Below are positions 1 through 64,000 of a DNA stretch of 64,000 nt, piece by piece. Position 1 is the stretch's first letter, and every line of letters starts with the position of its first letter. Under the pieces are notes generated by a model. That model did no database searches and was not told the DNA's origin. It saw only the letters and a program-made list of their open reading frames with translations. Where the stretch lies: contig JAFGSY010000013.1 in assembly GCA_016934315.1 (NCBI GenBank), positions 62,001 through 126,000 of the forward strand, given 5' to 3'. This DNA comes from Candidatus Anaeroferrophillus wilburensis. Its GTDB lineage: Bacteria > Desulfobacterota > Anaeroferrophillalia > Anaeroferrophillales > Anaeroferrophillaceae. Both the position numbers and the translations under genes were made by a program.

Positions 1-273
1 GTAGCCGGTGAATCATATAAAACTACCGTGCTGTTTTCCGCCAAAGACCAGGCCGGCAGTCTTTTTGTGCTGCTTAAACCGTTCGCTGACCACGGCGTCA
101 ACCTGACCAAGATCGAATCACGCCCCCGGCGGGGGGAACCATGGCACTATATTTTCTTCCTGGATATTGACGGCCACCGGGAAGAGCCGCCGGTGGCAGC
201 GGCTTTGAAGGAACTGGAGGCATCCAGCCAGTATTACAAGATCGTCGGCTCCTACGCCACCGGAAAGATCTAG
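1..273 (+). CDS. pheA: Prephenate dehydratase / P-protein, C-terminal ACT domain (5' truncated by window)
   Basis: The reading frame is open from the first base and ends at the TAG at 271-273, so only the last 90 residues are present. They form an ACT regulatory domain with the ESRP motif (from IESRPRRGEPWHYIFF), the phenylalanine-binding signature of prephenate dehydratases and chorismate mutase-prephenate dehydratase P-proteins. The family converts prephenate to phenylpyruvate and is feedback-inhibited by phenylalanine at this domain. The next gene is aroA, which makes the precursor of chorismate, so the context fits aromatic amino acid synthesis. The catalytic part lies outside the window, so I cannot tell whether a chorismate mutase domain is fused. 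Confidence 0.9.
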   Translation, partial: VAGESYKTTVLFSAKDQAGSLFVLLKPFADHGVNLTKIESRPRRGEPWHYIFFLDIDGHREEPPVAAALKELEASSQYYKIVGSYATGKI

Positions 274-274
274 G

Positions 275-315
275 CCGTCTTGAAAAATGAGCATTTTCAT
301 TCAAGAACAAGACGG
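275..315. repeat. Inverted repeat between pheA and aroA
   Basis: CCGTCTTG at 275-282 is repeated in inverted form as CAAGACGG at 308-315. A second, inner complementarity lies between (AAAATG at 284-289 against CATTTT at 292-297). The transcript would form a long hairpin just after the pheA stop. It has no clear T-run, so it may be a weak terminator or an mRNA 3'-end stabiliser rather than a strong intrinsic terminator. Confidence 0.45.
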
Positions 316-406
316 GAAAAGATTGCAACCACAGGAACATATTAATTCTTTTGACGATTAGCCTGTGACCCTCAGCAGTTACAAGCCTATGCTACCATAA
401 AGCCCT

Positions 407-1720
407 ATGACCACCAGAACCGCCAGATCATTACAGGGAACCATTACCGTCCCCGGCGACAAGTCAATCAGTCACCGGGCGATAATCATGGCCGCTTTAG
501 CCGAAGGCAAAAGTCGACTCCAGGGATTTCTGCGGGGCGAAGATACCCTCAATACTGCCAACATCTTTTCCGCCTTAGGGATCTCCATCACCGGCTTGGA
601 GAAGCCGGGTGATATCACTGTCCACGGCCGGGGACTCCATGGCCTCAGGGAAGCGGCAGACATCCTTTACACCGGCAACTCCGGCACCACCACCAGGCTT
701 TTGGCCGGCCTGCTGAGTGCCCAGCCTTTTTTTTCCATCCTCAGCGGCGACCGCTCCATCAATCAACGTCCCATGGGACGCGTTATCACCCCCTTGCGAC
801 AGATGGGGGCAGCCATCTGGGGGCGGCAGGATGACTCCCTGCCGCCACTGGCCATCAAGGGTAAGCAGCTTCATGCCATCTGCCATAGCAGTCCGGTAGC
901 CAGCGCCCAGGTAAAATCCTGCCTGATGCTTGCCGGACTTTACGTCGATGACCAGCTGACCATCAACGAACCTGTCCTTTCCCGCGATCATACGGAACGG
1001 ATGTTTCGCGCCTTCGGCATCAAGGTCAGCACCACTACCGGCAAAACTTCTCCGGCCACCATCTGCATGACACCACCGGCTGCAAATTTCCCCGGCACCG
1101 ACTTCATCATCCCTGGGGATATTTCGGCAGCGGCTTTTTTCCTGGTTGCCGCCCTGATCAATCGCCATTCATCACTTAAAATCACCAATGTCGGCATCAA
1201 TCCCACCCGCAGCGGCATCATCCAGGTTCTGCAGTCAATGGGCGGCGCCATCGCTGTCGAAAACCAGCGGGAGGCATGCGGTGAACCGGTTGCTGACCTT
1301 ATCGTTGAAGGCAGCAACCAACTCAAAGGGGTGGAGATTTCCGGCACCCTGATTCCATCTCTGATCGATGAGATACCTATCCTGGCCCTGGCCGCAGCCC
1401 ATGCCGAGGGCGTCACCGTGATCAGGGATGCCCAGGAGTTGCGGGTTAAGGAGAGCGACCGCCTGCAGGCCATCACCCTGCTGCTGCAGGTCATGGGGGT
1501 GAAAACCGAACCGTTGCCGGACGGCATTGTTATCCACGGCGGCATCCAGGCACCAACAAAAGAGCCGTTGTCATTCACAACCTTTGGAGACCATAGGATT
1601 GCCATGACCGCCATGGTGGCCGGCACAACTCTGGAAAATAAAATTACCATTGACCATCCGGAGTGCATCGGCACCTCTTTCCCCGGCTTTGCTCAACTTT
1701 TAAGCAATAGCTGCCAATAA
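407..1720 (+). CDS. aroA: 3-phosphoshikimate 1-carboxyvinyltransferase (EPSP synthase)
   Basis: This enzyme joins phosphoenolpyruvate to shikimate-3-phosphate, the sixth step of the shikimate pathway, in the cytoplasm. The 437-residue length is normal for the family. Diagnostic motifs are visible: the N-terminal GDKSISHRA (Lys19 binds substrate), TGNSGTTTRLL near residue 85, the arginine-containing RPMGRV, and KESDR in the second half. The ATG at 407 puts the first motif at the usual distance from the N-terminus. It follows pheA by about 130 bp and precedes cmk by 13 bp, the frequent aroA-cmk-ispH-rpsA order. Nothing unusual is seen. Confidence 0.97.
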   Translation: MTTRTARSLQGTITVPGDKSISHRAIIMAALAEGKSRLQGFLRGEDTLNTANIFSALGISITGLEKPGDITVHGRGLHGLREAADILYTGNSGTTTRLLAGLLSAQPFFSILSGDRSINQRPMGRVITPLRQMGAAIWGRQDDSLPPLAIKGKQLHAICHSSPVASAQVKSCLMLAGLYVDDQLTINEPVLSRDHTERMFRAFGIKVSTTTGKTSPATICMTPPAANFPGTDFIIPGDISAAAFFLVAALINRHSSLKITNVGINPTRSGIIQVLQSMGGAIAVENQREACGEPVADLIVEGSNQLKGVEISGTLIPSLIDEIPILALAAAHAEGVTVIRDAQELRVKESDRLQAITLLLQVMGVKTEPLPDGIVIHGGIQAPTKEPLSFTTFGDHRIAMTAMVAGTTLENKITIDHPECIGTSFPGFAQLLSNSCQ

Positions 1721-1733
1721 GCGCCTGGAACCC

Positions 1734-2417
1734 ATGCAGATGAAAAAGAAACGGCTGATAATCACCATTGATGGACCTTCGGGAGCCGGGAAGAGCACGA
1801 TCAGCAAGATCCTGGCGGAGAAACTTCATTTCACCTACATCGACACCGGTGCCATGTATCGCTGTGTCGGCCTGGAAGCCGGGAAACAGCAGGTACGGAC
1901 AGATGACCCCGACGGCTTGAGCCGGATCTGTCAGCAGATTGCCATTCAATTCAAATGGGAACAGGGAATCAACCGAGTATTCTGCAACGGTACGGAAGTC
2001 ACCAAACAGATTCGTACCCCGGAAATGGACATGATGGCTTCCGCCGTCTCAAAGGTCCCGGCAGTAAGGAAAGCAATGGTCTCCCTGCAACGGAACCTGG
2101 CCGGAAACAGGCGGGCAATTCTGGAGGGACGGGATGCCGGCACGGTTATTTTCCCCGATGCCGAGCTGAAAATCTATCTGGAAGCTTCTCCTCTGGCACG
2201 GGGCAAACGCCGTCATCTGGAGCAACTGCAGCGGGGACTCGATGTTTCCCTCGACGCCACGGTTGAAGAGATGAAACAGCGGGACCATAATGACAGCAGC
2301 AGGGAACATTCGCCTTTGCTGATGGCCGCCGATGCTCATCTGCTGGATACCACCACGATGGATATCAACGCCGTTGTGACCGCCATCACCGCCCTGGTGA
2401 AAGAGATCGAACAATGA
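1734..2417 (+). CDS. cmk: Cytidylate kinase
   Basis: This enzyme phosphorylates CMP and dCMP to the diphosphates in the cytoplasm. The 227 residues begin with a P-loop, IDGPSGAGKST, and contain GRDAGTVIFPDA and the RDHNDSSREHSPL segment, typical of the CMP-binding and LID regions of Cmk. A second in-frame ATG lies two codons downstream (1740), so the true start may be either. The stop codon overlaps the start of ispH by 4 bp, implying translational coupling. The gene lies in the aroA-cmk-ispH-rpsA block. Confidence 0.96.
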   Translation: MQMKKKRLIITIDGPSGAGKSTISKILAEKLHFTYIDTGAMYRCVGLEAGKQQVRTDDPDGLSRICQQIAIQFKWEQGINRVFCNGTEVTKQIRTPEMDMMASAVSKVPAVRKAMVSLQRNLAGNRRAILEGRDAGTVIFPDAELKIYLEASPLARGKRRHLEQLQRGLDVSLDATVEEMKQRDHNDSSREHSPLLMAADAHLLDTTTMDINAVVTAITALVKEIEQ

Positions 2418-3271
2418 AGATCCACGTGGCAAAAACCGCTGGTTTCTGCTTCGGGGTTAAGCGGGCAGTCAACCTGGCAATAAAAGCTGCCGAAGAGCAT
2501 CCCAACCAACCCATCTACACCCTCGGTCCCATTATCCACAACCCCCAGGTGGTTGCGGAACTGGCTCAAAAGGGAATTCACCAAATTGATGATATTAATG
2601 CCGTTGACGCCGGCATTGTTATTATCCGTTCCCATGGTATCACCCGCCAGATTCTCGAACAACTGCAAAAAATGGCTGCCATCACCCTCATCGACGCAAC
2701 CTGCCCGTTCGTCCGCCGGGCCCAAGAGATTGTTGCCCGCATGGCCCGTGAACAGTATCACATAGTGATTGTCGGGGAGCACAACCATCCTGAAGTGGCC
2801 GGATTGCTCAGCTACGGTGACCCTGCAAGTACCATGGCCATTTCCAGTGCCGAGGAAATCCCGGAAAAAATTATTGCCAGCCGCAAGCCATCCCACAAGA
2901 TTGTCCTGCTGGCCCAGACAACCCAGTCTTATGACAATTTCAGTACGGTCGCCAACCGGCTTTTACCTCTTAAAGGGGAAACCCGCTGTTTCAACACCAT
3001 CTGCGATGCCACCAGCGACCGGCAGCAGGAATCCCTTGATATCGCGGCTGAAAGCGACTGCATGGTCATCATCGGCGGTTATGCCAGCGCCAACACCACC
3101 CGCCTCTACCAATTGTGCCGGGCTATTCAGCCTTGCTCCTACCATATTGAAACCGCAGAGCAGCTTGACCCTGCCTGGTTTGCCACCGCCACGACGGTCG
3201 GCATTACTGCCGGAGCATCGACTCCCAAGTGGATCATTGACAGTATCGTCGAAAAGATTCGCTCACGGTAA
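2414..3271 (+). CDS. ispH: 4-hydroxy-3-methylbut-2-enyl diphosphate reductase
   Basis: IspH (LytB) makes IPP and DMAPP in the last step of the non-mevalonate isoprenoid pathway, using a [4Fe-4S] cluster. The three cluster cysteines are recognisable: Cys12 in AGFCFGVKRAV, the cysteine in DATCPFVRRAQ, and the one in NTICDATSDRQ. The HNPEV and SHG motifs of the family are also present. At 285 residues it is the standard length. It starts inside the end of cmk (ATGA overlap) and is followed by the long rpsA leader, a neighbour pair also common in clostridia and Desulfobacterota. Confidence 0.96.
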   Translation: MKIHVAKTAGFCFGVKRAVNLAIKAAEEHPNQPIYTLGPIIHNPQVVAELAQKGIHQIDDINAVDAGIVIIRSHGITRQILEQLQKMAAITLIDATCPFVRRAQEIVARMAREQYHIVIVGEHNHPEVAGLLSYGDPASTMAISSAEEIPEKIIASRKPSHKIVLLAQTTQSYDNFSTVANRLLPLKGETRCFNTICDATSDRQQESLDIAAESDCMVIIGGYASANTTRLYQLCRAIQPCSYHIETAEQLDPAWFATATTVGITAGASTPKWIIDSIVEKIRSR

Positions 3272-3274
3272 AAA

Positions 3275-3345
3275 CGGCTACCTTCCCTGCCTATTTACGT
3301 CATTCTGCTTCCCCCTCCGCCGGGGGGAAAACAGCGGGTTAGCCG
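3275..3345 (+). promoter_or_regulatory. Structured leader upstream of rpsA
   Basis: The 266-bp gap before rpsA contains a nested potential RNA structure. CGGCTA at 3275-3280 pairs with TAGCCG at 3340-3345, and an inner GC hairpin runs from 3311 to 3327 (CCCCC against GGGGG). It may end the ispH transcript or belong to an rpsA leader; S1 genes are often autoregulated at translation. A weak promoter-like pair (TTGCAT at 3369-3374, TATGAT at 3387-3392) follows, but its spacing is too short to trust. The SD for rpsA is the AGGGGGTAA run before 3538. Confidence 0.4.
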
Positions 3346-3537
3346 TTCCATAGCGGGACAAATAAGATTTGCATTTCTCCATTGCCTATGATATAGGGTC
3401 CAGCCTAAACGGCCGCCTTGTTTTAAGCGCTCTTTTGCTGCCTCAATGATCCCTTTGCAACCGCATAGCACAACGGGAAGTAAAGAAGCGCACGAGCCAT
3501 TGCGACCGACATCTTACAACAGGGGGTAACGGTTTAC

Positions 3538-5352
3538 ATGGAAGACAACAACATCACAACAACCAACGAAGAACAGGAAATCAACAGCCAGTCCGACCAG
3601 GACATGGAGCTCGAGTCAGCAGCCATTGATGACGTGGATGCAGATGAAGATTTCGAAAAGATGTACGAGGAAAGCATCAAGGAAGTAAAGGTCGGCGGTG
3701 TCGTCAAGGGAAGAATTATTCAGATCAATCCCGACGATGTCGTTGTTGATGTCGGTTACAAATCAGAGGGGCATGTTCCACGCAATCAGTTTCTCGATGC
3801 TGACGGCAGTTTCAACCTCAAGGTTGATGATGAAGTGGATGTCTTTCTTGAGAAATATGAAGACGAGCATGGTAATATCCAGCTGTCCCGTATCAAGGCG
3901 GAACGGCTGAAGGTTTGGGATGAAATCAAGAGCATCTATGATGAAGAACGCTCCATCCAGGGGAAAATAACCGGCAAGGTAAAAGGCGGACTTTCCGTTG
4001 ATATCGGCGTACCGGCCTTCCTGCCTGGCTCTCAGATTGACCTGAAGCCGGTTCGCAACCTCGACAAACTGATCGGCGAAACATTTGATTTCAAAGTCCT
4101 CAAGCATAACCAGAAGCGCAATAACGTTGTGGTTTCCCGCCGGGCACTGCTGGAAAAAGAACGGGAATCCATGAAAACGGTCCTGCTGGACAAGCTGCAT
4201 GAAGGGGCAATCCTCGACGGTACGGTTAAAAACATCACCGATTACGGTGCATTTATTGATCTTGGCGGCCTCGACGGCCTGCTGCACATCACCGACATCT
4301 CTTGGGGCCGGGTTAATCATCCCAGTGAGCGGCTTACGGTTGGTGATGAGGTAAAAGTCAAGGTAATCAAGTACGACGAAGAGAAACAGCGGGTATCCCT
4401 GGGCATGAAACAATTGAAAGAGGATCCCTGGGCCACCGCTGCTGAAAAATACCCTGTTGACACCAAACTCACCGGCAAAGTAATCAGCATCAAAGATTAC
4501 GGTGCGTTTGTGGAAATTGAAGAGGGTATTGAAAGCCTTGTCCATGTGTCGGAAATGTCCTGGACCAAAAAGATAAAGCACCCCTCACAGGTTGTTAACG
4601 TCGGCGATGAGATCGAAGCCGTTGTGCTCAGCGTTGATCCGGAAAAACGTCGGATATCCCTGGGCATGAAACAGGTAGAGCCCAACCCGTGGGACAGCCT
4701 GATGGACAAATATCCCATCGGCACCAAGATTGAGGGTGAAATCAAGAATATCACGGATTTTGGCATCTTTGTCGGCATTGAAAACGACATAGACGGCTTG
4801 GTACATATCTCCGATATCTCCTGGAGCAAACGGCTGAAACACCCCAATGAAGAGTTCAGCAAAGGCCAGACCATCCAGGCAGTTGTCCTGAATCTTGACA
4901 AGGAAAATCAGCGTTTCTCCCTGGGCATCAAACAGCTGCAGGAAGATCCTTGGGAAACCATCAGCAAAAAGATTGTTGCCGGTGACAGCGTCACCGGAAC
5001 AGTGACCAACCTGACCGATTTTGGTGCCTTTGTCGAACTCGAAGATGGTGTTGAAGGGCTGGTGCACGTTTCCGAGATTACCGCTGACAAAGGGAAAAAA
5101 CCCGAAGAGGTTCTTCAGGTCGGCACCCAGGTAACTGCCAAGGTTCTCAGCATCAATTATGAAGACCGAAAAATTGCCCTGAGCATCAAGGACCACCTCG
5201 AAGACAAGGAAAAAATCGAAACCGGCGAATACATGAGTGAAAGCTTCCAGAAAGGCAAGGTCTGCCTGGGAGAAATTCTGCAGCAGGCAACCAACTCGGC
5301 AGCCCCTTCAGAGGACAGTCAGGAAGAGACAGATTCCGATTCTGCTGAATAA
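3538..5352 (+). CDS. rpsA: 30S ribosomal protein S1
   Basis: S1 binds mRNA and helps the 30S subunit initiate translation. The 604 residues hold six successive S1 (OB-fold) repeats, recognisable by recurring G-x-V-(K/T) and DYGAF(V/I) blocks followed by GL(L/V)H(I/V)S(D/E)(I/M)SW. An acidic N-terminal tail of about 50 residues and an acidic C-terminus flank them. The protein is somewhat longer than the E. coli version (557 residues), mainly through these tails. An AGGGGGT SD precedes the ATG. A perfect palindrome lies directly after the stop codon. Confidence 0.97.
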   Translation: MEDNNITTTNEEQEINSQSDQDMELESAAIDDVDADEDFEKMYEESIKEVKVGGVVKGRIIQINPDDVVVDVGYKSEGHVPRNQFLDADGSFNLKVDDEVDVFLEKYEDEHGNIQLSRIKAERLKVWDEIKSIYDEERSIQGKITGKVKGGLSVDIGVPAFLPGSQIDLKPVRNLDKLIGETFDFKVLKHNQKRNNVVVSRRALLEKERESMKTVLLDKLHEGAILDGTVKNITDYGAFIDLGGLDGLLHITDISWGRVNHPSERLTVGDEVKVKVIKYDEEKQRVSLGMKQLKEDPWATAAEKYPVDTKLTGKVISIKDYGAFVEIEEGIESLVHVSEMSWTKKIKHPSQVVNVGDEIEAVVLSVDPEKRRISLGMKQVEPNPWDSLMDKYPIGTKIEGEIKNITDFGIFVGIENDIDGLVHISDISWSKRLKHPNEEFSKGQTIQAVVLNLDKENQRFSLGIKQLQEDPWETISKKIVAGDSVTGTVTNLTDFGAFVELEDGVEGLVHVSEITADKGKKPEEVLQVGTQVTAKVLSINYEDRKIALSIKDHLEDKEKIETGEYMSESFQKGKVCLGEILQQATNSAAPSEDSQEETDSDSAE

Positions 5353-5361
5353 TGACAACCA

Positions 5362-5393
5362 GCCGGCGTGCAGTGGTACCACTGCACGCCGGC
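5362..5393. repeat. Perfect 32-bp palindrome after rpsA
   Basis: Bases 5362-5393 form an uninterrupted inverted repeat with 16-base arms (left arm GCCGGCGTGCAGTGGT), centred on the GGTACC in the middle. It starts 9 bases after the rpsA stop and ends 23 bases before the exchanger ATG. In RNA it would fold into a stem of about 14 bp with a 4-nt loop. There is no T-run, so it is not a classical terminator. It may be a transcript-stabilising or rho-related structure, or a binding site. Confidence 0.8.
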
Positions 5394-5415
5394 ATATCCG
5401 CCCCCCCGACATCCC

Positions 5416-6423
5416 ATGGCTGTGGTGAGCTGGTTTTCTTTTCTGGCATCGGCGGCCTGCATTCTGTATGCCGGTCGTCAGTTGACCAGACATGGCGAGG
5501 AGCTTGCCGAGCAAACCGGCCTCACCCGCGGTTTCATCGGCGTCATCCTCTTAGGTTTCATCACCTCCCTGCCAGAACTGTTCAGCACCATCGGTGCCGC
5601 TGCCCTGGTCCACTCTCCCAACCTTGCCCTTGGCAATATTTTTGGCAGTAATGCCTGCAACCTGGCAATTCTGGCCCTGCTGGAAATTGGCACCTCCCCC
5701 CGGGGCGGCCTGCAGCATACCCTGAATCGAGATAATCTGCTCACCGCTTTCCTTTCCCTGATCATGGTGGCCATGGCGGCCATGGCAATCCTGGTTCAAG
5801 CCCATTGGCATCTCGGCTCCATAGATTACTTTACCGTGGCAATCGGCTTCACTTACATTGCCGGTTTGCGGATGTTGTACAATTTTCAAAACCTCCCGCC
5901 GGCCGACAGTCCGGCAACCACAAACACCGTCCAGCAGCCAGTGCCCGGGAAAAAGGCTGCTGAACTCCTGAAAAAAAAGATCCTACCCACGGCGGTCGTC
6001 ATCGTCATTGCCGCCTTGGTACTCTCGTATGCCGCGGAAAATATCGCCCGCACCACCGGCTGGGGCAGCACCTTTGTCGGCAATGTGCTTTTGGCGGTCG
6101 CCACCTCGCTGCCGGAGATGGTGGTAACCTTCAGTGCCATTAAACTCGGCTCCTTTGCGCTGGCCGCCGGGAATATTTTCGGCAGCAATATTTTCAACAT
6201 CGCCATCCTGGTGATCGCCGATCTTTGCTATTTTCCCCGCTCTCTCTATGCCGAAGCTGACCCGGGACAGATTTTGATTGCCCTGATGGTGATCCTCATC
6301 TCTTCGGTGTATCTTTTTTCCTCTTTCTATGGTGTAAAAAGAAAGGTGCTGGCTGTCAGGCTTGACTCCCTTGCCGTCCTGACCATCTATGCTCTCGGCA
6401 TCTACCTCCTTTTCATCCTCTGA
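5416..6423 (+). CDS. Na+/Ca2+ exchanger family membrane protein (CaCA, YrbG-like)
   Basis: The protein belongs to the cation/Ca2+ antiporter superfamily and should exchange calcium for sodium or protons across the inner membrane. Its two alpha-repeats are visible: GFITSLPELFSTIGAAA with GNIFGSNACNLAI in the N-terminal half, and VATSLPEMVVTFSAIKLG with AAGNIFGSNIFNIAI in the C-terminal half. About ten hydrophobic segments are present. I place the start at ATG 5416 (MAVVSW), because the frame upstream runs into the palindrome after rpsA and encodes a non-membrane-like stretch. No strong SD is seen for either start. It is followed after 14 bp by sppA. Confidence 0.88.
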   Translation: MAVVSWFSFLASAACILYAGRQLTRHGEELAEQTGLTRGFIGVILLGFITSLPELFSTIGAAALVHSPNLALGNIFGSNACNLAILALLEIGTSPRGGLQHTLNRDNLLTAFLSLIMVAMAAMAILVQAHWHLGSIDYFTVAIGFTYIAGLRMLYNFQNLPPADSPATTNTVQQPVPGKKAAELLKKKILPTAVVIVIAALVLSYAAENIARTTGWGSTFVGNVLLAVATSLPEMVVTFSAIKLGSFALAAGNIFGSNIFNIAILVIADLCYFPRSLYAEADPGQILIALMVILISSVYLFSSFYGVKRKVLAVRLDSLAVLTIYALGIYLLFIL

Positions 6424-6437
6424 AACAGCAGGTTATC

Positions 6438-7310
6438 ATGAAAAAAATGCTCCTCATCCTCCTCATTCTGGTGCTGATCACAATGATCAGCATTATCGTC
6501 ATCGGTTACTTTATCAACACCGACAAGCGCTCTGGCAATGACCAGATCGGCCTTATTCATGTGAGGGGGGTAATTATCGACGCTCAGGAAACCATTGCCC
6601 AGCTTGATGAAATGGCTGACGATCCCCATATTAAAGCGATCATCATCCGGATCAACTCGCCGGGGGGAGCTGTAGCACCATCCCAGGAGCTCTACGACGA
6701 AATCAAAAGAATCCGCAGCATTAAACCAGTCTACAGCTCTCTCGGCACGGTCGCCGCATCCGGCGGTTACTATGTTGCCTGCGCCACCCAGAAGATCTAT
6801 GCAAACCCCGGCACCCTGACCGGCAGTATCGGCGTCATCATGCAGTTTGCCAACTGGGAAAAAATTCTCGCCAAACTGGGGGTCGACAACACGGTTGTTA
6901 AAAGCGGCCCCTATAAAGATATCGGCTCACCCTTGCGTTCCATGTCAAAGGCGGAAGAAAAACTGCTCCAGGAGATGATTAATGATGTCTACAACCAGTT
7001 TGTGGTGGCGGTTACCGAAAGCCGCGACATCCCCCTTGATTCTCTCCTGACTCTGGCTGACGGCCGGGTTTTTTCCGGCCGGCAGGCCTATGATTGCGGT
7101 CTGGTGGACACCTTGGGCTCTCTGCAGCAGGCAGTTCGAGATCTTGCCCGGGAGGTTGGCATTGCCGGCAAACCTGAAGTTACCGAAATCAAGGAAAAGC
7201 GGGGCATCGTCCAATACCTGCTGGGAGAACGACTGGCCGGCAAACTGGAACAAACACTGGAGTGCGAGGTACCCATAGCCGCCTATCTGATGCCGGCACT
7301 GAAACCGTAA
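6438..7310 (+). CDS. sppA: Signal peptide peptidase SppA (short type)
   Basis: A membrane-anchored serine protease that degrades leftover signal peptides. Residues 2-27 form one transmembrane anchor. The S49 peptidase core follows, with INSPGGAV (oxyanion region), Ser108 in VAASGGYYVA and Lys160 in KSGPYKDIGSP. Their 52-residue separation matches the Ser-Lys dyad of the short Bacillus-type enzymes, and 290 residues fits that type rather than the double-domain E. coli protein. The gene lies 14 bp after the exchanger, so the two are probably co-transcribed. Confidence 0.93.
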   Translation: MKKMLLILLILVLITMISIIVIGYFINTDKRSGNDQIGLIHVRGVIIDAQETIAQLDEMADDPHIKAIIIRINSPGGAVAPSQELYDEIKRIRSIKPVYSSLGTVAASGGYYVACATQKIYANPGTLTGSIGVIMQFANWEKILAKLGVDNTVVKSGPYKDIGSPLRSMSKAEEKLLQEMINDVYNQFVVAVTESRDIPLDSLLTLADGRVFSGRQAYDCGLVDTLGSLQQAVRDLAREVGIAGKPEVTEIKEKRGIVQYLLGERLAGKLEQTLECEVPIAAYLMPALKP

Positions 7311-7677
7311 CCAAACGTCAGGCTGGCAACCTCTGCAGCGGACACCTGTTGTTTTCAGCCGAGCTGCCATGCCTCTTCTCAAGCATCAGCCGCGGTAAAT
7401 TTTTCAACCACAACCACCATTGTTCCTCCCCCACAACCCCCTTGGGAAGCTGTTTTTCCTTGACAAAGGGGGATATCCATTGTAAGCGATTGCTGTTTCT
7501 CGCCCTGGATTTCATCATGCAGGCTAAGCATTTTTCCACTCATCACCTGCACGATTTTCCATCCATATCACCACCTGAACGGCGGCAGCGACAACCCGTT
7601 CAAGGGGCGTCATTATTTGGCATACATAATTTTATCCACATAGATCTGCCAATTTCAACAAAGGAGGTACGGAACTC
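7311..7677 (+). promoter_or_regulatory. Intergenic region with likely promoter for fchA-folD
   Basis: This 367-bp stretch holds no convincing gene. A sigma-70-like pair is present: TTGACA at 7460-7465 and TAAGCG at 7483-7488, 17 bp apart; the -10 is poor. A strong SD (AAAGGAGG) precedes the fchA ATG. The approximately 180 bases between the putative promoter and the ATG would make a long leader, but I see no obvious riboswitch signature in it. Confidence 0.4.
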
Positions 7678-8310
7678 ATGTCAATGTTAGACAAAACCTG
7701 CAAAGAATTCAACGAAGTTCTGGCATCAAAAGCGGCAGTTCCCGGCGGCGGCGGCGCAGCAGCCCTGGGTGGTGCGATCGGCATGGCCCTGTCCAACATG
7801 GTCGGCAACCTGACCGTTGGCAAGAAAAAATATGCCGATGTGGAAGATGAGGTGAAAGAACTCATTGAAAAGGGCAGTCAGGTCATTGCCGCCCTGGAGC
7901 GCCTGGTTGACAAAGATGCCGAAGTGTTTGAACCTCTTTCCAAAGCCTATGGTTTGCCGAAAGATACCCCGGAGCAGCAGAAATTCAAAGCTGAAACAAT
8001 GGAGAACTGCAGCAAGATAGCCTGTTCCGTACCCATGGATATCATGCGGCAGGCCTATGCCGGCATCAAAATTCATGAACGAATGGGTCAGATCGGCACC
8101 ATGCTGGCGATCTCCGATGTTGCCTGCGGCGTAGTTTTTCTGAAATCCGCGTTGATCAGCGGCAGCCTGAATGTGATCATCAACCTGAACACCATCAAGG
8201 ATCAGGATTTTGTTCAGCAGACCAGGAAGGAAATGGAGCAATTGCTGGCTGACGGCCAGAAGGTTGCCGATGAAACCCTGGCTCTGGTGATTGATAAATT
8301 AACCAAGTAG
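7678..8310 (+). CDS. fchA: Methenyltetrahydrofolate cyclohydrolase (FTCD_C family, FchA)
   Basis: A 210-residue protein of the formiminotransferase-cyclodeaminase C-terminal family. It is a helical protein with the glycine-rich PGGGGAAALGGAIGMAL near residue 22, followed by LSNMVGNLTVGKKKY. Stand-alone members are cyclodeaminases or methenyl-THF cyclohydrolases. The gene directly before folD (26 bp gap) points to the cyclohydrolase, which interconverts 5,10-methenyl-THF and 10-formyl-THF in one-carbon or Wood-Ljungdahl metabolism. A strong AAAGGAGG SD supports the ATG at 7678. The neighbouring FolD appears to lack the cyclohydrolase lysine, which strengthens this assignment. Confidence 0.85.
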   Translation: MSMLDKTCKEFNEVLASKAAVPGGGGAAALGGAIGMALSNMVGNLTVGKKKYADVEDEVKELIEKGSQVIAALERLVDKDAEVFEPLSKAYGLPKDTPEQQKFKAETMENCSKIACSVPMDIMRQAYAGIKIHERMGQIGTMLAISDVACGVVFLKSALISGSLNVIINLNTIKDQDFVQQTRKEMEQLLADGQKVADETLALVIDKLTK

Positions 8311-8336
8311 ATTAGTTTGTACATGGAGGCTGAATA

Positions 8337-9194
8337 ATGGCTGAAGTTTTGAAAGGCAAACCCGTCGCCGATGCGATGAAGGAAGAACTCAAGCAGAAAG
8401 TCGCCGCCCTGAAGGGCCGCGGCATTACCCCGACCCTGGGGATTGTCCGGGTTGGAGCCCGTCCTGATGATCTTTTTTATGAGGGTGGTGCCAAAAAAAC
8501 CTGTGACGCAGTGGATATGGCCTACCAGGTTTTTGAATATCCTGAAGATATTTCCCAGGCCGATTTTGAAAAGGCGATTGCCGAGGTGGGCAACAATAAA
8601 AGCATCAACGGAATCCTGATGTTTGCCCCGCTGCCCAAGCACTTGGACGAAAAGAAGATCCGTGATCTGATCCCGGTGGCCAAGGATGTCGACTGCCTGA
8701 CCCTGGGCGCCGCCGCCAAGGTCTTTGCCGATGACCTGACCGGCTTCCCCCCCTGCACCCCGACCGCCTGCATGGATATGCTCCATTTCTACAACATCCC
8801 CATCAAGGGCAAGAAGTGCGTCGTTCTGGGCCGCTCCCTGGTGGTGGGCAAACCGGTTGCCATGCTCCTGCTCCGTGAACACGGCACCGTCACCATCTGC
8901 CACTCAAGAACCGAGAACCTGGCTGATGTCTGCAAAGAGGCAGAGATTCTTATCGCCGCAGTCGGCCGGGCCAAAATGGTCAAAGCCAATTTTGTCAAAC
9001 CCGGACAGATTGTCATCGATGTCGGCATCAATGAAGACCCCGACAACCCCGGGAAATACTGCGGCGATGTTGATTTTGCCGAGGTTGAGCCGATTGTTGA
9101 AAAAATCACGCCGGTACCGGCCGGGGTCGGCTCGGTAACCACTGCGGTTCTCTGCAAACAGACCATTATGGCCTGTGAGCTGCAGAACGCATAA
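8337..9194 (+). CDS. folD: Methylenetetrahydrofolate dehydrogenase (FolD family, divergent)
   Basis: FolD oxidises 5,10-methylene-THF with NAD(P)+ and usually also hydrolyses methenyl-THF. The Rossmann motif [15 protein letters not shown] and the [13 protein letters not shown] block identify the family, and 285 residues is the usual length. The active-site segment is unusual. In E. coli the Tyr52-V-A-S-Lys56 pair is conserved; here the ungapped equivalent is Tyr48-E-G-G-Ala52, with lysines only at 53 and 54. The family's KDVDG-x-P segment also differs (KDVDCLTLG). Loss of that lysine is known to abolish cyclohydrolase but not dehydrogenase activity, so I infer a division of labour with FchA upstream. 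Confidence 0.88.
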
Positions 9195-9223
9195 ACTGAC
9201 GTCAGACCGTATTCCTGCAGCTG

Positions 9224-9253
9224 AAAAGCCCGGTCTTTGACCGGGCTTTTTTT
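9224..9253 (+). terminator. Intrinsic terminator after folD
   Basis: A perfect 12-bp stem (AAAAGCCCGGTC at 9224-9235, GACCGGGCTTTT at 9239-9250) with a TTT loop, continued by three more T. It lies 30 bases after the folD stop and should end the fchA-folD transcript. Confidence 0.92.
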
Positions 9254-9286
9254 ACTTTTGCCAACCGTATTTTTTGGGAGCTATCC

Positions 9287-10330
9287 ATGAGCATCAGAAA
9301 GGCGCTGGAAGAAAGGGAACGGCACTACCTCTCCCCCCATGCAGCCCTCAGCAGTGAGTCAACCGGGCGCCAGCGCCCGGAACCGCCATGCAACTACCGG
9401 ATGGCTTACCAGCACGACCGGGACCGCATCATTCACAGCAAGTCATTCCGGCGCCTGAAACATAAAACCCAGGTTTTTCTCTCGCCCAGCGGCGACCACT
9501 ACCGCACCCGCCTTACCCACACCCTGGAAGTCTCCCAGATAGCCCGTACCATCGCCAAAGCCCTGTACCTCAATGAAGATCTCACCGAAGCCATCGCCCT
9601 CGGCCACGACCTTGGCCATACACCCTTCGGCCACGCCGGCGAGGCGGTGCTTGACCAGCTCCACCCGGGGGGCTTCCGCCATTTTTTCCAGAGTCTCAGG
9701 GTGGTGGAAGTCTTGGAAAAGGAGGGCAAAGGGCTAAACCTTACCAATGAAGTCAGGGACGGCATTGTCAAACATTCCAAGGGCAAGGGAAGCATCCTTT
9801 CCGCCGATCCCAACTGCACCGCCAACACCCTGGAGGGACAGATCGTCAGACTGGCGGATATCATCGCCTATGTCAACCACGATATCGATGACGCTATCCG
9901 GGCCCAGGTGATCACCCGGGAAGAAATCCCGCGCTTCTGCCGGCAAATCCTGGGAGAAAGCCACAGCGCCAGGATCAACACCATGGTAAACGACATCATT
10001 GACACCAGCAGCCGTGAGCACGGCAGCCAGTTGCTCATCTCCTCCGCCGTCCTCGAAGCCATCGTCACCCTGAGGGATTTTCTCTACGACCGGGTGTATG
10101 ACAGCCCTGCCGTCCATGGCGATTTCATCAAGGCCAAACGGCTACTGGAAGACCTGTATCATTTCTTTATTGACAACCCGACTGTTTTTCAGGAACAATA
10201 CCACCACGCCTACCTTGAAAGCGCTTCACTGGAACAGAACGTCTGTGACTTTGTCGCCGGCATGACCGACCGCTATGCCTTTTCTCTTTACGAAGAAATT
10301 TTCCTGCCGCAGCCCTGGCTGATTAAGTGA
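9287..10330 (+). CDS. dgt: dGTP triphosphohydrolase-like HD protein
   Basis: A cytoplasmic HD-domain enzyme that splits deoxynucleoside triphosphates into the nucleoside and tripolyphosphate. Metal ligands typical of Dgt are visible: RLTHTLEVSQIA (first His) and the paired ALGHDLGHTPFGHAGE. The SFRRLKHKTQVF block and the C-terminal DIIAYVNHDIDDA segment are also family features. The 347 residues match the shorter type-2 dNTPase group rather than the about 500-residue E. coli Dgt. It follows the folD terminator and appears to be a separate unit. Confidence 0.92.
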   Translation: MSIRKALEERERHYLSPHAALSSESTGRQRPEPPCNYRMAYQHDRDRIIHSKSFRRLKHKTQVFLSPSGDHYRTRLTHTLEVSQIARTIAKALYLNEDLTEAIALGHDLGHTPFGHAGEAVLDQLHPGGFRHFFQSLRVVEVLEKEGKGLNLTNEVRDGIVKHSKGKGSILSADPNCTANTLEGQIVRLADIIAYVNHDIDDAIRAQVITREEIPRFCRQILGESHSARINTMVNDIIDTSSREHGSQLLISSAVLEAIVTLRDFLYDRVYDSPAVHGDFIKAKRLLEDLYHFFIDNPTVFQEQYHHAYLESASLEQNVCDFVAGMTDRYAFSLYEEIFLPQPWLIK

Positions 10331-10349
10331 CGAACCGTTTCTAAACCTT

Positions 10350-10386
10350 TTCCCGGGGGAACATGTTCAGCACCGTATCCCGGGAA
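10350..10386. repeat. Inverted repeat between dgt and mscS
   Basis: TTCCCGGG at 10350-10357 is matched by CCCGGGAA at 10379-10386, with an inner AACATGTT palindrome in the loop. There is no T-run. It may mark the dgt 3' end. The mscS SD (AAGGAGG) follows immediately. Confidence 0.45.
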
Positions 10387-10403
10387 TCTGAAGGAGGAAA
10401 CTC

Positions 10404-11237
10404 ATGCAAGAAGAACTGGCGACCCTGCAAAAGCTGTATAACACCCTGATCGAATTCATCGTCAACTACAGTTTCCAGGTGGTAGGTGCCATGATCATCC
10501 TGGTGGTGGGCTTTTTCGTCGCCCGCTGGCTTGGGAACTCGGCAAACAACCTCTGCACCAGGAAAAATCTTGATGTCACCCTGTCACGATTTTTCGGCAA
10601 CGTGATCAAGACGCTGGTGATGATTTTCGTCATCATCATCACCATGGGCAAATTCGGCATCTCCATCGCTCCCTTCATTGCCGCTCTCGGCGCCCTCGCT
10701 TTTGGCAGCACCTTCGCGTTCCAAGGCCCCCTGTCCAACTTCGGTGCCGGCTTGGTGATCATCCTTACCCGCCCCTTCGTGGTCGGCAATACGATTACCA
10801 TCCAGGGCGTCTTCGGCATTGTGGAGGAGATCACCCTGACCACCACCAAACTGTCCACCGAAGACGGCGAACAGATTACCATCCCCAACAAACAGATTAT
10901 CGGCGAAGTGTTGCACAACTCCTTTGCCAACCGGGTGGTGGAAGGCTCCATCGGCATCGCCTACCATGACAATCCCGAACTGGCCATCGAGGTGATCAGA
11001 AAAACCCTGGACAGCTTCCCCCAAGTGGCCGGCGATCCGACGCCCCAGGTGGGCATCGAGGCCTTTGCTGATTCGGCCATCGCCATCGGCATGCGCTACT
11101 GGGTTCCCACCCATCAATATTTCCAGACCCTCTACCAGGTAAACCAGCTTGTCTACCAGAACCTGCTGGCCGCCGGCATCACCATCCCCTTCCCGCAACA
11201 GGATGTGTATATCAAATCGATGCCGAAAAACAGCTAA
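10404..11237 (+). CDS. mscS: Small-conductance mechanosensitive channel (MscS family)
   Basis: An inner-membrane channel that opens under membrane tension to release solutes during osmotic downshock. The 277 residues match E. coli MscS (286). Three N-terminal transmembrane helices are followed by the pore-helix sequence AALGALAFGSTFAFQGPLSN, then the beta domain with FVVGNTITIQGVFGIVEEI and TTKLSTEDGEQITIPNKQI. A strong AAGGAGG SD precedes the ATG. Confidence 0.95.
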   Translation: MQEELATLQKLYNTLIEFIVNYSFQVVGAMIILVVGFFVARWLGNSANNLCTRKNLDVTLSRFFGNVIKTLVMIFVIIITMGKFGISIAPFIAALGALAFGSTFAFQGPLSNFGAGLVIILTRPFVVGNTITIQGVFGIVEEITLTTTKLSTEDGEQITIPNKQIIGEVLHNSFANRVVEGSIGIAYHDNPELAIEVIRKTLDSFPQVAGDPTPQVGIEAFADSAIAIGMRYWVPTHQYFQTLYQVNQLVYQNLLAAGITIPFPQQDVYIKSMPKNS

Positions 11238-11437
11238 CCACGTGCATAAAGCAGCGAGGATATAAACCTATGATCTGGATAAAAGGATAGCCAAGGATGA
11301 AAAATTCTTGAGGGAATGAGGTTTCTTAATCGGGATAGGCAAACCAAACCAGTAATCAAAGAATCTGCAACCGCTAATGGTAACAGCTGGGACAGAACTG
11401 CCATTATTTTTTTGATAACTTCAATAAGGCAAACACC

Positions 11438-11776
11438 ATGGATATTATTGATGCTCTGGAAGCTGAACTCACCAAGAACCCGCACAACGTCAAGGCCAGA
11501 AAGCTGTATGACACGGACCATGCCCAGGCGATCCATATCACCCTGGAGCCGGGTGAGGCCTTAAAAAGACACATCACACCGGTTGATGTTTTCTTCTATG
11601 TGCTTGAAGGGACGGGAATCATTGAAATCGGCGAGGAAAAGCGGGAGGTTGGGACGGACACCCTGATCAGCAGCCCGGCAAAGATTCCCCACTGCTGGTA
11701 TAATGAAAGTGACACGGTTTTTCGTGTCCTGGTGGTCAAGGTGCCACGGTCGACGGAATCAACCAGATTATTATAA
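11438..11776 (+). CDS. Cupin-domain protein
   Basis: A small single-domain beta-barrel protein of 112 residues. Cupin motif 1 is HITLEPGEALKRHITPVDVF, followed by a glycine-centred EGTGIIEIGEE turn; motif 2 is ISSPAKIPHCWYNES. The usual metal-binding His/Glu set is partly present (His in KRHIT, His in IPHCW). No substrate can be deduced and there is no operon partner: 200 bp upstream is non-coding and 116 bp separates it from the next gene. Confidence 0.8.
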   Translation: MDIIDALEAELTKNPHNVKARKLYDTDHAQAIHITLEPGEALKRHITPVDVFFYVLEGTGIIEIGEEKREVGTDTLISSPAKIPHCWYNESDTVFRVLVVKVPRSTESTRLL

Positions 11777-11892
11777 ACATCCTTTTTGCTCTAATTCTGC
11801 AACGAAGGTTATCAGCTAGACACGCTTCTGGCTGGGAATAATGGAAGTCGGCATAAAGTGTTTCTAGTTTTAGCAAGTGCCCAACAACGGAG

Positions 11893-12258
11893 ATGATGCA
11901 CATGATGGATGAAAAACCAGCGAAAGACCCTGTGGATTTTGGCCCAGGACTGAAAAAAATTCGCCAACGTCGATGGTTGCTTTGGTTGCTGATTCTCATT
12001 TACGTTCCAGCGATGATGGTTGCTCTTAAGTACCCCGGAGGCTATGATATGGCCATAAAAGTCTTCATTGCCTGGATCATCCTGCTTTGCATCGCGGTAT
12101 GGCTTGCCGCGGTCATTCGTTGTCCCGATTGCGGAAACTATTTCCACACCAACGGCCCAACCTTCTTTCCGGCCCGTCGCTGCCTCCACTGTGGTCTGCA
12201 TATTAACGCCGACAAAAAGGGCGATGACAGGACCAGCAGGAAACCACACCCCTCGTAA
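11893..12258 (+). CDS. Small membrane protein with C-terminal zinc ribbon
   Basis: A 121-residue protein of unknown role. A charged N-terminus of about 35 residues is followed by two hydrophobic segments (about 37-53 and 62-82). A C-terminal cytoplasmic zinc ribbon follows, with CPDCGNYF and, about 20 residues on, RCLHCG: two CxxC knuckles. Several in-frame ATG codons lie at the start (11893, 11896, 11902, 11905), with a GGAG motif close upstream, so the exact start is uncertain. It is followed by a strong bidirectional terminator. I do not recognise a named family. Confidence 0.72.
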   Translation: MMHMMDEKPAKDPVDFGPGLKKIRQRRWLLWLLILIYVPAMMVALKYPGGYDMAIKVFIAWIILLCIAVWLAAVIRCPDCGNYFHTNGPTFFPARRCLHCGLHINADKKGDDRTSRKPHPS

Positions 12259-12294
12259 CTGCATCTCATGCGTCTGTCCCAAACCCTCGGCATC

Positions 12295-12324
12295 AAAAAA
12301 CCCGGCCACACGGCCGGGTTTTTT
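12295..12324. terminator. Bidirectional intrinsic terminator
   Basis: AAAAAACCCGGCC (12295-12307) and GGCCGGGTTTTTT (12312-12324) form a 13-bp stem with loop ACAC. The A-run on the left and T-run on the right let it stop transcription from both the zinc-ribbon gene and the convergent sensory operon. Confidence 0.92.
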
Positions 12325-12437
12325 AGTAGCGAGAGAGGTTGTCTGTAACAAGACCCTGCTTTTAGCAACGTAATGTTTTTTCTCTTTTCATGAGAACACC
12401 TACAACCAGGGGACAACTCTCAGGCATAACATCTGAT

Positions 12438-15341
12438 TTATGATCCACTGCCCTTAAAATCAAAGCTGATCTTTGTCTGGATATTCGTGAGGTGAGAAAA
12501 TGCGCCTTTCAGCATTGTCTGTTCAATGTCAGTAAGGGCCTTGAGATTGATGAAGTTATTCGGAATCAGGTTGTTGTCGATCATGGTCGCCTGATGCTTC
12601 AACCTGATCTGCATCAAGTAGTTGTAAACCTGAATTGTTTCATTATACATGGCCTTTTTGAGGATGCCCATTTCATGCAGCCTTTTCAGCCTCATGATGG
12701 TGTTGGTTTCGTCAACCTGATGCTGCAATGCGTAGATCCTGGAAAAATTCAACAACAGCTTCATGGCATTTTTGATATTGAAAGACTGTGATTTCTTATC
12801 CGATGAATCGACGACAATATTCCCGAAAAAACCAATGGGTGGCTTGTAAAGCAGGGCGTTCTGGGCAAAATTGATAAAAAAAAGTCTGTTCTGCTGCAGG
12901 AGATTGTCGGTGAATTGCCGCAGCTCATCAGTTAACCGCTCACTTCCATAGATGCTTCTAAAATCGAAGAAAATATTAATTTCCAACAAATCCTGGGCTG
13001 TGGCGCCGGTTATCCAATGATGAAAATAACCTTTCCAGACTGCCAGGGGTTGACACCACTTGGGATTTCTTGCCATGATGTCACCCTTGCAGAGGGCATA
13101 GCCCACACGATCGAGATCCCCGCAGACCCTTTCACCGAGTTTCATGAAATATGCATGTGTTTCTTTCTGTTGATCTTCGCCAACGTCTTTGAATATAATA
13201 CTATTGTCCTGGTCAGTTACCAGGGTCTGCTCCGCCCTGCCTTCGCTGCCGAGGGCTACAAACGCAAATTCTGTTGGCGGTGGTCCCAGCTCATTGATCG
13301 CAAAGGTGATGATCTTTTCATTGATTAAATCAGAAACCTTGCTGATCAGCTTGGTGATATTTTCAGATTTTGCCCCACTGTCGATGAGTGTTTTAATCAG
13401 CTTTGGAAGCCTTTTGTGCGCTTCGATAATTGCTTCGATGGACTCCGCTTCGCTGATTTCTCTGATCAATAACGAAGATGAAAAGCGATGGAAGTGGAGA
13501 ATATCCTGATTGTCTATGATACCGTTGATTCTGCCCTCATCATCCCTGGTGAGCAAGTGCTGAACGCTTTCATTCTGGGCTACGAGCACCGCTTCAAAAA
13601 TCAGGGCATCATCCGGCACTGAAATGATCGGCGAACTCATTATCTCATATACGGGTTTGTCAGGCGGCATGTTTTCCGCCACAACCCTGCGGGTAATATC
13701 GTAATCGGTTACTATGCCTATGGCATCTTCTTGTTCGGTCTGAATAACAATGGCATGTTGTTTATTTTTTTTCATCATCTCGGCCGCCGTTCTGATCGAG
13801 CTGCTCATTCTGCAGGTCAGAGGGCTGCGGGTAAATTCCTTGATCGGCTGATTGATGAAGAGCAGCGACGTCTGCAGCTCAACAATAAGGTTTTCACGTT
13901 CATGTTCAAGCTTTTTCCGTTCCGTGATATCCTCCATGATGCCTTCGTAATAGTTGCCGCCCCCTTCGTCATTCAATCTCTGCCCTAGGGAAAGGGAAAC
14001 TACCATGCCGGTTCCATCATGCCTTTTCAAGAGAACGACCTTTTTTTTCACAAAACCTTCTTTTTTAAGCAGTGCAGAGATATCCTTCCATGACTGGGCA
14101 TCGATAAAAAGATCGGAGATGGCAGTGCTGAACAGCTGTTCCCGAGTGGTGAAGCCGAAAATTTCAGCTGTTGCCGGATTCGCCTCAACAAAGTTCCCTT
14201 TTCTGGAAGAGTCTATCCTGAAAACCCCTATATGGAGATTATCAGTAAGCGACTGATAACGCTGTCTGCTAAGCCCTAGCTCTTCTTCAATTTTTTTATT
14301 GCTGCTGATATCTTTCAGGGTCAGAATGCACCCATCTTTACCTTCAAAAGTAATGGTTGCCACTGAAATCAAAATTTCCAGCAGCGTACCGTTGGAAGTA
14401 CGCACCATTGCTTCAAAAGAGGGGCTTGTTTTCCTATTTGCAACGGCATCCCTGTATTGTCGGTATCCTTTCTGACCTTGGGCAAAAACAGCTTGAAGAT
14501 CTGCGTCGGAAAGTGTTTGTTCGTAGCCAAGCATTGTTGCAACAGGTTTGTTGGCATGTACCAGGCGACCCTCGATAAACATCAGCACCCCTTCGGTAGC
14601 CGCTTCAACGAGGGTCCGGTATTTTTTTTCTGATTCCTGGAGATCTTTTTCCGCCTGTTCACGTTTCCGCTCTATTTTCATGCTTTCCAGGGTAATAAAG
14701 AGCAGAATCAAAGCAATAAGGAGGGTTATTCCAGAAGATATCTTCATGAGCATGCTGCTCATACCAGCAATCTCATCTTTCACATCTTCATAATAAATTC
14801 CGGTGCCAATGATCCAACCCCAAGGCGGAAAGCTTTTTACATAGGATATTTTGGGAACGATCCTGGTTTGGTCGTCTTTCCACTGCCACATATAATTAAC
14901 AAACCCATCGCCATACTTGTTGGCAATGTCAACCATCTCGACAAACAGCTTTTTTTCATGCATATCGGTATATTCGGAGAGATTGGTACCATTCAAATCA
15001 TCGCGGTATGGATGCATGATCATGACCGGAGCAGTATCAGTTATCCAAAAATAATCCTTTCTCTCCTTCCCGTAACGCAGACAGCGTATTCCCTCAACAG
15101 CTCTTTTCTGAGCCTCTTGCTTAGTCAACAGTCCCAGTTTCTCTTTTGTATGTTGTTCATCGAGAATGCTCCAGGCAGAATTGGTCAACTCACGGATCAT
15201 CTCCCTTTTATCTTCAAGCAGCTCTCTTTGTACTGAGGGGATAATGATGATGAACATAGAGACGACAAAAAGGATAATCGCGACCAATGTCGGTACGATT
15301 ATCCTCAGGGAGAAGCTCTTCCAATGGTGATCGTGCTTCAT
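12438..15341 (-). CDS. Membrane Cache-PAS-PAS-CBS-DUF294 putative nucleotidyltransferase sensor
   Basis: A 967-residue multidomain protein. After a TM helix (about 11-33) comes a periplasmic single Cache domain (DYFWITDTAPVMIMHPYRDD, then WGWIIGTGIYYEDV) and a second TM helix (about 205-225). Two PAS domains follow (about 245-480), then a pair of CBS domains (from RMSSSIRTAAEMM to QDILHFHRF). The C-terminus is a GlnD-like DUF294 nucleotidyltransferase: ALGSEGRAEQTLVTDQDNS carries the GS...D-x-D catalytic signature, followed by a DUF294_C helical region. I chose ATG 15341 because a GAGGG SD precedes it; the frame stays open upstream. Last gene of the permease operon. CBS-DUF294 proteins are known beside acetate permeases, so it may couple acid sensing to protein nucleotidylation; its target is unknown. 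Confidence 0.85.
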   Translation of the reverse strand: MKHDHHWKSFSLRIIVPTLVAIILFVVSMFIIIIPSVQRELLEDKREMIRELTNSAWSILDEQHTKEKLGLLTKQEAQKRAVEGIRCLRYGKERKDYFWITDTAPVMIMHPYRDDLNGTNLSEYTDMHEKKLFVEMVDIANKYGDGFVNYMWQWKDDQTRIVPKISYVKSFPPWGWIIGTGIYYEDVKDEIAGMSSMLMKISSGITLLIALILLFITLESMKIERKREQAEKDLQESEKKYRTLVEAATEGVLMFIEGRLVHANKPVATMLGYEQTLSDADLQAVFAQGQKGYRQYRDAVANRKTSPSFEAMVRTSNGTLLEILISVATITFEGKDGCILTLKDISSNKKIEEELGLSRQRYQSLTDNLHIGVFRIDSSRKGNFVEANPATAEIFGFTTREQLFSTAISDLFIDAQSWKDISALLKKEGFVKKKVVLLKRHDGTGMVVSLSLGQRLNDEGGGNYYEGIMEDITERKKLEHERENLIVELQTSLLFINQPIKEFTRSPLTCRMSSSIRTAAEMMKKNKQHAIVIQTEQEDAIGIVTDYDITRRVVAENMPPDKPVYEIMSSPIISVPDDALIFEAVLVAQNESVQHLLTRDDEGRINGIIDNQDILHFHRFSSSLLIREISEAESIEAIIEAHKRLPKLIKTLIDSGAKSENITKLISKVSDLINEKIITFAINELGPPPTEFAFVALGSEGRAEQTLVTDQDNSIIFKDVGEDQQKETHAYFMKLGERVCGDLDRVGYALCKGDIMARNPKWCQPLAVWKGYFHHWITGATAQDLLEINIFFDFRSIYGSERLTDELRQFTDNLLQQNRLFFINFAQNALLYKPPIGFFGNIVVDSSDKKSQSFNIKNAMKLLLNFSRIYALQHQVDETNTIMRLKRLHEMGILKKAMYNETIQVYNYLMQIRLKHQATMIDNNLIPNNFINLKALTDIEQTMLKGAFSHLTNIQTKISFDFKGSGS

Positions 15342-15469
15342 GTTTCCCTCGTCCCTTTTTTTCAACCCCTGTTCAGCGTATAAAGAATGGCAGCCGGCTC
15401 TTGCGGGAAACATACGGGATTTCTATGGCCGGTGACCGTTGAAATGCGTCGGACACTTGTGAAGGACCC

Positions 15470-15952
15470 TTAATACATCATGCCTCCGACATAAACCCCG
15501 GCACCAACAAACAAATCAGTTCCAGGCACACGATAGATATAGGTTATTTTTTTCCATGGCGTTGCATTGCCGGGTTTTGGCCACATATATTCAACCCATC
15601 CATGTCCTACATTCCTTGCCATATTGACAAAATGAACAAAAAGAGCTTTGTCCTTGGGGTCGGTGATGAGCAGGACATGATCTCGGCGGGTCAATTCAGG
15701 TTTGATCGGGTGAGCCAACATCTTGCCATTAATATCCATAAGGAAGACATATGAATCTTTCCAGACAAAAGGACCTTGCGGGTCACCGATAATTTTTGTT
15801 GCTTCTTCCAGACCTTTCGAATTGATTAATGCGGCAGCTTCATGACACTTGACGACACACTCCTCTTTCGTGGCGACATTGTCCGCCCAGACAGTTGCCG
15901 AAAGGAAAAGAACCATCCATAGGGCCGCAAACACACATACTTTTTTTATCAT
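15470..15952 (-). CDS. Secreted single-Cache domain protein
   Basis: A 160-residue exported protein. The signal peptide covers about residues 1-20 (cleavage after VWA). The mature part is one Cache_2-type ligand-binding domain with AALINSKGLEEATKIIGD, SYVFLMDINGKMLAHPI and the C-terminal WVEYMWPKPG, then VPGTDLFVGAGVYV. The ATG at 15952 has an AAAGGAG SD nine bases upstream. It lies between the acetate-type permease (32 bp) and the Cache-PAS-nucleotidyltransferase protein. It may bind a small organic acid in the periplasm and present it to one of the membrane sensors. Its C-terminus closely resembles that of the chemoreceptor at 20726-22093. Confidence 0.85.
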   Translation of the reverse strand: MIKKVCVFAALWMVLFLSATVWADNVATKEECVVKCHEAAALINSKGLEEATKIIGDPQGPFVWKDSYVFLMDINGKMLAHPIKPELTRRDHVLLITDPKDKALFVHFVNMARNVGHGWVEYMWPKPGNATPWKKITYIYRVPGTDLFVGAGVYVGGMMY

Positions 15953-15983
15953 TTTCTGTTTCTCCTTTGAGGAAGGTGGCATG

Positions 15984-16553
15984 TTATTTAATCCAGGGCC
16001 TGCCGACAGGAAGGACATCTCTTTCAAAAACCTGGGCAAAAATAGCGTGGGCCATCATGTACCATGCCGAAAGTGCGCAGAGCATCAGTTCAAAACCGGC
16101 AATTTTGACAAGTTCAGGATAGCCAAAATGGGCTATGTCCAAAAGAATGAACCCAATGAGCAGCAGTGAAAAGGTCACTGCCATGGCTCCGTGGATTTTC
16201 ATTGCCGGGATCCACAAGATAAAGGTGTACAGAGTCCAGCCAACCAAAAACCAGCCGACGTCTGTAGTTGATGAATGATAGATGTTGAAGTGGTTCAGGA
16301 TAAAAATTAATCCCAAAGCAATCCAGAACGACCCGTAAGAGACAAAAGCGCTGTAGCCAAAATTATTGCCGCACTTGAACTCCTGAAAACCGGCAATCAT
16401 CTGGGCCAGCCCGCCAAACACCAGTCCCAAGGCAACGATGGGACCTACCCCGCACCAACCAACATTGTGAAACTGCAACAACATGGTGGTAAGCCCAAAA
16501 CCGGCCAGTCCTACGACCCCTGGATTTCCCGTTGTTGTTTCCGTATTTGCCAT
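15984..16553 (-). CDS. Acetate/succinate transporter, GPR1/FUN34/YaaH (AceTr) family
   Basis: An inner-membrane channel or transporter for acetate and related monocarboxylates. Near residue 10 it has NPGVVGLAGFGLTTMLLQFHN, the NP(A/G)P/V-GL-(A/G)FG signature of SatP/YaaH proteins. Six hydrophobic segments are present, and FVSYGSFWIALG fits the family's second repeat. The start is ATG 16553, which has GGGAGG seven bases upstream; a TTG one codon earlier is also possible. It is the first gene of a three-gene operon preceded by a sigma-54 promoter and palindromic activator sites. The substrate is inferred from the family only. Confidence 0.9.
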   Translation of the reverse strand: MANTETTTGNPGVVGLAGFGLTTMLLQFHNVGWCGVGPIVALGLVFGGLAQMIAGFQEFKCGNNFGYSAFVSYGSFWIALGLIFILNHFNIYHSSTTDVGWFLVGWTLYTFILWIPAMKIHGAMAVTFSLLLIGFILLDIAHFGYPELVKIAGFELMLCALSAWYMMAHAIFAQVFERDVLPVGRPWIK

Positions 16554-16619
16554 CAATGCCTCCCTGCTTAAAAATAATATAAACTATTGTGGTAACTGTT
16601 CCAACTAAGGTTGACATAT

Positions 16620-16635
16620 AGCAATTGTTGTGCCG
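16620..16635 (-). promoter_or_regulatory. Sigma-54 promoter of the acetate-permease operon
   Basis: On the minus strand the sequence reads CGGCACAACAATTGCT. This matches the sigma-54 consensus TGGCAC-N5-TTGCW at all but the first base, with exact GG(-24)/GC(-12) spacing. Transcription would start near 16609, giving a leader of about 55 nt before ATG 16553. An NtrC-type, sigma-54-interacting regulator is encoded next door (16878-18260). Confidence 0.8.
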
Positions 16636-16708
16636 ATCACCATCGGCTGAAATTTCCCCTTTAATAACAATCAGTTATAATTAATAGCTGCGACAAGGCA
16701 CCTTATTA

Positions 16709-16856
16709 TTCGCAGAAATGCGAAAGATCGGGCAACCGCAGATGGATGGGGATGAGAAGAAAGACTATGGATGAAATTGATGGCTGTGTTTATACAGGGG
16801 AAAAGCTTATTTTTGCAGGGATGCAAAAAACAGGGAAGGTAGTTGCATCTCTGCAA
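16709..16856. promoter_or_regulatory. Three palindromic activator-binding sites (putative UAS/enhancer)
   Basis: Three inverted repeats of the form TTYGCA-N4-TGCRAA lie upstream of the sigma-54 promoter. They are TTCGCA-GAAA-TGCGAA at 16709-16724, TTTTGCA-GGGA-TGCAAAA at 16811-16828, and TTGCA-TCTC-TGCAA at 16843-16856. The last two are centred 30 bp apart (three helical turns) and the first is about 103 bp away. The positions, about 75-220 bp upstream of the -24 box, are typical for enhancer sites of NtrC-family activators. The likely binder is the response regulator encoded at 16878-18260. Confidence 0.75.
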
Positions 16857-16877
16857 AAACCATGGTGGAGACTTTTG

Positions 16878-18260
16878 TTAGCAGTAATCCTCCCTCTCTA
16901 TCCTGTATTTTTTCAGTTTGCGATAGATGGTCGCCAGATTCACGCCTGCCTGCCTGGCCGCCTCTTCAATATTGCCGTCCGTGGCTCGAAGAAGCTTGAT
17001 GAGATATTCAGTTTCAAAACGGGTCAGGGAGCTGGAGTAATCAGGTCCTTGTTGCACATCGGCTTTCGCTGCTCCCTGGCTGTCGTTTCCGCTGAGAAAT
17101 TGGCTCAACACCGGCACACTGATTTGCTTGCCGATCTCCACTGCCATGCATGCCTCTATGACATTGCTCAACTGGCGAATATTGCCCGGCCAGGGAAAAT
17201 CGATCAGCATCTTCATGGCCTCCGGAGAAAATCCTTGAACAGCTGTGCCGAATTTTTGATTCTGCTCCCTTATGAAGTGGGTGGCAAGCAAGGGAATATC
17301 TTCATGTCGCTCTCTCAGGGGGGGAAGATGAATATTGACAACGTTCAAGCGGTAATACAGATCCTCGCGAAAAGTTCCCGACTCCACCTGATTCAGGAGA
17401 TCGGTGTTGGTGGCTGAGATCAAGCGGACATCGACCCTGGTGGGAAAAACATCACCAATCCTCATGAATTCACGTTCCTGCAAAGCGCGGAGCAGGGTTT
17501 TTTGAACATTCATGGAGAGGTTGCCGACTTCATCAAGAAAGAGGGTGCCACCATCAGCGGCTTCAATAATTCCCTTGCGGTCAGTGTTTGCTCCCGTAAA
17601 GGCGCCTTTTTTATACCCGAACAGTTCACTTTCCAGCACTGATTCCGGCAGAGCACCACAATTGATGGCCATAAATCGCTGCCCGCTGCGCTGGGAATGA
17701 TGGTGGATAGCTTTGGCAATCAGCTCTTTACCGGTTCCGGATTCGCCGCTGATCAGAACGGAAAGATCTCGGACAGCAATTTTACGCACCGTTTCTAAAA
17801 TTTTTTTCAGCGATTGTGAGGAACCGATAATATTGTCAAACGAGCAGGTACCGGCAAGTTTTTTCTTCAGTTCATGATTTTCTTCCAGCAGCTGGGTCTG
17901 CTTCAGGGCATTTTTCACCCTATAGAGCAGCTCCTCCGGTTCGAAAGGTTTTGTAAGCATGTCATAGGCCCCCTTGCGCAGGGCTTTAATGGAAGTCTCA
18001 ACAGTGGCATATGCGGTAATCATGATTACCGGCAGGTTGGCATCCTTTTCCTTGATTCTTTGCAGAACTTCAAGACCATCCATCCCGGGCATTTTGATAT
18101 CGCTAATCACCAGATCCCATTGGTTGGTCTGGAATTCCATCACTGCTTCCCTAGGAGACGTGTATGCCTTAACCATATAGCCACTGCCACTGAGGACCGC
18201 TTCCATCATGCGGCACAAACCTTCTTCATTATCAATCAGCAGAATCCGTTTCTTGCTCAT
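16878..18260 (-). CDS. Sigma-54-dependent NtrC-family response regulator
   Basis: A 460-residue DNA-binding activator. Its receiver domain (1-120) carries Asp10, the phosphoacceptor Asp54 in [12 protein letters not shown] and Lys in LTKPF. The AAA+ domain has Walker A GESGTGKE and the sigma-54 contact loop GAFTGA, in [14 protein letters not shown]-terminal Fis-type helix-turn-helix follows ([24 protein letters not shown], given here in part). It overlaps the sensor kinase gene by 4 bp, so the two form a pair. Its probable targets are the three palindromes and sigma-54 promoter immediately downstream of its own stop codon. Confidence 0.94.
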
Positions 18261-20221
18261 AGAAGGAATTCCTTGGGTTCAAAAGGCATCCGAATGGTAA
18301 ACGTGGTTCCCTTGCCCGGAGAACTGTCAACATCGATGGTACCATGATGTTGTTCAATAATTCGCTTGGAAATCGCCAAACCAAGACCGGTGCCCTTCTT
18401 CTTGGAGGTAAAGAAGGGCTCAAATATTTTTTCCCTGTCAACCGCTGGGATGCCACAACCATCATCATGAAAAGCGATCACCAGATGCTGGTTGTCACGG
18501 CAGCACTCCACCCGCAGATGGCCGCCCGGCCGCATGGCGGCACCGGCATTGAGCATGAGATTGATGGCTACTTGTCGGAGCTGATCACCATCCACCATAA
18601 TTGCAGGCAGCTGGGGATCGATGTCACTACTTATACTAATATGGTGCAGGTCACCATGGTTGGCTGCAAAATCAATAATATTTTCGAGCAGCTTCTTGAT
18701 ATCGGTCTCTTGCAAGGCTGGTTGCGGTGGGCGGGCGTAGCTGAGCAGATTCTGCACAATTTCGCGGCAGCGCTTGCTTTCATGCTTTATCTCATGGATA
18801 TACTTAAAGTTTTCATCATTGTGATCAATCTTCTTTTCCAGATAGCCGGCATAACCGAGAATGATTCCCAACGGATTATTAATTTCGTGGGCAACGCCTG
18901 AAGAAAAGACTCCCAGAGAAGCCATGCGGTCCTGCTGGGCCAAGGTGGCCTCCAGCTCCTGGTTTTCTTTGATAATGCTTGTCATTTTGTTGAATGTCTG
19001 AGCCAATTCTCCCAACTCATCGCTGCTGCTGACCTCCATTTTTTCTTCCAATCGGCCGGTTTTGATTTTCTGAATTACCGAGATCATATGCCTGATGGGT
19101 TCGGTCACAACCTTGGATGTGTAGCTGACCAGCAGCATTGAAATGATGCTTGCCAGCATGGTGACCGCCATGGTTATCTGGATGCTGCGTCGGTTGATCA
19201 TGTTTGCCGGTTGATAGAATTCATCTTCATAGGAACCGACTGCCACAATCCAGTCCCATGGTTCAAAATAGTCGTAGCAAACAATTTTCATCCGGGCAGC
19301 GGCATCCTCGGTGTTGCGCCAAAGATAGCGAATCCAGCCGCGTTTGTTGTTGCACATCTCTTTAATGAAAGCCTTTCCGCCGGCGTCACAAACATCAATC
19401 AGATTTTCCCCCTCTTTTTCAGGATGAATGGTGAAGGTTCCCTGGCTGTTCATGCAGAAAATATAACCGGTCCTGCCAACCTTCTTCTGCTTGATCTTTT
19501 CCTTCAAATCAGCCAGTGCGCGTTGTTCGAAGGCAATATCATCATAGCTTTCGGCAACGTAACCGGTTGCAGCGATAATCCAGTCCCATTCCGGAAAATA
19601 GAGATACGCTGCGATTTTTTCCCGGAACTCAATATCGCCGAGCGCCGGGTTGCGCCAGGGATAGCGGATATAGTGGACACTGTCCGGCTGGCCCTGGACC
19701 GCCTTTTGACACATTTCACTTATGAAGTAGCGGCCGTTGCCGTCCTGCTGCTCACTGATGTTCTCACCTTCCAAAACAATATGAACCTGCAGCTGACCAT
19801 CGCTGCTCATGGCATAGACATACCCGCTCTCACCGATGCTGATCTGCTTTAAAGCTTTGGCAGCACGTTCATGGGCTGTCCGCAATGAAATACTGCCTTT
19901 TTTGTAAAGCTGATATTCAGCAGCCACCATGGAGGAAGCCAACCGTGCCAGGGAGGTCAATTCAGCAATAAACCGTTCCCGGCGCTCCTGCTGGTATACC
20001 TGAAATTGGCGATGATGGGCTTCAAACAGGTGGCGCGTAAAACTGACCATGTGTTCAAGATCATCTTTGCTGACGCAGGTAATCCCCTGGCGGGCCTGAC
20101 GGGCTGAAAAATACCCGATGATGCTGCCGGTCAGGACCATCGGAATGATCACCAACGGCAGAACGATGAAAAACATTTTTGTGCGTAGCTTGGCGTTTTT
20201 GAAGCGGCTGGGCAAAAGCAT
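18257..20221 (-). CDS. Membrane histidine kinase with tandem Cache sensor
   Basis: A 654-residue sensor kinase. TM1 (about 15-35) and TM2 (about 355-375) bracket a large periplasmic region with two Cache domains. Each ends in a WDWI(I/V)A motif (FPEWDWIIAATGYV and FEPWDWIVAVGSYE). HAMP, HisKA with GVAHEINNPLG (phospho-His) and a HATPase domain with DDGCGIP and GTGLGLAIS follow. It should phosphorylate the NtrC-type regulator translated from the overlapping next gene. The ligand is probably a small carboxylate, judged by the acetate-type permease that the pair appears to control; this is inference. Confidence 0.92.
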   Translation of the reverse strand: MLLPSRFKNAKLRTKMFFIVLPLVIIPMVLTGSIIGYFSARQARQGITCVSKDDLEHMVSFTRHLFEAHHRQFQVYQQERRERFIAELTSLARLASSMVAAEYQLYKKGSISLRTAHERAAKALKQISIGESGYVYAMSSDGQLQVHIVLEGENISEQQDGNGRYFISEMCQKAVQGQPDSVHYIRYPWRNPALGDIEFREKIAAYLYFPEWDWIIAATGYVAESYDDIAFEQRALADLKEKIKQKKVGRTGYIFCMNSQGTFTIHPEKEGENLIDVCDAGGKAFIKEMCNNKRGWIRYLWRNTEDAAARMKIVCYDYFEPWDWIVAVGSYEDEFYQPANMINRRSIQITMAVTMLASIISMLLVSYTSKVVTEPIRHMISVIQKIKTGRLEEKMEVSSSDELGELAQTFNKMTSIIKENQELEATLAQQDRMASLGVFSSGVAHEINNPLGIILGYAGYLEKKIDHNDENFKYIHEIKHESKRCREIVQNLLSYARPPQPALQETDIKKLLENIIDFAANHGDLHHISISSDIDPQLPAIMVDGDQLRQVAINLMLNAGAAMRPGGHLRVECCRDNQHLVIAFHDDGCGIPAVDREKIFEPFFTSKKKGTGLGLAISKRIIEQHHGTIDVDSSPGKGTTFTIRMPFEPKEFLL

Positions 20222-20303
20222 GGGGATAGCCTGCCTTCAGGGAGACACTTTGGTGAGCAACCAGATCAATTAACCATTTGGGCGGTTATGTCGCGGCAGG
20301 CCT

Positions 20304-20350
20304 GCCCCACCGCTTAGTGGGGCTGAACGATTAAGGGCCTGGTCGTTCAG
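20304..20350. repeat. Two adjacent hairpins upstream of the sensor kinase
   Basis: GCCCCAC (20304-20310) pairs with GTGGGGC (20317-20323). Directly abutting it, CTGAACGA (20323-20330) pairs with TCGTTCAG (20343-20350). They lie about 85-130 bp upstream of the kinase ATG in the 504-bp divergent intergenic region (20222-20725). They may be leader structures or protein sites. I see no gene in this region. Confidence 0.5.
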
Positions 20351-20669
20351 GAATTTCGAGATGATCTGAGCAAGACTGAATTATTTTATACAACTGGCTG
20401 ATTCTGGTGGTAGTGGGGCTGACAAATCCGCCGATTATGATCATGCAGCTATGTTCAACTGCTGATCTTCCACATGTTATTATGCAAGGCAATGTGGAAC
20501 TATTCGGGCGATTCCTGCAGTAATTTCGTACATAATTACACTAGCTTTGTCAATCACATAATAGCTACCGTTTGCCCGCCCAAAAAGGTGATGAATGACA
20601 TCCCTCATCTATTGTTGATTATGCGGATAAAATTTTTTCTTAATTTTTTTTAGTCGATGGCGATAATTC

Positions 20670-20687
20670 AACAATAGCTATATTGTT
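20670..20687. promoter_or_regulatory. Inverted repeat at the chemoreceptor promoter
   Basis: AACAATA (20670-20676), spacer GCTA, TATTGTT (20681-20687) form a 7+4+7 palindrome. It ends 10 bases before a good -10 hexamer, TATACT at 20697-20702; no TTGACA-like -35 is present at the right distance, which suggests an activated promoter. A strong SD (AGAGGAGGTG) precedes the ATG at 20726. Confidence 0.45.
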
Positions 20688-20725
20688 TTATCACTGTATA
20701 CTCATAGAGTAGAGGAGGTGATAGC

Positions 20726-22093
20726 ATGAGTCTGAAAAGAAGAATATTGACAATTTTAATCTTGGCTATTGTGACCTTAATTTCAATAACGGTGTTAAAT
20801 TTCTATACCAACCAGGAAAACACCACCTCCAGCGTTACCAACCTGCTGCTGGGTTTCGGAACGGGAGGCATTCTTACCCTGTCAGGCGTATATCTTCTCC
20901 ACATCAGTTTTCGGCCTATCCATGGTTCCATGCTGGCCCTGAGAAAGGTCATGGACCGCGTGGAAAACACATCGACAAGGGCCTACATCACGTCAAAAGA
21001 GCTTGCTGAAGGAGCCGGCACGCAGGCCGCCAGCCTCGAAGAGACTGCCGCCAGCCTCGAAGAAATCAAGGCCATGACCATTACCAACGCTCAAAATGCC
21101 CGAGAGGGACGCTCCCTGATGGAAGAAACCCAGCATCTGATTGAGGATTCCGGTCAATCCATGACCCAAATGACGACAGCCATGGATGACATTTATAAGG
21201 CCAGCGGCGAAATCAGCAGAATTATAAAAAATATTGATGAAATTGCCTTTCAAACCAATCTGTTGGCCCTGAATGCCGCTGTGGAAGCGGCGCGTGCGGG
21301 AATCCACGGTGCCGGTTTTGCGGTAGTAGCCGATGAAGTGCGTAATTTGGCTTTGCGGGCCACAGAATCGGCAAAAAGCACCCAGGAAATGATCCAGAAT
21401 TCACTTACCAAAGTAAAAGTCGGGGTGGAACTGGTTAATCAAACAGAAAACAAGTTCAAGGAAGTCATCAGCTCCACCTCGAAGATAAGTGAACTGGTGA
21501 GAGAAATCGCTGATGCCTGTACGGAACAGCATGCCGGCCTTGAACAGGTTTCTGCCGCCATGACTCAGATAGATGCGGTGACCCAGAAAAGTGCCCAGCA
21601 GGCTGTGGAAAGTTCTGACATCTCTAGTGAAATGCAGCAGGAAGCCGAAGGGCTTCGCGAGACAGTTGCCGGACTGTCGGTGGTTCTGGAGGGAGGTCAT
21701 CTGCGTCATGAAGCCGAAAAGCTGGTCAAAAAAGCCATGACCATGGTCAAAAAAAGAGGGCTGAAAGCCACTATACAGGCTGCTCAGGATAAAAACGGTC
21801 CCTTGATGAAAGGCGATGAATTATACATCTATATCGGTTCCACCAAACTAGTCACCCTTTTAGCCCATCCCATTATGCCCGAAAAGCTGGTGGGCCCTGA
21901 TCTCAGCAGCATGGCCGATATCAAAGGGAAAACATTCTTCAACGACCTTATCGAGGTAGCTGAAACAAAAGGGGCAGGCTGGGTCAGCTACTGGTGGCCT
22001 AAACCAGGAGAGCAGAAGCCATCATTGAAAAGCACTTTTGTGATGAAAGTGCCAGGGGAGCAAGCCTATCTTGGTTGCGGCATCTATGCATAA
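20726..22093 (+). CDS. Chemoreceptor with C-terminal (cytoplasmic) Cache domain
   Basis: A 455-residue methyl-accepting protein. Two N-terminal TM helices (about 7-25 and 35-57) have almost no periplasmic loop. The signalling domain contains the hairpin tip IDEIAFQTNLLALNAAVEAA, which contacts CheA/CheW. From about residue 330 a Cache_2-type domain follows (ELYIYIGSTKLVTLLAHPI, WVSYWWPKPG, LGCGIYA). Cache domains are normally extracellular and N-terminal; here the topology puts it in the cytoplasm after the signalling tip. Its end is very similar to the secreted Cache protein at 15470-15952. It is transcribed divergently from the sensor kinase. It may sense an intracellular organic acid. Confidence 0.9.
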   Translation: MSLKRRILTILILAIVTLISITVLNFYTNQENTTSSVTNLLLGFGTGGILTLSGVYLLHISFRPIHGSMLALRKVMDRVENTSTRAYITSKELAEGAGTQAASLEETAASLEEIKAMTITNAQNAREGRSLMEETQHLIEDSGQSMTQMTTAMDDIYKASGEISRIIKNIDEIAFQTNLLALNAAVEAARAGIHGAGFAVVADEVRNLALRATESAKSTQEMIQNSLTKVKVGVELVNQTENKFKEVISSTSKISELVREIADACTEQHAGLEQVSAAMTQIDAVTQKSAQQAVESSDISSEMQQEAEGLRETVAGLSVVLEGGHLRHEAEKLVKKAMTMVKKRGLKATIQAAQDKNGPLMKGDELYIYIGSTKLVTLLAHPIMPEKLVGPDLSSMADIKGKTFFNDLIEVAETKGAGWVSYWWPKPGEQKPSLKSTFVMKVPGEQAYLGCGIYA

Positions 22094-22177
22094 GGCGTCT
22101 AGCCCCCCATCATGCCATCAGAATGTTTCCCCTACCAGTTAAGAAACAAAGCTGCCGGGGAAAAAACTGACCTTATC

Positions 22178-23299
22178 TTAATCCAACCGTTTCTTGAAAC
22201 GGCTGACGGCACTGCCAATAACGATCAGGCCGATCACGGTCAAACCGGTGATTGATGGCCAGAGGGCAGCGATGCCCACCCCTTTCAGAAAAATCCCCCG
22301 AATGATCACCAGCATGTGGCGCAGTGGATTCAAATAGGTGATCCACTGGACTATTGTTGGCATGTTGCGGATCGGAAAAACAAAACCGCTTAGCATGAAC
22401 ATCGGCAGAATGAAGAAGAAGGTGGTCATCATGGCCTGCTGCTGACTGAGGGAGATGGTGGAGATGAACAGCCCCAGACCCAGGGTGCTGAGCAGAAACA
22501 GGCAGGTGGTGACAAACAGCAGCGGTACGCTGCCGGAGATGGGAATGCCGAACCAGATGGTGGCAAAGATGGTCACCGCCACCATCTGAGCCTGGGCGAT
22601 GAGAATGAAGGGGATGGTCTTGCCCAGAAGCAACTCAGCTGACTGCAGAGGGGTGACAATAAGCTGCTCCATGGTTCCCGACTCTTTTTCACGAATGATG
22701 GCCATGGAGGTGAGCAGCAGGGTAAGAATCATCACCAGGACGGCCACGATACCGGGAACATAATAATTCTGACTGTCCAGATTAGGATTGTACCAGGGGC
22801 GCAGACGGTCGTCCACCTGACCATATTCCAGGTGGCGGGCATAGAGCTCCTTGATCATGCTGGTGTTGAATTGTTCCAGGACGGCAACGGTGTGGGCCAG
22901 ACGCACCGCCGTCATGTTGCTGGCGCTGCCGTCGGCCAGAATCTGCACCGGAGCCGTATCACCCCGTCGTATCCGCGAGGCAAAATCGGGAGGAATATGC
23001 ACCGTCAGATCAACCCGGCGATGAACCAACAGGTCATCAAGCGCTGCTGGGCTCGCAACCCAATGGGTGATGCGAAAGGTTGGATTGCCGGTAAGGTTCG
23101 CCACCATCAGGCGGCTTTCAGGGGTCCGTGACTGGTCCAGCAGCCCCATACGGATATCCCGCACATCGGTGGAAACCACGTAGCCAAACAGAATAATCTG
23201 GAGCAACGGCACAATGATCAGCAGCGGCCGGTTCTTTCGGTCGCGGAAGAGCTGAATGAACTCCTTGCGCACCAGTTCGCGAATCCGCAGCCATTTCAT
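22178..23299 (-). CDS. ABC-2 type exporter permease (YbhR-like)
   Basis: A 373-residue inner-membrane subunit. It has an N-terminal TM anchor after the RKEFIQLFRDRKNRP amphipathic segment, a large extracytoplasmic domain (about 45-170), and five further TM helices with the GTMEQLIVTPLQ and MLSGFVFPI motifs of ABC-2 permeases. It is the last gene of a five-gene operon that resembles the E. coli ybhGFSR drug/cation exporter and starts 1 bp after the preceding permease stop. No substrate can be assigned. Confidence 0.9.
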   Translation of the reverse strand: MKWLRIRELVRKEFIQLFRDRKNRPLLIIVPLLQIILFGYVVSTDVRDIRMGLLDQSRTPESRLMVANLTGNPTFRITHWVASPAALDDLLVHRRVDLTVHIPPDFASRIRRGDTAPVQILADGSASNMTAVRLAHTVAVLEQFNTSMIKELYARHLEYGQVDDRLRPWYNPNLDSQNYYVPGIVAVLVMILTLLLTSMAIIREKESGTMEQLIVTPLQSAELLLGKTIPFILIAQAQMVAVTIFATIWFGIPISGSVPLLFVTTCLFLLSTLGLGLFISTISLSQQQAMMTTFFFILPMFMLSGFVFPIRNMPTIVQWITYLNPLRHMLVIIRGIFLKGVGIAALWPSITGLTVIGLIVIGSAVSRFKKRLD

Positions 23300-23300
23300 G

Positions 23301-24434
23301 TTACAACCCTTCCCGCCGCATGGCCCGCAGGTTGAGCAAAATCAGGACGCCGCCCATGACAGCCAGGACGAGATAGCTGGGCCACAAAACGGCCAGACCA
23401 AGATTGCGCAGATAGAGGCCGTTGAGAATATCGATAAAGTAGGTGGCGGGCACCAGGCGGGTCAGCATCTGGAGAATGGGGGGCATATTGGTCACGGGAA
23501 AGACGAAATCGGAAAGCAGCAGAGAGGGCAGATAGGTAATGATGATCGCCATCTGGTTGGCCACCAGCTGGGATTTGGTCTTCATTGAAATGAGCAGACC
23601 CAGGGCCAGAGCCACCAGAATATACAGGCCGCTGGCCAAGAGCAGCAGCCAGAAACTGGCCTTGATGACCACGTTGAACAGCAGCTGCCCTATCAGTACG
23701 GCGATCAGCACATCAATCAGGCAAATGATAAAATAGGGAATCGCCTTGCCGGTGAAGAGTTCCAATCCGCTGATGGGCAGGGACCGCAGGGTTTCCATCG
23801 TCCCGTTTTCATACTCCCGGGCAATGACCAGAGAGGTGAGGATGGCGCCGACGATCATGATGATAATGGCGATGATTCCCGGGACAATAAAGTTGCGGCT
23901 TTCCAGGTCTTCATTGAACCAGACGCGCAAACGCCCTTCAACCGGAACATGAAGGGGCTCGATGCCCTGCCTGTTGAGATAGCCTGCCAGCTGGCGCCGG
24001 TTGTACTGTGAAACGAAGGCTAGCATGTAGCTGCGCGTCAGACCGGCATAGTTTGGATCGCTGCCGTCAATGAGGATCTGCAAAGAACTCATGCGGTCGG
24101 CATGCAAATCAGCGCTCCAGCCGGGTGGAATGACGATCCCCAGGGCAGCCTGGTTGCAATCCAACAGGTTGCTGAGACTCCGCGTTTCGGTGACCAGACG
24201 ATCCACCTGAAAATAGGGGGAGGCATCCAGCTGGCGGACCAGATCGCGGCTTTGCGGAGTATGGTCATGATCCACCACCACGGTGGGGATATGATCCACA
24301 TCCAGGCTGAGGGCATAGCCGAACAGCAGAATCAAGAGCAGGGGGACAGCAAACGCAAGGTAAAGGCTGCGGAAATCGCGCAAAAGGTGCAGGTACTCTT
24401 TGCGGGCAATGGCCCGGACGGTCCGCAGCTTCAT
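23301..24434 (-). CDS. ABC-2 type exporter permease (YbhS-like)
   Basis: A 377-residue paralogue of the next gene with the same plan: ARKEYLHLLRDFRSLY, one TM, an extracytoplasmic domain, then five TM helices with GTMETLRSLPIS and LLLSDFVFPV. The two permeases probably form a heterodimer. The start ATG overlaps the stop of the upstream ATPase gene by 4 bp, so translation is likely coupled. Confidence 0.9.
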   Translation of the reverse strand: MKLRTVRAIARKEYLHLLRDFRSLYLAFAVPLLLILLFGYALSLDVDHIPTVVVDHDHTPQSRDLVRQLDASPYFQVDRLVTETRSLSNLLDCNQAALGIVIPPGWSADLHADRMSSLQILIDGSDPNYAGLTRSYMLAFVSQYNRRQLAGYLNRQGIEPLHVPVEGRLRVWFNEDLESRNFIVPGIIAIIIMIVGAILTSLVIAREYENGTMETLRSLPISGLELFTGKAIPYFIICLIDVLIAVLIGQLLFNVVIKASFWLLLLASGLYILVALALGLLISMKTKSQLVANQMAIIITYLPSLLLSDFVFPVTNMPPILQMLTRLVPATYFIDILNGLYLRNLGLAVLWPSYLVLAVMGGVLILLNLRAMRREGL

Positions 24435-25177
24435 GGGGATTTCCGGGCCATGAGTTTGACAAAGGCATCATTGAGATCGGCATCGGGCCGTTGGGGAAAC
24501 TGCTCCCGAACGATGTCGTCCGGTCGCCCGGCAGCCACAATGCAGCCGTCATTGATCATCACCAGACGATGACAGTGGCGGGCTTCATCCATGTAGTGGG
24601 TGGTGACGAATACCGTGATACCCTGCTCTGCCAGCTGTTCGATGAAGTGCCAGAACTGCCGCCTCGTCAACGGATCAACTCCTGAGGTTGGCTCATCCAA
24701 AAAAAGGATGGCCGGCTTATGCAGCAATGCGCAGCCTAAAGCCAGGCGCTGGCGCCAACCGGGCGGCAGCTCGGCGGTAAGCCGGTTTTTGACCTCCTGC
24801 AGGCGGGTTGTCTCAAAGACCCATTGCAGGCGCTCGGCCCACAGGTTTTCAGGGACGTTGTAAATCCCCAGATAGAAGCGCACATTTTCCAGGGGGGTCA
24901 TGTCGGTGTAAAGCGAGAACTTCTGCGACATGTAGCCGATGGATTGTTTGATGCGCTCCGTCTGGGTGAAAATGTCGTTGCCGCCAACATGGCCGCTGCC
25001 GCTGGTTGGCGTGATGATCCCGCAGAGCATGCGGATGGTGGTCGATTTGCCGGCGCCGTTGGGCCCCAGAAAGCCGAAAATTTCACCCCGAGCCACCTGA
25101 AAAGAGATGTTGTCAACGGCGGTAAAATGGCCAAACCGTTTGACCAGGTTGTCAACTTTCACTGCTTCAGCCGGCAA
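24431..25177 (-). CDS. ABC transporter ATPase (second ATPase of the exporter)
   Basis: A nucleotide-binding subunit of about 248 residues with Walker A GPNGAGKST, an atypical signature region (LPPGWRQRLALGCALLHKP, where LSGGQ is replaced by LPPGW), Walker B AILFLDEPTSGVDP and the switch His in TTHYMDEA. No ATG exists near the N-terminus. TTG 25177 has GGAGGG at SD distance; TTG 25192 and GTG 25162 are alternatives. It overlaps the preceding ATPase gene. In E. coli YbhF the two ATPase domains are fused; here they are separate genes. The degenerate signature suggests an asymmetric ATPase pair. Confidence 0.88.
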   Translation of the reverse strand: MPAEAVKVDNLVKRFGHFTAVDNISFQVARGEIFGFLGPNGAGKSTTIRMLCGIITPTSGSGHVGGNDIFTQTERIKQSIGYMSQKFSLYTDMTPLENVRFYLGIYNVPENLWAERLQWVFETTRLQEVKNRLTAELPPGWRQRLALGCALLHKPAILFLDEPTSGVDPLTRRQFWHFIEQLAEQGITVFVTTHYMDEARHCHRLVMINDGCIVAAGRPDDIVREQFPQRPDADLNDAFVKLMARKSP

Positions 25178-25952
25178 AACTGCCCTCCGCAAGCCGGGGA
25201 TCGGCCGCCTCTATCCGTTGAATCATGGCCTCCTCGAGGCTGCCGCCCTGGACCATCAAGGCGGCAGGCGGCAGGATATCCAGCACTTTGCCGGCATGCA
25301 TGAGAATCAGTCGATCGCAGCGCTGACCTTCGTCCATATAAGCGGTGGCCACCAGGATGGTCATGCCGTCGGCCTTCATCTGGGTGAGAATCTCCCAGAA
25401 CTCTCCCCGGGAAACCGGATCGACACCGTTAGTTGGTTCGTCGAGAATGAGCAGCTCAGGCTGATGGACCAGCACGCAGGCCAATCCTAGCTTCTGCTTC
25501 ATACCGCCCGACAGCGCCCCGGCAGGGCGATTCAGGAAGGGCAGCAGGTGGGAAAATCCCAGGTACCGCTCCTTGCGGCGCCGGCGTTCAGCTCCGCGAA
25601 TGGCAAAGATGTCCATGAAAAAATCAAAGTTTTCCTCCACCGTAAGATCCTGATAGAGGCCAAAGCGCTGGGGCATGTAGCCGATACGTTGTTTGACCTG
25701 GGATCTGGCCAGCACGGAGTCGTGTCCATCGATGAGAATGCGGCCAGCCGTGGGTTTGAGCATGGTGGCAATCATCCGCAGCAGGGTTGTTTTGCCGGCG
25801 CCGCCCGAACCCAGGATGCCGATGGTCTCACCCCGGGCAACGCTGAACCGCGCCTGGTCCACCGCAATCAAGCCGCCGAACTCCTTGACCGCATCCTCAA
25901 CCTGAACAAAATGGCCAGCGGCTGCTCCAGAGCTGTCATTGCAGCCAGGCAT
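25167..25952 (-). CDS. ABC transporter ATPase (first ATPase of the exporter)
   Basis: A nucleotide-binding subunit of about 261 residues with Walker A GSGGAGKTT, signature LSGGMKQKLGL, Walker B LLILDEPTNGVDP and D-loop. The frame stays open far upstream, inside the HlyD gene, but that part is compositionally unlike a protein. ATG 25952 (MPGCNDSS) is taken as the start, giving a 17-bp overlap with the HlyD gene. Its partner ATPase is the next gene. Confidence 0.88.
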   Translation of the reverse strand: MPGCNDSSGAAAGHFVQVEDAVKEFGGLIAVDQARFSVARGETIGILGSGGAGKTTLLRMIATMLKPTAGRILIDGHDSVLARSQVKQRIGYMPQRFGLYQDLTVEENFDFFMDIFAIRGAERRRRKERYLGFSHLLPFLNRPAGALSGGMKQKLGLACVLVHQPELLILDEPTNGVDPVSRGEFWEILTQMKADGMTILVATAYMDEGQRCDRLILMHAGKVLDILPPAALMVQGGSLEEAMIQRIEAADPRLAEGSFAG

Positions 25953-27114
25953 CGGCAGGCATCCCCGGTTTGAGTTCGAAGTTTTGGTTGTCGATGGATA
26001 CCTTGACCAGGTACACCAGCTTGACCCGCTCTTTGTGGGTCTGGATAATTTTGGGTGTAAATTCACTGTCCGGCGAAATGTAGGTAACTCTGCCAGTGTA
26101 GGTCTTGTCGGGAAACGTGTCGATCTTGACCGCAACGGACTGTCCCGGCTTCACCCGGCCGATTTCAGGTTCACCGACAAAAATCTTCAGATCCACCCGC
26201 GACAGATCAGCGATGGAAAGCACTTCACGACCGACCGTAACCACTTCGCCAGGCTCAACGTTGCGACTGGTGAGAATGCCGGCAAACGAGGCCGGCAATT
26301 CACTGTAGGACAATTGAATGCGGGCCGCCTCGAGGGCCGCGGCAGCCACGGACACCTGGGCTCGTCCAGCAACCACCTGCCGTTCGGCAACCTCAATCTG
26401 TTTCAGGTTGCTGCGGGCCAGTTCCAGCGCGGCCCGACTTTCGGCCAGTCGGGCCCGGGAGGCAGACACCGACTCCTTGCGAAAGCCCTCCTCGGCCATT
26501 GTCAGGTTCTGTTCGGCTTGTCCATATTGTTTCAGCGCAGTTTGCAGCCGCAGATCCTGGGCATCTTTGTCACTGAGTGAGATCACCTTTTCAGCGAAAA
26601 GCTGGTCAGCTCGCGCTGTATCTTTGCGAACTTTTTCCAAGGTTGACTGGGCTTCGTCAACCACAAGGCGGGCTTTCATAACTTCTTGGGGCCGGTAGCC
26701 GTCGGCCAGCTCACGGTACTGAAAGTTCACGCCCTGCGCCGCCGCCTCGGCCCGGGACACCTCCCATGGCAGGGTCTCCTGTTTGAGCGCCAAAATGGCC
26801 TCCAGGGCGGTCAAGTTGGCTTGGACTTGGGCCAGATTGGCTTCGCCCTGGGCGACCTCGACCAAAAACGGCTTCTGCTCAAGGCGGGCAAGGATCTGGC
26901 CGCTTTTAACGGCTTGCCCCTCATCTACCAGAACTTCGGCCACCCTACCGGGAACCTGAAACGCCAGGTTGGCCTGGATAACCTCGATGGTGCCGGAATA
27001 GTACTGTTCATGGGACCGACGCCGGTGCTGGCCCCAGATAACCAGCCCGGCCACAACAACCAGTAAGATGAGGGGAATAAACAACAGTGCCCGAGACCTG
27101 CCTTGCAGTTTCAT
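25936..27114 (-). CDS. HlyD/YbhG-type membrane fusion protein
   Basis: A periplasmic adaptor of 392 residues linking the ABC exporter to an outer-membrane channel. It has an N-terminal TM anchor (about 7-27), a split biotinyl-lipoyl domain (GRVAEVLVDEGQAVKSGQIL and the later SFAGILTSRNVEPGEVV), a long alpha-helical coiled coil between them, and a beta-barrel near the C-terminus. ATG 27114 has the SD AAGGAGCGG upstream. It is the first gene of the exporter operon. No outer-membrane factor is encoded nearby. Confidence 0.92.
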   Translation of the reverse strand: MKLQGRSRALLFIPLILLVVVAGLVIWGQHRRRSHEQYYSGTIEVIQANLAFQVPGRVAEVLVDEGQAVKSGQILARLEQKPFLVEVAQGEANLAQVQANLTALEAILALKQETLPWEVSRAEAAAQGVNFQYRELADGYRPQEVMKARLVVDEAQSTLEKVRKDTARADQLFAEKVISLSDKDAQDLRLQTALKQYGQAEQNLTMAEEGFRKESVSASRARLAESRAALELARSNLKQIEVAERQVVAGRAQVSVAAAALEAARIQLSYSELPASFAGILTSRNVEPGEVVTVGREVLSIADLSRVDLKIFVGEPEIGRVKPGQSVAVKIDTFPDKTYTGRVTYISPDSEFTPKIIQTHKERVKLVYLVKVSIDNQNFELKPGMPADAWLQ

Positions 27115-27219
27115 AACCGCTCCTTGGCAAAAGACAACAATTTGTCCCAATCTGACGGATCTTATTCAATCGGAGGTCGGCTGCCAAGTTGTTTTAGCTG
27201 TGGCTGCACAGGTCAAAGG

Positions 27220-27919
27220 TCAGCTCCCCAGATATGCTTTTTTCACCTCTTCATTGGCCAGCAGGTTGGCGGCTGTATCGGCCAAGGTGATGCGGCCGGT
27301 CTCCATCACATAGCCGCGATGGGCCAGTTTGAGGGCCTGGTTGGCATTCTGCTCCACCAGGAAGATCGTCGTGTTGTTTTCACGGTTTATTTTACGGATA
27401 ATCTCGAAAATCTGCTTGATGATGATCGGTGCCAGGCCAAGGGAGGGTTCATCAAAGAGCAGCAGCCGCGGCCGACCCATCAGAGCCCGTGAGATGGCCA
27501 GCATCTGCTGCTCGCCCCCGGAAAGGGTGCCACCCATCTGGCTCCGCCGTTGGGCCAGAATGGGGAAAATATCCATAACCATATCAAGATCCTGGCGGAT
27601 GATGGCCTTGTTGGACCGCAGATAAGCCCCCATCTCCAAATTCTCCTGCACCGTCATCCCCGGGAAAATTCGCCGGCCCTCGGGGACCTGGATAATACCC
27701 ATGGCAACGATAGCATCGCCGCTGAGCCCCTGAATCGGTTGTCCCTGGAAAAGAATCGATCCGGAACGGCAGGGAACGATGCCGCAGATGGACATCAGAG
27801 TGGTCGTTTTGCCGGCTCCGTTGGCACCGATGAGGGTGACGATCTCCCCCTCATCGACCGTCAGGCTGATCCCTTTGAGTGCCTGGATATTGCCGTAAAA
27901 GGTGTTGACATTTTCGATC

Positions 27920-27927
<8 letters not shown>
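27220..27927 (-). CDS. livF: Branched-chain amino acid ABC transporter ATPase LivF
   Basis: A 235-residue LivF-type ATPase: IENVNTFYGNIQALKGIS at the N-terminus, Walker A GANGAGKTT, signature LSGGEQQMLAISRAL and Walker B LLLFDEPSLGLAP. ATG 27927 (MLKIENV) gives the normal length and overlaps the livG stop by 8 bp. It is the last gene of livKHMGF, importing hydrophobic amino acids or related amides across the inner membrane. Confidence 0.95.
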
Positions 27928-28715
<788 letters not shown>

Positions 28716-28723
<8 letters not shown>

Positions 28724-29942
28724 GGTGCGGCTCCCTGACGGCAGGCTTGCGAACATAGGTTCTCCTGACATTGGCAATCAGACCCTGGGGACGGAAAATC
28801 ATCATCAGCACCATCACCGCCCCGAAGATCAGCATCCGGTAATCGGCAAAAGCCCGCAGATATTCAGGCATCAAGATCAGTACCAGAGCGGCGATGATCA
28901 CCCCGATAATGGACCCCATCCCCCCCAACACGACGATGGAAAGAATAATGGCCGATTCCATAAAAGTGAAGCTGTTGGGATTAATATACGTATTGCGGGC
29001 CGCAAAAATAACCCCCACCAACCCCGCCCAGAAAGCGCCGAAGGCATAGGCCGACAGCTTGGTGCGGGCCATATCGACACCCATGGCAACACAGGCGATC
29101 TCATCTTCACGCAGGGCCATCCAGGCCCTGCCGATGCGGGAATCTTTGAGCCGATTGGTAACAAAAACGGTAAACAGGACCATGGCCAGCATCAGGTAGT
29201 AGGTGTAGGTGGTTGCCGTGGCGATACTCATATCAAGGCCAAAGAGACCGGGACGGGGGATCCCGGCAATTCCTTTGGCACCATTGAAAACCGCTTCCCA
29301 ATTCTCAATGACTATTTTGGCAATAGAACCGAAACCCAGGGTGACAATGGCCAGGTAGTCACCCCGCAGGCGCAAAATGGGAAAACCCAGCAGGATGCCG
29401 AACAGCGCCCCCATCAATCCGCCGATGGGCAGACAGCTCCAGAAGCCCAGACCGAGATGCTGGTTGAGCAGGGCATAGGTATAGGCGCCGACAGCGAAAA
29501 AAGCCACATAGCCAAGATCAAGCAGCCCTGCCAGACCGACGGTGATATTCAGGCCGAGGCCAAGAACCACGAAAATCAACGCCAGCACCATGATATTGGC
29601 CTGGTAGGTATCGACGACCAGCGGAAAGATGATCGCCACCGACGCCAGGACCAGCAGAACCGGCCGGTAGAGGTGCGGATCATTGAGCAGCCGGTGGCCA
29701 AAACCTGCTGCCGGAGCCCCCTGCTCATCCTGTTCCGCCACCTTCAACCGCATCTCTTTGCGTACCAGTGCCCAGCGCCAGACCAATGAGAGGAAAAAAG
29801 CGCCGACCGCCACCCACAGCATGTTCAGCCAGCGCCACTCAACAACGTTTTTCAGCGTATTGACCTTGACCACCATCAAGGGAAAGGTCAGGAAGACAAA
29901 CCAGAGGGCAACCAGCAGTGATCGTTTCAGATGACTAATCAC
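28716..29942 (-). CDS. livM: Branched-chain amino acid ABC transporter permease LivM
   Basis: A 408-residue inner-membrane permease. The N-terminal extension of about 110 residues with two or three TM helices resembles enterobacterial LivM. The core has GLGLNITVGLAGLLDLGYVAFFAVGA and the cytoplasmic ATPase-contact segment RDDEIACVAMG-like (ALREDEIACVAMGVD). Translation probably starts at GTG 29942, since no ATG gives the full N-terminal helix. It lies 159 bp downstream of livH. Confidence 0.94.
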
Positions 29943-30101
29943 GGCGCAAGAAACATCCTTTCATCCTGGCCAATTATGATTCAAAGCGGTTTTGGCCGCC
30001 AAGCGGACAACCCGAACGGTGATGCGAGACAAACACCTTGGCCAGCCAGAATGGCTGACACACATGAGCATAATCCATAACCGAATACCACAATCATGAC
30101 C

Positions 30102-31004
30102 TTATACCTTCTGTTTCACCGCCTTACCCAGCAGACCGACTGGCCGCAGGATAAGGATCAGCACCAGCACCCCGAAAGCAAAAACATCCTCGTAGGCACT
30201 GGAAAAATAACCGGCGGCGAAAGCTTCGGTCAACCCAAGGACCAGACCGCCAAGAGCTGCTCCAGGGATATTGCCAATCCCCCCCAGCACCGCCGCCGTA
30301 AACGCTTTCAGGCCGGCCATAAAGCCGATATAGAAGTTTATCTGACCACTGCAGGAAGCAACCAGCACCCCGCCGATGGCCGCCAGCACCGAACCAACAA
30401 CAAAAGTCACCGAGATCACCCGGTCCACATTGACCCCCACCAGCCGGGCCATCACCAGGTCCTGCTGGGTGGCCCGCATCGCCTTGCCTATGCGAGTATA
30501 TTTGATCAGCAACGTCAAACCCACCATGGTCACCGCACTGGTGAGCAGAATAAGCAGTTCAGCTGAACCCATGATATGGGCAATCGGCTCCATGAATTCA
30601 AATTCGGGAATCAGTTCAGGAAAAGGCAGAAAATCAGGCGTCTGGGCCAGGAGGACATAGTTTTGCAGGAAAAGAGACATGCCGATGGCGCTGATCAGCG
30701 GTGACAGGCGCGGCGCATGGCGCAGGGGCCGGTAGGCGATTTTCTCCAGGGTGTAGCCATAAGCAGCCGCATAGACAACGGCAATCATGGCCGCCAGCAC
30801 CAGAATCGAAACCCCGGTAAACCCATAGATGGTCAGAACGCCGGATACAATAAGGGCAACAAAAGCACCAATCATGTAGATTTCGCCATGGGCGAAATTG
30901 ATCAACTGAATGATGCCGTAGACCATGGTATAGCCAAGGGCGATCAAGGCATAGATGCTGCCGCGCACCAGCCCGCTGCAAAAAAGTTCAAGGAAATAGT
31001 CCAC
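30102..31004 (-). CDS. livH: Branched-chain amino acid ABC transporter permease LivH
   Basis: A 300-residue permease with eight or so TM helices. The N-terminal GLVRGSIYALIALGYTMVYG and QLINFAHGEIYMIGAF and the internal RATQQDLVMARLVGVNVDR are LivH hallmarks. It follows livK after 103 bp, which contain a strong hairpin. Confidence 0.95.
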   Translation of the reverse strand: MDYFLELFCSGLVRGSIYALIALGYTMVYGIIQLINFAHGEIYMIGAFVALIVSGVLTIYGFTGVSILVLAAMIAVVYAAAYGYTLEKIAYRPLRHAPRLSPLISAIGMSLFLQNYVLLAQTPDFLPFPELIPEFEFMEPIAHIMGSAELLILLTSAVTMVGLTLLIKYTRIGKAMRATQQDLVMARLVGVNVDRVISVTFVVGSVLAAIGGVLVASCSGQINFYIGFMAGLKAFTAAVLGGIGNIPGAALGGLVLGLTEAFAAGYFSSAYEDVFAFGVLVLILILRPVGLLGKAVKQKV

Positions 31005-31056
31005 TGATCATCAACCGCGGTGGGAACGGCCAACCGCCCCAGTTATGGCAAAATTA

Positions 31057-31085
31057 CGGGGGACAGGCCAGATGCCTGTCCCCCG
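31057..31085. repeat. Hairpin between livK and livH
   Basis: A 12-bp perfect inverted repeat (CGGGGGACAGGC at 31057-31068, GCCTGTCCCCCG at 31074-31085) with a 5-nt loop. On the minus strand it follows the livK stop and lacks a T-run. It probably protects the livK mRNA 3' end or causes partial termination, so that binding protein is made in excess over the permeases, as is usual for such operons. Confidence 0.8.
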
Positions 31086-31107
31086 CTCGTAGTCTCCAGG
31101 GAAGCTT

Positions 31108-32223
31108 TTATTTGTTCAACTCTATAAAGACGCCGTCCCGGACCTGGTAGACTGAAAAGCCCACCCCTTCGGCATCCCCCTTCTGATCAAACCTTATCGT
31201 CCCGACTGCCGTGTCCACAAAGGTATTCTTGAGAGCTTTTTCCAGATCCGCGTAGCCGGTGCCGCCGCTTGTCTCAATGGCATGCAGCACCGCCTGCATG
31301 GCGGCATACCCCTGGTCAAAAAAGGTACCGGGCTCCTTGCCATATCGTTTGACATAGTCGGCATGGGCCTTTCGATTCTCTTCATACCTGCTGACATCCA
31401 TGGGACCGGTGGCATAGACCCCTTCGGCACTGGCGCCGGCAATCTCCAGGAAACCATCCCCCTTGATACCGTCGGGACCAATAAAAGGAATCTTGACCCG
31501 CTTCTTCTTCATCTGGGAAACCAGCTTGGAAGCTTCCGGGTGATAGCCGCCGAAAATGACCGCATCCGCCTTGTTGCGGCGGACCTTCTGAACCACGGCC
31601 GAATAATCCATCGCCCCAGGGGTCACCCCCTCAAACATCACCACCTCGGCATGGCCGCCGGCCTCGATGAACTTTTTTGAAAAATCGGCAAACCCTTTGC
31701 CATAATCACCCTTGTCATGGAGAATGGCAACCTTTCTGGCGCCCAAGGTGCCGGTGACAAAGGTTGCCGCCAGCCGGCCCTGATCATCGTCAGGGGCAAT
31801 GGTACGATAGAAGTTCGGGTACTCACCACTCTGGGTCAGGGGCGGATTGGTGGCCGATGGCGAGATGACGATAATCCCGGCTTCCTTGTAGATGCCCAGG
31901 GCCGCCTTGGTAGCCCCGGAGCAGATATGGCCGATAACCACGGCAACGTTCTGGGAAACCAGCTTGGTAGCTACGTTGGTGGCAATCTCCGGCTTGCATT
32001 GATCATCAAGGGGAAGGACTTCCACCTGCCTTCCCAAAACACCTCCAGCGGCATTAATTTGATCGGCAACCATCAACGCCGCTTCCTTGGTGGGAATGCC
32101 ATAAGGTGCCAGATCGCCGGTATGAGGGCCGGCAACGCCGATTCTGATCGTCTCGGCGATGGTGGCCACTGCCGGCATCGCCAGAAAAGCAGCAATGACC
32201 AAGCCTGCTATCAGTTTGCGCAT
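31108..32223 (-). CDS. livK: Branched-chain amino acid-type ABC transporter substrate-binding protein
   Basis: A 371-residue periplasmic binding protein of the LivJ/LivK (Peripla_BP_6) family. A signal peptide of about 23 residues (cut after TIA) precedes IRIGVAGPHTGDLAPYG and later ISPSATNPPLT, part of the amino-acid-binding signature. The ATG at 32223 has an AGGGAGGAAAAA SD. Substrate range cannot be read from sequence. Its leader contains the repeated RNA-like element at 32279-32440 and a small hairpin (GTATGC/GCATAC, 32240-32259) just upstream of the SD. Confidence 0.93.
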   Translation of the reverse strand: MRKLIAGLVIAAFLAMPAVATIAETIRIGVAGPHTGDLAPYGIPTKEAALMVADQINAAGGVLGRQVEVLPLDDQCKPEIATNVATKLVSQNVAVVIGHICSGATKAALGIYKEAGIIVISPSATNPPLTQSGEYPNFYRTIAPDDDQGRLAATFVTGTLGARKVAILHDKGDYGKGFADFSKKFIEAGGHAEVVMFEGVTPGAMDYSAVVQKVRRNKADAVIFGGYHPEASKLVSQMKKKRVKIPFIGPDGIKGDGFLEIAGASAEGVYATGPMDVSRYEENRKAHADYVKRYGKEPGTFFDQGYAAMQAVLHAIETSGGTGYADLEKALKNTFVDTAVGTIRFDQKGDAEGVGFSVYQVRDGVFIELNK

Positions 32224-32278
32224 GATTTTTCCTCCCTGAGTATGCCTGCTAAAGCATACACATCAGAACCAAACAAGC

Positions 32279-32440
32279 TTGATGGCTTCGCAACAACTCC
32301 ATCTTCTTCGTTAACCTGCAACCTTCGTCACTGGGTTGTACTGGATGGTCAACACATTCATCAGGTTTTGCTTGCCTCAAATCTGGAGCCGTTACTGCGC
32401 CATCCGGTTTGCAAAGCTTTTTGCCAGTTGTTATGGGTTC
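32279..32440 (-). ncRNA. Repeated structured leader element, copy A (upstream of livK)
   Basis: On the minus strand this 162-nt stretch is about 80% identical by hand alignment to 47171-47334 on the plus strand. Shared helices can be drawn. GGATGG (32405-32400) pairs with CCATCC (32348-32343), CAACC (32338-32334) with GGTTG (32323-32319), and GATGG with CCATC near the 3' end. An outer 11-bp stem CAAGCTTGATG (32450-32440)/CATCAAGCTTG (32284-32274) closes copy A only. A promoter sits immediately upstream, so the transcript would begin at about the outer stem. It ends 55 nt before livK. It is probably a cis-regulatory RNA; a dispersed non-coding repeat is the alternative. Confidence 0.7.
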
Positions 32441-32455
32441 ATCAAGCTTGAAAAA

Positions 32456-32485
32456 TTTCTAACATACTTCATCATGGGCTGTCAA
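32456..32485 (-). promoter_or_regulatory. Promoter of livK and its leader element
   Basis: On the minus strand TTGACA (32485-32480) and TAGAAA (32461-32456) are 18 bp apart. Transcription would start near 32449, the first bases of the leader element. The -35 is perfect, the -10 is moderate. Confidence 0.5.
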
Positions 32486-32603
32486 TCCGTCCGGTCATCA
32501 CCGGCCGGCACAATCATTCTTCCTTGACTGATAGCAATTGGTGTGTTTTATTCGTTTGGAAGAGATATTGACCCAACCACTCTATGCTCTTTTATGTGAC
32601 GCT

Positions 32604-33884
32604 ATGGCCCATCATATCAACACATCAGGATATGCCGCCTTGGTGAAACGGTTGAACCGCTTCCCCCAGGGAGCACCGCCATCGGATCTGCTGCATAAAA
32701 TCCTCCAAATCCTCTTCCGGGAAAAAGAAGCTGATCTGGTCGCCCTGCTGCCGATCAAACCTTTCACCGCCGAAAAAGCCAGCCATATCTGGAAAAAAGA
32801 TCTAACCGCCACCCGGAATATTCTCGACCAGTTAGCCGACCGCGCCCTGCTGGTGGACTTGGAGGAGAACGGGCAAACACATTATGTTCTGCCGCCGCCG
32901 ATGGCCGGGTTTTTTGAGTTTTCCCTCATGCGGGTGCGGGATGACCTTGACCAGCAGATGCTCAGTGAGCTGTTCTACCAGTACCTGAACGTCGAGGAAG
33001 AGTTCATCAAGGCGTTGTTCACCGAAGGGGAAACCCAGTTGGGACGCACCTTTGTCCATGAACCGGCACTTTCTTCGACAAATGTCCTGCAGGTGCTGGA
33101 TTACGAACGGGCCACCGAGGTGATCAACAGCGCCTCGCACATGGCGGTGGGCACCTGCTACTGCCGCCATAAAATGGCCCACCTCGACCGAGCCTGCGAC
33201 GCACCACTGGAAATCTGCATGACCTTCAACACCACGGCAGCCTCGCTAAGCAAGCATGGTCATGCCCGCCCGGTGGACAAAAAAGAGGGTTTTGACCTGC
33301 TGCAGCAGGCTTATGAGCACAATCTGGTCCAGTTTGGGGAAAATGTCCGGGAACGGGTCAATTTTATCTGCAATTGCTGCGGCTGCTGTTGTGAGGCAAT
33401 GATCGCCGCCCGCCGTTTTGCCATCCTCCATCCGATCCATACCACCAACTTTCTGCCCGCCGTCGATCACAACCTCTGCAACGGTTGCGGCACCTGTGTC
33501 GCCATCTGCCCGGTGGAAGCCATGGGCCTGGTTTCCGCCAACGATCCCGGAAAACCAAATAGAAAAATCGCCAAACTGGATGAAGATATCTGCCTGGGCT
33601 GCGGCCTGTGCGTGCGAAGCTGCAAGGATCAGGTTATTGAGCTCAGCCCCCGGCCGCAAAGGGTCATCACTCCCTTGAATGGCAGTCACCGGGCGGTGGT
33701 CATGGCCATCGAACGGGGGAAACTGCAGCATCTCATTTTCGACAACCGAATGTTATGGAGCCATCGAGCTCTGGCTGCACTTTTGGGCGTCATTCTCAAA
33801 CTGCCGCCCATCAAACAGGCAATGGCCAGCCGGCAGATGAAATCCCGCTACCTGGAAGCCCTGCTGGCCCGGTTGCCGGTCTAA
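32604..33884 (+). CDS. 4Fe-4S ferredoxin-type protein with N-terminal winged-helix-like region
   Basis: A roughly 426-residue cytoplasmic iron-sulfur protein. The N-terminal 150 residues resemble a helix-rich, possibly winged-helix domain. Cysteine clusters follow: CYCRHKMAHLDRACDAP, then CNCCGCCCEAM, then two ferredoxin motifs CNGCGTCVAICPVEA and CLGCGLCVRSCKDQV. The combination is seen in conserved anaerobe proteins of unknown electron-transfer role. ATG 32604 aligns best with the usual family N-terminus, but TTG 32538 and GTG 32541 are in frame and no start has a clear SD. It is divergent from livK. Confidence 0.82.
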   Translation: MAHHINTSGYAALVKRLNRFPQGAPPSDLLHKILQILFREKEADLVALLPIKPFTAEKASHIWKKDLTATRNILDQLADRALLVDLEENGQTHYVLPPPMAGFFEFSLMRVRDDLDQQMLSELFYQYLNVEEEFIKALFTEGETQLGRTFVHEPALSSTNVLQVLDYERATEVINSASHMAVGTCYCRHKMAHLDRACDAPLEICMTFNTTAASLSKHGHARPVDKKEGFDLLQQAYEHNLVQFGENVRERVNFICNCCGCCCEAMIAARRFAILHPIHTTNFLPAVDHNLCNGCGTCVAICPVEAMGLVSANDPGKPNRKIAKLDEDICLGCGLCVRSCKDQVIELSPRPQRVITPLNGSHRAVVMAIERGKLQHLIFDNRMLWSHRALAALLGVILKLPPIKQAMASRQMKSRYLEALLARLPV

Positions 33885-33955
33885 AAAACAGCTAACCGCC
33901 GCTCCAGGCATCAACAGGTTGGACAAACGGAAATTTCCGGTTATACTGGGCCATT

Positions 33956-36900
33956 ATGACTGAAAAGAAAAGTTCCTGGAAACCGACCAGCATCCAGAAA
34001 GCTGTCATTCTGGCGGTTGCGGCCGTGCTGTTCTACACCCTTGGCGGATTCTTTCTCTTGCCGCCGCTGGTCAAACATCTGGCCGTCAAAAACATTACCA
34101 GGGCATTACACCGCCAGACGGCTATCAACCAGGTCAAAATCAACCCCTACCTGCTGACCTGTACCATCGACGAATTTAAGATTCAAAAGCAAGCCAGCAC
34201 TGATGCGTGGATCACCTGCGACCAGCTGTTTGTCAACCTGCAGGCAGTTTCGCTGTTCAAACTGGCACTGGTGGTCAAGGAGCTGCAGGTGGTTAATCCC
34301 ACTGTCTCGATCACCAGGAACGAGGACCGGAGCTATAATTTCTCCGATCTGCTCATCTCCCCCCCAAAGGATGCCGCTGAAAAAACCGGCAAACCGCTGC
34401 GCTTTTCCCTGAACAATATTTCCATTTCCGGCGGCCAGATCCAATTCATTGATACGCCGCGTCAGACCCGGCACCGGGTGACCGATCTCACCCTTGGCCT
34501 GCCGCTGATTTCCAACCTGCCCTACCACCTGGAAACCCATGTTCAGCCGTCTTTAGCCGCCCGGGTCAACGGTACGCCGGTATCCCTGCAGGGAACCACA
34601 AAACCGTTTGCCGATACCCTGGAAACCTCATTCAACATCGATATTGACCATTTGGATCTGCCTTTCTACCTGGCCTACATCCCCGGAGAAAGGAATTTTA
34701 CCGTTAAGCAGGGAAGTCTGAGCAGCAAGCTGACCCTGGCCTATGCCCAGCCCCCAACTGATGCCGCCTATCTGAAGCTTGCCGGTGAGCTTGAATTTGA
34801 GAATTTGGCAATCACCGATAACGACGACCACCAGTTTCTTTCCCTGCCACGACTGATATTCACTTTTGCCCCGGCCAACCTGCTGGCCAGGGAAGTGCAT
34901 ATCGCATCAATGACCATCGAGGAACCACGGACCGTCATCCACCGACTAGCCGACGGCTCCTTCAAACTTCCCTCGCTGGTACTGCCGGCTACGGGAACAG
35001 ATGAAAACCCTGCCGACCAGCCGCAGGAAAAACCTTTCTTGCTGACCGTCGACCAACTGGGAATGAACGGCGGCGTGGTCGACTTTCTCGACCAGATGCC
35101 AACGCCCAACTTTACCGCCCGCCTGGCCCCCATCGAGCTGGCGGTTGCCAATTTCACCACCAATCCTGATCACCAGGGAACCTTCACCGGTTCACTGCAC
35201 AGCGATGGTGGTGAATCACTGGCCTTTGACGGCAGTTTTTCCGTCACTCCCCTGATCCTGACCACCCATGTCGCCATCCAGTCCATACCCTTACCCCGCT
35301 ACCGGCCCTATTACCAGGAGATGTTCACCGGCATCCTGGAACAGGGGATGATATCGACGGCCGCCGATCTGAAACTGGTTGCCCAGGAGCCGGGGAAAAC
35401 CATGCGGCTGGACAAGATCAGCGCTACCCTGGAAGGACTGACCCTCAGGGAAACAAAAAAAACCGGACGGATCATTGACCTTCCCCTGTTCCGGATCGAG
35501 GGAACCTCCATCGACCTCCTCAGCCAGGAGGTGGTCATCGGCAGCCTGGTTTCCGAAGGCGGCACCGTCAATCTGCAACGGCGGCCAGATGGCAGGCTAA
35601 ACCTCCAGGAGTTACTTCCGTCGCCGGCAACCGCGGAAAAAAAAACTGATCCTGAGGCGACGGAAAAACAAGCCAAACCCTGGAAGGTGGATCTCGCCGA
35701 CGGCAAACTCAGTGGTTTCACAATAGTAATCGACGACCGGGTCCCGGCCGCTGCGGTCACCACAACTATCGACAATATCACCCTCGATCTGGGACAGCTG
35801 ACCACCAGAAAAAATCAGACCGGCTCTTTGGCCCTGGCCCTTCGACTCAACAAAAGCGGGACGTTCAAGGCCCGGGGCACGTTCGGCATCAATCCCCTGC
35901 AGGCTGACCTGACCTGCCAAGCCGACCGCATCACCCTTAAACCCCTGCAGGGTTATGTCAATGATGTTGTAGACCTGGTGATCACCGATGGCCGGGCCGG
36001 CAGCAAAGGCATACTGAAGCTGACCTCCGGACCGCAACAAGATATTGCCGTCACCTTCAAGGGGCAGGCGGCAATCAGCAATTTTGCCAGCGTTGACTCC
36101 CTGAAGGCCGGCAACTTTGTTTCCTGGAGGGTGTTGGAGATAACCGGCATCAACGCTGCCAGCCAACCCCGCACGCTGCAGATCGGCAATATATCACTCA
36201 AGGATTCCCATACCGACCTGGTGGTCAACCCCGACGGCCGGTTGAACCTGCAGGCAATGATGGTTGTCCCGCAAGAATCCAAAGCGGAAAAACCCTCGGA
36301 AACGGAAACTACGACAGCGGAAAATCCGGCCATGGCACTTACGGTGGGCGGCATCCAGGTCGCCAACGGCCGGTTCTCCTTCCAGGACCGTTCCCTGACC
36401 CCCTCCTATTCCATGGTTATGGATGAACTGAACGGCTCGGTGAGCCAAATCTCCTCGACCATTGAAAAGCCGGCTGAAATCCTCTTCAACGGCAGGTTGA
36501 ACGGTGATTCCCCACTGGAGATCACCGGCACTGTGCACCCCCTGCTGGCTGACTTGTTTGCCGATCTCAATGTCTCGTTCACCGGCATCGACATGAGCCC
36601 CTTCACCCCCTACTCCGGCAAATTCATCGGCTATACCATCGGCAAGGGCAAGTTCACCCTGCAGACCCACTCCCTGGTTGAAAACAGGAAACTGACGGTT
36701 GATAATGACATTTTCCTTGACCAGCTCACCTTCGGCGATCCGGTGGACAGTCCCGATGCCATGAACCTGCCGGTTAAGCTGGCAGTTGCTCTGTTGCAGA
36801 ACCGCCAGGGGGAAATCAGATTGAAACTGCCCATCCGCGGTGATTTTGACGACCCGAAGTTCAGTGTCGGCGGCATCGTTTTTAAAGTTATTTTCAACCT

Positions 36901-37528
36901 GATAGCCAAGGCGGTAACCTCACCTTTTGCCTTGCTTGGCGCCGCTTTTGGCGGCGGTGAAGAGGTAAATCTGATCAGCTTCGCCGCCGGCAGCGTACTC
37001 ATCGACCAGGAAAACCAGCAGAAGCTAACAACCGTGGGCAAGGCCCTCTATGACCGGCCGGGCCTGAAGCTGGAAATCCTCGGCCAGGCAGATCCGGCAA
37101 GTGACCCCCAGGGCCTTGCGGAACTTCAGTTTCAGCGGCTGCTCAAGACCAAGAAGCTCAAAGCAATGACCAAAAAAGGGATAGCGGTACCGGCCGTCGA
37201 TGATCTGATAATTGAAACAGCTGAATACGAGGAGTATCTTAAAAAGGCCTACAAGGAGGCCCCCTTTGAAAAGCCGAAAAACGTCATCGGCCTGCTGAAA
37301 AAACAGCCGGCTGCCGAGATGGAGCGCATGCTGCGTGAACACCTGGTAATTGCCCGGGATGATCTACGGCAGCTGGCCTACCAGCGGGCGGAAGCGGTCA
37401 AAAACTTCCTGGCCGGCACCGGCCCGGTGGAACAGGAACGGATGTTTCTCGCCGAGCCGAAAATTCCCGCATCAACCGCCGAGGGAGATTCTGCCGGAGC
37501 CCGTGAGGTAACGTTAACCATTAAATAA
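33956..37528 (+). CDS. Large AsmA/DUF748-type envelope protein
   Basis: A 1190-residue protein with one N-terminal TM helix (about 17-40) and a long periplasmic beta-rich body. The N-terminal HRQTAINQVKINPYLLTC and repeated LNLQ(E/A) blocks with VVNPDGRLNLQAM are typical of DUF748/AsmA-like repeats. A C-terminal region (about 1010-1110) has VLIDQENQQKLTTVGKALYDRPGLKLEILG, given here in part, like the end of DUF748 proteins, where an OmpA-like sequence often follows. Relatives of AsmA/TamB move phospholipids or outer-membrane components across the periplasm; that is family knowledge. It is followed after 12 bp by a DsrE gene. Confidence 0.85.
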   Translation: MTEKKSSWKPTSIQKAVILAVAAVLFYTLGGFFLLPPLVKHLAVKNITRALHRQTAINQVKINPYLLTCTIDEFKIQKQASTDAWITCDQLFVNLQAVSLFKLALVVKELQVVNPTVSITRNEDRSYNFSDLLISPPKDAAEKTGKPLRFSLNNISISGGQIQFIDTPRQTRHRVTDLTLGLPLISNLPYHLETHVQPSLAARVNGTPVSLQGTTKPFADTLETSFNIDIDHLDLPFYLAYIPGERNFTVKQGSLSSKLTLAYAQPPTDAAYLKLAGELEFENLAITDNDDHQFLSLPRLIFTFAPANLLAREVHIASMTIEEPRTVIHRLADGSFKLPSLVLPATGTDENPADQPQEKPFLLTVDQLGMNGGVVDFLDQMPTPNFTARLAPIELAVANFTTNPDHQGTFTGSLHSDGGESLAFDGSFSVTPLILTTHVAIQSIPLPRYRPYYQEMFTGILEQGMISTAADLKLVAQEPGKTMRLDKISATLEGLTLRETKKTGRIIDLPLFRIEGTSIDLLSQEVVIGSLVSEGGTVNLQRRPDGRLNLQELLPSPATAEKKTDPEATEKQAKPWKVDLADGKLSGFTIVIDDRVPAAAVTTTIDNITLDLGQLTTRKNQTGSLALALRLNKSGTFKARGTFGINPLQADLTCQADRITLKPLQGYVNDVVDLVITDGRAGSKGILKLTSGPQQDIAVTFKGQAAISNFASVDSLKAGNFVSWRVLEITGINAASQPRTLQIGNISLKDSHTDLVVNPDGRLNLQAMMVVPQESKAEKPSETETTTAENPAMALTVGGIQVANGRFSFQDRSLTPSYSMVMDELNGSVSQISSTIEKPAEILFNGRLNGDSPLEITGTVHPLLADLFADLNVSFTGIDMSPFTPYSGKFIGYTIGKGKFTLQTHSLVENRKLTVDNDIFLDQLTFGDPVDSPDAMNLPVKLAVALLQNRQGEIRLKLPIRGDFDDPKFSVGGIVFKVIFNLIAKAVTSPFALLGAAFGGGEEVNLISFAAGSVLIDQENQQKLTTVGKALYDRPGLKLEILGQADPASDPQGLAELQFQRLLKTKKLKAMTKKGIAVPAVDDLIIETAEYEEYLKKAYKEAPFEKPKNVIGLLKKQPAAEMERMLREHLVIARDDLRQLAYQRAEAVKNFLAGTGPVEQERMFLAEPKIPASTAEGDSAGAREVTLTIK

Positions 37529-37540
37529 TGAGGCTGAGAA

Positions 37541-37891
37541 ATGAACAAAAAGGTTGTCCTGGTTGCCTTTAACGGCGAATTAATGTGTTTTGTCCACGTC
37601 CTGCTGCATGCCATTGATCTCCATGAGCAGGGCTATGACATCAAGGTCATCATCGAAGGCAGTGCCACCACCCAGGTCAGAGAACTTCAGGACTCGCCGG
37701 AACCCTTTGCCGCGCTCTTCCAGAAAGTCAAAACCCTCGGGTTGATTGCCTGCGTCTGCCAGGCCTGCGCCTACAAGATGGAAGCCCTGGACAGTGCCCG
37801 GCAGCAGGAACTGCCCATCTGCGCCGACATGTCAGGCCACCCCAGCCTGGCCCCTTACCTTGCTGAAGGCTACCAGGTCATCACGTTTTAA
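37541..37891 (+). CDS. DsrE-family protein
   Basis: A 116-residue cytoplasmic protein of the DsrE/DsrF-like fold: VLVAFNGELMCFVHVLLHAIDLHEQG at the N-terminus (quoted in part) and a conserved cysteine pair region, CVCQACAYKM. Stand-alone members are of uncertain function; some take part in sulfur-relay or sit in anaerobe metabolism operons. ATG 37541 follows the DUF748 stop closely, so it is probably co-transcribed. Confidence 0.82.
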   Translation: MNKKVVLVAFNGELMCFVHVLLHAIDLHEQGYDIKVIIEGSATTQVRELQDSPEPFAALFQKVKTLGLIACVCQACAYKMEALDSARQQELPICADMSGHPSLAPYLAEGYQVITF

Positions 37892-37956
37892 CATCGTGTA
37901 GCTGCGGCGCCCCCATTCAGTGCCCCAACGGGCAGCAAGTCGCCCATTTTTTCTAT

Positions 37957-37988
37957 GCGCCGGCTAGATTTCGACAACCGGCGCTTTT
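37957..37988 (+). terminator. Likely intrinsic terminator after dsrE-like gene
   Basis: GCGCCGG (37957-37963) pairs with CCGGCGC (37978-37984) and is followed by TTTT. The 14-nt loop is long but the GC stem and T-run suit a terminator. It lies in the 233-bp gap before 38125, in which no gene is seen. Confidence 0.65.
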
Positions 37989-38124
37989 CTGTCTCTCTGA
38001 ACCCCTATCATCATAAAAAAAACAGCTATCTTTTCTCCCCCGCCCTCCCTGACTGACATTTCTGCTGGTTGCAATATCCGTTTTTTTGCGGTAAAGAAGA
38101 TCATTTGTGCAGAAGGGGGAATAG

Positions 38125-39465
38125 ATGGAGTCGGTATCGGTCCTTGTGGCAACGACCAGCCAGTCGCTGGCCACGTTCATCAAGCAGGAACTTGCGGAAA
38201 CTACGGTCACCGTTCATGTACTCACTGATCCCGAACAGTTCTTCAAAAAACTGAAAATCACCAACCCCGGGCTTATTCTACTGGATGCCACCTACCCCAC
38301 CAGGGAGCAGACGGCTGATCTGGTCGGCAAATTGGGACAAAAATCATCCTGGAAAGAGATTCCCCTCGTCATTATCAAGACCTTTTTTGAACCTCTTGAT
38401 GAAGCATTGCAGGAAATTGCTGCAGACCATATTCTCACACAACCATTCACCCGTGCTGACCTGTTGACGGTTCTGCAGCAGGCATCAGAGCAGCCAATCA
38501 TCAATCACCGACCGGATGATGAGGAAGAAGTGATGACAGAGAGCACCAGCACCATAAACAATGCGAAAATCGCCGGGGACTACGCCGAGATTATTGAACT
38601 CACGGAAGTGGTTGAGGAAGGCGTACCACTTGACCAGCTTGAACCGCTTGCGGAGATCGCAACATCACCGGCATCGGCTTCGCAGACCGATGACCAAACA
38701 GGGGAGGTACCAGAAACAGCGGCGGTGATAGCTGACGAAGTTGATTTTGATTTCGATTTTTCCGGTGACGATCTGCTTGACGAACTGGAGCTGCTACCTG
38801 ATGCTCACCCTGGCGAGAAAACAGAACCTGTCGTCGAAACAGCCGACCAGCCGGAGATTGCCGCCGGCGATACGATGGATACATTGGAAGAACTTAACCC
38901 TGACCTGGGAGCAACCACCACAACAGCTGAACCTTTGCCTGATGCAGCTGCAGAACCTTTGGCAGCCGCCGATGAAGAGGCTTTCATCGATTTCACTGAA
39001 GACCTGCCGGCGGCAGAACCCGCTGCATCGGCGGTTTCTGCTCCTGAGCCATCACCCACCGATGAAACACCGGAAGACTACCTGCTGCCCGGGGAAGAGG
39101 AGAGCTTTGCCCCCGGGACCGCCGACCAATCAGGATTTACTGAGGAAGGTGATTTTTTTGAGGCCGCACAATCAATCTCCGAACCGCCGCCCGCAACTCC
39201 GGAGCCGGCCGCCGAGCCCTCGGTGGTTACCGAATCGCCGGAGCAGGATTTCTCCAGCCAGATCGAGGGACTGACCCAGGAGTGGAGCCGGAAAATGCTG
39301 GTCAGCACCTATGCCAGCATGGACAAGCTGATCCAGGCACTGGGGGATATGGCACCCACCATTGTGGAACAGGTGGCCAAGGAGATTATTCCGCCATTGG
39401 CAGAAAAGATCATCAAGGCTGAAATTCAACGACTGGAAAAAAAGATTGAGGATGAAACAACATGA
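38125..39465 (+). CDS. Pseudo-receiver protein with acidic linker, coupled to valS
   Basis: A 446-residue protein. Residues 1-120 have the fold pattern of a response-regulator receiver with Asp54 (LILLDATYP). However, the acidic pair at the N-terminus is replaced (VLVATT, residues 6-11) and the conserved Lys is Gln106 (LTQPF). Residues 140-380 are a low-complexity Ala/Pro/Glu/Asp-rich linker. The C-terminal 75 residues ([20 protein letters not shown] to [14 protein letters not shown]) form amphipathic helices. The stop overlaps the valS start (ATGA). Similar acidic receiver proteins occur in related genomes, but I know no function. It may be a scaffold that cannot be phosphorylated normally. 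Confidence 0.75.
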
Positions 39466-42137
39466 CCACTGAACACGAATCGACGGAGTTGGATAAAACC
39501 TATGATCCACACCTCGTTGAAGATAGATGGTATCAATTCTGGAAAAACGAGGGGTTTTTTGCTGCCCGTACCGATACGGATAAGCCGCCTTATTCACTGG
39601 TAATCCCCCCGCCCAATGTCACTGGTTCCCTCCACATGGGCCATGCCCTGAACAACACCCTCCAGGATATTCTCGCCCGCTACCGGCGTCTGAAAGGCGA
39701 CAACGTCCTCTGGATGCCGGGCACCGACCATGCCGGAATTGCCACCCAGAACGTCGTTGAGCGCCAGCTTCATGAGGAGGGTATCGACCGCCATGATCTG
39801 GGACGGAAACAGTTTATTGAACGGGTCTGGCGGTGGCGGGAAGAGTCGGGACGCACCATTCTGAACCAGCTCCGCCGCCTGGGTGCCTCCTGCGACTGGG
39901 ACCGTGAGCGATTCACCATGGACGAGGGACTGTCGCAGGCGGTCAGGGAAGTCTTTGTCACCCTCTATGAAGACGGCCTGATTTACCAGGGAGATTACAT
40001 CATCAATTGGTGTCCCCGCTGCCACACCGCCCTTTCCGATCTGGAAGTGGAATACGAAGAGCACCAGGGGGCTTTATGGGAATTCAAATACCCCCTGGCT
40101 GACGGCAGCGGCGAGATCATTGTCGCCACCACCCGGCCGGAAACCATGCTGGGCGATACGGCTGTAGCGGTCAATCCCGAGGATGAACGCTACCGGGAGA
40201 TGCTCGGCAAGCAAGTCATCCTGCCGCTGATGAACCGCCCCATTCCGATCATAGCCGATTCCTACGTCGACCGGGAATTCGGCTCCGGGGCGGTAAAAAT
40301 CACCCCGGCCCATGACCCCAACGACTTCGAGGTCGGCCAGCGGCACAACCTGGAATCCATCAAGGTCATGGATGAGCAGGGACGGATGAATGAAAACGCC
40401 GGCACCTATCAGGGACTGAGCCGAGAAGAATGTCGCACCAGGGTGGTGAAAGACCTTGAAGAACTGGGACTGGTAAACCGGATTCTGCCCTACGGGCACA
40501 ACGTCGGCCACTGCTACCGCTGTCGCACGGTCATTGAGCCTTACCTCTCCAACCAGTGGTTCGTCAAAATCAAACCCCTGGCCGACGAAGCAATCGCCGC
40601 CGTTCGTCAGGGCAAAACCCGTATTATCCCGGCCAGCTGGGAAAAGACCTACTTCAACTGGATGGAAAACATCCGCGACTGGTGCATCTCCCGTCAGATC
40701 TGGTGGGGGCACCGCATCCCCGCCTGGTACTGCCAGGAGTGTGATGAAATCATTGTCTCCCGCACCGATCCTGACCGGTGTCCTGCATGCCAAAGCACGA
40801 ACCTGGAGCAGGAAACCGATGTTCTGGACACCTGGTTTTCCTCAGCATTGTGGCCCTTCTCCACCATGGGCTGGCCGGAGAAGACCAAAGAGCTGGCACT
40901 GTTTTATCCCACCTCGGTGCTGGTTACCGGCTTTGACATCCTCTTTTTCTGGGTTGCCCGGATGATGATGATGGGCCTCAAGTTCATGGGCGATGTACCC
41001 TTCCGGGATGTCTATATCCATGCTCTGGTGCGTGACGAACAGGGACATAAAATGAGCAAGTCCCGGGGCAACGTCATTGACCCCCTGATTATGATCGACA
41101 AATACGGCACCGACGCTCTGCGTTTTACCCTCACCGCCTTTGCCGCCCAGGGACGGGATGTCAATCTCTCCGAAGCCCGGATCAGCGGCTACCGGAATTT
41201 CTGCAACAAAATCTGGAACGCGGCCCGCTTCGCGCTGATGAATCTTCATGATTTTTCACCGGAAACCCCGGTCGATCAGGTTGACTATTCCCTCGCTGAC
41301 CGCTGGATTCGCCATCGCCTCCACGAGACGATTGCCGCCGTCGACAGCGCCCTGGCCGACTACCGTTTCAACGATGCCGCCCATGCCATCTACCAGTTCA
41401 CCTGGCATGAATTCTGCGACTGGTACCTGGAGTTGATCAAGCCGGACCTGTTCCAGGATGCCGACCAGCAGCGCCGGGCCGCCAGCCAGGCAGTCCTGCT
41501 CGCCACACTTTCAGCGTTGGTCCGCCTGCTGCACCCGATCATGCCTTTCATCAGCGAGGAGATCTGGCAGAAGCTGCCGGGAACCGAAGGGTCCATTATG
41601 GCAGCCTCTTTCCCGGTTTTCGAGGAAACCAGCTTACAGCCGAAAGCGGCCGCTGACATGGAACTGGTAATGGCGGTGATTGGCGGCATACGCAACATCC
41701 GTGGCGAGATGGGTATCGCCCCGTCGCAGAAAATGACCGCCATGGTGCGCAGCACGGCTCCTGAAACAATCGTGACCATCGAAACGGCAGAACCCTCCAT
41801 CCGCAACCTGGCCCGTCTGCAGTCGTTTAGCATCCTGAAAGATAATGAGCCCGTTCCTGCCAAGGCCGCTTCAGCCCTGGCAGCCGGCGTCGAAATCTAT
41901 GTGCCGCTGGCCGGCCTGATCGATTTTGAGCTGGAAACCACCCGGCTGACCAAAGAGTTGAACAAAGCTATCAAAGAGCTGGCCCAGGTGGAGAAGAAAC
42001 TTGCCAATGAAAAATTTCTCGCCAACGCACCGGAAGATGTGGTGCTGAAGGAGAAGGGAAAACAGGAAGAGCTGGCAGCCAAAGCGGCGAAATTCCGCGA
42101 AAGCCTGGAAAAAATCCAGCAGCTGGCGGCCGGCTGA
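39462..42137 (+). CDS. valS: Valyl-tRNA synthetase
   Basis: A class I aminoacyl-tRNA synthetase of 891 residues that charges tRNA-Val. Motifs in order: [16 protein letters not shown] (HIGH), the editing domain from about 190 ([13 protein letters not shown]), [28 protein letters not shown] (shown in part), [10 protein letters not shown] (KMSKS), anticodon-binding helices and a C-terminal coiled coil ([19 protein letters not shown]). Its start overlaps the preceding gene by 4 bp, so its translation may be coupled to the pseudo-receiver protein. Confidence 0.98.
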
Positions 42138-42145
42138 ACAGCGTG

Positions 42146-43075
42146 ATGACTGGCTGCTCATCCACCAAGCCAGAAAACGACCTCGTCCTGGGCGGACCCG
42201 ATGGACCGGTCCGGCTGGATCATTTTCTGCACCGCTGCTTCCCGGAAATTTCCATCCAGCAATGGAAAAAGGTTCTGGCCAACGGTCTGGTACGGGTGAA
42301 CGGCAGTCAGGCTCGCAAAGGGACGATCCTGACAATCGCCGACTCGGTCACACTGCCCGAGCGGCTGCCGGCAGCGCTGCTCCCCGGACCGCCGCTGCCG
42401 GACCCCAGCGCTCAGCCAACCATTATTTTTGCAGATGATGAGCTGCTGATTCTGGACAAGCCAGCCGGCATCCATACCCATCCCCTTTCCCGGTCTGAAC
42501 GGGGAACACTGGCCAACTGGTTGATGAGCTATGATCCTTCCCTGGCGGGAATCGGCTTTTCACCCCTGCAGCCGGGACTGGTGAATCGCCTTGACCGGGA
42601 TACATCGGGGTTGATTCTGGTGGCCAGAAGCGGTGCTAGCTGGGAAAAATATCGGCGGCTGTTTGCCGGCAAGCTGGTGACTAAAATTTATCTGGGCATC
42701 GTTCACGGGATCCTGGCATCACCAACCACCGTTGATCTCCCCCTCATCCATCATCCCGGCCGCCAAGAGATGATGACCGCAGACATCCCGGCAACATTCA
42801 ACGGTCGGCAGTTTCCGGCCGCCACCACCATCGAGCCACTTGTTCGCACTGAGAAAACCACCACCGTCCGCCTGACCATGACCACCGGTGTCACCCACCA
42901 ACTGCGAGTTCATGCAGCGGCCATCGGCCATCCGCTGGTGGGCGATCTTCTCTATGGCAGTCCTGAAACCGCAGAGCCGGATCGCAAAACCGGTCGTCTG
43001 CTGCTCCATGCCCACCAGCTGCTGCTCCCGGACGACCGCACTTTTACCGCCCCCATCGAGTGGCCGGCGGCTTGA
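42146..43075 (+). CDS. RluA-family pseudouridine synthase
   Basis: A 309-residue RNA-modifying enzyme. An N-terminal S4-like RNA-binding domain (LDHFLHRCFPEISIQQWKKV and VRVNGSQARKG) is followed by the catalytic domain with NRLDRDTSGLILVARS, whose Asp in the RLDRDTSG motif attacks the uridine. The C-terminus has THQLRVHAAAIGHPLVGD. It belongs to the RluC/RluD branch. ATG 42146 or GTG 42143 are the possible starts; no strong SD is seen, and only 8 bases separate it from valS. Confidence 0.92.
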   Translation: MTGCSSTKPENDLVLGGPDGPVRLDHFLHRCFPEISIQQWKKVLANGLVRVNGSQARKGTILTIADSVTLPERLPAALLPGPPLPDPSAQPTIIFADDELLILDKPAGIHTHPLSRSERGTLANWLMSYDPSLAGIGFSPLQPGLVNRLDRDTSGLILVARSGASWEKYRRLFAGKLVTKIYLGIVHGILASPTTVDLPLIHHPGRQEMMTADIPATFNGRQFPAATTIEPLVRTEKTTTVRLTMTTGVTHQLRVHAAAIGHPLVGDLLYGSPETAEPDRKTGRLLLHAHQLLLPDDRTFTAPIEWPAA

Positions 43076-43127
43076 CCAATAACAAGTGTCATGCTGAAAG
43101 TACTGCTTTTGCAAAAGGACTTGTTTC

Positions 43128-43955
43128 ATGCCTGAATCTCAACCATTGACGGCAAAGCATTCCCTGAGGGGCCGTCTGCATGAAATCATTTTCGAGGACG
43201 ACACGCCGGCCGGCAAAGCCTTTGACGTTATCCTTATCTGGTGCATCGCCATCAGCATCGGCGCCGTGGTTATCGACAGTGTCGCCACTGTTCACCAAAC
43301 CTACGGTCGTCTGCTGCATACCATCGAGTGGTTTTTTACCATCCTTTTCACGGTCGAATACCTGCTCCGGCTGCTCTGCGTACAGCGCCCGGGACGGTAT
43401 GCCGCCAGCTTTTTCGGCATCGTCGACCTGCTGGCCATTCTGCCGACCTACCTCAGCTTTATCGTTCCCGGCGGCCATTCCCTGCTGACCATCCGCCTGT
43501 TGCGGGTCCTGAGGATTTTCCGTGTTCTGAAATTGTCCCACTATCTGAGCGAAGCTCGCCTGCTGGCCACGGCACTCAGGGCCAGCCGCAGAAAGATCAG
43601 TGTCTTTCTCCTGGCGGTGGTTGCCATTGTTGTCATCATCGGTGCGGTCATGTACATCGTTGAAGGCGAAGCCCACGGCTTTCGTGACATCCCCACCAGC
43701 ATCTACTGGGCCATTGTCACCCTGACCACCGTCGGCTATGGCGACATCTCCCCCCAGACCCCTTTGGGCAAAGCCCTGGCGTCGCTGGTCATGATCCTCG
43801 GCTATGGCATCATCGCCGTGCCCACCGGCATCGTCACCGCAGAAATTTCCAAAGTCGATAATAGACCACCTTCAAGCCAGGCCTGTCCGGCATGCGGCGC
43901 CGACGGCCATGACAGTGATGCCGTCCACTGCAAATTCTGCGGAACCGCCCTCTGA
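43128..43955 (+). CDS. Voltage-gated potassium channel with C-terminal zinc ribbon
   Basis: A 275-residue inner-membrane cation channel with six TM helices. S4 carries regularly spaced arginines (RLLRVLRIFRVLK) and the pore has the K+ selectivity filter TTVGYGD. After S6 a short cytoplasmic tail ends in a zinc-ribbon, CPACGADG to CKFCG, two CxxC pairs, which is not part of the usual Kv-type module and could respond to metal or redox. An AAAGGA SD supports ATG 43128. Confidence 0.93.
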   Translation: MPESQPLTAKHSLRGRLHEIIFEDDTPAGKAFDVILIWCIAISIGAVVIDSVATVHQTYGRLLHTIEWFFTILFTVEYLLRLLCVQRPGRYAASFFGIVDLLAILPTYLSFIVPGGHSLLTIRLLRVLRIFRVLKLSHYLSEARLLATALRASRRKISVFLLAVVAIVVIIGAVMYIVEGEAHGFRDIPTSIYWAIVTLTTVGYGDISPQTPLGKALASLVMILGYGIIAVPTGIVTAEISKVDNRPPSSQACPACGADGHDSDAVHCKFCGTAL

Positions 43956-43980
43956 ACAATCACCGGAAAAGCAGGGTTGG

Positions 43981-44697
43981 TTACGGCCGAAACCAGGTGA
44001 GCCGCCGCAGACCTTCGGCCTGCCGGTAGGCTGCTCCCTGGGAAAGGTAGGTTCTGGCAAGATCCTTGTCGGTCACCACACTGCCGGCTATGCAGTCAAT
44101 ACCATAGTCGAACAGCAGCGGATGCAACGGCGTACTGGGGCCCAACAGAACTTTGAAACTCTTCTGACAATGGGAGATAACCTCCGGGAAGGTACCGTTA
44201 ATCAACGTCGTCGCGGTAATCAGGACAAAATCCGACCGGGGAAGCAGGTCGGCATAGCGGTCCACCCCCAGGTCCTCCCCCTGCGGATTGAGTTCAAACA
44301 CCCAGAAATTTTCAAACATGCCGCTGCGACGCAGCCAGTCAACCTTGGGGAAATGGCCAAGGACTGCTATATTCTTGCCCTTCCCATGATCAACAATATA
44401 ATCGAAGGCATCCTGCTCACCGGCCTTTTCCAGCACTGCCCGATGGTTGACCACCGAATTGATGGCCGCCATCCCCACCGCCCTCTCCAGCAGGTGATCG
44501 GAGAAAATCAGTTGGGCCAGCTCCCGGGTGCTTTTTTCGTGCAGTCGTCCAAGATCCCTGATCGGCTGCATGCAGCCGCCGGTGTTGACCGTTGAAGCCA
44601 AACCAACCGCAGGACCATCGATAAAAACCGTATGACGGAACAGTGACACCTCGCTGACCGGGCAGTCATCCAGATCGGCAACTATTTTTTCAATCAT
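43981..44697 (-). CDS. DUF364 putative heavy-metal chelation protein
   Basis: A 238-residue protein. The N-terminal half resembles DUF4213 and the C-terminal half is the Rossmann-like DUF364, with IAVLGHFPKVDWLR, VFELNPQGEDL and LITATTLINGT followed by LLGPSTPLHPLLF. The family is described as a putative heavy-metal chelation domain; no enzyme activity is established. ATG 44697 has a GAAGGAG SD and overlaps the NTPase-membrane gene by 8 bp, so the two are coupled. Context (divergent TonB operon) suggests metal or cofactor handling. Confidence 0.82.
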   Translation of the reverse strand: MIEKIVADLDDCPVSEVSLFRHTVFIDGPAVGLASTVNTGGCMQPIRDLGRLHEKSTRELAQLIFSDHLLERAVGMAAINSVVNHRAVLEKAGEQDAFDYIVDHGKGKNIAVLGHFPKVDWLRRSGMFENFWVFELNPQGEDLGVDRYADLLPRSDFVLITATTLINGTFPEVISHCQKSFKVLLGPSTPLHPLLFDYGIDCIAGSVVTDKDLARTYLSQGAAYRQAEGLRRLTWFRP

Positions 44698-46147
44698 CTT
44701 TTTCTCCTTCCTGCCGGTAGACAGACCAGGCAGTCAATGAATGGTTCATGGCCAGGGCGAACCCCCGGGCCCCCCGCTGACGAAAAAAATGGACCAGCGA
44801 CAGGGGATTGATTTGCCGGATAAGCATGAACCCCAGCCAGGTAACCAGCAACGCCCGCAGCAGCATAACCAGCAGTTGCCCGTCATGCAGGTTCGAAAAT
44901 ATGCAGATAAGCGTAACGGTAATGCCAAAGGGTACGAGAAAACCAATCCTCCCCATATCTCTGCAGGCCCCCACCGCGCTTGCTTTCCAGCTTCTCTTAC
45001 GGCCGCGGGGCAACTCGACCGGCGGGCCGCCGTGGGCAACCAGCTTCCTGATCCTCGCCAGCCGCCGCTCGATAAAGCTGAAATCAAAGTGGTATGCCGC
45101 CAGGGTGATGCCCACGGCCAGCAGTATTTTTATCAGAAGGAAGGTCAAAAGAATGCTGCCCAGCGGGTAGGGACCCCAACCGGCAGCAGCGATAATACGG
45201 TTAAAGGCAGTTTCCAGCATCTCGAAATAAGCCCGGCCATATTTCAGCAGCGAAAAACCCAGGGAGAGAAACACGGTACTGACCGACGTGAGCATCGCCC
45301 CGCCGAGCATGGCAGGAAAATGCCAGCCAAAGATTGACGTCGGGAGAGCAAACAAAGCTCCCTGGGTAAAGATGTAAAACATCGGCTTCAACCGCGGCCC
45401 GGCGGGTGAAAATGACTTCAACAGGGCGGCAATAAAAGCAATCTGGTACAATCCCCGCCCGTTGAGCCGCCGGCCAAAGCCGATCATCATCATGACCTGC
45501 ACCAAGGCGAGAAAATGCCCTTTGAAGGGCACCCGAACGGCATGCAGGACGGAACCAACGCCAACCTCCGTAAGCCCCGCAAGCACGGAAAACGCGGCAA
45601 TGTTCCGGGCATCACGGTTTTCCAGATCATGGCAAATCTCAGCAATAATTTTTTCATGATCCTGCCGCTGATCGAGATCATAAACCTCGGACGAAGAAAG
45701 ACCATAGCAGCGCACAACATCTTCAAGACAACGCTTCTTCACCACCAGAATCACCAGCGGCCCATGCTCCCCAGCCGCCTTCCTGATAACGGAATCAAAC
45801 CCGTCACCGGCAAGCTCCAACGGGCCAATATCATCGAGCAAACAAACCTCGACATCACCAACCGCTCTCAATCTGGACAATACCACAGCCAGATTTTGAC
45901 GGTTAAAATCGAAGCCGTTTTCCCGCCGTGCAGCCCAGGAATAGCTCTCGCCGGATGGGATGATTCTGAAGTCGTACCCACCTGCCGGCATGGCGCTCCG
46001 GTGCGCACGGGGACTGGCGATATTCGCCACCCCGGCCAGCCGGTACCTTTTCCGCAGCACCGTTTCAAGCTGCAGCAGAAGTGTCGTTTTGCCGGTGGCA
46101 AGATCACCGGTAATCAGGATGGAACGGGTCGCACGTTCGTCGTTCAC
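44690..46147 (-). CDS. THEP1-like NTPase fused to a polytopic membrane domain
   Basis: A 485-residue fusion. Residues 1-185 are a P-loop NTPase of the THEP1/DUF2478 type: Walker A GDLATGKTT, a central EVCLLDDIGPLEL (Walker B) and VILVVKKRCLEDVV. Residues about 195-470 hold eight or so hydrophobic segments. The first block (GHFLALVQVMMMIGFG, KSFSPAGPRLKPMFYIF) is reminiscent of ECF-type S components, and the last (LLVMLLRALLVTWLGFMLIR) vaguely of EcfT; both are weak impressions. The start is GTG 46147, as no ATG is near. It lies between the Phd/MobA-like gene and DUF364, suggesting an uncharacterised transporter or sensor. Confidence 0.75.
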   Translation of the reverse strand: MNDERATRSILITGDLATGKTTLLLQLETVLRKRYRLAGVANIASPRAHRSAMPAGGYDFRIIPSGESYSWAARRENGFDFNRQNLAVVLSRLRAVGDVEVCLLDDIGPLELAGDGFDSVIRKAAGEHGPLVILVVKKRCLEDVVRCYGLSSSEVYDLDQRQDHEKIIAEICHDLENRDARNIAAFSVLAGLTEVGVGSVLHAVRVPFKGHFLALVQVMMMIGFGRRLNGRGLYQIAFIAALLKSFSPAGPRLKPMFYIFTQGALFALPTSIFGWHFPAMLGGAMLTSVSTVFLSLGFSLLKYGRAYFEMLETAFNRIIAAAGWGPYPLGSILLTFLLIKILLAVGITLAAYHFDFSFIERRLARIRKLVAHGGPPVELPRGRKRSWKASAVGACRDMGRIGFLVPFGITVTLICIFSNLHDGQLLVMLLRALLVTWLGFMLIRQINPLSLVHFFRQRGARGFALAMNHSLTAWSVYRQEGEKDD

Positions 46148-46187
46148 AATCTACCTGCTGTTGGCAAAAAGCGGCAACACCGCTGTC

Positions 46188-46823
46188 CTACAGATTATGA
46201 TAAAAAACATCATTCCGATGCCGCCTGATAATATGAGGAACACCCAGTTCCTTCCTTGTTTTGATAATCCTCGTCTTGTAGGGCAATGAAAAGGCCAGCG
46301 GATGACTTGGCTTCCCATTTCGCGAGGGAACAATCATCCCCTTCCCCTGGGCGGTCGCCTGGGGGATGCAGTCAACCAGGGCAGACAGGGTTTCAGGGGA
46401 AGACGGACGGTTGAGGAAATCAACCATGAACCATTGATCGCCGGCGGCCAGACAGGTCAAGGCCGCTTTCAGGGAGGTAATAATCGGCTGCTCCTTTTTC
46501 TCCGTCTCCACTGCCCAGACATCAAGGTCGCCAAGAAAATCCAGATACCCCTCAGTCTCCCGGCTATAGACAAAGATGATCCGTGAAAACCGGCCAGCCA
46601 CTCTCCGGAGAGCAGCATAGCACGCTTCCCGCACCTCAAGCTGGCAGGCCTTTGCCCCCAAGACCATCAGCACCGGGGCGGCATGGTCCATCTGCGGAGC
46701 CCTTGGAATCAAGGTTGCCACCGGTTCATAGTCCCTGGTAACCACCATTTCACCCCCACCCATGGCCACCAAACGGAGCAGATCCTGTTTGACGCGGGTA
46801 ATATTCAACACTTTTTTAATCAT
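46188..46823 (-). CDS. Phd/YefM-like domain fused to a degenerate MobA/MocA-type nucleotidyltransferase
   Basis: A 211-residue protein. Residues 1-45 read like a Phd/YefM antitoxin DNA-binding N-terminus (NITRVKQDLLRLVAMGGG, EMVVTRDYEPVATLIP). The rest has the fold signature of MobA/MocA NTP-transferases: PIITSLKAALTCL, a DxP-like VDFLNRPSSPETL, and IVPSRNGKPSHPLAFS with a final HIIRRH. The nucleotide-binding LAGGxSxRMG loop is replaced by MVLGAKACQLEVREAC, so catalysis is doubtful. It is the first gene of the leftward operon and may be a regulator that senses a nucleotide or molybdenum cofactor. Function is inferred. Confidence 0.7.
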   Translation of the reverse strand: MIKKVLNITRVKQDLLRLVAMGGGEMVVTRDYEPVATLIPRAPQMDHAAPVLMVLGAKACQLEVREACYAALRRVAGRFSRIIFVYSRETEGYLDFLGDLDVWAVETEKKEQPIITSLKAALTCLAAGDQWFMVDFLNRPSSPETLSALVDCIPQATAQGKGMIVPSRNGKPSHPLAFSLPYKTRIIKTRKELGVPHIIRRHRNDVFYHNL

Positions 46824-46934
46824 CGTGAAAAGATCCCCTGTCTGCTTTTAAAAAGTGATCTTCAGCCGCATTGGATGATGTAATGTTGCTCAAGCCGGGC
46901 TGCCAGTAAAATGCTTTTTGGCCATCGGTTCTGC

Positions 46935-46964
46935 TTGACTTACATTTTAATGGCCATTAAAATG
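46935..46964 (+). promoter_or_regulatory. Promoter overlapped by a perfect 22-bp palindrome
   Basis: Bases 46943-46964 form a perfect palindrome with 11-base arms (CATTTTAATGG and its complement). It fills the spacer and -10 of a sigma-70-like promoter: TTGACT at 46935-46940, 17 bp, TAAAAT at 46958-46963. A dimeric repressor bound here would block the promoter. The site lies in the divergent gap 46824-47356, which is clearly AT-richer than the flanks and contains no convincing gene. A candidate binder is the Phd-like protein encoded at 46188-46823. Confidence 0.7.
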
Positions 46965-47110
46965 CACATTAAAAAAGATTTGTCAAATTTTTTCTATCTG
47001 CTCCGTCATCAGCATAACAACCTGCCCGGCAAAAATGCCTGGATAAGACAAATTATCAGATATTATAAGCCCATTTATGTAATAAATAGTTATTATAAGT
47101 TATTTTCTTC

Positions 47111-47140
47111 TTGCATATCACTGAATCTGCATGCTATATG
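47111..47140 (+). promoter_or_regulatory. Possible second promoter before leader element B
   Basis: TTGCAT (47111-47116) and TATATG (47135-47140) are 18 bp apart and would start transcription near 47147, 24 nt before the repeated leader element. This is weaker than the palindrome promoter and may not be used. Confidence 0.3.
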
Positions 47141-47170
47141 CGGCAGTTGTTAACGACCTCTAATAAAAAT

Positions 47171-47334
47171 GAACTCGCAACAACCGGCAAAAAGCTTTTA
47201 AAAACCGGATGGCACAATAACGGCTCAGATTCGAGGCAGGCAAAACCTGAGGAATGGGTTTTGTACATCCAGTGCAACCCAGTGAGGAAGGTTGTCGCTT
47301 AACGGAGAAGATGACGTTGCTACAAAGCCATCAA
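47171..47334 (+). ncRNA. Repeated structured leader element, copy B (upstream of ccsA-like operon)
   Basis: This is the plus-strand partner of 32279-32440. Conserved blocks include GGCAAAAAGCTTT, ACCGGATGGC, GCAAAACCTGA, CAACCCAGTGA and AAGCCATCAA. The CAACC/GGTTG helix (47275-47279, 47290-47294) and GATG/CATC (47310-47313, 47329-47332) are kept, and GGATG pairs with CATCC (47266-47270). The 5' and 3' ends have changed together: GCAAC/GTTGC here, AACAACT/AGTTGTT in copy A. Indels of 1, 1 and 2 nt between copies break any common reading frame, which argues against coding. It ends 22 nt before the CcsA-like ATG. Confidence 0.7.
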
Positions 47335-47356
47335 TAAAAAATCATGATCGTCACTC

Positions 47357-48076
47357 ATGCTCGCAATTACTCTTGCCCTTTATAGCGCCGCCTTGCTCCT
47401 GACCTGGTTGAAGAAATCCGGTTATAGCCAGACCATCATGCTTATCGCCCTACTTCTTCATGGCTGGCAGATGGTCGCATACACCCTTGAGACCCATCAT
47501 CTGCCGGTGTTCACCCCGGCGGCATCACTCACCTTCACCGCATTCATTCTCAGCCTGACAACTCTTTTCATCAGCACGCAAACAGCAGCTCCCCTGCCAG
47601 TGCGACGCTGGGCACTCGTGACAACCACCCTTCTGCTCGGTACTGCCCTTTTGTGGCCTCAGGCACCGCCCTGTTTTGATTACAACCACATCTATCCCTA
47701 TGCGGTTGCCTTCCATGCTTTCCGCCGCCTGGCACTGGCGGCGGCACTGTTCGCAACGGCCCTGTTTTTAAGCACCTTCACTCTGAATAGCCAGAGCAAC
47801 CAAGCCGGCATCGTTCGCCACCAGGGAAGAACGGCTCTCCTGATCACGGCAGTCTTCTACCTGCTCTCAGAAGATACCGGCATTATCTGGTGCCTGAATG
47901 GCTGGGCCGATGTCTGGCGCTGGACGCCCGGGTTTATTATTTCGTCCATGGTTATCATGTTTCTGATGCTGATTCTGCATCTCCCTGGTGGCAGCCTGAA
48001 AGACAGATCCTGGTATACCGTTCTCGGGCTGCTCTGCGGTCCTCTGATGCTCATTGCCCAGCTTTACAAACCGTAG
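47357..48076 (+). CDS. CcsA-like cytochrome c assembly / heme-handling membrane protein
   Basis: A 239-residue inner-membrane protein with seven or eight TM helices. It resembles a short CcsA: PYAVAFHAFRRLALAAALF matches the conserved-histidine helix, and GWADVWRWTPGF is in the place of the tryptophan-rich WWD heme motif, but the Asp is Thr and the following KE is missing. True CcsA presents heme for attachment to apocytochromes (System II). The ResB-like gene follows by 8 bp, which strengthens the assignment. The weakened WWD motif suggests a specialised role. No SD is seen for ATG 47357. Confidence 0.75.
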   Translation: MLAITLALYSAALLLTWLKKSGYSQTIMLIALLLHGWQMVAYTLETHHLPVFTPAASLTFTAFILSLTTLFISTQTAAPLPVRRWALVTTTLLLGTALLWPQAPPCFDYNHIYPYAVAFHAFRRLALAAALFATALFLSTFTLNSQSNQAGIVRHQGRTALLITAVFYLLSEDTGIIWCLNGWADVWRWTPGFIISSMVIMFLMLILHLPGGSLKDRSWYTVLGLLCGPLMLIAQLYKP

Positions 48077-48084
48077 GTTTTCAG

Positions 48085-48906
48085 ATGAGAGTTCCTCCGA
48101 TCATCGCTTCTTTGCGTTTCACCACCGGCATGCTGACGACCCTTACCCTCTGGTTTGCCGCCTTCCCCCCCCTGGTCAAGCTGGGCGGCGGCCGCAAAGT
48201 AATTAAGGCCATGAATCATGGCATGCTGATCGACTGGCTGTGTCAGGAAAGCGCCGGCAGTCTGCCGCTGAAATTATGGTTCGCCGGCCTTTGCCTCCTC
48301 ATGGGGCTGCTGGCCCTGAACCTCATCACCTGCACCTGGCGAAGGTTTCTGCCCACGTTGCACGACAACAGCAAAAAGTGGCTGATGTTCCTCATTCACC
48401 TGGTTTTCGGCCTCCTGGTTGTCTGTCACGGGGCCGGCTTTTTCTGGGGCTGGCGCCCATCGCCGATCATGGCACATACTGGTGAAACCTTCGCGTTGCC
48501 CAACGGCTGGCAGCTCTCCATTGACGATATCACCTTCAATGATGACCCTGCCATCCTCGCCAAACCTCGCCGGCAATGGACCTATAACGATTTTGACTAC
48601 CGACATAACAGCACCCGGATACGTCTCATCCAAAACAACACATTGATAGCTGCCGGCAGGGTTGCCACCTACGAGCCGCTGCAAGATGGTTCACTCCAAG
48701 TGACCCTGCTCGGCTTCATTGCACCGGCTCAAGACTCACAAACCCCCGGCGTCCACCTGAGAATCACCCGGGCACCTCTGGCCCGCCCGACCATCTGGCT
48801 CTTTCACCTGATGATCCTGCTGACATTTTCATACTGCATCATAACATGGCGATCACCGTCGACTGACCGTCAGACACATAAAATAACCGAGGATAAGGAG
48901 GAATAA
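48085..48906 (+). CDS. ResB/CcsB-like cytochrome c biogenesis protein
   Basis: A 273-residue membrane protein with the ResB plan. TM1 (about 8-30), TM2 (PLKLWFAGLCLLMGLLALNL) followed by the TCTWRRF motif, TM3 (LMFLIHLVFGLLVVCHGAG), a periplasmic beta-rich domain of about 130 residues, and a final TM near 243-260. It lacks much of the large domain of full-length ResB (often above 400 residues). ATG 48085 gives the natural N-terminal helix; the frame upstream overlaps the CcsA-like gene. With that gene it forms a reduced CcsBA-type pair. One base separates its stop from the next ATG. Confidence 0.8.
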   Translation: MRVPPIIASLRFTTGMLTTLTLWFAAFPPLVKLGGGRKVIKAMNHGMLIDWLCQESAGSLPLKLWFAGLCLLMGLLALNLITCTWRRFLPTLHDNSKKWLMFLIHLVFGLLVVCHGAGFFWGWRPSPIMAHTGETFALPNGWQLSIDDITFNDDPAILAKPRRQWTYNDFDYRHNSTRIRLIQNNTLIAAGRVATYEPLQDGSLQVTLLGFIAPAQDSQTPGVHLRITRAPLARPTIWLFHLMILLTFSYCIITWRSPSTDRQTHKITEDKEE

Positions 48907-48907
48907 G

Positions 48908-50890
48908 ATGCGCATTGGACGTTTAGTGCTGCTCGCCGGACTGCTGGCTGTTTTGGCCATGGCAATTCCATGGGCCGCCCACGCGGAGGAACCTGCCGCC
49001 AACAACAAGGTTTTCAGTCTTGGCGAAATAGTGGTTACCGGCCAGAATGAGACGATCAACAAAATCAGCACCAGCCAAACCATTGACATGGAAAAGTTGC
49101 AGCTTACCAACAGCATCACCGTCGGCGATGCCCTTGCTACCCTGCCGGGAGTTTTTCCGACAATCGGCACCAAAAATGAACAATACTTCACGATCCGCGG
49201 CTTCAACCAGCGTTACGTACCTATTTTTTACGATGGCATTCCCATCTCAGTGCCCAATGACGGTTATGTTGATGCCGGGATACTGAGCACCGACAATCTT
49301 TCACAGGTCACGGTCAGCAAGGGGATCAGCTCCGTCCTGTACGGCACCAATACCATGGGTGGCGTCATCAACCTGGTAAGCCGTAAACCGGAAAAAACCT
49401 TTGAAGGCGACATCACGCTCGGAGCAATGGAAGTCGATGGCTACCGGGCCGCCATCAACCTCGGAACTCGCCAGGACAACTGGTACCTGATGGCCGGCGC
49501 GAGCCGCCTTGATCAGCGCACCTTCAATCTTTCCAGCGACTTTGATGACGAGATTAATCAGGAAAGCGGCAACCGCAACAATGCCGAACGGAAAACCAGC
49601 ACCGGTTCGATGAAAATAGGCTGGCTGCCGGCAGACGGACATGAATATGCCATCGGCGTCAACGCCGTCGAAGCTGAGCGGGATGTACCGCCCCATACCT
49701 TTGCCACCAGCGGTCGGGAACTGAAATACTGGCGCTTCACCAACTGGGACAAACTGACCACCTACCTAATCGGCAACTCACGGCTCATGGACGGTCTGGA
49801 GCTGAAAACCAGACTGTTTCGCGACGACTACGAAAACACCCTTGATTCCTACGATAACGACAGCTATGCCACCCAGTTCACCGGAAGGGCCTTTCACAGC
49901 CTCTATGATGATTATTCCTGGGGCGGCTCACTGACCCTGCGCAGCGAACAGCTGTCGCGGCAGACACTCAGCCTGGCATTTCACTACAAGGAAGACGTCC
50001 ATAAGGAACAGGGCGATCGTGGAGACCCCTGGGAACGCTATGAGGCTACCACCTATTCATTGGGCCTGGAAAATGATATCCGGGTTACCGACCATTTTTC
50101 GGTGGTCATGGGTGCCAGCTACGATCTGCAGGATCCGGAATATGTCAATGGAGCACCGGTACGCGACAGCGACGACACCCTCAATCCCCAGGCCGGCATA
50201 AACTGGATGATCAACGACCAGCTCATTGTCCACGCCTCTGTCGGCCGGAAAACACGCTTTCCCACTCTGAACGAACTGTATTCCAGTTATCTCGGCAGCA
50301 GCATTCCTAATCCTGATTTGAAGAAAGAAACGGCGGTCAACTATGAGGTCGGCATCGACTATGACCTTGCCGGCCATACCCAGATGGCTCTGTGCCTGTT
50401 CTATTCAGATGTTGAAGATCTCATTGTCCGCCGCTATCTGCCGGCAGGCGACATGTATGACAATGTAGGTAAAGCCCGCTTTCAAGGGCTTGAGGCCTCC
50501 ATGCATTCAACCCTGCTGCCGCGCCAGGACATCAACGCCAACTATACCTTTCTCGATGCCGAAGACCAGTCCGCGGAACGAACCAGCGACCATTTAGAAG
50601 AGGTTCCACGCCATAAGTTCTACCTCAGCGACCTGATTAAGGTAACCGACCGGGTGCGCCTGTTCATGGAATTAGAAGTACACGGCAAACGCTGGGAGCA
50701 GGATCTCAGCGGCCAGTGGAACAGGATTGACGGCTTTTCCCTCGTGAATGCCAAGGTCATGGTTAACCTGCCGCATAATCTTGATATCGAGGCCGGCTTC
50801 CAGAACCTGCTGGACAAGGACTATGAATTGAGCACCGGCTTCCCCCGCCCGGGACGGACGGCCTTTGCTGAAGTGAAATACAGTTTCTAA
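48908..50890 (+). CDS. TonB-dependent outer-membrane receptor
   Basis: A 660-residue receptor. A signal peptide (about 1-26, cut after AHA) is followed by a TonB-box-like GEIVVTG, a plug domain with FTIRGFNQRYVPIFYDGIP and SSVLYGTNTMGGVINLVSRKP, and a 22-strand barrel ending in EVKYSF with the C-terminal aromatic residue. The family imports scarce ligands such as metal chelates, heme or cobalamin using TonB energy; the ligand cannot be read from sequence. The operon context (CcsA/ResB-like pair, CxxCH protein) suggests heme, iron or a metal complex. No exbB, exbD or tonB lies in the window. Confidence 0.93.
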   Translation: MRIGRLVLLAGLLAVLAMAIPWAAHAEEPAANNKVFSLGEIVVTGQNETINKISTSQTIDMEKLQLTNSITVGDALATLPGVFPTIGTKNEQYFTIRGFNQRYVPIFYDGIPISVPNDGYVDAGILSTDNLSQVTVSKGISSVLYGTNTMGGVINLVSRKPEKTFEGDITLGAMEVDGYRAAINLGTRQDNWYLMAGASRLDQRTFNLSSDFDDEINQESGNRNNAERKTSTGSMKIGWLPADGHEYAIGVNAVEAERDVPPHTFATSGRELKYWRFTNWDKLTTYLIGNSRLMDGLELKTRLFRDDYENTLDSYDNDSYATQFTGRAFHSLYDDYSWGGSLTLRSEQLSRQTLSLAFHYKEDVHKEQGDRGDPWERYEATTYSLGLENDIRVTDHFSVVMGASYDLQDPEYVNGAPVRDSDDTLNPQAGINWMINDQLIVHASVGRKTRFPTLNELYSSYLGSSIPNPDLKKETAVNYEVGIDYDLAGHTQMALCLFYSDVEDLIVRRYLPAGDMYDNVGKARFQGLEASMHSTLLPRQDINANYTFLDAEDQSAERTSDHLEEVPRHKFYLSDLIKVTDRVRLFMELEVHGKRWEQDLSGQWNRIDGFSLVNAKVMVNLPHNLDIEAGFQNLLDKDYELSTGFPRPGRTAFAEVKYSF

Positions 50891-50908
50891 ACGAGAGGGA
50901 AAACAACC

Positions 50909-51958
50909 ATGACCCGAAACAACCTGATTTTTCTGTTGCTTGGCCTCATCCTTACCATTAGCGGCACCAGTCAATCCCTGGAAGCCTCCGAGATGGCCAA
51001 CCAGGCAATGACGCTGCAGGGCGCCGTTCGCCAGGAACTGACCATTCAAACCGAGGCGCTGGCTGATTTCGAATCACAGACTGTCCAGTTCAACGATCTC
51101 AGCCGGGATGGGACTAATCGTGGCATCATTCATTACCGCGGGGTGCCGCTGCGCATCCTGCTGGAACTGGCCGGCATTGCCAAAGCTGACCAGGGCTTCA
51201 ATAAACTCGTAGACCTAGCTGTCGTCGTGGAAAACAACAATGGCCAAAAAATTGCTCTTTCCTGGGGGGAAATTTTCTTTCGCCTGCCGGGCAATGTTCT
51301 GATCGCCTATACCGGCACCCCTCTGCAGCCGGGTCACCTCAACTGCGGCCGCTGCCATGAAAAAGAGGTATACGAACCTCGGCTGGCGGTTCAGCAAAGA
51401 ACAATCGCTTATCCAAAGCTCTTGATCACCGGTGACCGCTGGGCTGACCGGGCCCTGGAAGGGGTCACAAAGATCACCGTCGTTGAGCTCCCCCCCCAAC
51501 CTGGAAATCGCAAGCTTGATCCACTCTATGCCCCCGAAACCCTGATTACCGGTGCCGTTGCCAAGCCGATGACGGTCACCTCACTACCCGCCGATCTCCC
51601 CCGCCAGGAAATAAAGGCATTTCCAGTTGGCGAAGGCCGCCTCTACCATGGCCCCGGGGAATGCACTTTTTCGGGAGTTGCCTTCCAGGATCTCATCGCC
51701 AGGAGCAGCCCAACCGCCGACCTGAATACAGTAATCATGGCCTGGGCGCCAGATGGCTACCGCTCGTTGTTCTCCTTGGGTGAACTGCAGCTTGGCAGAG
51801 ATGGCGACCGAATGCTGTTCGCCGATCAGCGGGAAGGCAAGCAGCTCCACAAGAACGGCCGCTTCGTTCTGGTTTCGCCTGCCGACCTGATGGCCGACCG
51901 CTGGCTCAAAGCCGTTGGCCGCATCGAGATCATCTCTTTGGACCAGCCATCCCGCTGA
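50909..51958 (+). CDS. Secreted SUOX-fold-like protein with a CxxCH heme motif
   Basis: A 349-residue exported protein with a signal peptide of about 26 residues (cut after LEA). Two tandem regions each look like the oxidoreductase molybdopterin-binding fold: FNDLSRDGTNRGIIHYRGVPLRILLELAG (quoted in part) and YHGPGECTFSGVAFQDLIA. Between them a CGRCH motif, a possible c-type heme attachment site, lies near residue 147. No cofactor-binding cysteine typical of sulfite oxidases is obvious. It closes the operon of a CcsA/ResB-like pair and a TonB receptor; this heme protein could be the client of that pair. Function unknown. Confidence 0.72.
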   Translation: MTRNNLIFLLLGLILTISGTSQSLEASEMANQAMTLQGAVRQELTIQTEALADFESQTVQFNDLSRDGTNRGIIHYRGVPLRILLELAGIAKADQGFNKLVDLAVVVENNNGQKIALSWGEIFFRLPGNVLIAYTGTPLQPGHLNCGRCHEKEVYEPRLAVQQRTIAYPKLLITGDRWADRALEGVTKITVVELPPQPGNRKLDPLYAPETLITGAVAKPMTVTSLPADLPRQEIKAFPVGEGRLYHGPGECTFSGVAFQDLIARSSPTADLNTVIMAWAPDGYRSLFSLGELQLGRDGDRMLFADQREGKQLHKNGRFVLVSPADLMADRWLKAVGRIEIISLDQPSR

Positions 51959-51983
51959 TATAACCAGCAAAAAGCAGCTTCTC

Positions 51984-52028
51984 CCACCAAAAACCCCCAG
52001 GCTTTGCAGGTCTGGGGGTTTTTGGTGG
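51984..52028 (+). terminator. Intrinsic terminator after the TonB operon
   Basis: CCACCAAAAACCCCCAG (51984-52000) pairs perfectly over 17 bp with CTGGGGGTTTTTGGTGG (52012-52028), with an 11-nt loop. It is T-rich on both strands and should end transcription. Confidence 0.9.
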
Positions 52029-52147
52029 CCGGAAAATTAAAAACAACCCGATCTGGTAAAAGTTCATTTTTTAGGGTATGACATGGTGAGGCTCCATTTC
52101 ATGGAGTTCGACAGCACTCATCCGACTGGCAAACCATTCCTGAGCCC

Positions 52148-53080
52148 ATGCAAAGCCACAGACAGCAGGTAACAGACAACACCGACAGCCACCAGGAAAA
52201 GCAGGTCATCTATCTCGGCCTGGTGATCAACATGGTGCTCATCATCGTCAAAATAGCCGGTGGCATGCTGGTATCATCCCTGGCCCTGGTCGCCGATGGC
52301 ATCCATTCCCTCTCCGACCTGATGACCGATATCATTGTTCTCTGGGGTCTTTCCCTGGCCGCCCGGCCGGCGGATGAAAGTCACCCCTTCGGTCACGGGA
52401 AGCTGGAAACCCTGGCCTCACTGATTGTTGCCGGCGTCCTCCTGGCCGTCGGTCTGGGGATCATGAAAAAAGCCTACTTCTGCCTCTTCCACGGCGCCCC
52501 CCTACCCATCAATCCACGCTGGGTGCTGGGGATTGCCCTGGCCTCGGTCATTCTGAAAGAGTTCGCCTATCAGAGAACCATCTCCCTTGCCAACCGCCTC
52601 CATAGTCCCGCCCTGGAAGCCAACGCCTGGCATCACCGATCGGATGCGCTGTCGTCACTGGTGGTCTGTTTCGGGGCTGGCGCCGGCTGGCTGGGCTGGC
52701 AGCAGGGAGACCTGGCGGCCGGACTGGTGGTGGGCGGCATGATCGCTTATGTCGCCCTGAAGATGGGCTGGCAGGGGTTGGGACAGCTGGTGGAACGGGC
52801 CGCTTCACCGGCCATCCAGCAGGAGATTGAAGCAGCCATCAACAATTTCCCCGGCATCCTTTCCTGGCATCATCTGCGCACCAGGAGGGTGGGCCGGGAG
52901 GTGTTTCTTGATGTCCACGTTCTGGTGCCGGGCGAGATGACGGTCGCCGCCAGCCATGACCTGGCCGATCAACTGGAAGAGTTTCTCAAGGAAACCCTCT
53001 CCTATCCCCTGAACATCATTATTCACATCGAACCGGGCAATGAAGGGCAGACCGCTTCAACACCTGCCGAACACTACTAA
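52148..53080 (+). CDS. Cation diffusion facilitator (CDF) family metal exporter
   Basis: A 310-residue inner-membrane antiporter for divalent metals. Six TM helices carry the CDF metal sites: LVADGIHSLSDLMTD in TM2 and HHRSDALSSL in TM5, plus HPFGHGKLETLASL. The C-terminal cytoplasmic domain (HHLRTRRVGREVFLDVHVLV) is the usual dimerising metal sensor. The first Asp/His site HxxxD-like pattern (DGIHSLSD, HHRSD) is consistent with zinc, iron or manganese. A small CTCCAT/ATGGAG hairpin (52092-52106) precedes the gene. Confidence 0.94.
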   Translation: MQSHRQQVTDNTDSHQEKQVIYLGLVINMVLIIVKIAGGMLVSSLALVADGIHSLSDLMTDIIVLWGLSLAARPADESHPFGHGKLETLASLIVAGVLLAVGLGIMKKAYFCLFHGAPLPINPRWVLGIALASVILKEFAYQRTISLANRLHSPALEANAWHHRSDALSSLVVCFGAGAGWLGWQQGDLAAGLVVGGMIAYVALKMGWQGLGQLVERAASPAIQQEIEAAINNFPGILSWHHLRTRRVGREVFLDVHVLVPGEMTVAASHDLADQLEEFLKETLSYPLNIIIHIEPGNEGQTASTPAEHY

Positions 53081-53087
53081 CTCTTTT

Positions 53088-53603
53088 TCAGACCAGGTTT
53101 TTTACTGCTCTGAGAACCGCTTCATAATCCGGCTCATCGGTAACCTCTTTGACCAGCTGCCGGTAGCGGACAATACCCTGCCGGTCAATGACAAAAACCG
53201 CCCGGGCCAGCAACCGCAATTCCTTGAGCAGCACCCCATAGGCGATCCCGAAGGAAGCATTGAAGTGATCGGAAAGGGTAATCACCTTGTCGATGCCGGC
53301 CGCACCGCACCACCGCTTCTGGGCAAACGGCAGATCCATGCTGACAGTGACAATCGCCACCTCGTCACCGAGATCTGCAGCCGCTTGATTAAACCGCCTG
53401 GTTTCCATATCGCATACCGGCGTATCCAGCGACGGCACCGAGCAGAGAACGCTGACCTTGCCTGAGAACTCTGACCGTTTGACCTTGCCAAGATCATTGT
53501 CAAGCAGTTCAAAGTCCGGCGCCGTGTCGCCCACCTGCAGCTCATCGCCGCACAGGGTTAAGGGATTGCCGTGGATGGTAATCATACCCGTTCGTTCCTT
53601 CAT
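53088..53603 (-). CDS. tpx: Thiol peroxidase (atypical 2-Cys peroxiredoxin)
   Basis: A 171-residue enzyme that reduces hydroperoxides using thioredoxin. The peroxidatic cysteine is in SVPSLDTPVCDMETRRFN and the resolving cysteine in RWCGAAGIDKV. ATG 53603 (MKERTG) is chosen because GGAGGGAG lies just before it; another in-frame ATG lies four codons upstream. A promoter-like block is at 53828-53855, leaving a 220-nt leader that holds restriction-modification remnants. Confidence 0.95.
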   Translation of the reverse strand: MKERTGMITIHGNPLTLCGDELQVGDTAPDFELLDNDLGKVKRSEFSGKVSVLCSVPSLDTPVCDMETRRFNQAAADLGDEVAIVTVSMDLPFAQKRWCGAAGIDKVITLSDHFNASFGIAYGVLLKELRLLARAVFVIDRQGIVRYRQLVKEVTDEPDYEAVLRAVKNLV

Positions 53604-53659
53604 TTCTCCCTCCATGAATGATGTTAGTCGTTCTGCAGATCGCTGACAATCAGGAGAAA

Positions 53660-53722
53660 CTACCCCAGGGACGCCTCCAGGTCGTCAACAATTTCAGCTG
53701 CCAGAATCTCCGGCACCGCCAT
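53660..53722 (-). pseudogene. Possible remnant of a type I methyltransferase (HsdM) C-terminus
   Basis: A 20-codon frame beginning at ATG 53722 reads PEILAAEIVDDLEASLG then stop. This resembles the C-terminal helix of type I restriction-modification HsdM proteins. It is far too short to function and follows the HsdR-like fragment. It is a plausible scar only; a chance match cannot be excluded. Confidence 0.35.
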
Positions 53723-53735
53723 GATCGACGACCTC

Positions 53736-53807
53736 TCAGGCCGCCCTGATCAGCAACGCATCAAACTGTTCTCGAACCTGCTGTTCCGGTGTCAGACGAA
53801 CACTCCT
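53736..53807 (-). pseudogene. Possible remnant of a type I restriction subunit (HsdR) N-terminus
   Basis: A short frame ending at 53736 reads RLTPEQQVREQFDALLIRAA then stop. This closely resembles the N-terminus of type I restriction endonuclease R subunits. GGAAAGGAG lies just upstream at SD distance, but no ATG or GTG start is in frame. It sits 14 bp from the HsdM-like fragment, so the two may be what remains of a deleted hsd locus. Confidence 0.4.
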
Positions 53808-53827
53808 TTCCCATGGCAGTTCACCTG

Positions 53828-53855
53828 AATATATCCGACGGGCGCAAAATGTCAA
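53828..53855 (-). promoter_or_regulatory. Promoter X, near-duplicate of the recQ promoter
   Basis: On the minus strand TTGACA (53855-53850) and TATATT (53833-53828) are 16 bp apart. The block from about 53856 to 53799 is roughly 80% identical by eye to 55949-55890 upstream of recQ, including CTGCCATG and GGAGTGTT downstream. It probably drives the remnant ORFs and then tpx. Confidence 0.6.
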
Positions 53856-53932
53856 TACAAGCGGGATAGTTGCAAGAAACCGGACAGATTATTGCGGCGG
53901 CAGGTTTCCCAAACAGCAGGACAACGAACCGG

Positions 53933-55807
53933 CTACGACAGGATTTCAGCAGCGGAATCGCTGTCATTTCCCAGTCCGCAGGCAATGCAATAGGCACGGA
54001 TAAGATCGGTAAAGGGCACACCAAAATCACGCAGTTTAAGCTCGCCGACGCCTTTAACCTGCTTGAAGGCGGCCAAGGTTGGAGGCCGCTGGCAGACCAT
54101 ATCATACAGAGCCGCATCACTGAAAATAATGTAGGGGGGAACTCCACGTTCGGCGGCCAGTTCCCGACGCAGCTCACGCAGTTTTTCAAAAAGCTGAGAC
54201 TCGGCCTCGGAAAGTTCACGTGCCAACTTGGACCGCGTTGGGGCGGCAGAATTTTTTGCCGGTTCCTTGGCCACCAGCAGGCTGGGAACCGTTTCACCCT
54301 TGAGCAGACGGTGGCCGGCCGAAGTCACCTTGAGCAGATGATAGTCCTGTTCGCGGGCGATAAAACCCTGGCAGATCAGCTGGTCGATCCAATCCTTGAT
54401 GGTTGCAAGGCTCTCCCGAGACAACAGTCCCCAGGTCGTCAGCCGATTATGACCGTTTTCTTTGATGCGGCGATCATTGGAGCCTCTGAGGACCAGAGCC
54501 GTATAATCAGCGCCATAATTTTCCCCCTGGCGAAGAACACCGGCAAGAATTTTCTGCCCGATGGACAATGGCTCGGCCACGGATATCAGCTCACCAAGAC
54601 AGATATCGCAGCTGCCGCACGTGCCGGGTTCGAGTTCCTGGTCGAAATAGCCGACCAGGGTCCGGTGCCGGCACTGGTCGCCATGGACGTAGTCAACCAT
54701 CGCCTGCAGCGATTTTTTCGCCCCTTCAAGACCTTCACCGTAACCGTTTTCCGCCAGCGTGCGCTGCCAGCGCTGCAGATCACTGCTGCCGTGGAAAAGA
54801 ATACATTCCGCCGGCAGACCGTCGCGCCCCGCCCGGCCACTCTCCTGCTGATAGTTTTCCAGGGCCTTGGGCATCCCGCTGTGGAGAACCAGGCGGATAT
54901 TGGATTTATCAACCCCCATGCCGAAAGCCACCGTCGCCACCATGATCCCGGCCTCATCATGAATAAAGGCCTCCTGGCTGGCGCGGCGCTCACCATCATC
55001 CATCCCGGCATGGTAAGGATAGGAGCGAAAACCCTTTGCCGCCAACAGAGCATTGAGCTGATCGACTTCACGCCGGCTCTGGCAGTAGATGATGCCGGAT
55101 TGCTGCTTGTAACGCTGGAGGATGTCGATAATCTGGGCGCTGTGATTGGCAGACCGGCGGCGGACCCGATAGGTAAGATTGGGACGGTCAAAAGCGCCAA
55201 CGAGAACATGAGGGCTGTCAAGCTTGAGCTGGTCGGCAATATCGCGCCTGACCGTCTCGGTCGCCGTAGCCGTATAGGCATGGATGGCAAGGCCGGGAAA
55301 ATGCTCTTTCAAACCGCCAAGCTGCCGGTACTCAGGACGAAAGTCGTGGCCCCACTGGCTGATACAGTGAGCTTCGTCAATCGCCAGAAATGAGATTTTT
55401 AAGGTTTTAAAAAAATCCAGGGTGCGTTTCTGAACCAGCTTTTCGGGCGAGATATAGAGCAGGGAAAGTTCGTTTGCCCGGAGGGCGGCAGCCACGTCAC
55501 GCTTTTCCACCATCGTCAGGGAACTGTTGACTGCCGCCGCCCGGACTCCGTTCAGGCGCAAAGCATCAACCTGATCTTTCATCAGAGCGATCAGGGGCGA
55601 AACAACGATGGCAAGACCGGCAAGGAGCAGGGCCGGCACCTGGTAACAGACCGATTTGCCGCCCCCGGTCGGCAGCACAGTGACCGAATCACGTCCGGCA
55701 AGGACCATATCGATAGCTGCCTGCTGGCGGTCGAGAAAACCTTCATGACCCCAATACTGTTTAAGAATATGCGCCGGAGCAGTGTTCATAAGCAGGCGTA
55801 GCGCCAT
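53933..55807 (-). CDS. recQ: ATP-dependent DNA helicase RecQ
   Basis: A 3'-5' helicase of 624 residues used in recombination and replication restart. Motifs: the Q-motif region DRQQAAIDMVLAGRD, Walker A PTGGGKSVCYQVPA, DEAHCISQWGHDFRPEY, and motif VI QESGRAGRDG. The zinc-binding/RQC part follows (CRHRTLVGYFDQE, CGSCDIC), then a C-terminal HRDC domain (LFEKLRELRRELAAERGVPP). ATG 55807 is the longest start; ATG 55789 is equally possible and neither has a good SD. It lies downstream of mutY and has its own promoter. Confidence 0.96.
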   Translation of the reverse strand: MALRLLMNTAPAHILKQYWGHEGFLDRQQAAIDMVLAGRDSVTVLPTGGGKSVCYQVPALLLAGLAIVVSPLIALMKDQVDALRLNGVRAAAVNSSLTMVEKRDVAAALRANELSLLYISPEKLVQKRTLDFFKTLKISFLAIDEAHCISQWGHDFRPEYRQLGGLKEHFPGLAIHAYTATATETVRRDIADQLKLDSPHVLVGAFDRPNLTYRVRRRSANHSAQIIDILQRYKQQSGIIYCQSRREVDQLNALLAAKGFRSYPYHAGMDDGERRASQEAFIHDEAGIMVATVAFGMGVDKSNIRLVLHSGMPKALENYQQESGRAGRDGLPAECILFHGSSDLQRWQRTLAENGYGEGLEGAKKSLQAMVDYVHGDQCRHRTLVGYFDQELEPGTCGSCDICLGELISVAEPLSIGQKILAGVLRQGENYGADYTALVLRGSNDRRIKENGHNRLTTWGLLSRESLATIKDWIDQLICQGFIAREQDYHLLKVTSAGHRLLKGETVPSLLVAKEPAKNSAAPTRSKLARELSEAESQLFEKLRELRRELAAERGVPPYIIFSDAALYDMVCQRPPTLAAFKQVKGVGELKLRDFGVPFTDLIRAYCIACGLGNDSDSAAEILS

Positions 55808-55920
55808 TCAGCATGGTGTTTACGCAGGCGGCATTTCAGCCCACCTGAGCCAAACCACACGCCTGCCTTTCTTCCGCAAGGCAGGAGAAAAACACTCCCC
55901 TCTCATGGCAGATTCATTCT

Positions 55921-55948
55921 GATATACCCGAGGGGAACAAAATGTCAA
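55921..55948 (-). promoter_or_regulatory. Promoter Y of recQ
   Basis: Minus strand TTGACA (55948-55943) and TATATC (55926-55921) with 16-bp spacing, 114 bp upstream of ATG 55807. The leader also contains an 8-bp hairpin (CCTGCCTT 55862-55869, AAGGCAGG 55878-55885). It is a near copy of promoter X. Confidence 0.65.
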
Positions 55949-56015
55949 GTCAACTGGTATGACATGCGCACTGAATGTGCAGGATTGCGACGGCGTTCCG
56001 CTGGACCAGAACCGC

Positions 56016-56801
56016 TTAGGGGATCAACAGATACTGGCCTTCCACCCGGCACAACCCTTCCTTCTGCAGACCACTGAGGGCTTTGGCAAAACGGTGGTCA
56101 TCCTGGTAGGCAGCGAGGGGGATGGTGCCTTTTGTGAGCAGCTCCCGCACAATCTGGGCCCTCAGCTGGCGGACCGAACCGGCAAAGGCACTCTGCTTCG
56201 AGACCGGGGAGATGCCACTTTTGGCGGCGGTGAGATGAAGGGCGCCGTAATCCATCAAGGCGTTGTGCCAGTCGCGGCTGCGGCCCCGGGGCAGGCACTG
56301 CTCCGCCAGCTTTAGGATTTCGGCCGGGGAAGGATTGTCCAGGGAAAACTCGGCAATGTAGATGCGGCGGATATTGGTATCGATGGCAGCCAAATCCTCG
56401 TTGGCGGCAAAGATGCGGACCGCTTTTGAGGTATATTCACCGACCCCGGGAAGATGGCGGTAATCCCGGCAGGCGGCCAGCACGTCACCATCGTAGTCGG
56501 TGGTAATTGTTGCCGCCGCAGCCAGCAGCCGCTTTGCCCGGTTGTTGTACCCCAGACCCATCCAGAGCGACAGCACCTCCTTCAGCTCGGCTTTCGCCAG
56601 TGCCTTCGGACTTGACCAGCGGTCGAGCCAGCGTTCATAAAAAGGAATGACCCGCTCCACCTGGGTCTGCTGAAGCATGATTTCAGAAACCAGTATGCGA
56701 TAGGGATCGGTGGTTCGCCGCCAGGGAAGATTCCTGCCCCGCTCCCCATAAAAATTCAGGATCCGCTCCTGGAATGCTGTAATTGCGCCTGTCTGCTTCA
56801 T
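56016..56801 (-). CDS. mutY: MutY-type adenine DNA glycosylase lacking the iron-sulfur motif
   Basis: A 261-residue helix-hairpin-helix glycosylase expected to remove adenine mispaired with 8-oxoguanine. Glu40 in LVSEIMLQQTQV and Asp141 in AAIDTNIRR match the MutY catalytic residues, and HLPGVGEYTSKAV is the HhH motif. It lacks the Cys-x6-Cys-x2-Cys-x5-Cys cluster loop, and the protein is about 90 residues shorter than E. coli MutY, so the C-terminal NUDIX-like domain is also absent. It starts 64 bp downstream of the chemoreceptor gene on the same strand. Specificity for A:8-oxoG is inferred from the family. Confidence 0.85.
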   Translation of the reverse strand: MKQTGAITAFQERILNFYGERGRNLPWRRTTDPYRILVSEIMLQQTQVERVIPFYERWLDRWSSPKALAKAELKEVLSLWMGLGYNNRAKRLLAAAATITTDYDGDVLAACRDYRHLPGVGEYTSKAVRIFAANEDLAAIDTNIRRIYIAEFSLDNPSPAEILKLAEQCLPRGRSRDWHNALMDYGALHLTAAKSGISPVSKQSAFAGSVRQLRAQIVRELLTKGTIPLAAYQDDHRFAKALSGLQKEGLCRVEGQYLLIP

Positions 56802-56864
56802 CCGCTTGCCTTAGAGCCATGATGTAGATACGAAACAGGAATGTCTTTTGGCAAAGAAAATGGC

Positions 56865-59171
56865 TTAAAAACTGTCTGATTCATCTTCTTCATCATCAAC
56901 AAGAATAATCTCATCCGACGACAGCTCCCGTGCTGTGCCCCCTGCGGCCGGCAGTGCGTGCTGTTTTCTGGCCAGGGCATGGGGATTCTGCGGCCCGGCA
57001 AGGTAACCGCCAAAATCCTGATTGGCCTCTTCCAGCCGCTGCCCGCCGCCAGTCAGCAGGAACAAAAGATGAGTGACCACATCCTTCATGGCCACCGCCT
57101 GGGCGGCAAGCTCTTCAGCTGCCGATGAACTTTCTTCGGCGTGGGAAGCCACCTCCTGGGTAACTCCGTCGATCTGCCGCATGGCCTCGGTCACTTGTTC
57201 TATACCCTTGGCCTGTTCCCGGCTGGCGGCAGCAATCTCTTTTACCAGATTATCTACCTTTTCGTTGACCTCGTTGACTTGGGAAAAATCTTCCTGCACC
57301 CGACCCATAACTGCGGTTCCCTCGGCAATCCGCCGCACGGTATCCTCGATAAGTCCCTGGGTAGCTGAAGCAGCTTCAGCGGCTCTCCTGGCCAGGTTGC
57401 GAACCTCTTCGGCAACTACGGCAAAGCCGGCTCCGGACTCGCCGGCCCGGGCTGCCTCAACCGCGGCATTGAGCGCCAGCAGATTCGTCTGGAAGGCAAT
57501 GTCGTCAATTGATTTGATAACTTTAGATATCTCTTGACCAGCAACCCCAATCCGCTCTATCGACCCGGCAAGTTCCTCCATCGCTTTGCTCGTCTGCAGC
57601 ATGGTATCTCTCGCCTTATCGGCAAGCCGGTCGGCTTCCGTCGCATTATCGGCATTACTTCTGGTAAGCGATGATGACTCTTCAATTGTCGCACTTGTTT
57701 CTTCAATGGCAGCCGCCTGACGGCTGGCTCCCTGAGCCAACGCCTGGGAAGCCGATGCCACCTCATCCGAGGCACCCGTTACCTGGCCGACCCCGATTTC
57801 AAGATGGTCAATGATTTTTTTCAACGGCCGCGTGATCAGCCGGGTAATCAGCAGGCCGAGCAGTATGCCAGCGATAATAGCAACCAGGGCAAACGTCGTG
57901 ATCTCCATCCGCGCCCGGACCGTCTGGCGCTGCATGGCATCCTGTTCAGCGTCAGCAAGCATGGCACCAACACTGACCACCTCACGGGCACTATTAACCA
58001 TAACGTCCATCGCCCGCTCCTGCTCGCGGGTCAGCTCACCATAAGAGGTAAACGCTCCACGATAAGCATCTACTTTGGCCAGCAGCACTTCGATCTGCGA
58101 TCTCTGCTCCTCGTCGGTGAATGAATCCTTGAACTCACTGGCAAGGCTGATGATCTTGTCAAGCCGCTCCGTCACCTGATTGAGCGACTGCTCGTCATGA
58201 CTGATGGTAAAGGCCTGCTCACCACTGGCAGCCTCCTGGAACCAGATCATAATCCGGTACGATCCTGATATAATAGCGGTTTTCTTGCCAATCGACTGTT
58301 CCACCAGTGTCTGGACAACTTTAAGATCGGTATCCTGGTCACAGCGGAACTGGTTCAGTTTTGCCTCTACCTCGGCACCAATATTTTCCAGCCGGGTCAA
58401 ATTGTTTTCAATACGTTTTTTTCTATAGGCCCCATAGGCTTGAAGATAGGGATCCAGAGCATCGATGATCTCGGCAAGAATATCTTTTGCCGACTGACGA
58501 TCAAGTCGGATTATCAGAAGCTGGCCGATGGTCCGCATAAGATCAATCTTTTCGGTAAACTCGTCGGCCAATTGTTCATTGCTGCTGTACCGGCTGGCAA
58601 GGACTACCCCCTTTACATGGAGAAGCATCTGATGCATGCGAATCGCATCATCGGTATTGGCCCGGGTCTGCTCGGAAAGGGTGCTGGCCTCACGGCTGAT
58701 TTTTTCCAGGTCTCCCTCCTGAAAACTGATGATTTTCCGAACGGCGGTTTCCGCTTCTTTCCCGGCGGCTGCCATCTGCTGCCGGGCAGCATCTTTTTTC
58801 TGCCGCAGGCGGCGATAATCGCTGAATGCCTGGCGATAGGTGGTTGCCATAACACTTATCTGCCCCACTTCACTGGCAGCCGCATCCATACCCATATCAC
58901 TGGCCAGTTCATCGGCTTTCGTCACCAGACTGCCGACAATCCGTTCAACCAGCTCAGCATCCTCTTCACGGTTGTGGCTGATGTAATTTTTTTCCGCCAG
59001 GCGGGCATCAGTTAGAAGGCTGCTCAGACTGTTTACCCGGGTGGTGGTATCCACCCGGCCATGGATAGTCTGGATACTGCTGAAACCAACGTAGGCGATG
59101 ACCACCAACAGCAACAGCAGCAGGGAAAACCCGCAAATAATTTTAGCACCTAATGAAAGCTTGTTAAACAT
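56865..59171 (-). CDS. Methyl-accepting chemotaxis protein with large periplasmic helical domain
   Basis: A 768-residue chemoreceptor. TM1 (about 10-32) is followed by a periplasmic all-helical region of about 400 residues, resembling the HBM (helical bimodular) type of sensor, then TM2, HAMP (ITRLITRPLKKIIDHLEIG), and the signalling domain with IDDIAFQTNLLALNAAVEAA. The C-terminus is acidic with no CheR-binding pentapeptide of the usual WxxxF form. ATG 59171 has an AGAGAGG SD; an upstream ATG lacks one. HBM receptors of other species bind carboxylates or polyamines; the ligand here is unknown. Confidence 0.93.
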   Translation of the reverse strand: MFNKLSLGAKIICGFSLLLLLLVVIAYVGFSSIQTIHGRVDTTTRVNSLSSLLTDARLAEKNYISHNREEDAELVERIVGSLVTKADELASDMGMDAAASEVGQISVMATTYRQAFSDYRRLRQKKDAARQQMAAAGKEAETAVRKIISFQEGDLEKISREASTLSEQTRANTDDAIRMHQMLLHVKGVVLASRYSSNEQLADEFTEKIDLMRTIGQLLIIRLDRQSAKDILAEIIDALDPYLQAYGAYRKKRIENNLTRLENIGAEVEAKLNQFRCDQDTDLKVVQTLVEQSIGKKTAIISGSYRIMIWFQEAASGEQAFTISHDEQSLNQVTERLDKIISLASEFKDSFTDEEQRSQIEVLLAKVDAYRGAFTSYGELTREQERAMDVMVNSAREVVSVGAMLADAEQDAMQRQTVRARMEITTFALVAIIAGILLGLLITRLITRPLKKIIDHLEIGVGQVTGASDEVASASQALAQGASRQAAAIEETSATIEESSSLTRSNADNATEADRLADKARDTMLQTSKAMEELAGSIERIGVAGQEISKVIKSIDDIAFQTNLLALNAAVEAARAGESGAGFAVVAEEVRNLARRAAEAASATQGLIEDTVRRIAEGTAVMGRVQEDFSQVNEVNEKVDNLVKEIAAASREQAKGIEQVTEAMRQIDGVTQEVASHAEESSSAAEELAAQAVAMKDVVTHLLFLLTGGGQRLEEANQDFGGYLAGPQNPHALARKQHALPAAGGTARELSSDEIILVDDEEDESDSF

Positions 59172-59389
59172 GGGACCTCTCTGACATGTGACACCATAAA
59201 ATGGTAAATTAGCTATAACTACTGCCAACATAATAGCAATAATAATATATCGCTTTTTCCTTATAAATCTTTATGGAAAGTTGCCGGACTGAGAAAAAAA
59301 TCCTCCACCACCGGGACCATGTATGGAGCAGTAAAAAAGCAAATGGGAAAAAATAGGTACATAAAAAAACCTTGACAAAAAGAAATCAA

Positions 59390-59429
59390 TTCGATAAGTG
59401 GAATAAAGTTAGATATAGTTAACTATTTA
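59390..59429 (+). promoter_or_regulatory. Iron-type (DtxR-like) operator overlapping the promoter of the feo operon
   Basis: TTAGATATAGTTAACTATTTA at 59409-59429 (21 bases in positions, quoted here only in part as TAGTTAACTA, its perfect core) overlaps the -10 TATAGT at 59414-59419. A -35-like TTCGAT lies at 59390-59395, 18 bp upstream. A related site recurs at 60486-60510. The first gene of the operon encodes a DtxR-family regulator, so autoregulation by iron or manganese is likely. Confidence 0.7.
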
Positions 59430-59443
59430 CACAGGCTCAAACA

Positions 59444-60244
59444 ATGACCCTCGATCTTTATCCTGATTTATCCCCAACGCAGGAAGATTACCTGGCAGCT
59501 ATCTATCAGATTGTCAAATCACAGCAGATAGCCAGAGCCAACAGCATCGCCCGCAAGCTTGGCGTCGGGCTCTCGTCGGTCACCGCGGCATTAAAAAGTT
59601 TGGCCGCTAAAAAGCTGATCAATTACCGGCCCTACAGCTATGTCACACTCACCGATGACGGCACGGCCCTCGGCCGGCAGCTGACTAAAAAACACCAGGT
59701 GCTGGTGGATTTTCTAACCAGGGTCCTCGCCCTGCCAGCAGCGGATGCCGAACATAATGCCCACCGCCTTGAACATGCGGTCGATGAAGAGGTGTTGAAC
59801 CGCATTATCAGTTTTATTACCTTCCTGGAACAATGCCCCCGGGGCGGTATGGAATGGATCGCTCAATTCAGTCATTTCTATGAATCCGGTTCACGGGTTG
59901 ACCATTGTGCAGAACGTTTCGATTCATGGTTTTCCAAAGTCTGTCACCATCAGCAAGTTCCCTACTTTTCGAAAGGAGAATCAACAATGAACATTACGTT
60001 AGCGGACCTGAACCCCCGGGAATCGGGGAAAATTCTTGCCATACGTGGAAGCGGGCCATCAAACAAACGCTTTATGGAAATGGGCCTGATACCGGGAAGC
60101 ATGGTTTCAGTGGAAAAGATTGCCCCTCTGGGTGATCCCATCGACGTCAAAATAAAAGGATATCACCTCAGTCTGCGCAGGGAAGAGGCCGCCGGCATCA
60201 AGATTGAAAGACTCAGGCATGGAAGCTCTGGAGAAAAGAAATGA
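59444..60244 (+). CDS. DtxR-family metalloregulator fused to a FeoA domain
   Basis: A 266-residue fusion. Residues 1-70 are the winged-helix DNA-binding domain (LSPTQEDYLAAIYQI, GVGLSSVTAALKSLAA), followed to about 155 by a metal-binding/dimerisation domain with AHRLEHAVDEEVLNRI and EQCPRGG. After a linker, residues 182-266 form a FeoA/SH3-like domain (NKRFMEMGLIPGSMV). DtxR-type regulators repress metal-uptake genes when iron or manganese is bound. A strong SD and ATG within the linker (59987) suggest a free FeoA is also made. It is the first gene of the feo operon. Confidence 0.9.
   Translation: MTLDLYPDLSPTQEDYLAAIYQIVKSQQIARANSIARKLGVGLSSVTAALKSLAAKKLINYRPYSYVTLTDDGTALGRQLTKKHQVLVDFLTRVLALPAADAEHNAHRLEHAVDEEVLNRIISFITFLEQCPRGGMEWIAQFSHFYESGSRVDHCAERFDSWFSKVCHHQQVPYFSKGESTMNITLADLNPRESGKILAIRGSGPSNKRFMEMGLIPGSMVSVEKIAPLGDPIDVKIKGYHLSLRREEAAGIKIERLRHGSSGEKK
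59987..60244 (+). CDS. Internal in-frame start yielding a stand-alone FeoA protein
   Basis: ATG 59987 is preceded by GAAAGGAG at a normal SD distance, in frame within the fused gene. It would produce an 85-residue FeoA-type SH3 protein (MNITLADLNPRESGK) identical to the C-terminus of the fusion. This would give a regulator-FeoA fusion and free FeoA from one frame. FeoA proteins bind or regulate FeoB. The strong internal SD is seen; use of the start is inference. Confidence 0.55.
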   Translation: MNITLADLNPRESGKILAIRGSGPSNKRFMEMGLIPGSMVSVEKIAPLGDPIDVKIKGYHLSLRREEAAGIKIERLRHGSSGEKK

Positions 60245-60462
60245 TACGACTGGATCACATTGGCCATGGTGTCAAAGTATTGGTAAGCGGTATCAACGCA
60301 GGGCGACAGGCCCAACAAAAGATGGCAACCCTGGGAATTTTTCCTGGAGCTATGCTTCAGGTGCTCAGCGGCAATCGCCACGGTCCGGTAGTAATCCGGA
60401 TTGGCAGCGGCAAATTGATATTGGGTCGCACACTGGCGAGCAAGATCATGGTCAAACAATAG
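60241..60462 (+). CDS. feoA: Ferrous iron transport protein A (second copy)
   Basis: A 73-residue SH3-like FeoA protein with GVKVLVSGINAGRQAQQKMATLGIFPG and VVIRIGSGKLILGRTLA (quoted in part). The ATG overlaps the preceding stop (ATGA). It differs in sequence from the FeoA domain of the fusion, so the operon encodes two distinct FeoA units before feoB. Confidence 0.88.
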   Translation: MIRLDHIGHGVKVLVSGINAGRQAQQKMATLGIFPGAMLQVLSGNRHGPVVIRIGSGKLILGRTLASKIMVKQ

Positions 60463-60485
60463 GCAATTTTTTTTTGCCAGCTCTA

Positions 60486-60510
60486 TTAGGTATAGCTAAC
60501 TATATTTAGC
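60486..60510 (+). promoter_or_regulatory. Second DtxR-like operator, upstream of feoB
   Basis: TTAGGTATAGCTAAC followed by TATATTTA recalls the classical DtxR box (TTAGGTTAGSCTAACC). It shares TTAG(A/G)TATAG(T/C)TAACTAT with the site at 59409-59429. It lies 33 bp before the feoB ATG, so feoB may have separate metal control. A short GGCAA-T7-TTGCC hairpin precedes it. Confidence 0.6.
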
Positions 60511-60542
60511 AAGTGCAACTCAGATCATGAAAGGAAAAGAGA

Positions 60543-62624
60543 ATGGACAGCACCATTACCGTCGCCCTGGCCGGCAATCCAAACAGCGGCAAATCGACTA
60601 TCTTCAACCTGCTCACCGGCTCCCGGCAGCGGGTGGGCAATTATCCCGGAGTTACGGTGGAAAAAAAGGAGGGTGGCTGCCGCCACCAGGGGCAAGAGCT
60701 GACGATCATCGACTTGCCAGGCACTTACAGCCTTTCGCCCCATTCGGTGGAGGAACTTGTAACGCAAGATTTCCTACTCAACCAGCGGCCACAGGTGGTT
60801 ATTGACATTGTTGATGCCTCAAACCTGGAGAGAAACCTCCTGTTGGCCACCCAACTAATGGAAATGAACACTCCCCTGATCATCGTTCTCAACATGATGG
60901 ACATGGTGGCCAGGCAGCAAACGACCATTGACCTGCCGATCCTGGAGCAATTGCTGGGCGTTCCGGTCATTCCAATGGTCGGCAGCCGGGGCACCGGCAA
61001 GGAACAGTTGTTGGAAACGATTATTGCAGTGGCTGAGCAGCGGCAAAATCCAACACCACGGCCCATAGCCTACCAGCAAGATATTGAAGAAGTAATAGCC
61101 GAACTTTCATCGATGATTTCGACAACGCTGCTGCCCGAGCTGCCCAGAAGATGGCTGGCCATCAAACTTCTTGAGCGAGACGGACAACTGTTGGAAAAGG
61201 TCAGCAAAGCAGATCCGGCGCCGGAAATCTTCAAAAGCAACTATGAGCGGATATATGAAAAATTATCTGGCCATCTCGATGAAGCCCCCGAACTGCTGAT
61301 TACCGAATGGCGGTACGGCTTCATTGCCGGCTTGATCAGGGAGGCGACAATCACGACAGCTGCCGAGCGCCTCACTTTTTCTGACAAGGTCGATAAAATC
61401 ATCCTCAATCGGATCCTCGGCCTGCCAATATTTCTGCTGCTCATGTACTTGGTATTCACCTTGACCTTTAGAATTGGAGGTCCGCCGATGATTTGGCTAG
61501 ACACGGGTTTTTCCTGGCTGGGAGATACCATTTCATCCTTCTGGCCTGGCAGGCCGGACAGCGCCGTTTTATCGCTGCTGGTTGATGGCATCATCGGCGG
61601 CGTCGGCGGGGTGCTCGTTTTCCTGCCCACCATCATCCTGCTGTTCTTCGCCATCGCGATGCTGGAGGGCACCGGCTACATGGCCAGAGCGGCCTTTATC
61701 ATGGACAGGATGATGCATAAAATCGGGCTGCATGGCAAAAGCTTCATTCCCCTGCTTACCGGCTTTGGATGCTCCGTCCCGGCAATCATGGCCACCAGAA
61801 CCCTTGAAGATGAGCGCGACCGACTGACAACGATCATGGTTACCCCATTGATGAGTTGCGGAGCCCGGCTGCCCATTTACGCACTGATTATTCCGGCGTT
61901 CTTCCCCGCCACCTGGCAGGCACCCATGCTCTGGTTGATTTATGTTTTCGGCATTGCATTAATGATGGTCACCGCCCGTTTTTTGCGCGCCACCCTGTTT
62001 AAAGGTGACGACACTCCTTTTGTGATGGAGTTGCCGCCCTATCGCCTGCCAACCCTGAAATCGATAGCTATCCACACCTGGGATCGGGCTTGGCTGTATC
62101 TGCGGAAAGCCGGGACGATCATTCTGGCTATCTCCATTGTCATGTGGGCCATGACTACCTATCCAACCATGCCGGCATCGCCAAACAACGTGTTTTCTTC
62201 CTCCGAAGCATACCAGGAAGCCCGGTTGACCTATTCAGCCGCTGGTCGCTTGGGACACGCTTTGGAACCACTGCTTAAGCCACTTGGCTTCGACTGGCGC
62301 ATCGGCACCGCACTGATCGGTGCCTTTGCCGCCAAGGAAGTCTTTGTATCCCAGCTGGGGATTGTCTATGCCATTGGCGAAGCCGACGAAGAGTCCGTTC
62401 CACTGCGGGAAAAACTCCAGCAACACTATACCCCACTGGTCGGCTTCTGCATCATGTTGTTCTGCCTGATCAGTGCGCCATGCATGGCGACCATCGCCGT
62501 CACCCGCCGAGAAACCAATTCCTGGCGTTGGGCTCTCTTTCAGCTGGCCGGTTTGACTGTTATGGCTTGGATAATAACCTTCATCGTGTACCAGGCCGGT
62601 CGCCTGGCTGGAATCGGCTGCTGA
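60543..62624 (+). CDS. feoB: Ferrous iron transporter FeoB
   Basis: A 693-residue inner-membrane Fe2+ transporter. The N-terminal G domain has G1 GNPNSGKST, G2 region NYPGVTVEK, G3 DLPGTYSLSPHS and G4 NMMD. The C-terminal membrane part has two Gate-like regions, including GFGCSVPAIMATRTLEDERDR and MSCGARLPIYAL, and about eight to ten TM helices. It is slightly shorter than E. coli FeoB (773), with a reduced C-terminus. FeoA genes lie upstream and a Cys-rich protein downstream. Confidence 0.97.
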   Translation: MDSTITVALAGNPNSGKSTIFNLLTGSRQRVGNYPGVTVEKKEGGCRHQGQELTIIDLPGTYSLSPHSVEELVTQDFLLNQRPQVVIDIVDASNLERNLLLATQLMEMNTPLIIVLNMMDMVARQQTTIDLPILEQLLGVPVIPMVGSRGTGKEQLLETIIAVAEQRQNPTPRPIAYQQDIEEVIAELSSMISTTLLPELPRRWLAIKLLERDGQLLEKVSKADPAPEIFKSNYERIYEKLSGHLDEAPELLITEWRYGFIAGLIREATITTAAERLTFSDKVDKIILNRILGLPIFLLLMYLVFTLTFRIGGPPMIWLDTGFSWLGDTISSFWPGRPDSAVLSLLVDGIIGGVGGVLVFLPTIILLFFAIAMLEGTGYMARAAFIMDRMMHKIGLHGKSFIPLLTGFGCSVPAIMATRTLEDERDRLTTIMVTPLMSCGARLPIYALIIPAFFPATWQAPMLWLIYVFGIALMMVTARFLRATLFKGDDTPFVMELPPYRLPTLKSIAIHTWDRAWLYLRKAGTIILAISIVMWAMTTYPTMPASPNNVFSSSEAYQEARLTYSAAGRLGHALEPLLKPLGFDWRIGTALIGAFAAKEVFVSQLGIVYAIGEADEESVPLREKLQQHYTPLVGFCIMLFCLISAPCMATIAVTRRETNSWRWALFQLAGLTVMAWIITFIVYQAGRLAGIGC

Positions 62625-62645
62625 GCAATCAGCAAGGAATGTACT

Positions 62646-63029
62646 ATGGAAACGATAATTATCATTGGCATGGTATCTCTATCGCTGCTTTTTCTCAGTC
62701 GGAGATACAAAAGAACATTCACCAGCACAACATGCGGGTACAAGTCTTATGACTGCTGCCAGGAATGCGGCGTCTGCCCGGATAAGCAAGCAGCAAACTG
62801 CCAAACAAACAGCAAGACAGAGGTTATCCATAACTGCCATACTGCCAATGGAAAGCCGTTACAAGGCCGGCACGCCGAAAAACCGTTTCAGCCTGAAAAC
62901 CCCATTGACATCACGATTAGTATGGGTTATCGATGTATGCAAATTGTGGGGGAGAAACTCGCAGCCAAACATTCGTTTTATCCACCTGCTATTGTGGCAA
63001 AACATACCACGAAGGTATCAGAACCATGA
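62646..63029 (+). CDS. FeoB-associated Cys-rich membrane protein (long form)
   Basis: A 127-residue protein. The N-terminus has one TM helix (METIIIIGMVSLSLLFL) then a cysteine-rich block, CGYKSYDCCQECGVCPDKQ, as in the small FeoB-associated Cys-rich proteins that end many feo operons. Those are typically 45-70 residues; here the frame continues about 70 residues with no recognisable motif, so the last part may be an extension or a read-through of a mutated stop. Its stop overlaps the ATG of the small frame at 63026. Confidence 0.65.
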   Translation: METIIIIGMVSLSLLFLSRRYKRTFTSTTCGYKSYDCCQECGVCPDKQAANCQTNSKTEVIHNCHTANGKPLQGRHAEKPFQPENPIDITISMGYRCMQIVGEKLAAKHSFYPPAIVAKHTTKVSEP

Positions 63030-63115
63030 AGGTTTTGACATCTCGTGGTTTTTTTTGCCCGATCCCAATCCTGACCTGCGAAAGCTTTTCGACAGCAACA
63101 GCATCGGTCTGGTAA
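63026..63115 (+). pseudogene. Truncated TusA-like (SirA) N-terminal fragment
   Basis: A 29-codon frame starting MKVLTSRGFFCPIPIL resembles the N-terminus of TusA-family sulfur-carrier proteins (LDxRGLxCPxPxL with the active cysteine). It then diverges and stops after 29 codons. The ATG overlaps the previous stop (ATGA) and a GAAGG SD precedes it. It could be a decayed or frameshifted gene, or a chance resemblance. Confidence 0.3.
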
Positions 63116-63118
63116 AGT
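63089..63118 (+). promoter_or_regulatory. Possible promoter of the porin gene
   Basis: TCGACA (63089-63094) and TAAAGT (63113-63118) are 18 bp apart. A strong SD (AAAGGAGG) then precedes ATG 63161. Confidence 0.35.
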
Positions 63119-63160
63119 CCGTCTATCAAGAACTAACCATTCATAAAGGAGGAAAACCTA

Positions 63161-64000
63161 ATGAAAGCGACTCAATTCATCCTAACCATTTTCTGTGTCC
63201 TCACCTTGTTGCTGCCGGCTGTTTCTTTCGCTGCCGATACCGAGGCTCTCGAACGGCAGATTCAGAATCTGGCCCGGCAGCTGCAGGAACTGCAGCTGCC
63301 GTTTGATGCCCAGAAGAGTGAGCTTCAGGCCCAGAAGGAAAATCAGGAGGAGGTTGCCGAGGCAGCCACTGCCCTCAGGAGCATTGCCGAGCGGGTCACC
63401 ATCAGCGGCTTCGTCGAAGTTGAAGCAGGCTTCAGCGAAGATTACGACGACAATGATGAAAGCGACATCACCCTGGCCACGGTGGAGCTGGGCATCGATG
63501 TTGACCTGCACCAGTATGTCTCCGGTCATCTGCTGTTGCTCTGGGAAGAAGATGATACCGAGCCGGTGGACCTGGATGAAGCATTCATCACCCTCGGCAA
63601 TACTGAATACTACCCCCTGTACCTGTCAGCCGGAAAATTCTATGTTCCCTTCGGGAATTTCTCCAGCTGCATGATCTCCGACCCCCTCACCCTGGAACTG
63701 GGGGAAACCCGGGAAACGGCAGTCCTGGTTGGTCTGGACTATCAAGGTTTCTACGCCGGCGCCTACACTTTCAACGGTGATATTGATGAAACCGGCGATG
63801 AGGACAAAATCAAAGGCTACGGCCTTAACGCCGGCTACACCTATGAAACTGAGGATTTTGCCGTTGATTTCGGTCTTGGCTGGATCAACAGCATTGCTGA
63901 TTCGGATGCCCTGGGCGAGTTCCTGGAAGAGGAGGGAATCGAGGACATTGCTGACTACGTGGGCGGCTTCAACGCCTATGCCATCGTCAGCTGGAAGAAT
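63161..64000 (+). CDS. Outer-membrane siderophore/phosphate-type porin (LbtU-like), 3' truncated by window
   Basis: The frame runs open from ATG 63161 to the window end (280 codons). A signal peptide of about 24 residues (cut after SFA) is followed by an alpha-helical coiled coil (LERQIQNLARQLQELQ, SELQAQKENQEEVAEAA). A beta-barrel region then starts with RVTISGFVEVEAGFSE and carries FYVPFGNFSSCMISDPLTLELGET. This resembles the LbtU/OprO-like porins of anaerobes. Position after the feo operon suggests iron or siderophore uptake but the ligand is unknown. The terminal part lies outside the window. Confidence 0.85.
   Translation, partial: MKATQFILTIFCVLTLLLPAVSFAADTEALERQIQNLARQLQELQLPFDAQKSELQAQKENQEEVAEAATALRSIAERVTISGFVEVEAGFSEDYDDNDESDITLATVELGIDVDLHQYVSGHLLLLWEEDDTEPVDLDEAFITLGNTEYYPLYLSAGKFYVPFGNFSSCMISDPLTLELGETRETAVLVGLDYQGFYAGAYTFNGDIDETGDEDKIKGYGLNAGYTYETEDFAVDFGLGWINSIADSDALGEFLEEEGIEDIADYVGGFNAYAIVSWKN

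Follow-up and report, generated by a model that had tools for sequence, protein, structure and literature searches.

Elements resembling leader RNAs upstream of livK and a CcsA/TonB operon are probable insertions of a short mobile element with a structured core

Two related elements in the window

The window is the whole 64,000 nt stretch that was analyzed, taken from contig JAFGSY010000013.1 of Candidatus Anaeroferrophillus wilburensis. It carries two similar elements, copies A and B, each in the 5' region of a transport operon and in the sense direction of the gene that follows: livK starts 57 nt past copy A, and a CcsA-like gene lies 24 nt past copy B. This placement, together with an identity of about 80% and the lack of any common reading frame, had been reported in a sequence-only reading of the same DNA, and all three hold, as the copies are 82% identical over 165 alignment columns, with small indels that break any shared frame. 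The limits given in that reading are a few bases off those defined by terminal repeats and flanking duplications, which are used in Table 1. A TTGACA promoter was also described as abutting copy A; the motif is present about 36 bp upstream, outside the element, and is not followed by a good -10 box. A consensus scan called no promoter on the strand of copy A, and none is apparent in either copy.

Across genomes, three related segments are recognizable in the element: L1 forms its 5' end and R its 3' end, while L2, which directly repeats L1, lies about 40 nt in from the 5' end. R is pairable with either L1 or L2. The unit therefore reads L1-spacer-L2-core-R (Table 1). A search of Rfam 15 gave no match to the element in the window at gathering score, consistent with the earlier view that it does not belong to a recognized riboswitch class. 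The same search of 16 loci from other genomes returned only unrelated 6S RNA and tRNA, and nothing relevant was found at weak thresholds.

Table 1. Features of copies A and B, in window coordinates
Feature	Position	Strand	Evidence
Copy A, whole element (L1-spacer-L2-core-R)	32281..32443	-	Terminal repeats and 6 bp duplication; 90% identity to family consensus
Copy A, target-site duplication at 5' end, AAGCTT	32444..32449	.	6/6 identical to other flank
Copy A, target-site duplication at 3' end, AAGCTT	32275..32280	.	
Copy A, L1, 5' terminal inverted repeat	32427..32443	-	Consensus GATGAACTCGTAACAAC, complementary to R
Copy A, R, 3' terminal inverted repeat	32281..32297	-	Contig C13:94281-94297, 1 mismatch
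Copy A, structured core hairpin (L2-core-R)	32281..32405	-	Covariance model, E 3.9e-16; fold z -4.6
Copy B, whole element	47168..47332	+	Terminal repeats and 6 bp duplication; 85% identity to family consensus
Copy B, target-site duplication at 5' end, AATAAA	47162..47167	.	6/6 match
Copy B, target-site duplication at 3' end, AATAAA	47333..47338	.	
Copy B, structured core hairpin (L2-core-R)	47207..47332	+	Covariance model, E 3.3e-12; fold z -2.6

Dispersal, ends and target sites

The description of a two-copy element is correct for the window but not for the genome (2.70 Mb, 52 contigs), where copy B has 31 matches and the family consensus has 42. A flank-inclusive alignment of the copies defines a full-length unit of about 163 bp with the ends GATGAACTCGTAACAAC...GTTGTTACGAAGCCATC. 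These are 17 bp terminal inverted repeats, with 14 of the 17 consensus bases inverted-complementary, and they are directly flanked by a 6 bp direct repeat. In 31 copies of the same genome, 123 of the 186 flank positions agree, whereas swapped flanks give an expectation of 82 (z 8.0). Length 6 alone gives a peak, and no signal is left at lengths of 8, 9 and 10. The target consensus is approximately CAANNTTG, corresponding to sites of the AANNTT type. An equivalent duplication test in other genomes gave a z of about 7. Among recent copies, 15 of 20 show a 6/6 duplication at the element border and four others 4/6 or 5/6, while the apparent 6/6 duplication at locus L278, TTTTTT, is spurious.

In 1.39 Mb of loci, a strict search for terminal-repeat pairs with a duplication of at least 5/6 recovered 30 pairs, all 120–220 bp long, and none that were 230–7,900 bp apart. 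Since end pairs occur only at element length, the contribution of chance is almost nil. In one relative (G001), a search that allowed up to one mismatch found more than 80 end repeats, versus one in a reversed-pattern control. Very many degenerate copies were seen in this genome (loci L100–L119), several of which have other short inserts inside. Locus L020 carries a 75 bp mini-derivative (326–400) consisting only of element ends. A 2.3 kb stretch between inverted ends at this locus was considered as a transposon and rejected, as it contains ordinary genes and the separate mini-derivative.

By BLAST, the element was found in 27 of 59 genomes (its own included). Of 297 genomes taken from across the phylum, 127, representing 89 of 198 genera, have a match to a covariance model of the core, in a scan that capped the number of matches scored for each genome. 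A core pattern matches at least 120 stretches of named genomes, and carriers among the matches listed include Desulfosarcina, Desulfobulbaceae, Syntrophaceae and a Geobacter (locus L189) and, beyond the phylum, several Nitrospirae (Nitrospirota)/Thermodesulfovibrio records. A blastn search for the element in phage and plasmid records gave no match. One IMG/VR contig has a core match (locus L240, 7843–7882), and carriage by a prophage is possible.

A short, multicopy, noncoding unit with terminal inverted repeats and a target-site duplication of fixed length has the hallmarks of a MITE, and we consider it very probable (roughly 85%) that copies A and B are insertions of one MITE-like, short, non-autonomous mobile DNA element. 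It would insert at AANNTT-type sites, mostly intergenic, duplicating 6 bp, and a transposase supplied in trans would cut at L1 and R. The length of the duplication argues for a DDE-type enzyme in this role. No autonomous partner with the same ends was detected in the 1.39 Mb of loci (end pairs with a 6 bp or 4 bp duplication), and none of the DDE_Tnp_1, Y1_Tnp or rve genes that were located is flanked by element ends. Several of the genomes that carry the element have few such genes or none; G001, despite its numerous end repeats, has almost no transposase of these three families.

One set of copies has a feature that counts against the MITE-like reading. At loci L269–L288, from other genomes of the phylum, nearly every copy has different bases at positions 4–10 of L1, although the copies are otherwise near-identical. 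No such variation is seen in the R tip, in the inner part AAAAAGTC or, for the most part, in the spacer, and the 6 bp duplication is still exact despite the variable tip. An L1 tip that varies in nearly all recent copies is odd for an end bound by a transposase.

The core hairpin and its two types of ends

The segment from L2 through the core to R forms an imperfect hairpin of 125 nt. Folds of the sense-strand core are better than those of shuffled sequences in both copies (z values in Table 1), as compared to antisense z values of -2.4 (A) and -1.6 (B). The hairpin includes a nearly invariant, purine-rich internal loop, UGAGGAAUGAG / CGCARUGACGA, which can be read as single Watson-Crick pairs flanked by tandem G-A pairs.

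Conserved short helices and compensating changes in the end helices had been noted for the two copies in the sequence-only reading, and covariation in the core is confirmed by an alignment, built from sequence alone, of 27 copies that share one end type and come from many genomes. In this alignment, 94.5% of cells are paired, compared to only 28–46% in slid controls, 19 of the 39 pairs are changed on both sides, and cells with double changes number 83 versus 25 in shuffles (0/500). Pairing was counted for a single end type because RNAalifold, when run on a mixed alignment, set the two end types out of register. Helix mismatch cells of both end types, with a conserved U-G pair and a bulged pair left out, are G-T in 60 cases and A-C in 23 (p 6e-5; this p value and that of the shuffle comparison are optimistic because the copies are related). 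A structure selected as double-stranded DNA would give equal numbers of the two mismatches, so the written strand of the core seems to function in single-stranded form, either as RNA or as ssDNA.

In many genomes, the same core is found on other ends, CAGGYTGYTGAAAAA...TTTTTCARCAGCCTG (loci L120–L240, e.g. L128, L175 and L231). Elements with the CAGGYTGYTGAAAAA end type are flanked by a 4 bp YTAR duplication (CTAA, CTAG or TTAA) that is exact in 10 of 20 cases, with a z of 4.4 seen at length 4 only. We take this YTAR duplication to be reminiscent of the targets of the IS5 group. The presence of one core on two kinds of ends argues that it is more than filler.

An ordinary MITE needs neither a conserved, covarying core nor an asymmetry between strands, and these features argue against a plain MITE reading. 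We tentatively suggest, as a possible refinement, that the conserved unit is a structured single strand with a nearly invariant loop, carried on at least two transposase end types and with a fold needed for its spread or tolerance, i.e. a parasite or passenger of structured RNA that moves from one transposase to another. On the MITE-like reading in general, the core would be kept because a single strand of the element, either transcript or ssDNA, must fold, and the fold may serve spreading or keep read-through transcripts of the insertion harmless.

It is also conceivable, though doubtful, that the fold is a by-product of a DNA palindrome and has no single-strand role, with template switching in the quasi-palindrome and selection for matching ends giving rise to the compensatory changes. 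L1, L2 and R do change together between subfamilies, as would be seen with ends recognized by one protein or with arm correction. However, inner helices far from the ends also covary (columns 41–45 with 87–91), the nearly invariant loop has not been corrected to Watson-Crick pairs, and G-T mismatches exceed A-C. Strand asymmetry, and the occurrence of the same core on both kinds of ends, each with its own duplication length (6 bp at AANNTT, 4 bp at YTAR), would also suit an independent small RNA family that is the cargo of different transposases and only borrows their ends, but this is unlikely given that no promoter is apparent in copies A and B and that the placement of copies is not gene-like. 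The question raised is why a core carried by transposons should retain, on one strand, both a covarying fold and a non-canonical loop that is nearly invariant, in two phyla and on two kinds of ends; the boundaries, target site and covariance alignment make it testable.

Placement beside genes and comparison with known families

Genes around the copies were called by a simple ORF caller. Between co-directional genes, 17 copies are sense and 10 antisense in the genome of origin, and the corresponding numbers for loci from named genomes are 28 and 38; pooled, there are 45 sense and 48 antisense copies (p 0.84). Copies are also found between convergent genes, 7 in the genome of origin and 21 in others. 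The gene order CcsA/ResB/TonB is kept in three relatives (G009, G006 and G001; 46–69% protein identity), all of which have copies of the element elsewhere in the genome, but the element is absent in front of this operon, even at E = 1 and over at least 0.8 kb upstream. Among 21 relatives, no close homologue of livK was found.

The sequence-only reading had proposed a likely new cis-regulatory RNA in the leaders of the two transport operons, possibly sensing a shared ligand; such an RNA would control livK and the CcsA/TonB operon in the manner of a riboswitch. Consistent with this are the short distances and sense direction of A and B relative to their genes, the good, covarying fold, and a truncated remnant (the 5' 45 nt of the element; locus L025, 7568–7612, minus strand) directly preceding another gene for a LivK-like binding protein, but the proposal is made highly improbable by the 42 matches in the genome, their random orientation and occurrence at convergent sites, the footprints of transposition, and the three relatives in which the same operon lacks the element. 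Random positions and orientations with no covariation had been named beforehand as the mark of a dispersed repeat; positions and orientations are indeed random, and covariation is nonetheless present. With dozens of dispersed mobile copies, A and B are not a switch dedicated to the livK and CcsA/TonB genes downstream of them. If the inserted MITE-like element affects livK or the CcsA/TonB operon, it would do so incidentally, through the site where it landed. The insertion reading accounts for a whole class of what look like leader RNAs in Desulfobacterota and some Nitrospirota, and it is a caution that a mobile hairpin present in many copies can be taken for a riboswitch when tested by hand.

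In its many dispersed, intergenic copies, its hairpin with mismatches and its single-strand signature, the element resembles REP/BIME-like ssDNA hairpins, which are mobilized by a RAYT (Y1 tyrosine transposase). This reading is largely refuted by the 6 bp duplicated at the element, since HUH enzymes are not known to leave a target duplication, and by the absence of Y1_Tnp from three carriers (G000, G001 and G305).

Like the MITEs known from bacteria, the element is under 300 bp, has terminal inverted repeats, a short target duplication, many intergenic copies and no coding capacity, and its transcript is able to form a stable hairpin. Bacterial MITEs with hairpin-forming transcripts have already been described, for example QMITE2 of Coxiella burnetii and the Correia element of Neisseria (PMC10969869). 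Unlike them, the present family has an internal direct repeat (L2) of its left end, a covarying core that is conserved over at least two phyla and has a nearly invariant, purine-rich internal loop, and a core shared by two end types that differ in their duplications.

Two multicopy families reported in Geobacter may be its relatives and probably overlap with it. The Chunjie MITE of Geobacter uraniireducens (Chen et al. 2008, as described in PMC10969869) comes from a related host group and, at 178–235 bp, has 38 intergenic copies with repeats and duplications. For Geobacter metallireducens, the legend of Additional file 4 of PMC2700814 gives 24 multicopy intergenic 'predicted short RNA elements', and similar sequences are reported in Desulfotalea (PMC2700814). 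The palindrome given there for their center, GRCGTAGCGCTGCTACGCC, is similar to the apical stem GGCGTAG..CTACGCC of some copies of the present family (loci L132 and L209); a pattern joining this palindrome to the present 3' flank gave no match. On these descriptions, part of the present family may already be on record. Another RNA was observed less than 1 kb from one copy of the element: a fluoride riboswitch (Rfam RF01734, E 5.9e-12) at positions 198–261 of locus L288, on the minus strand.
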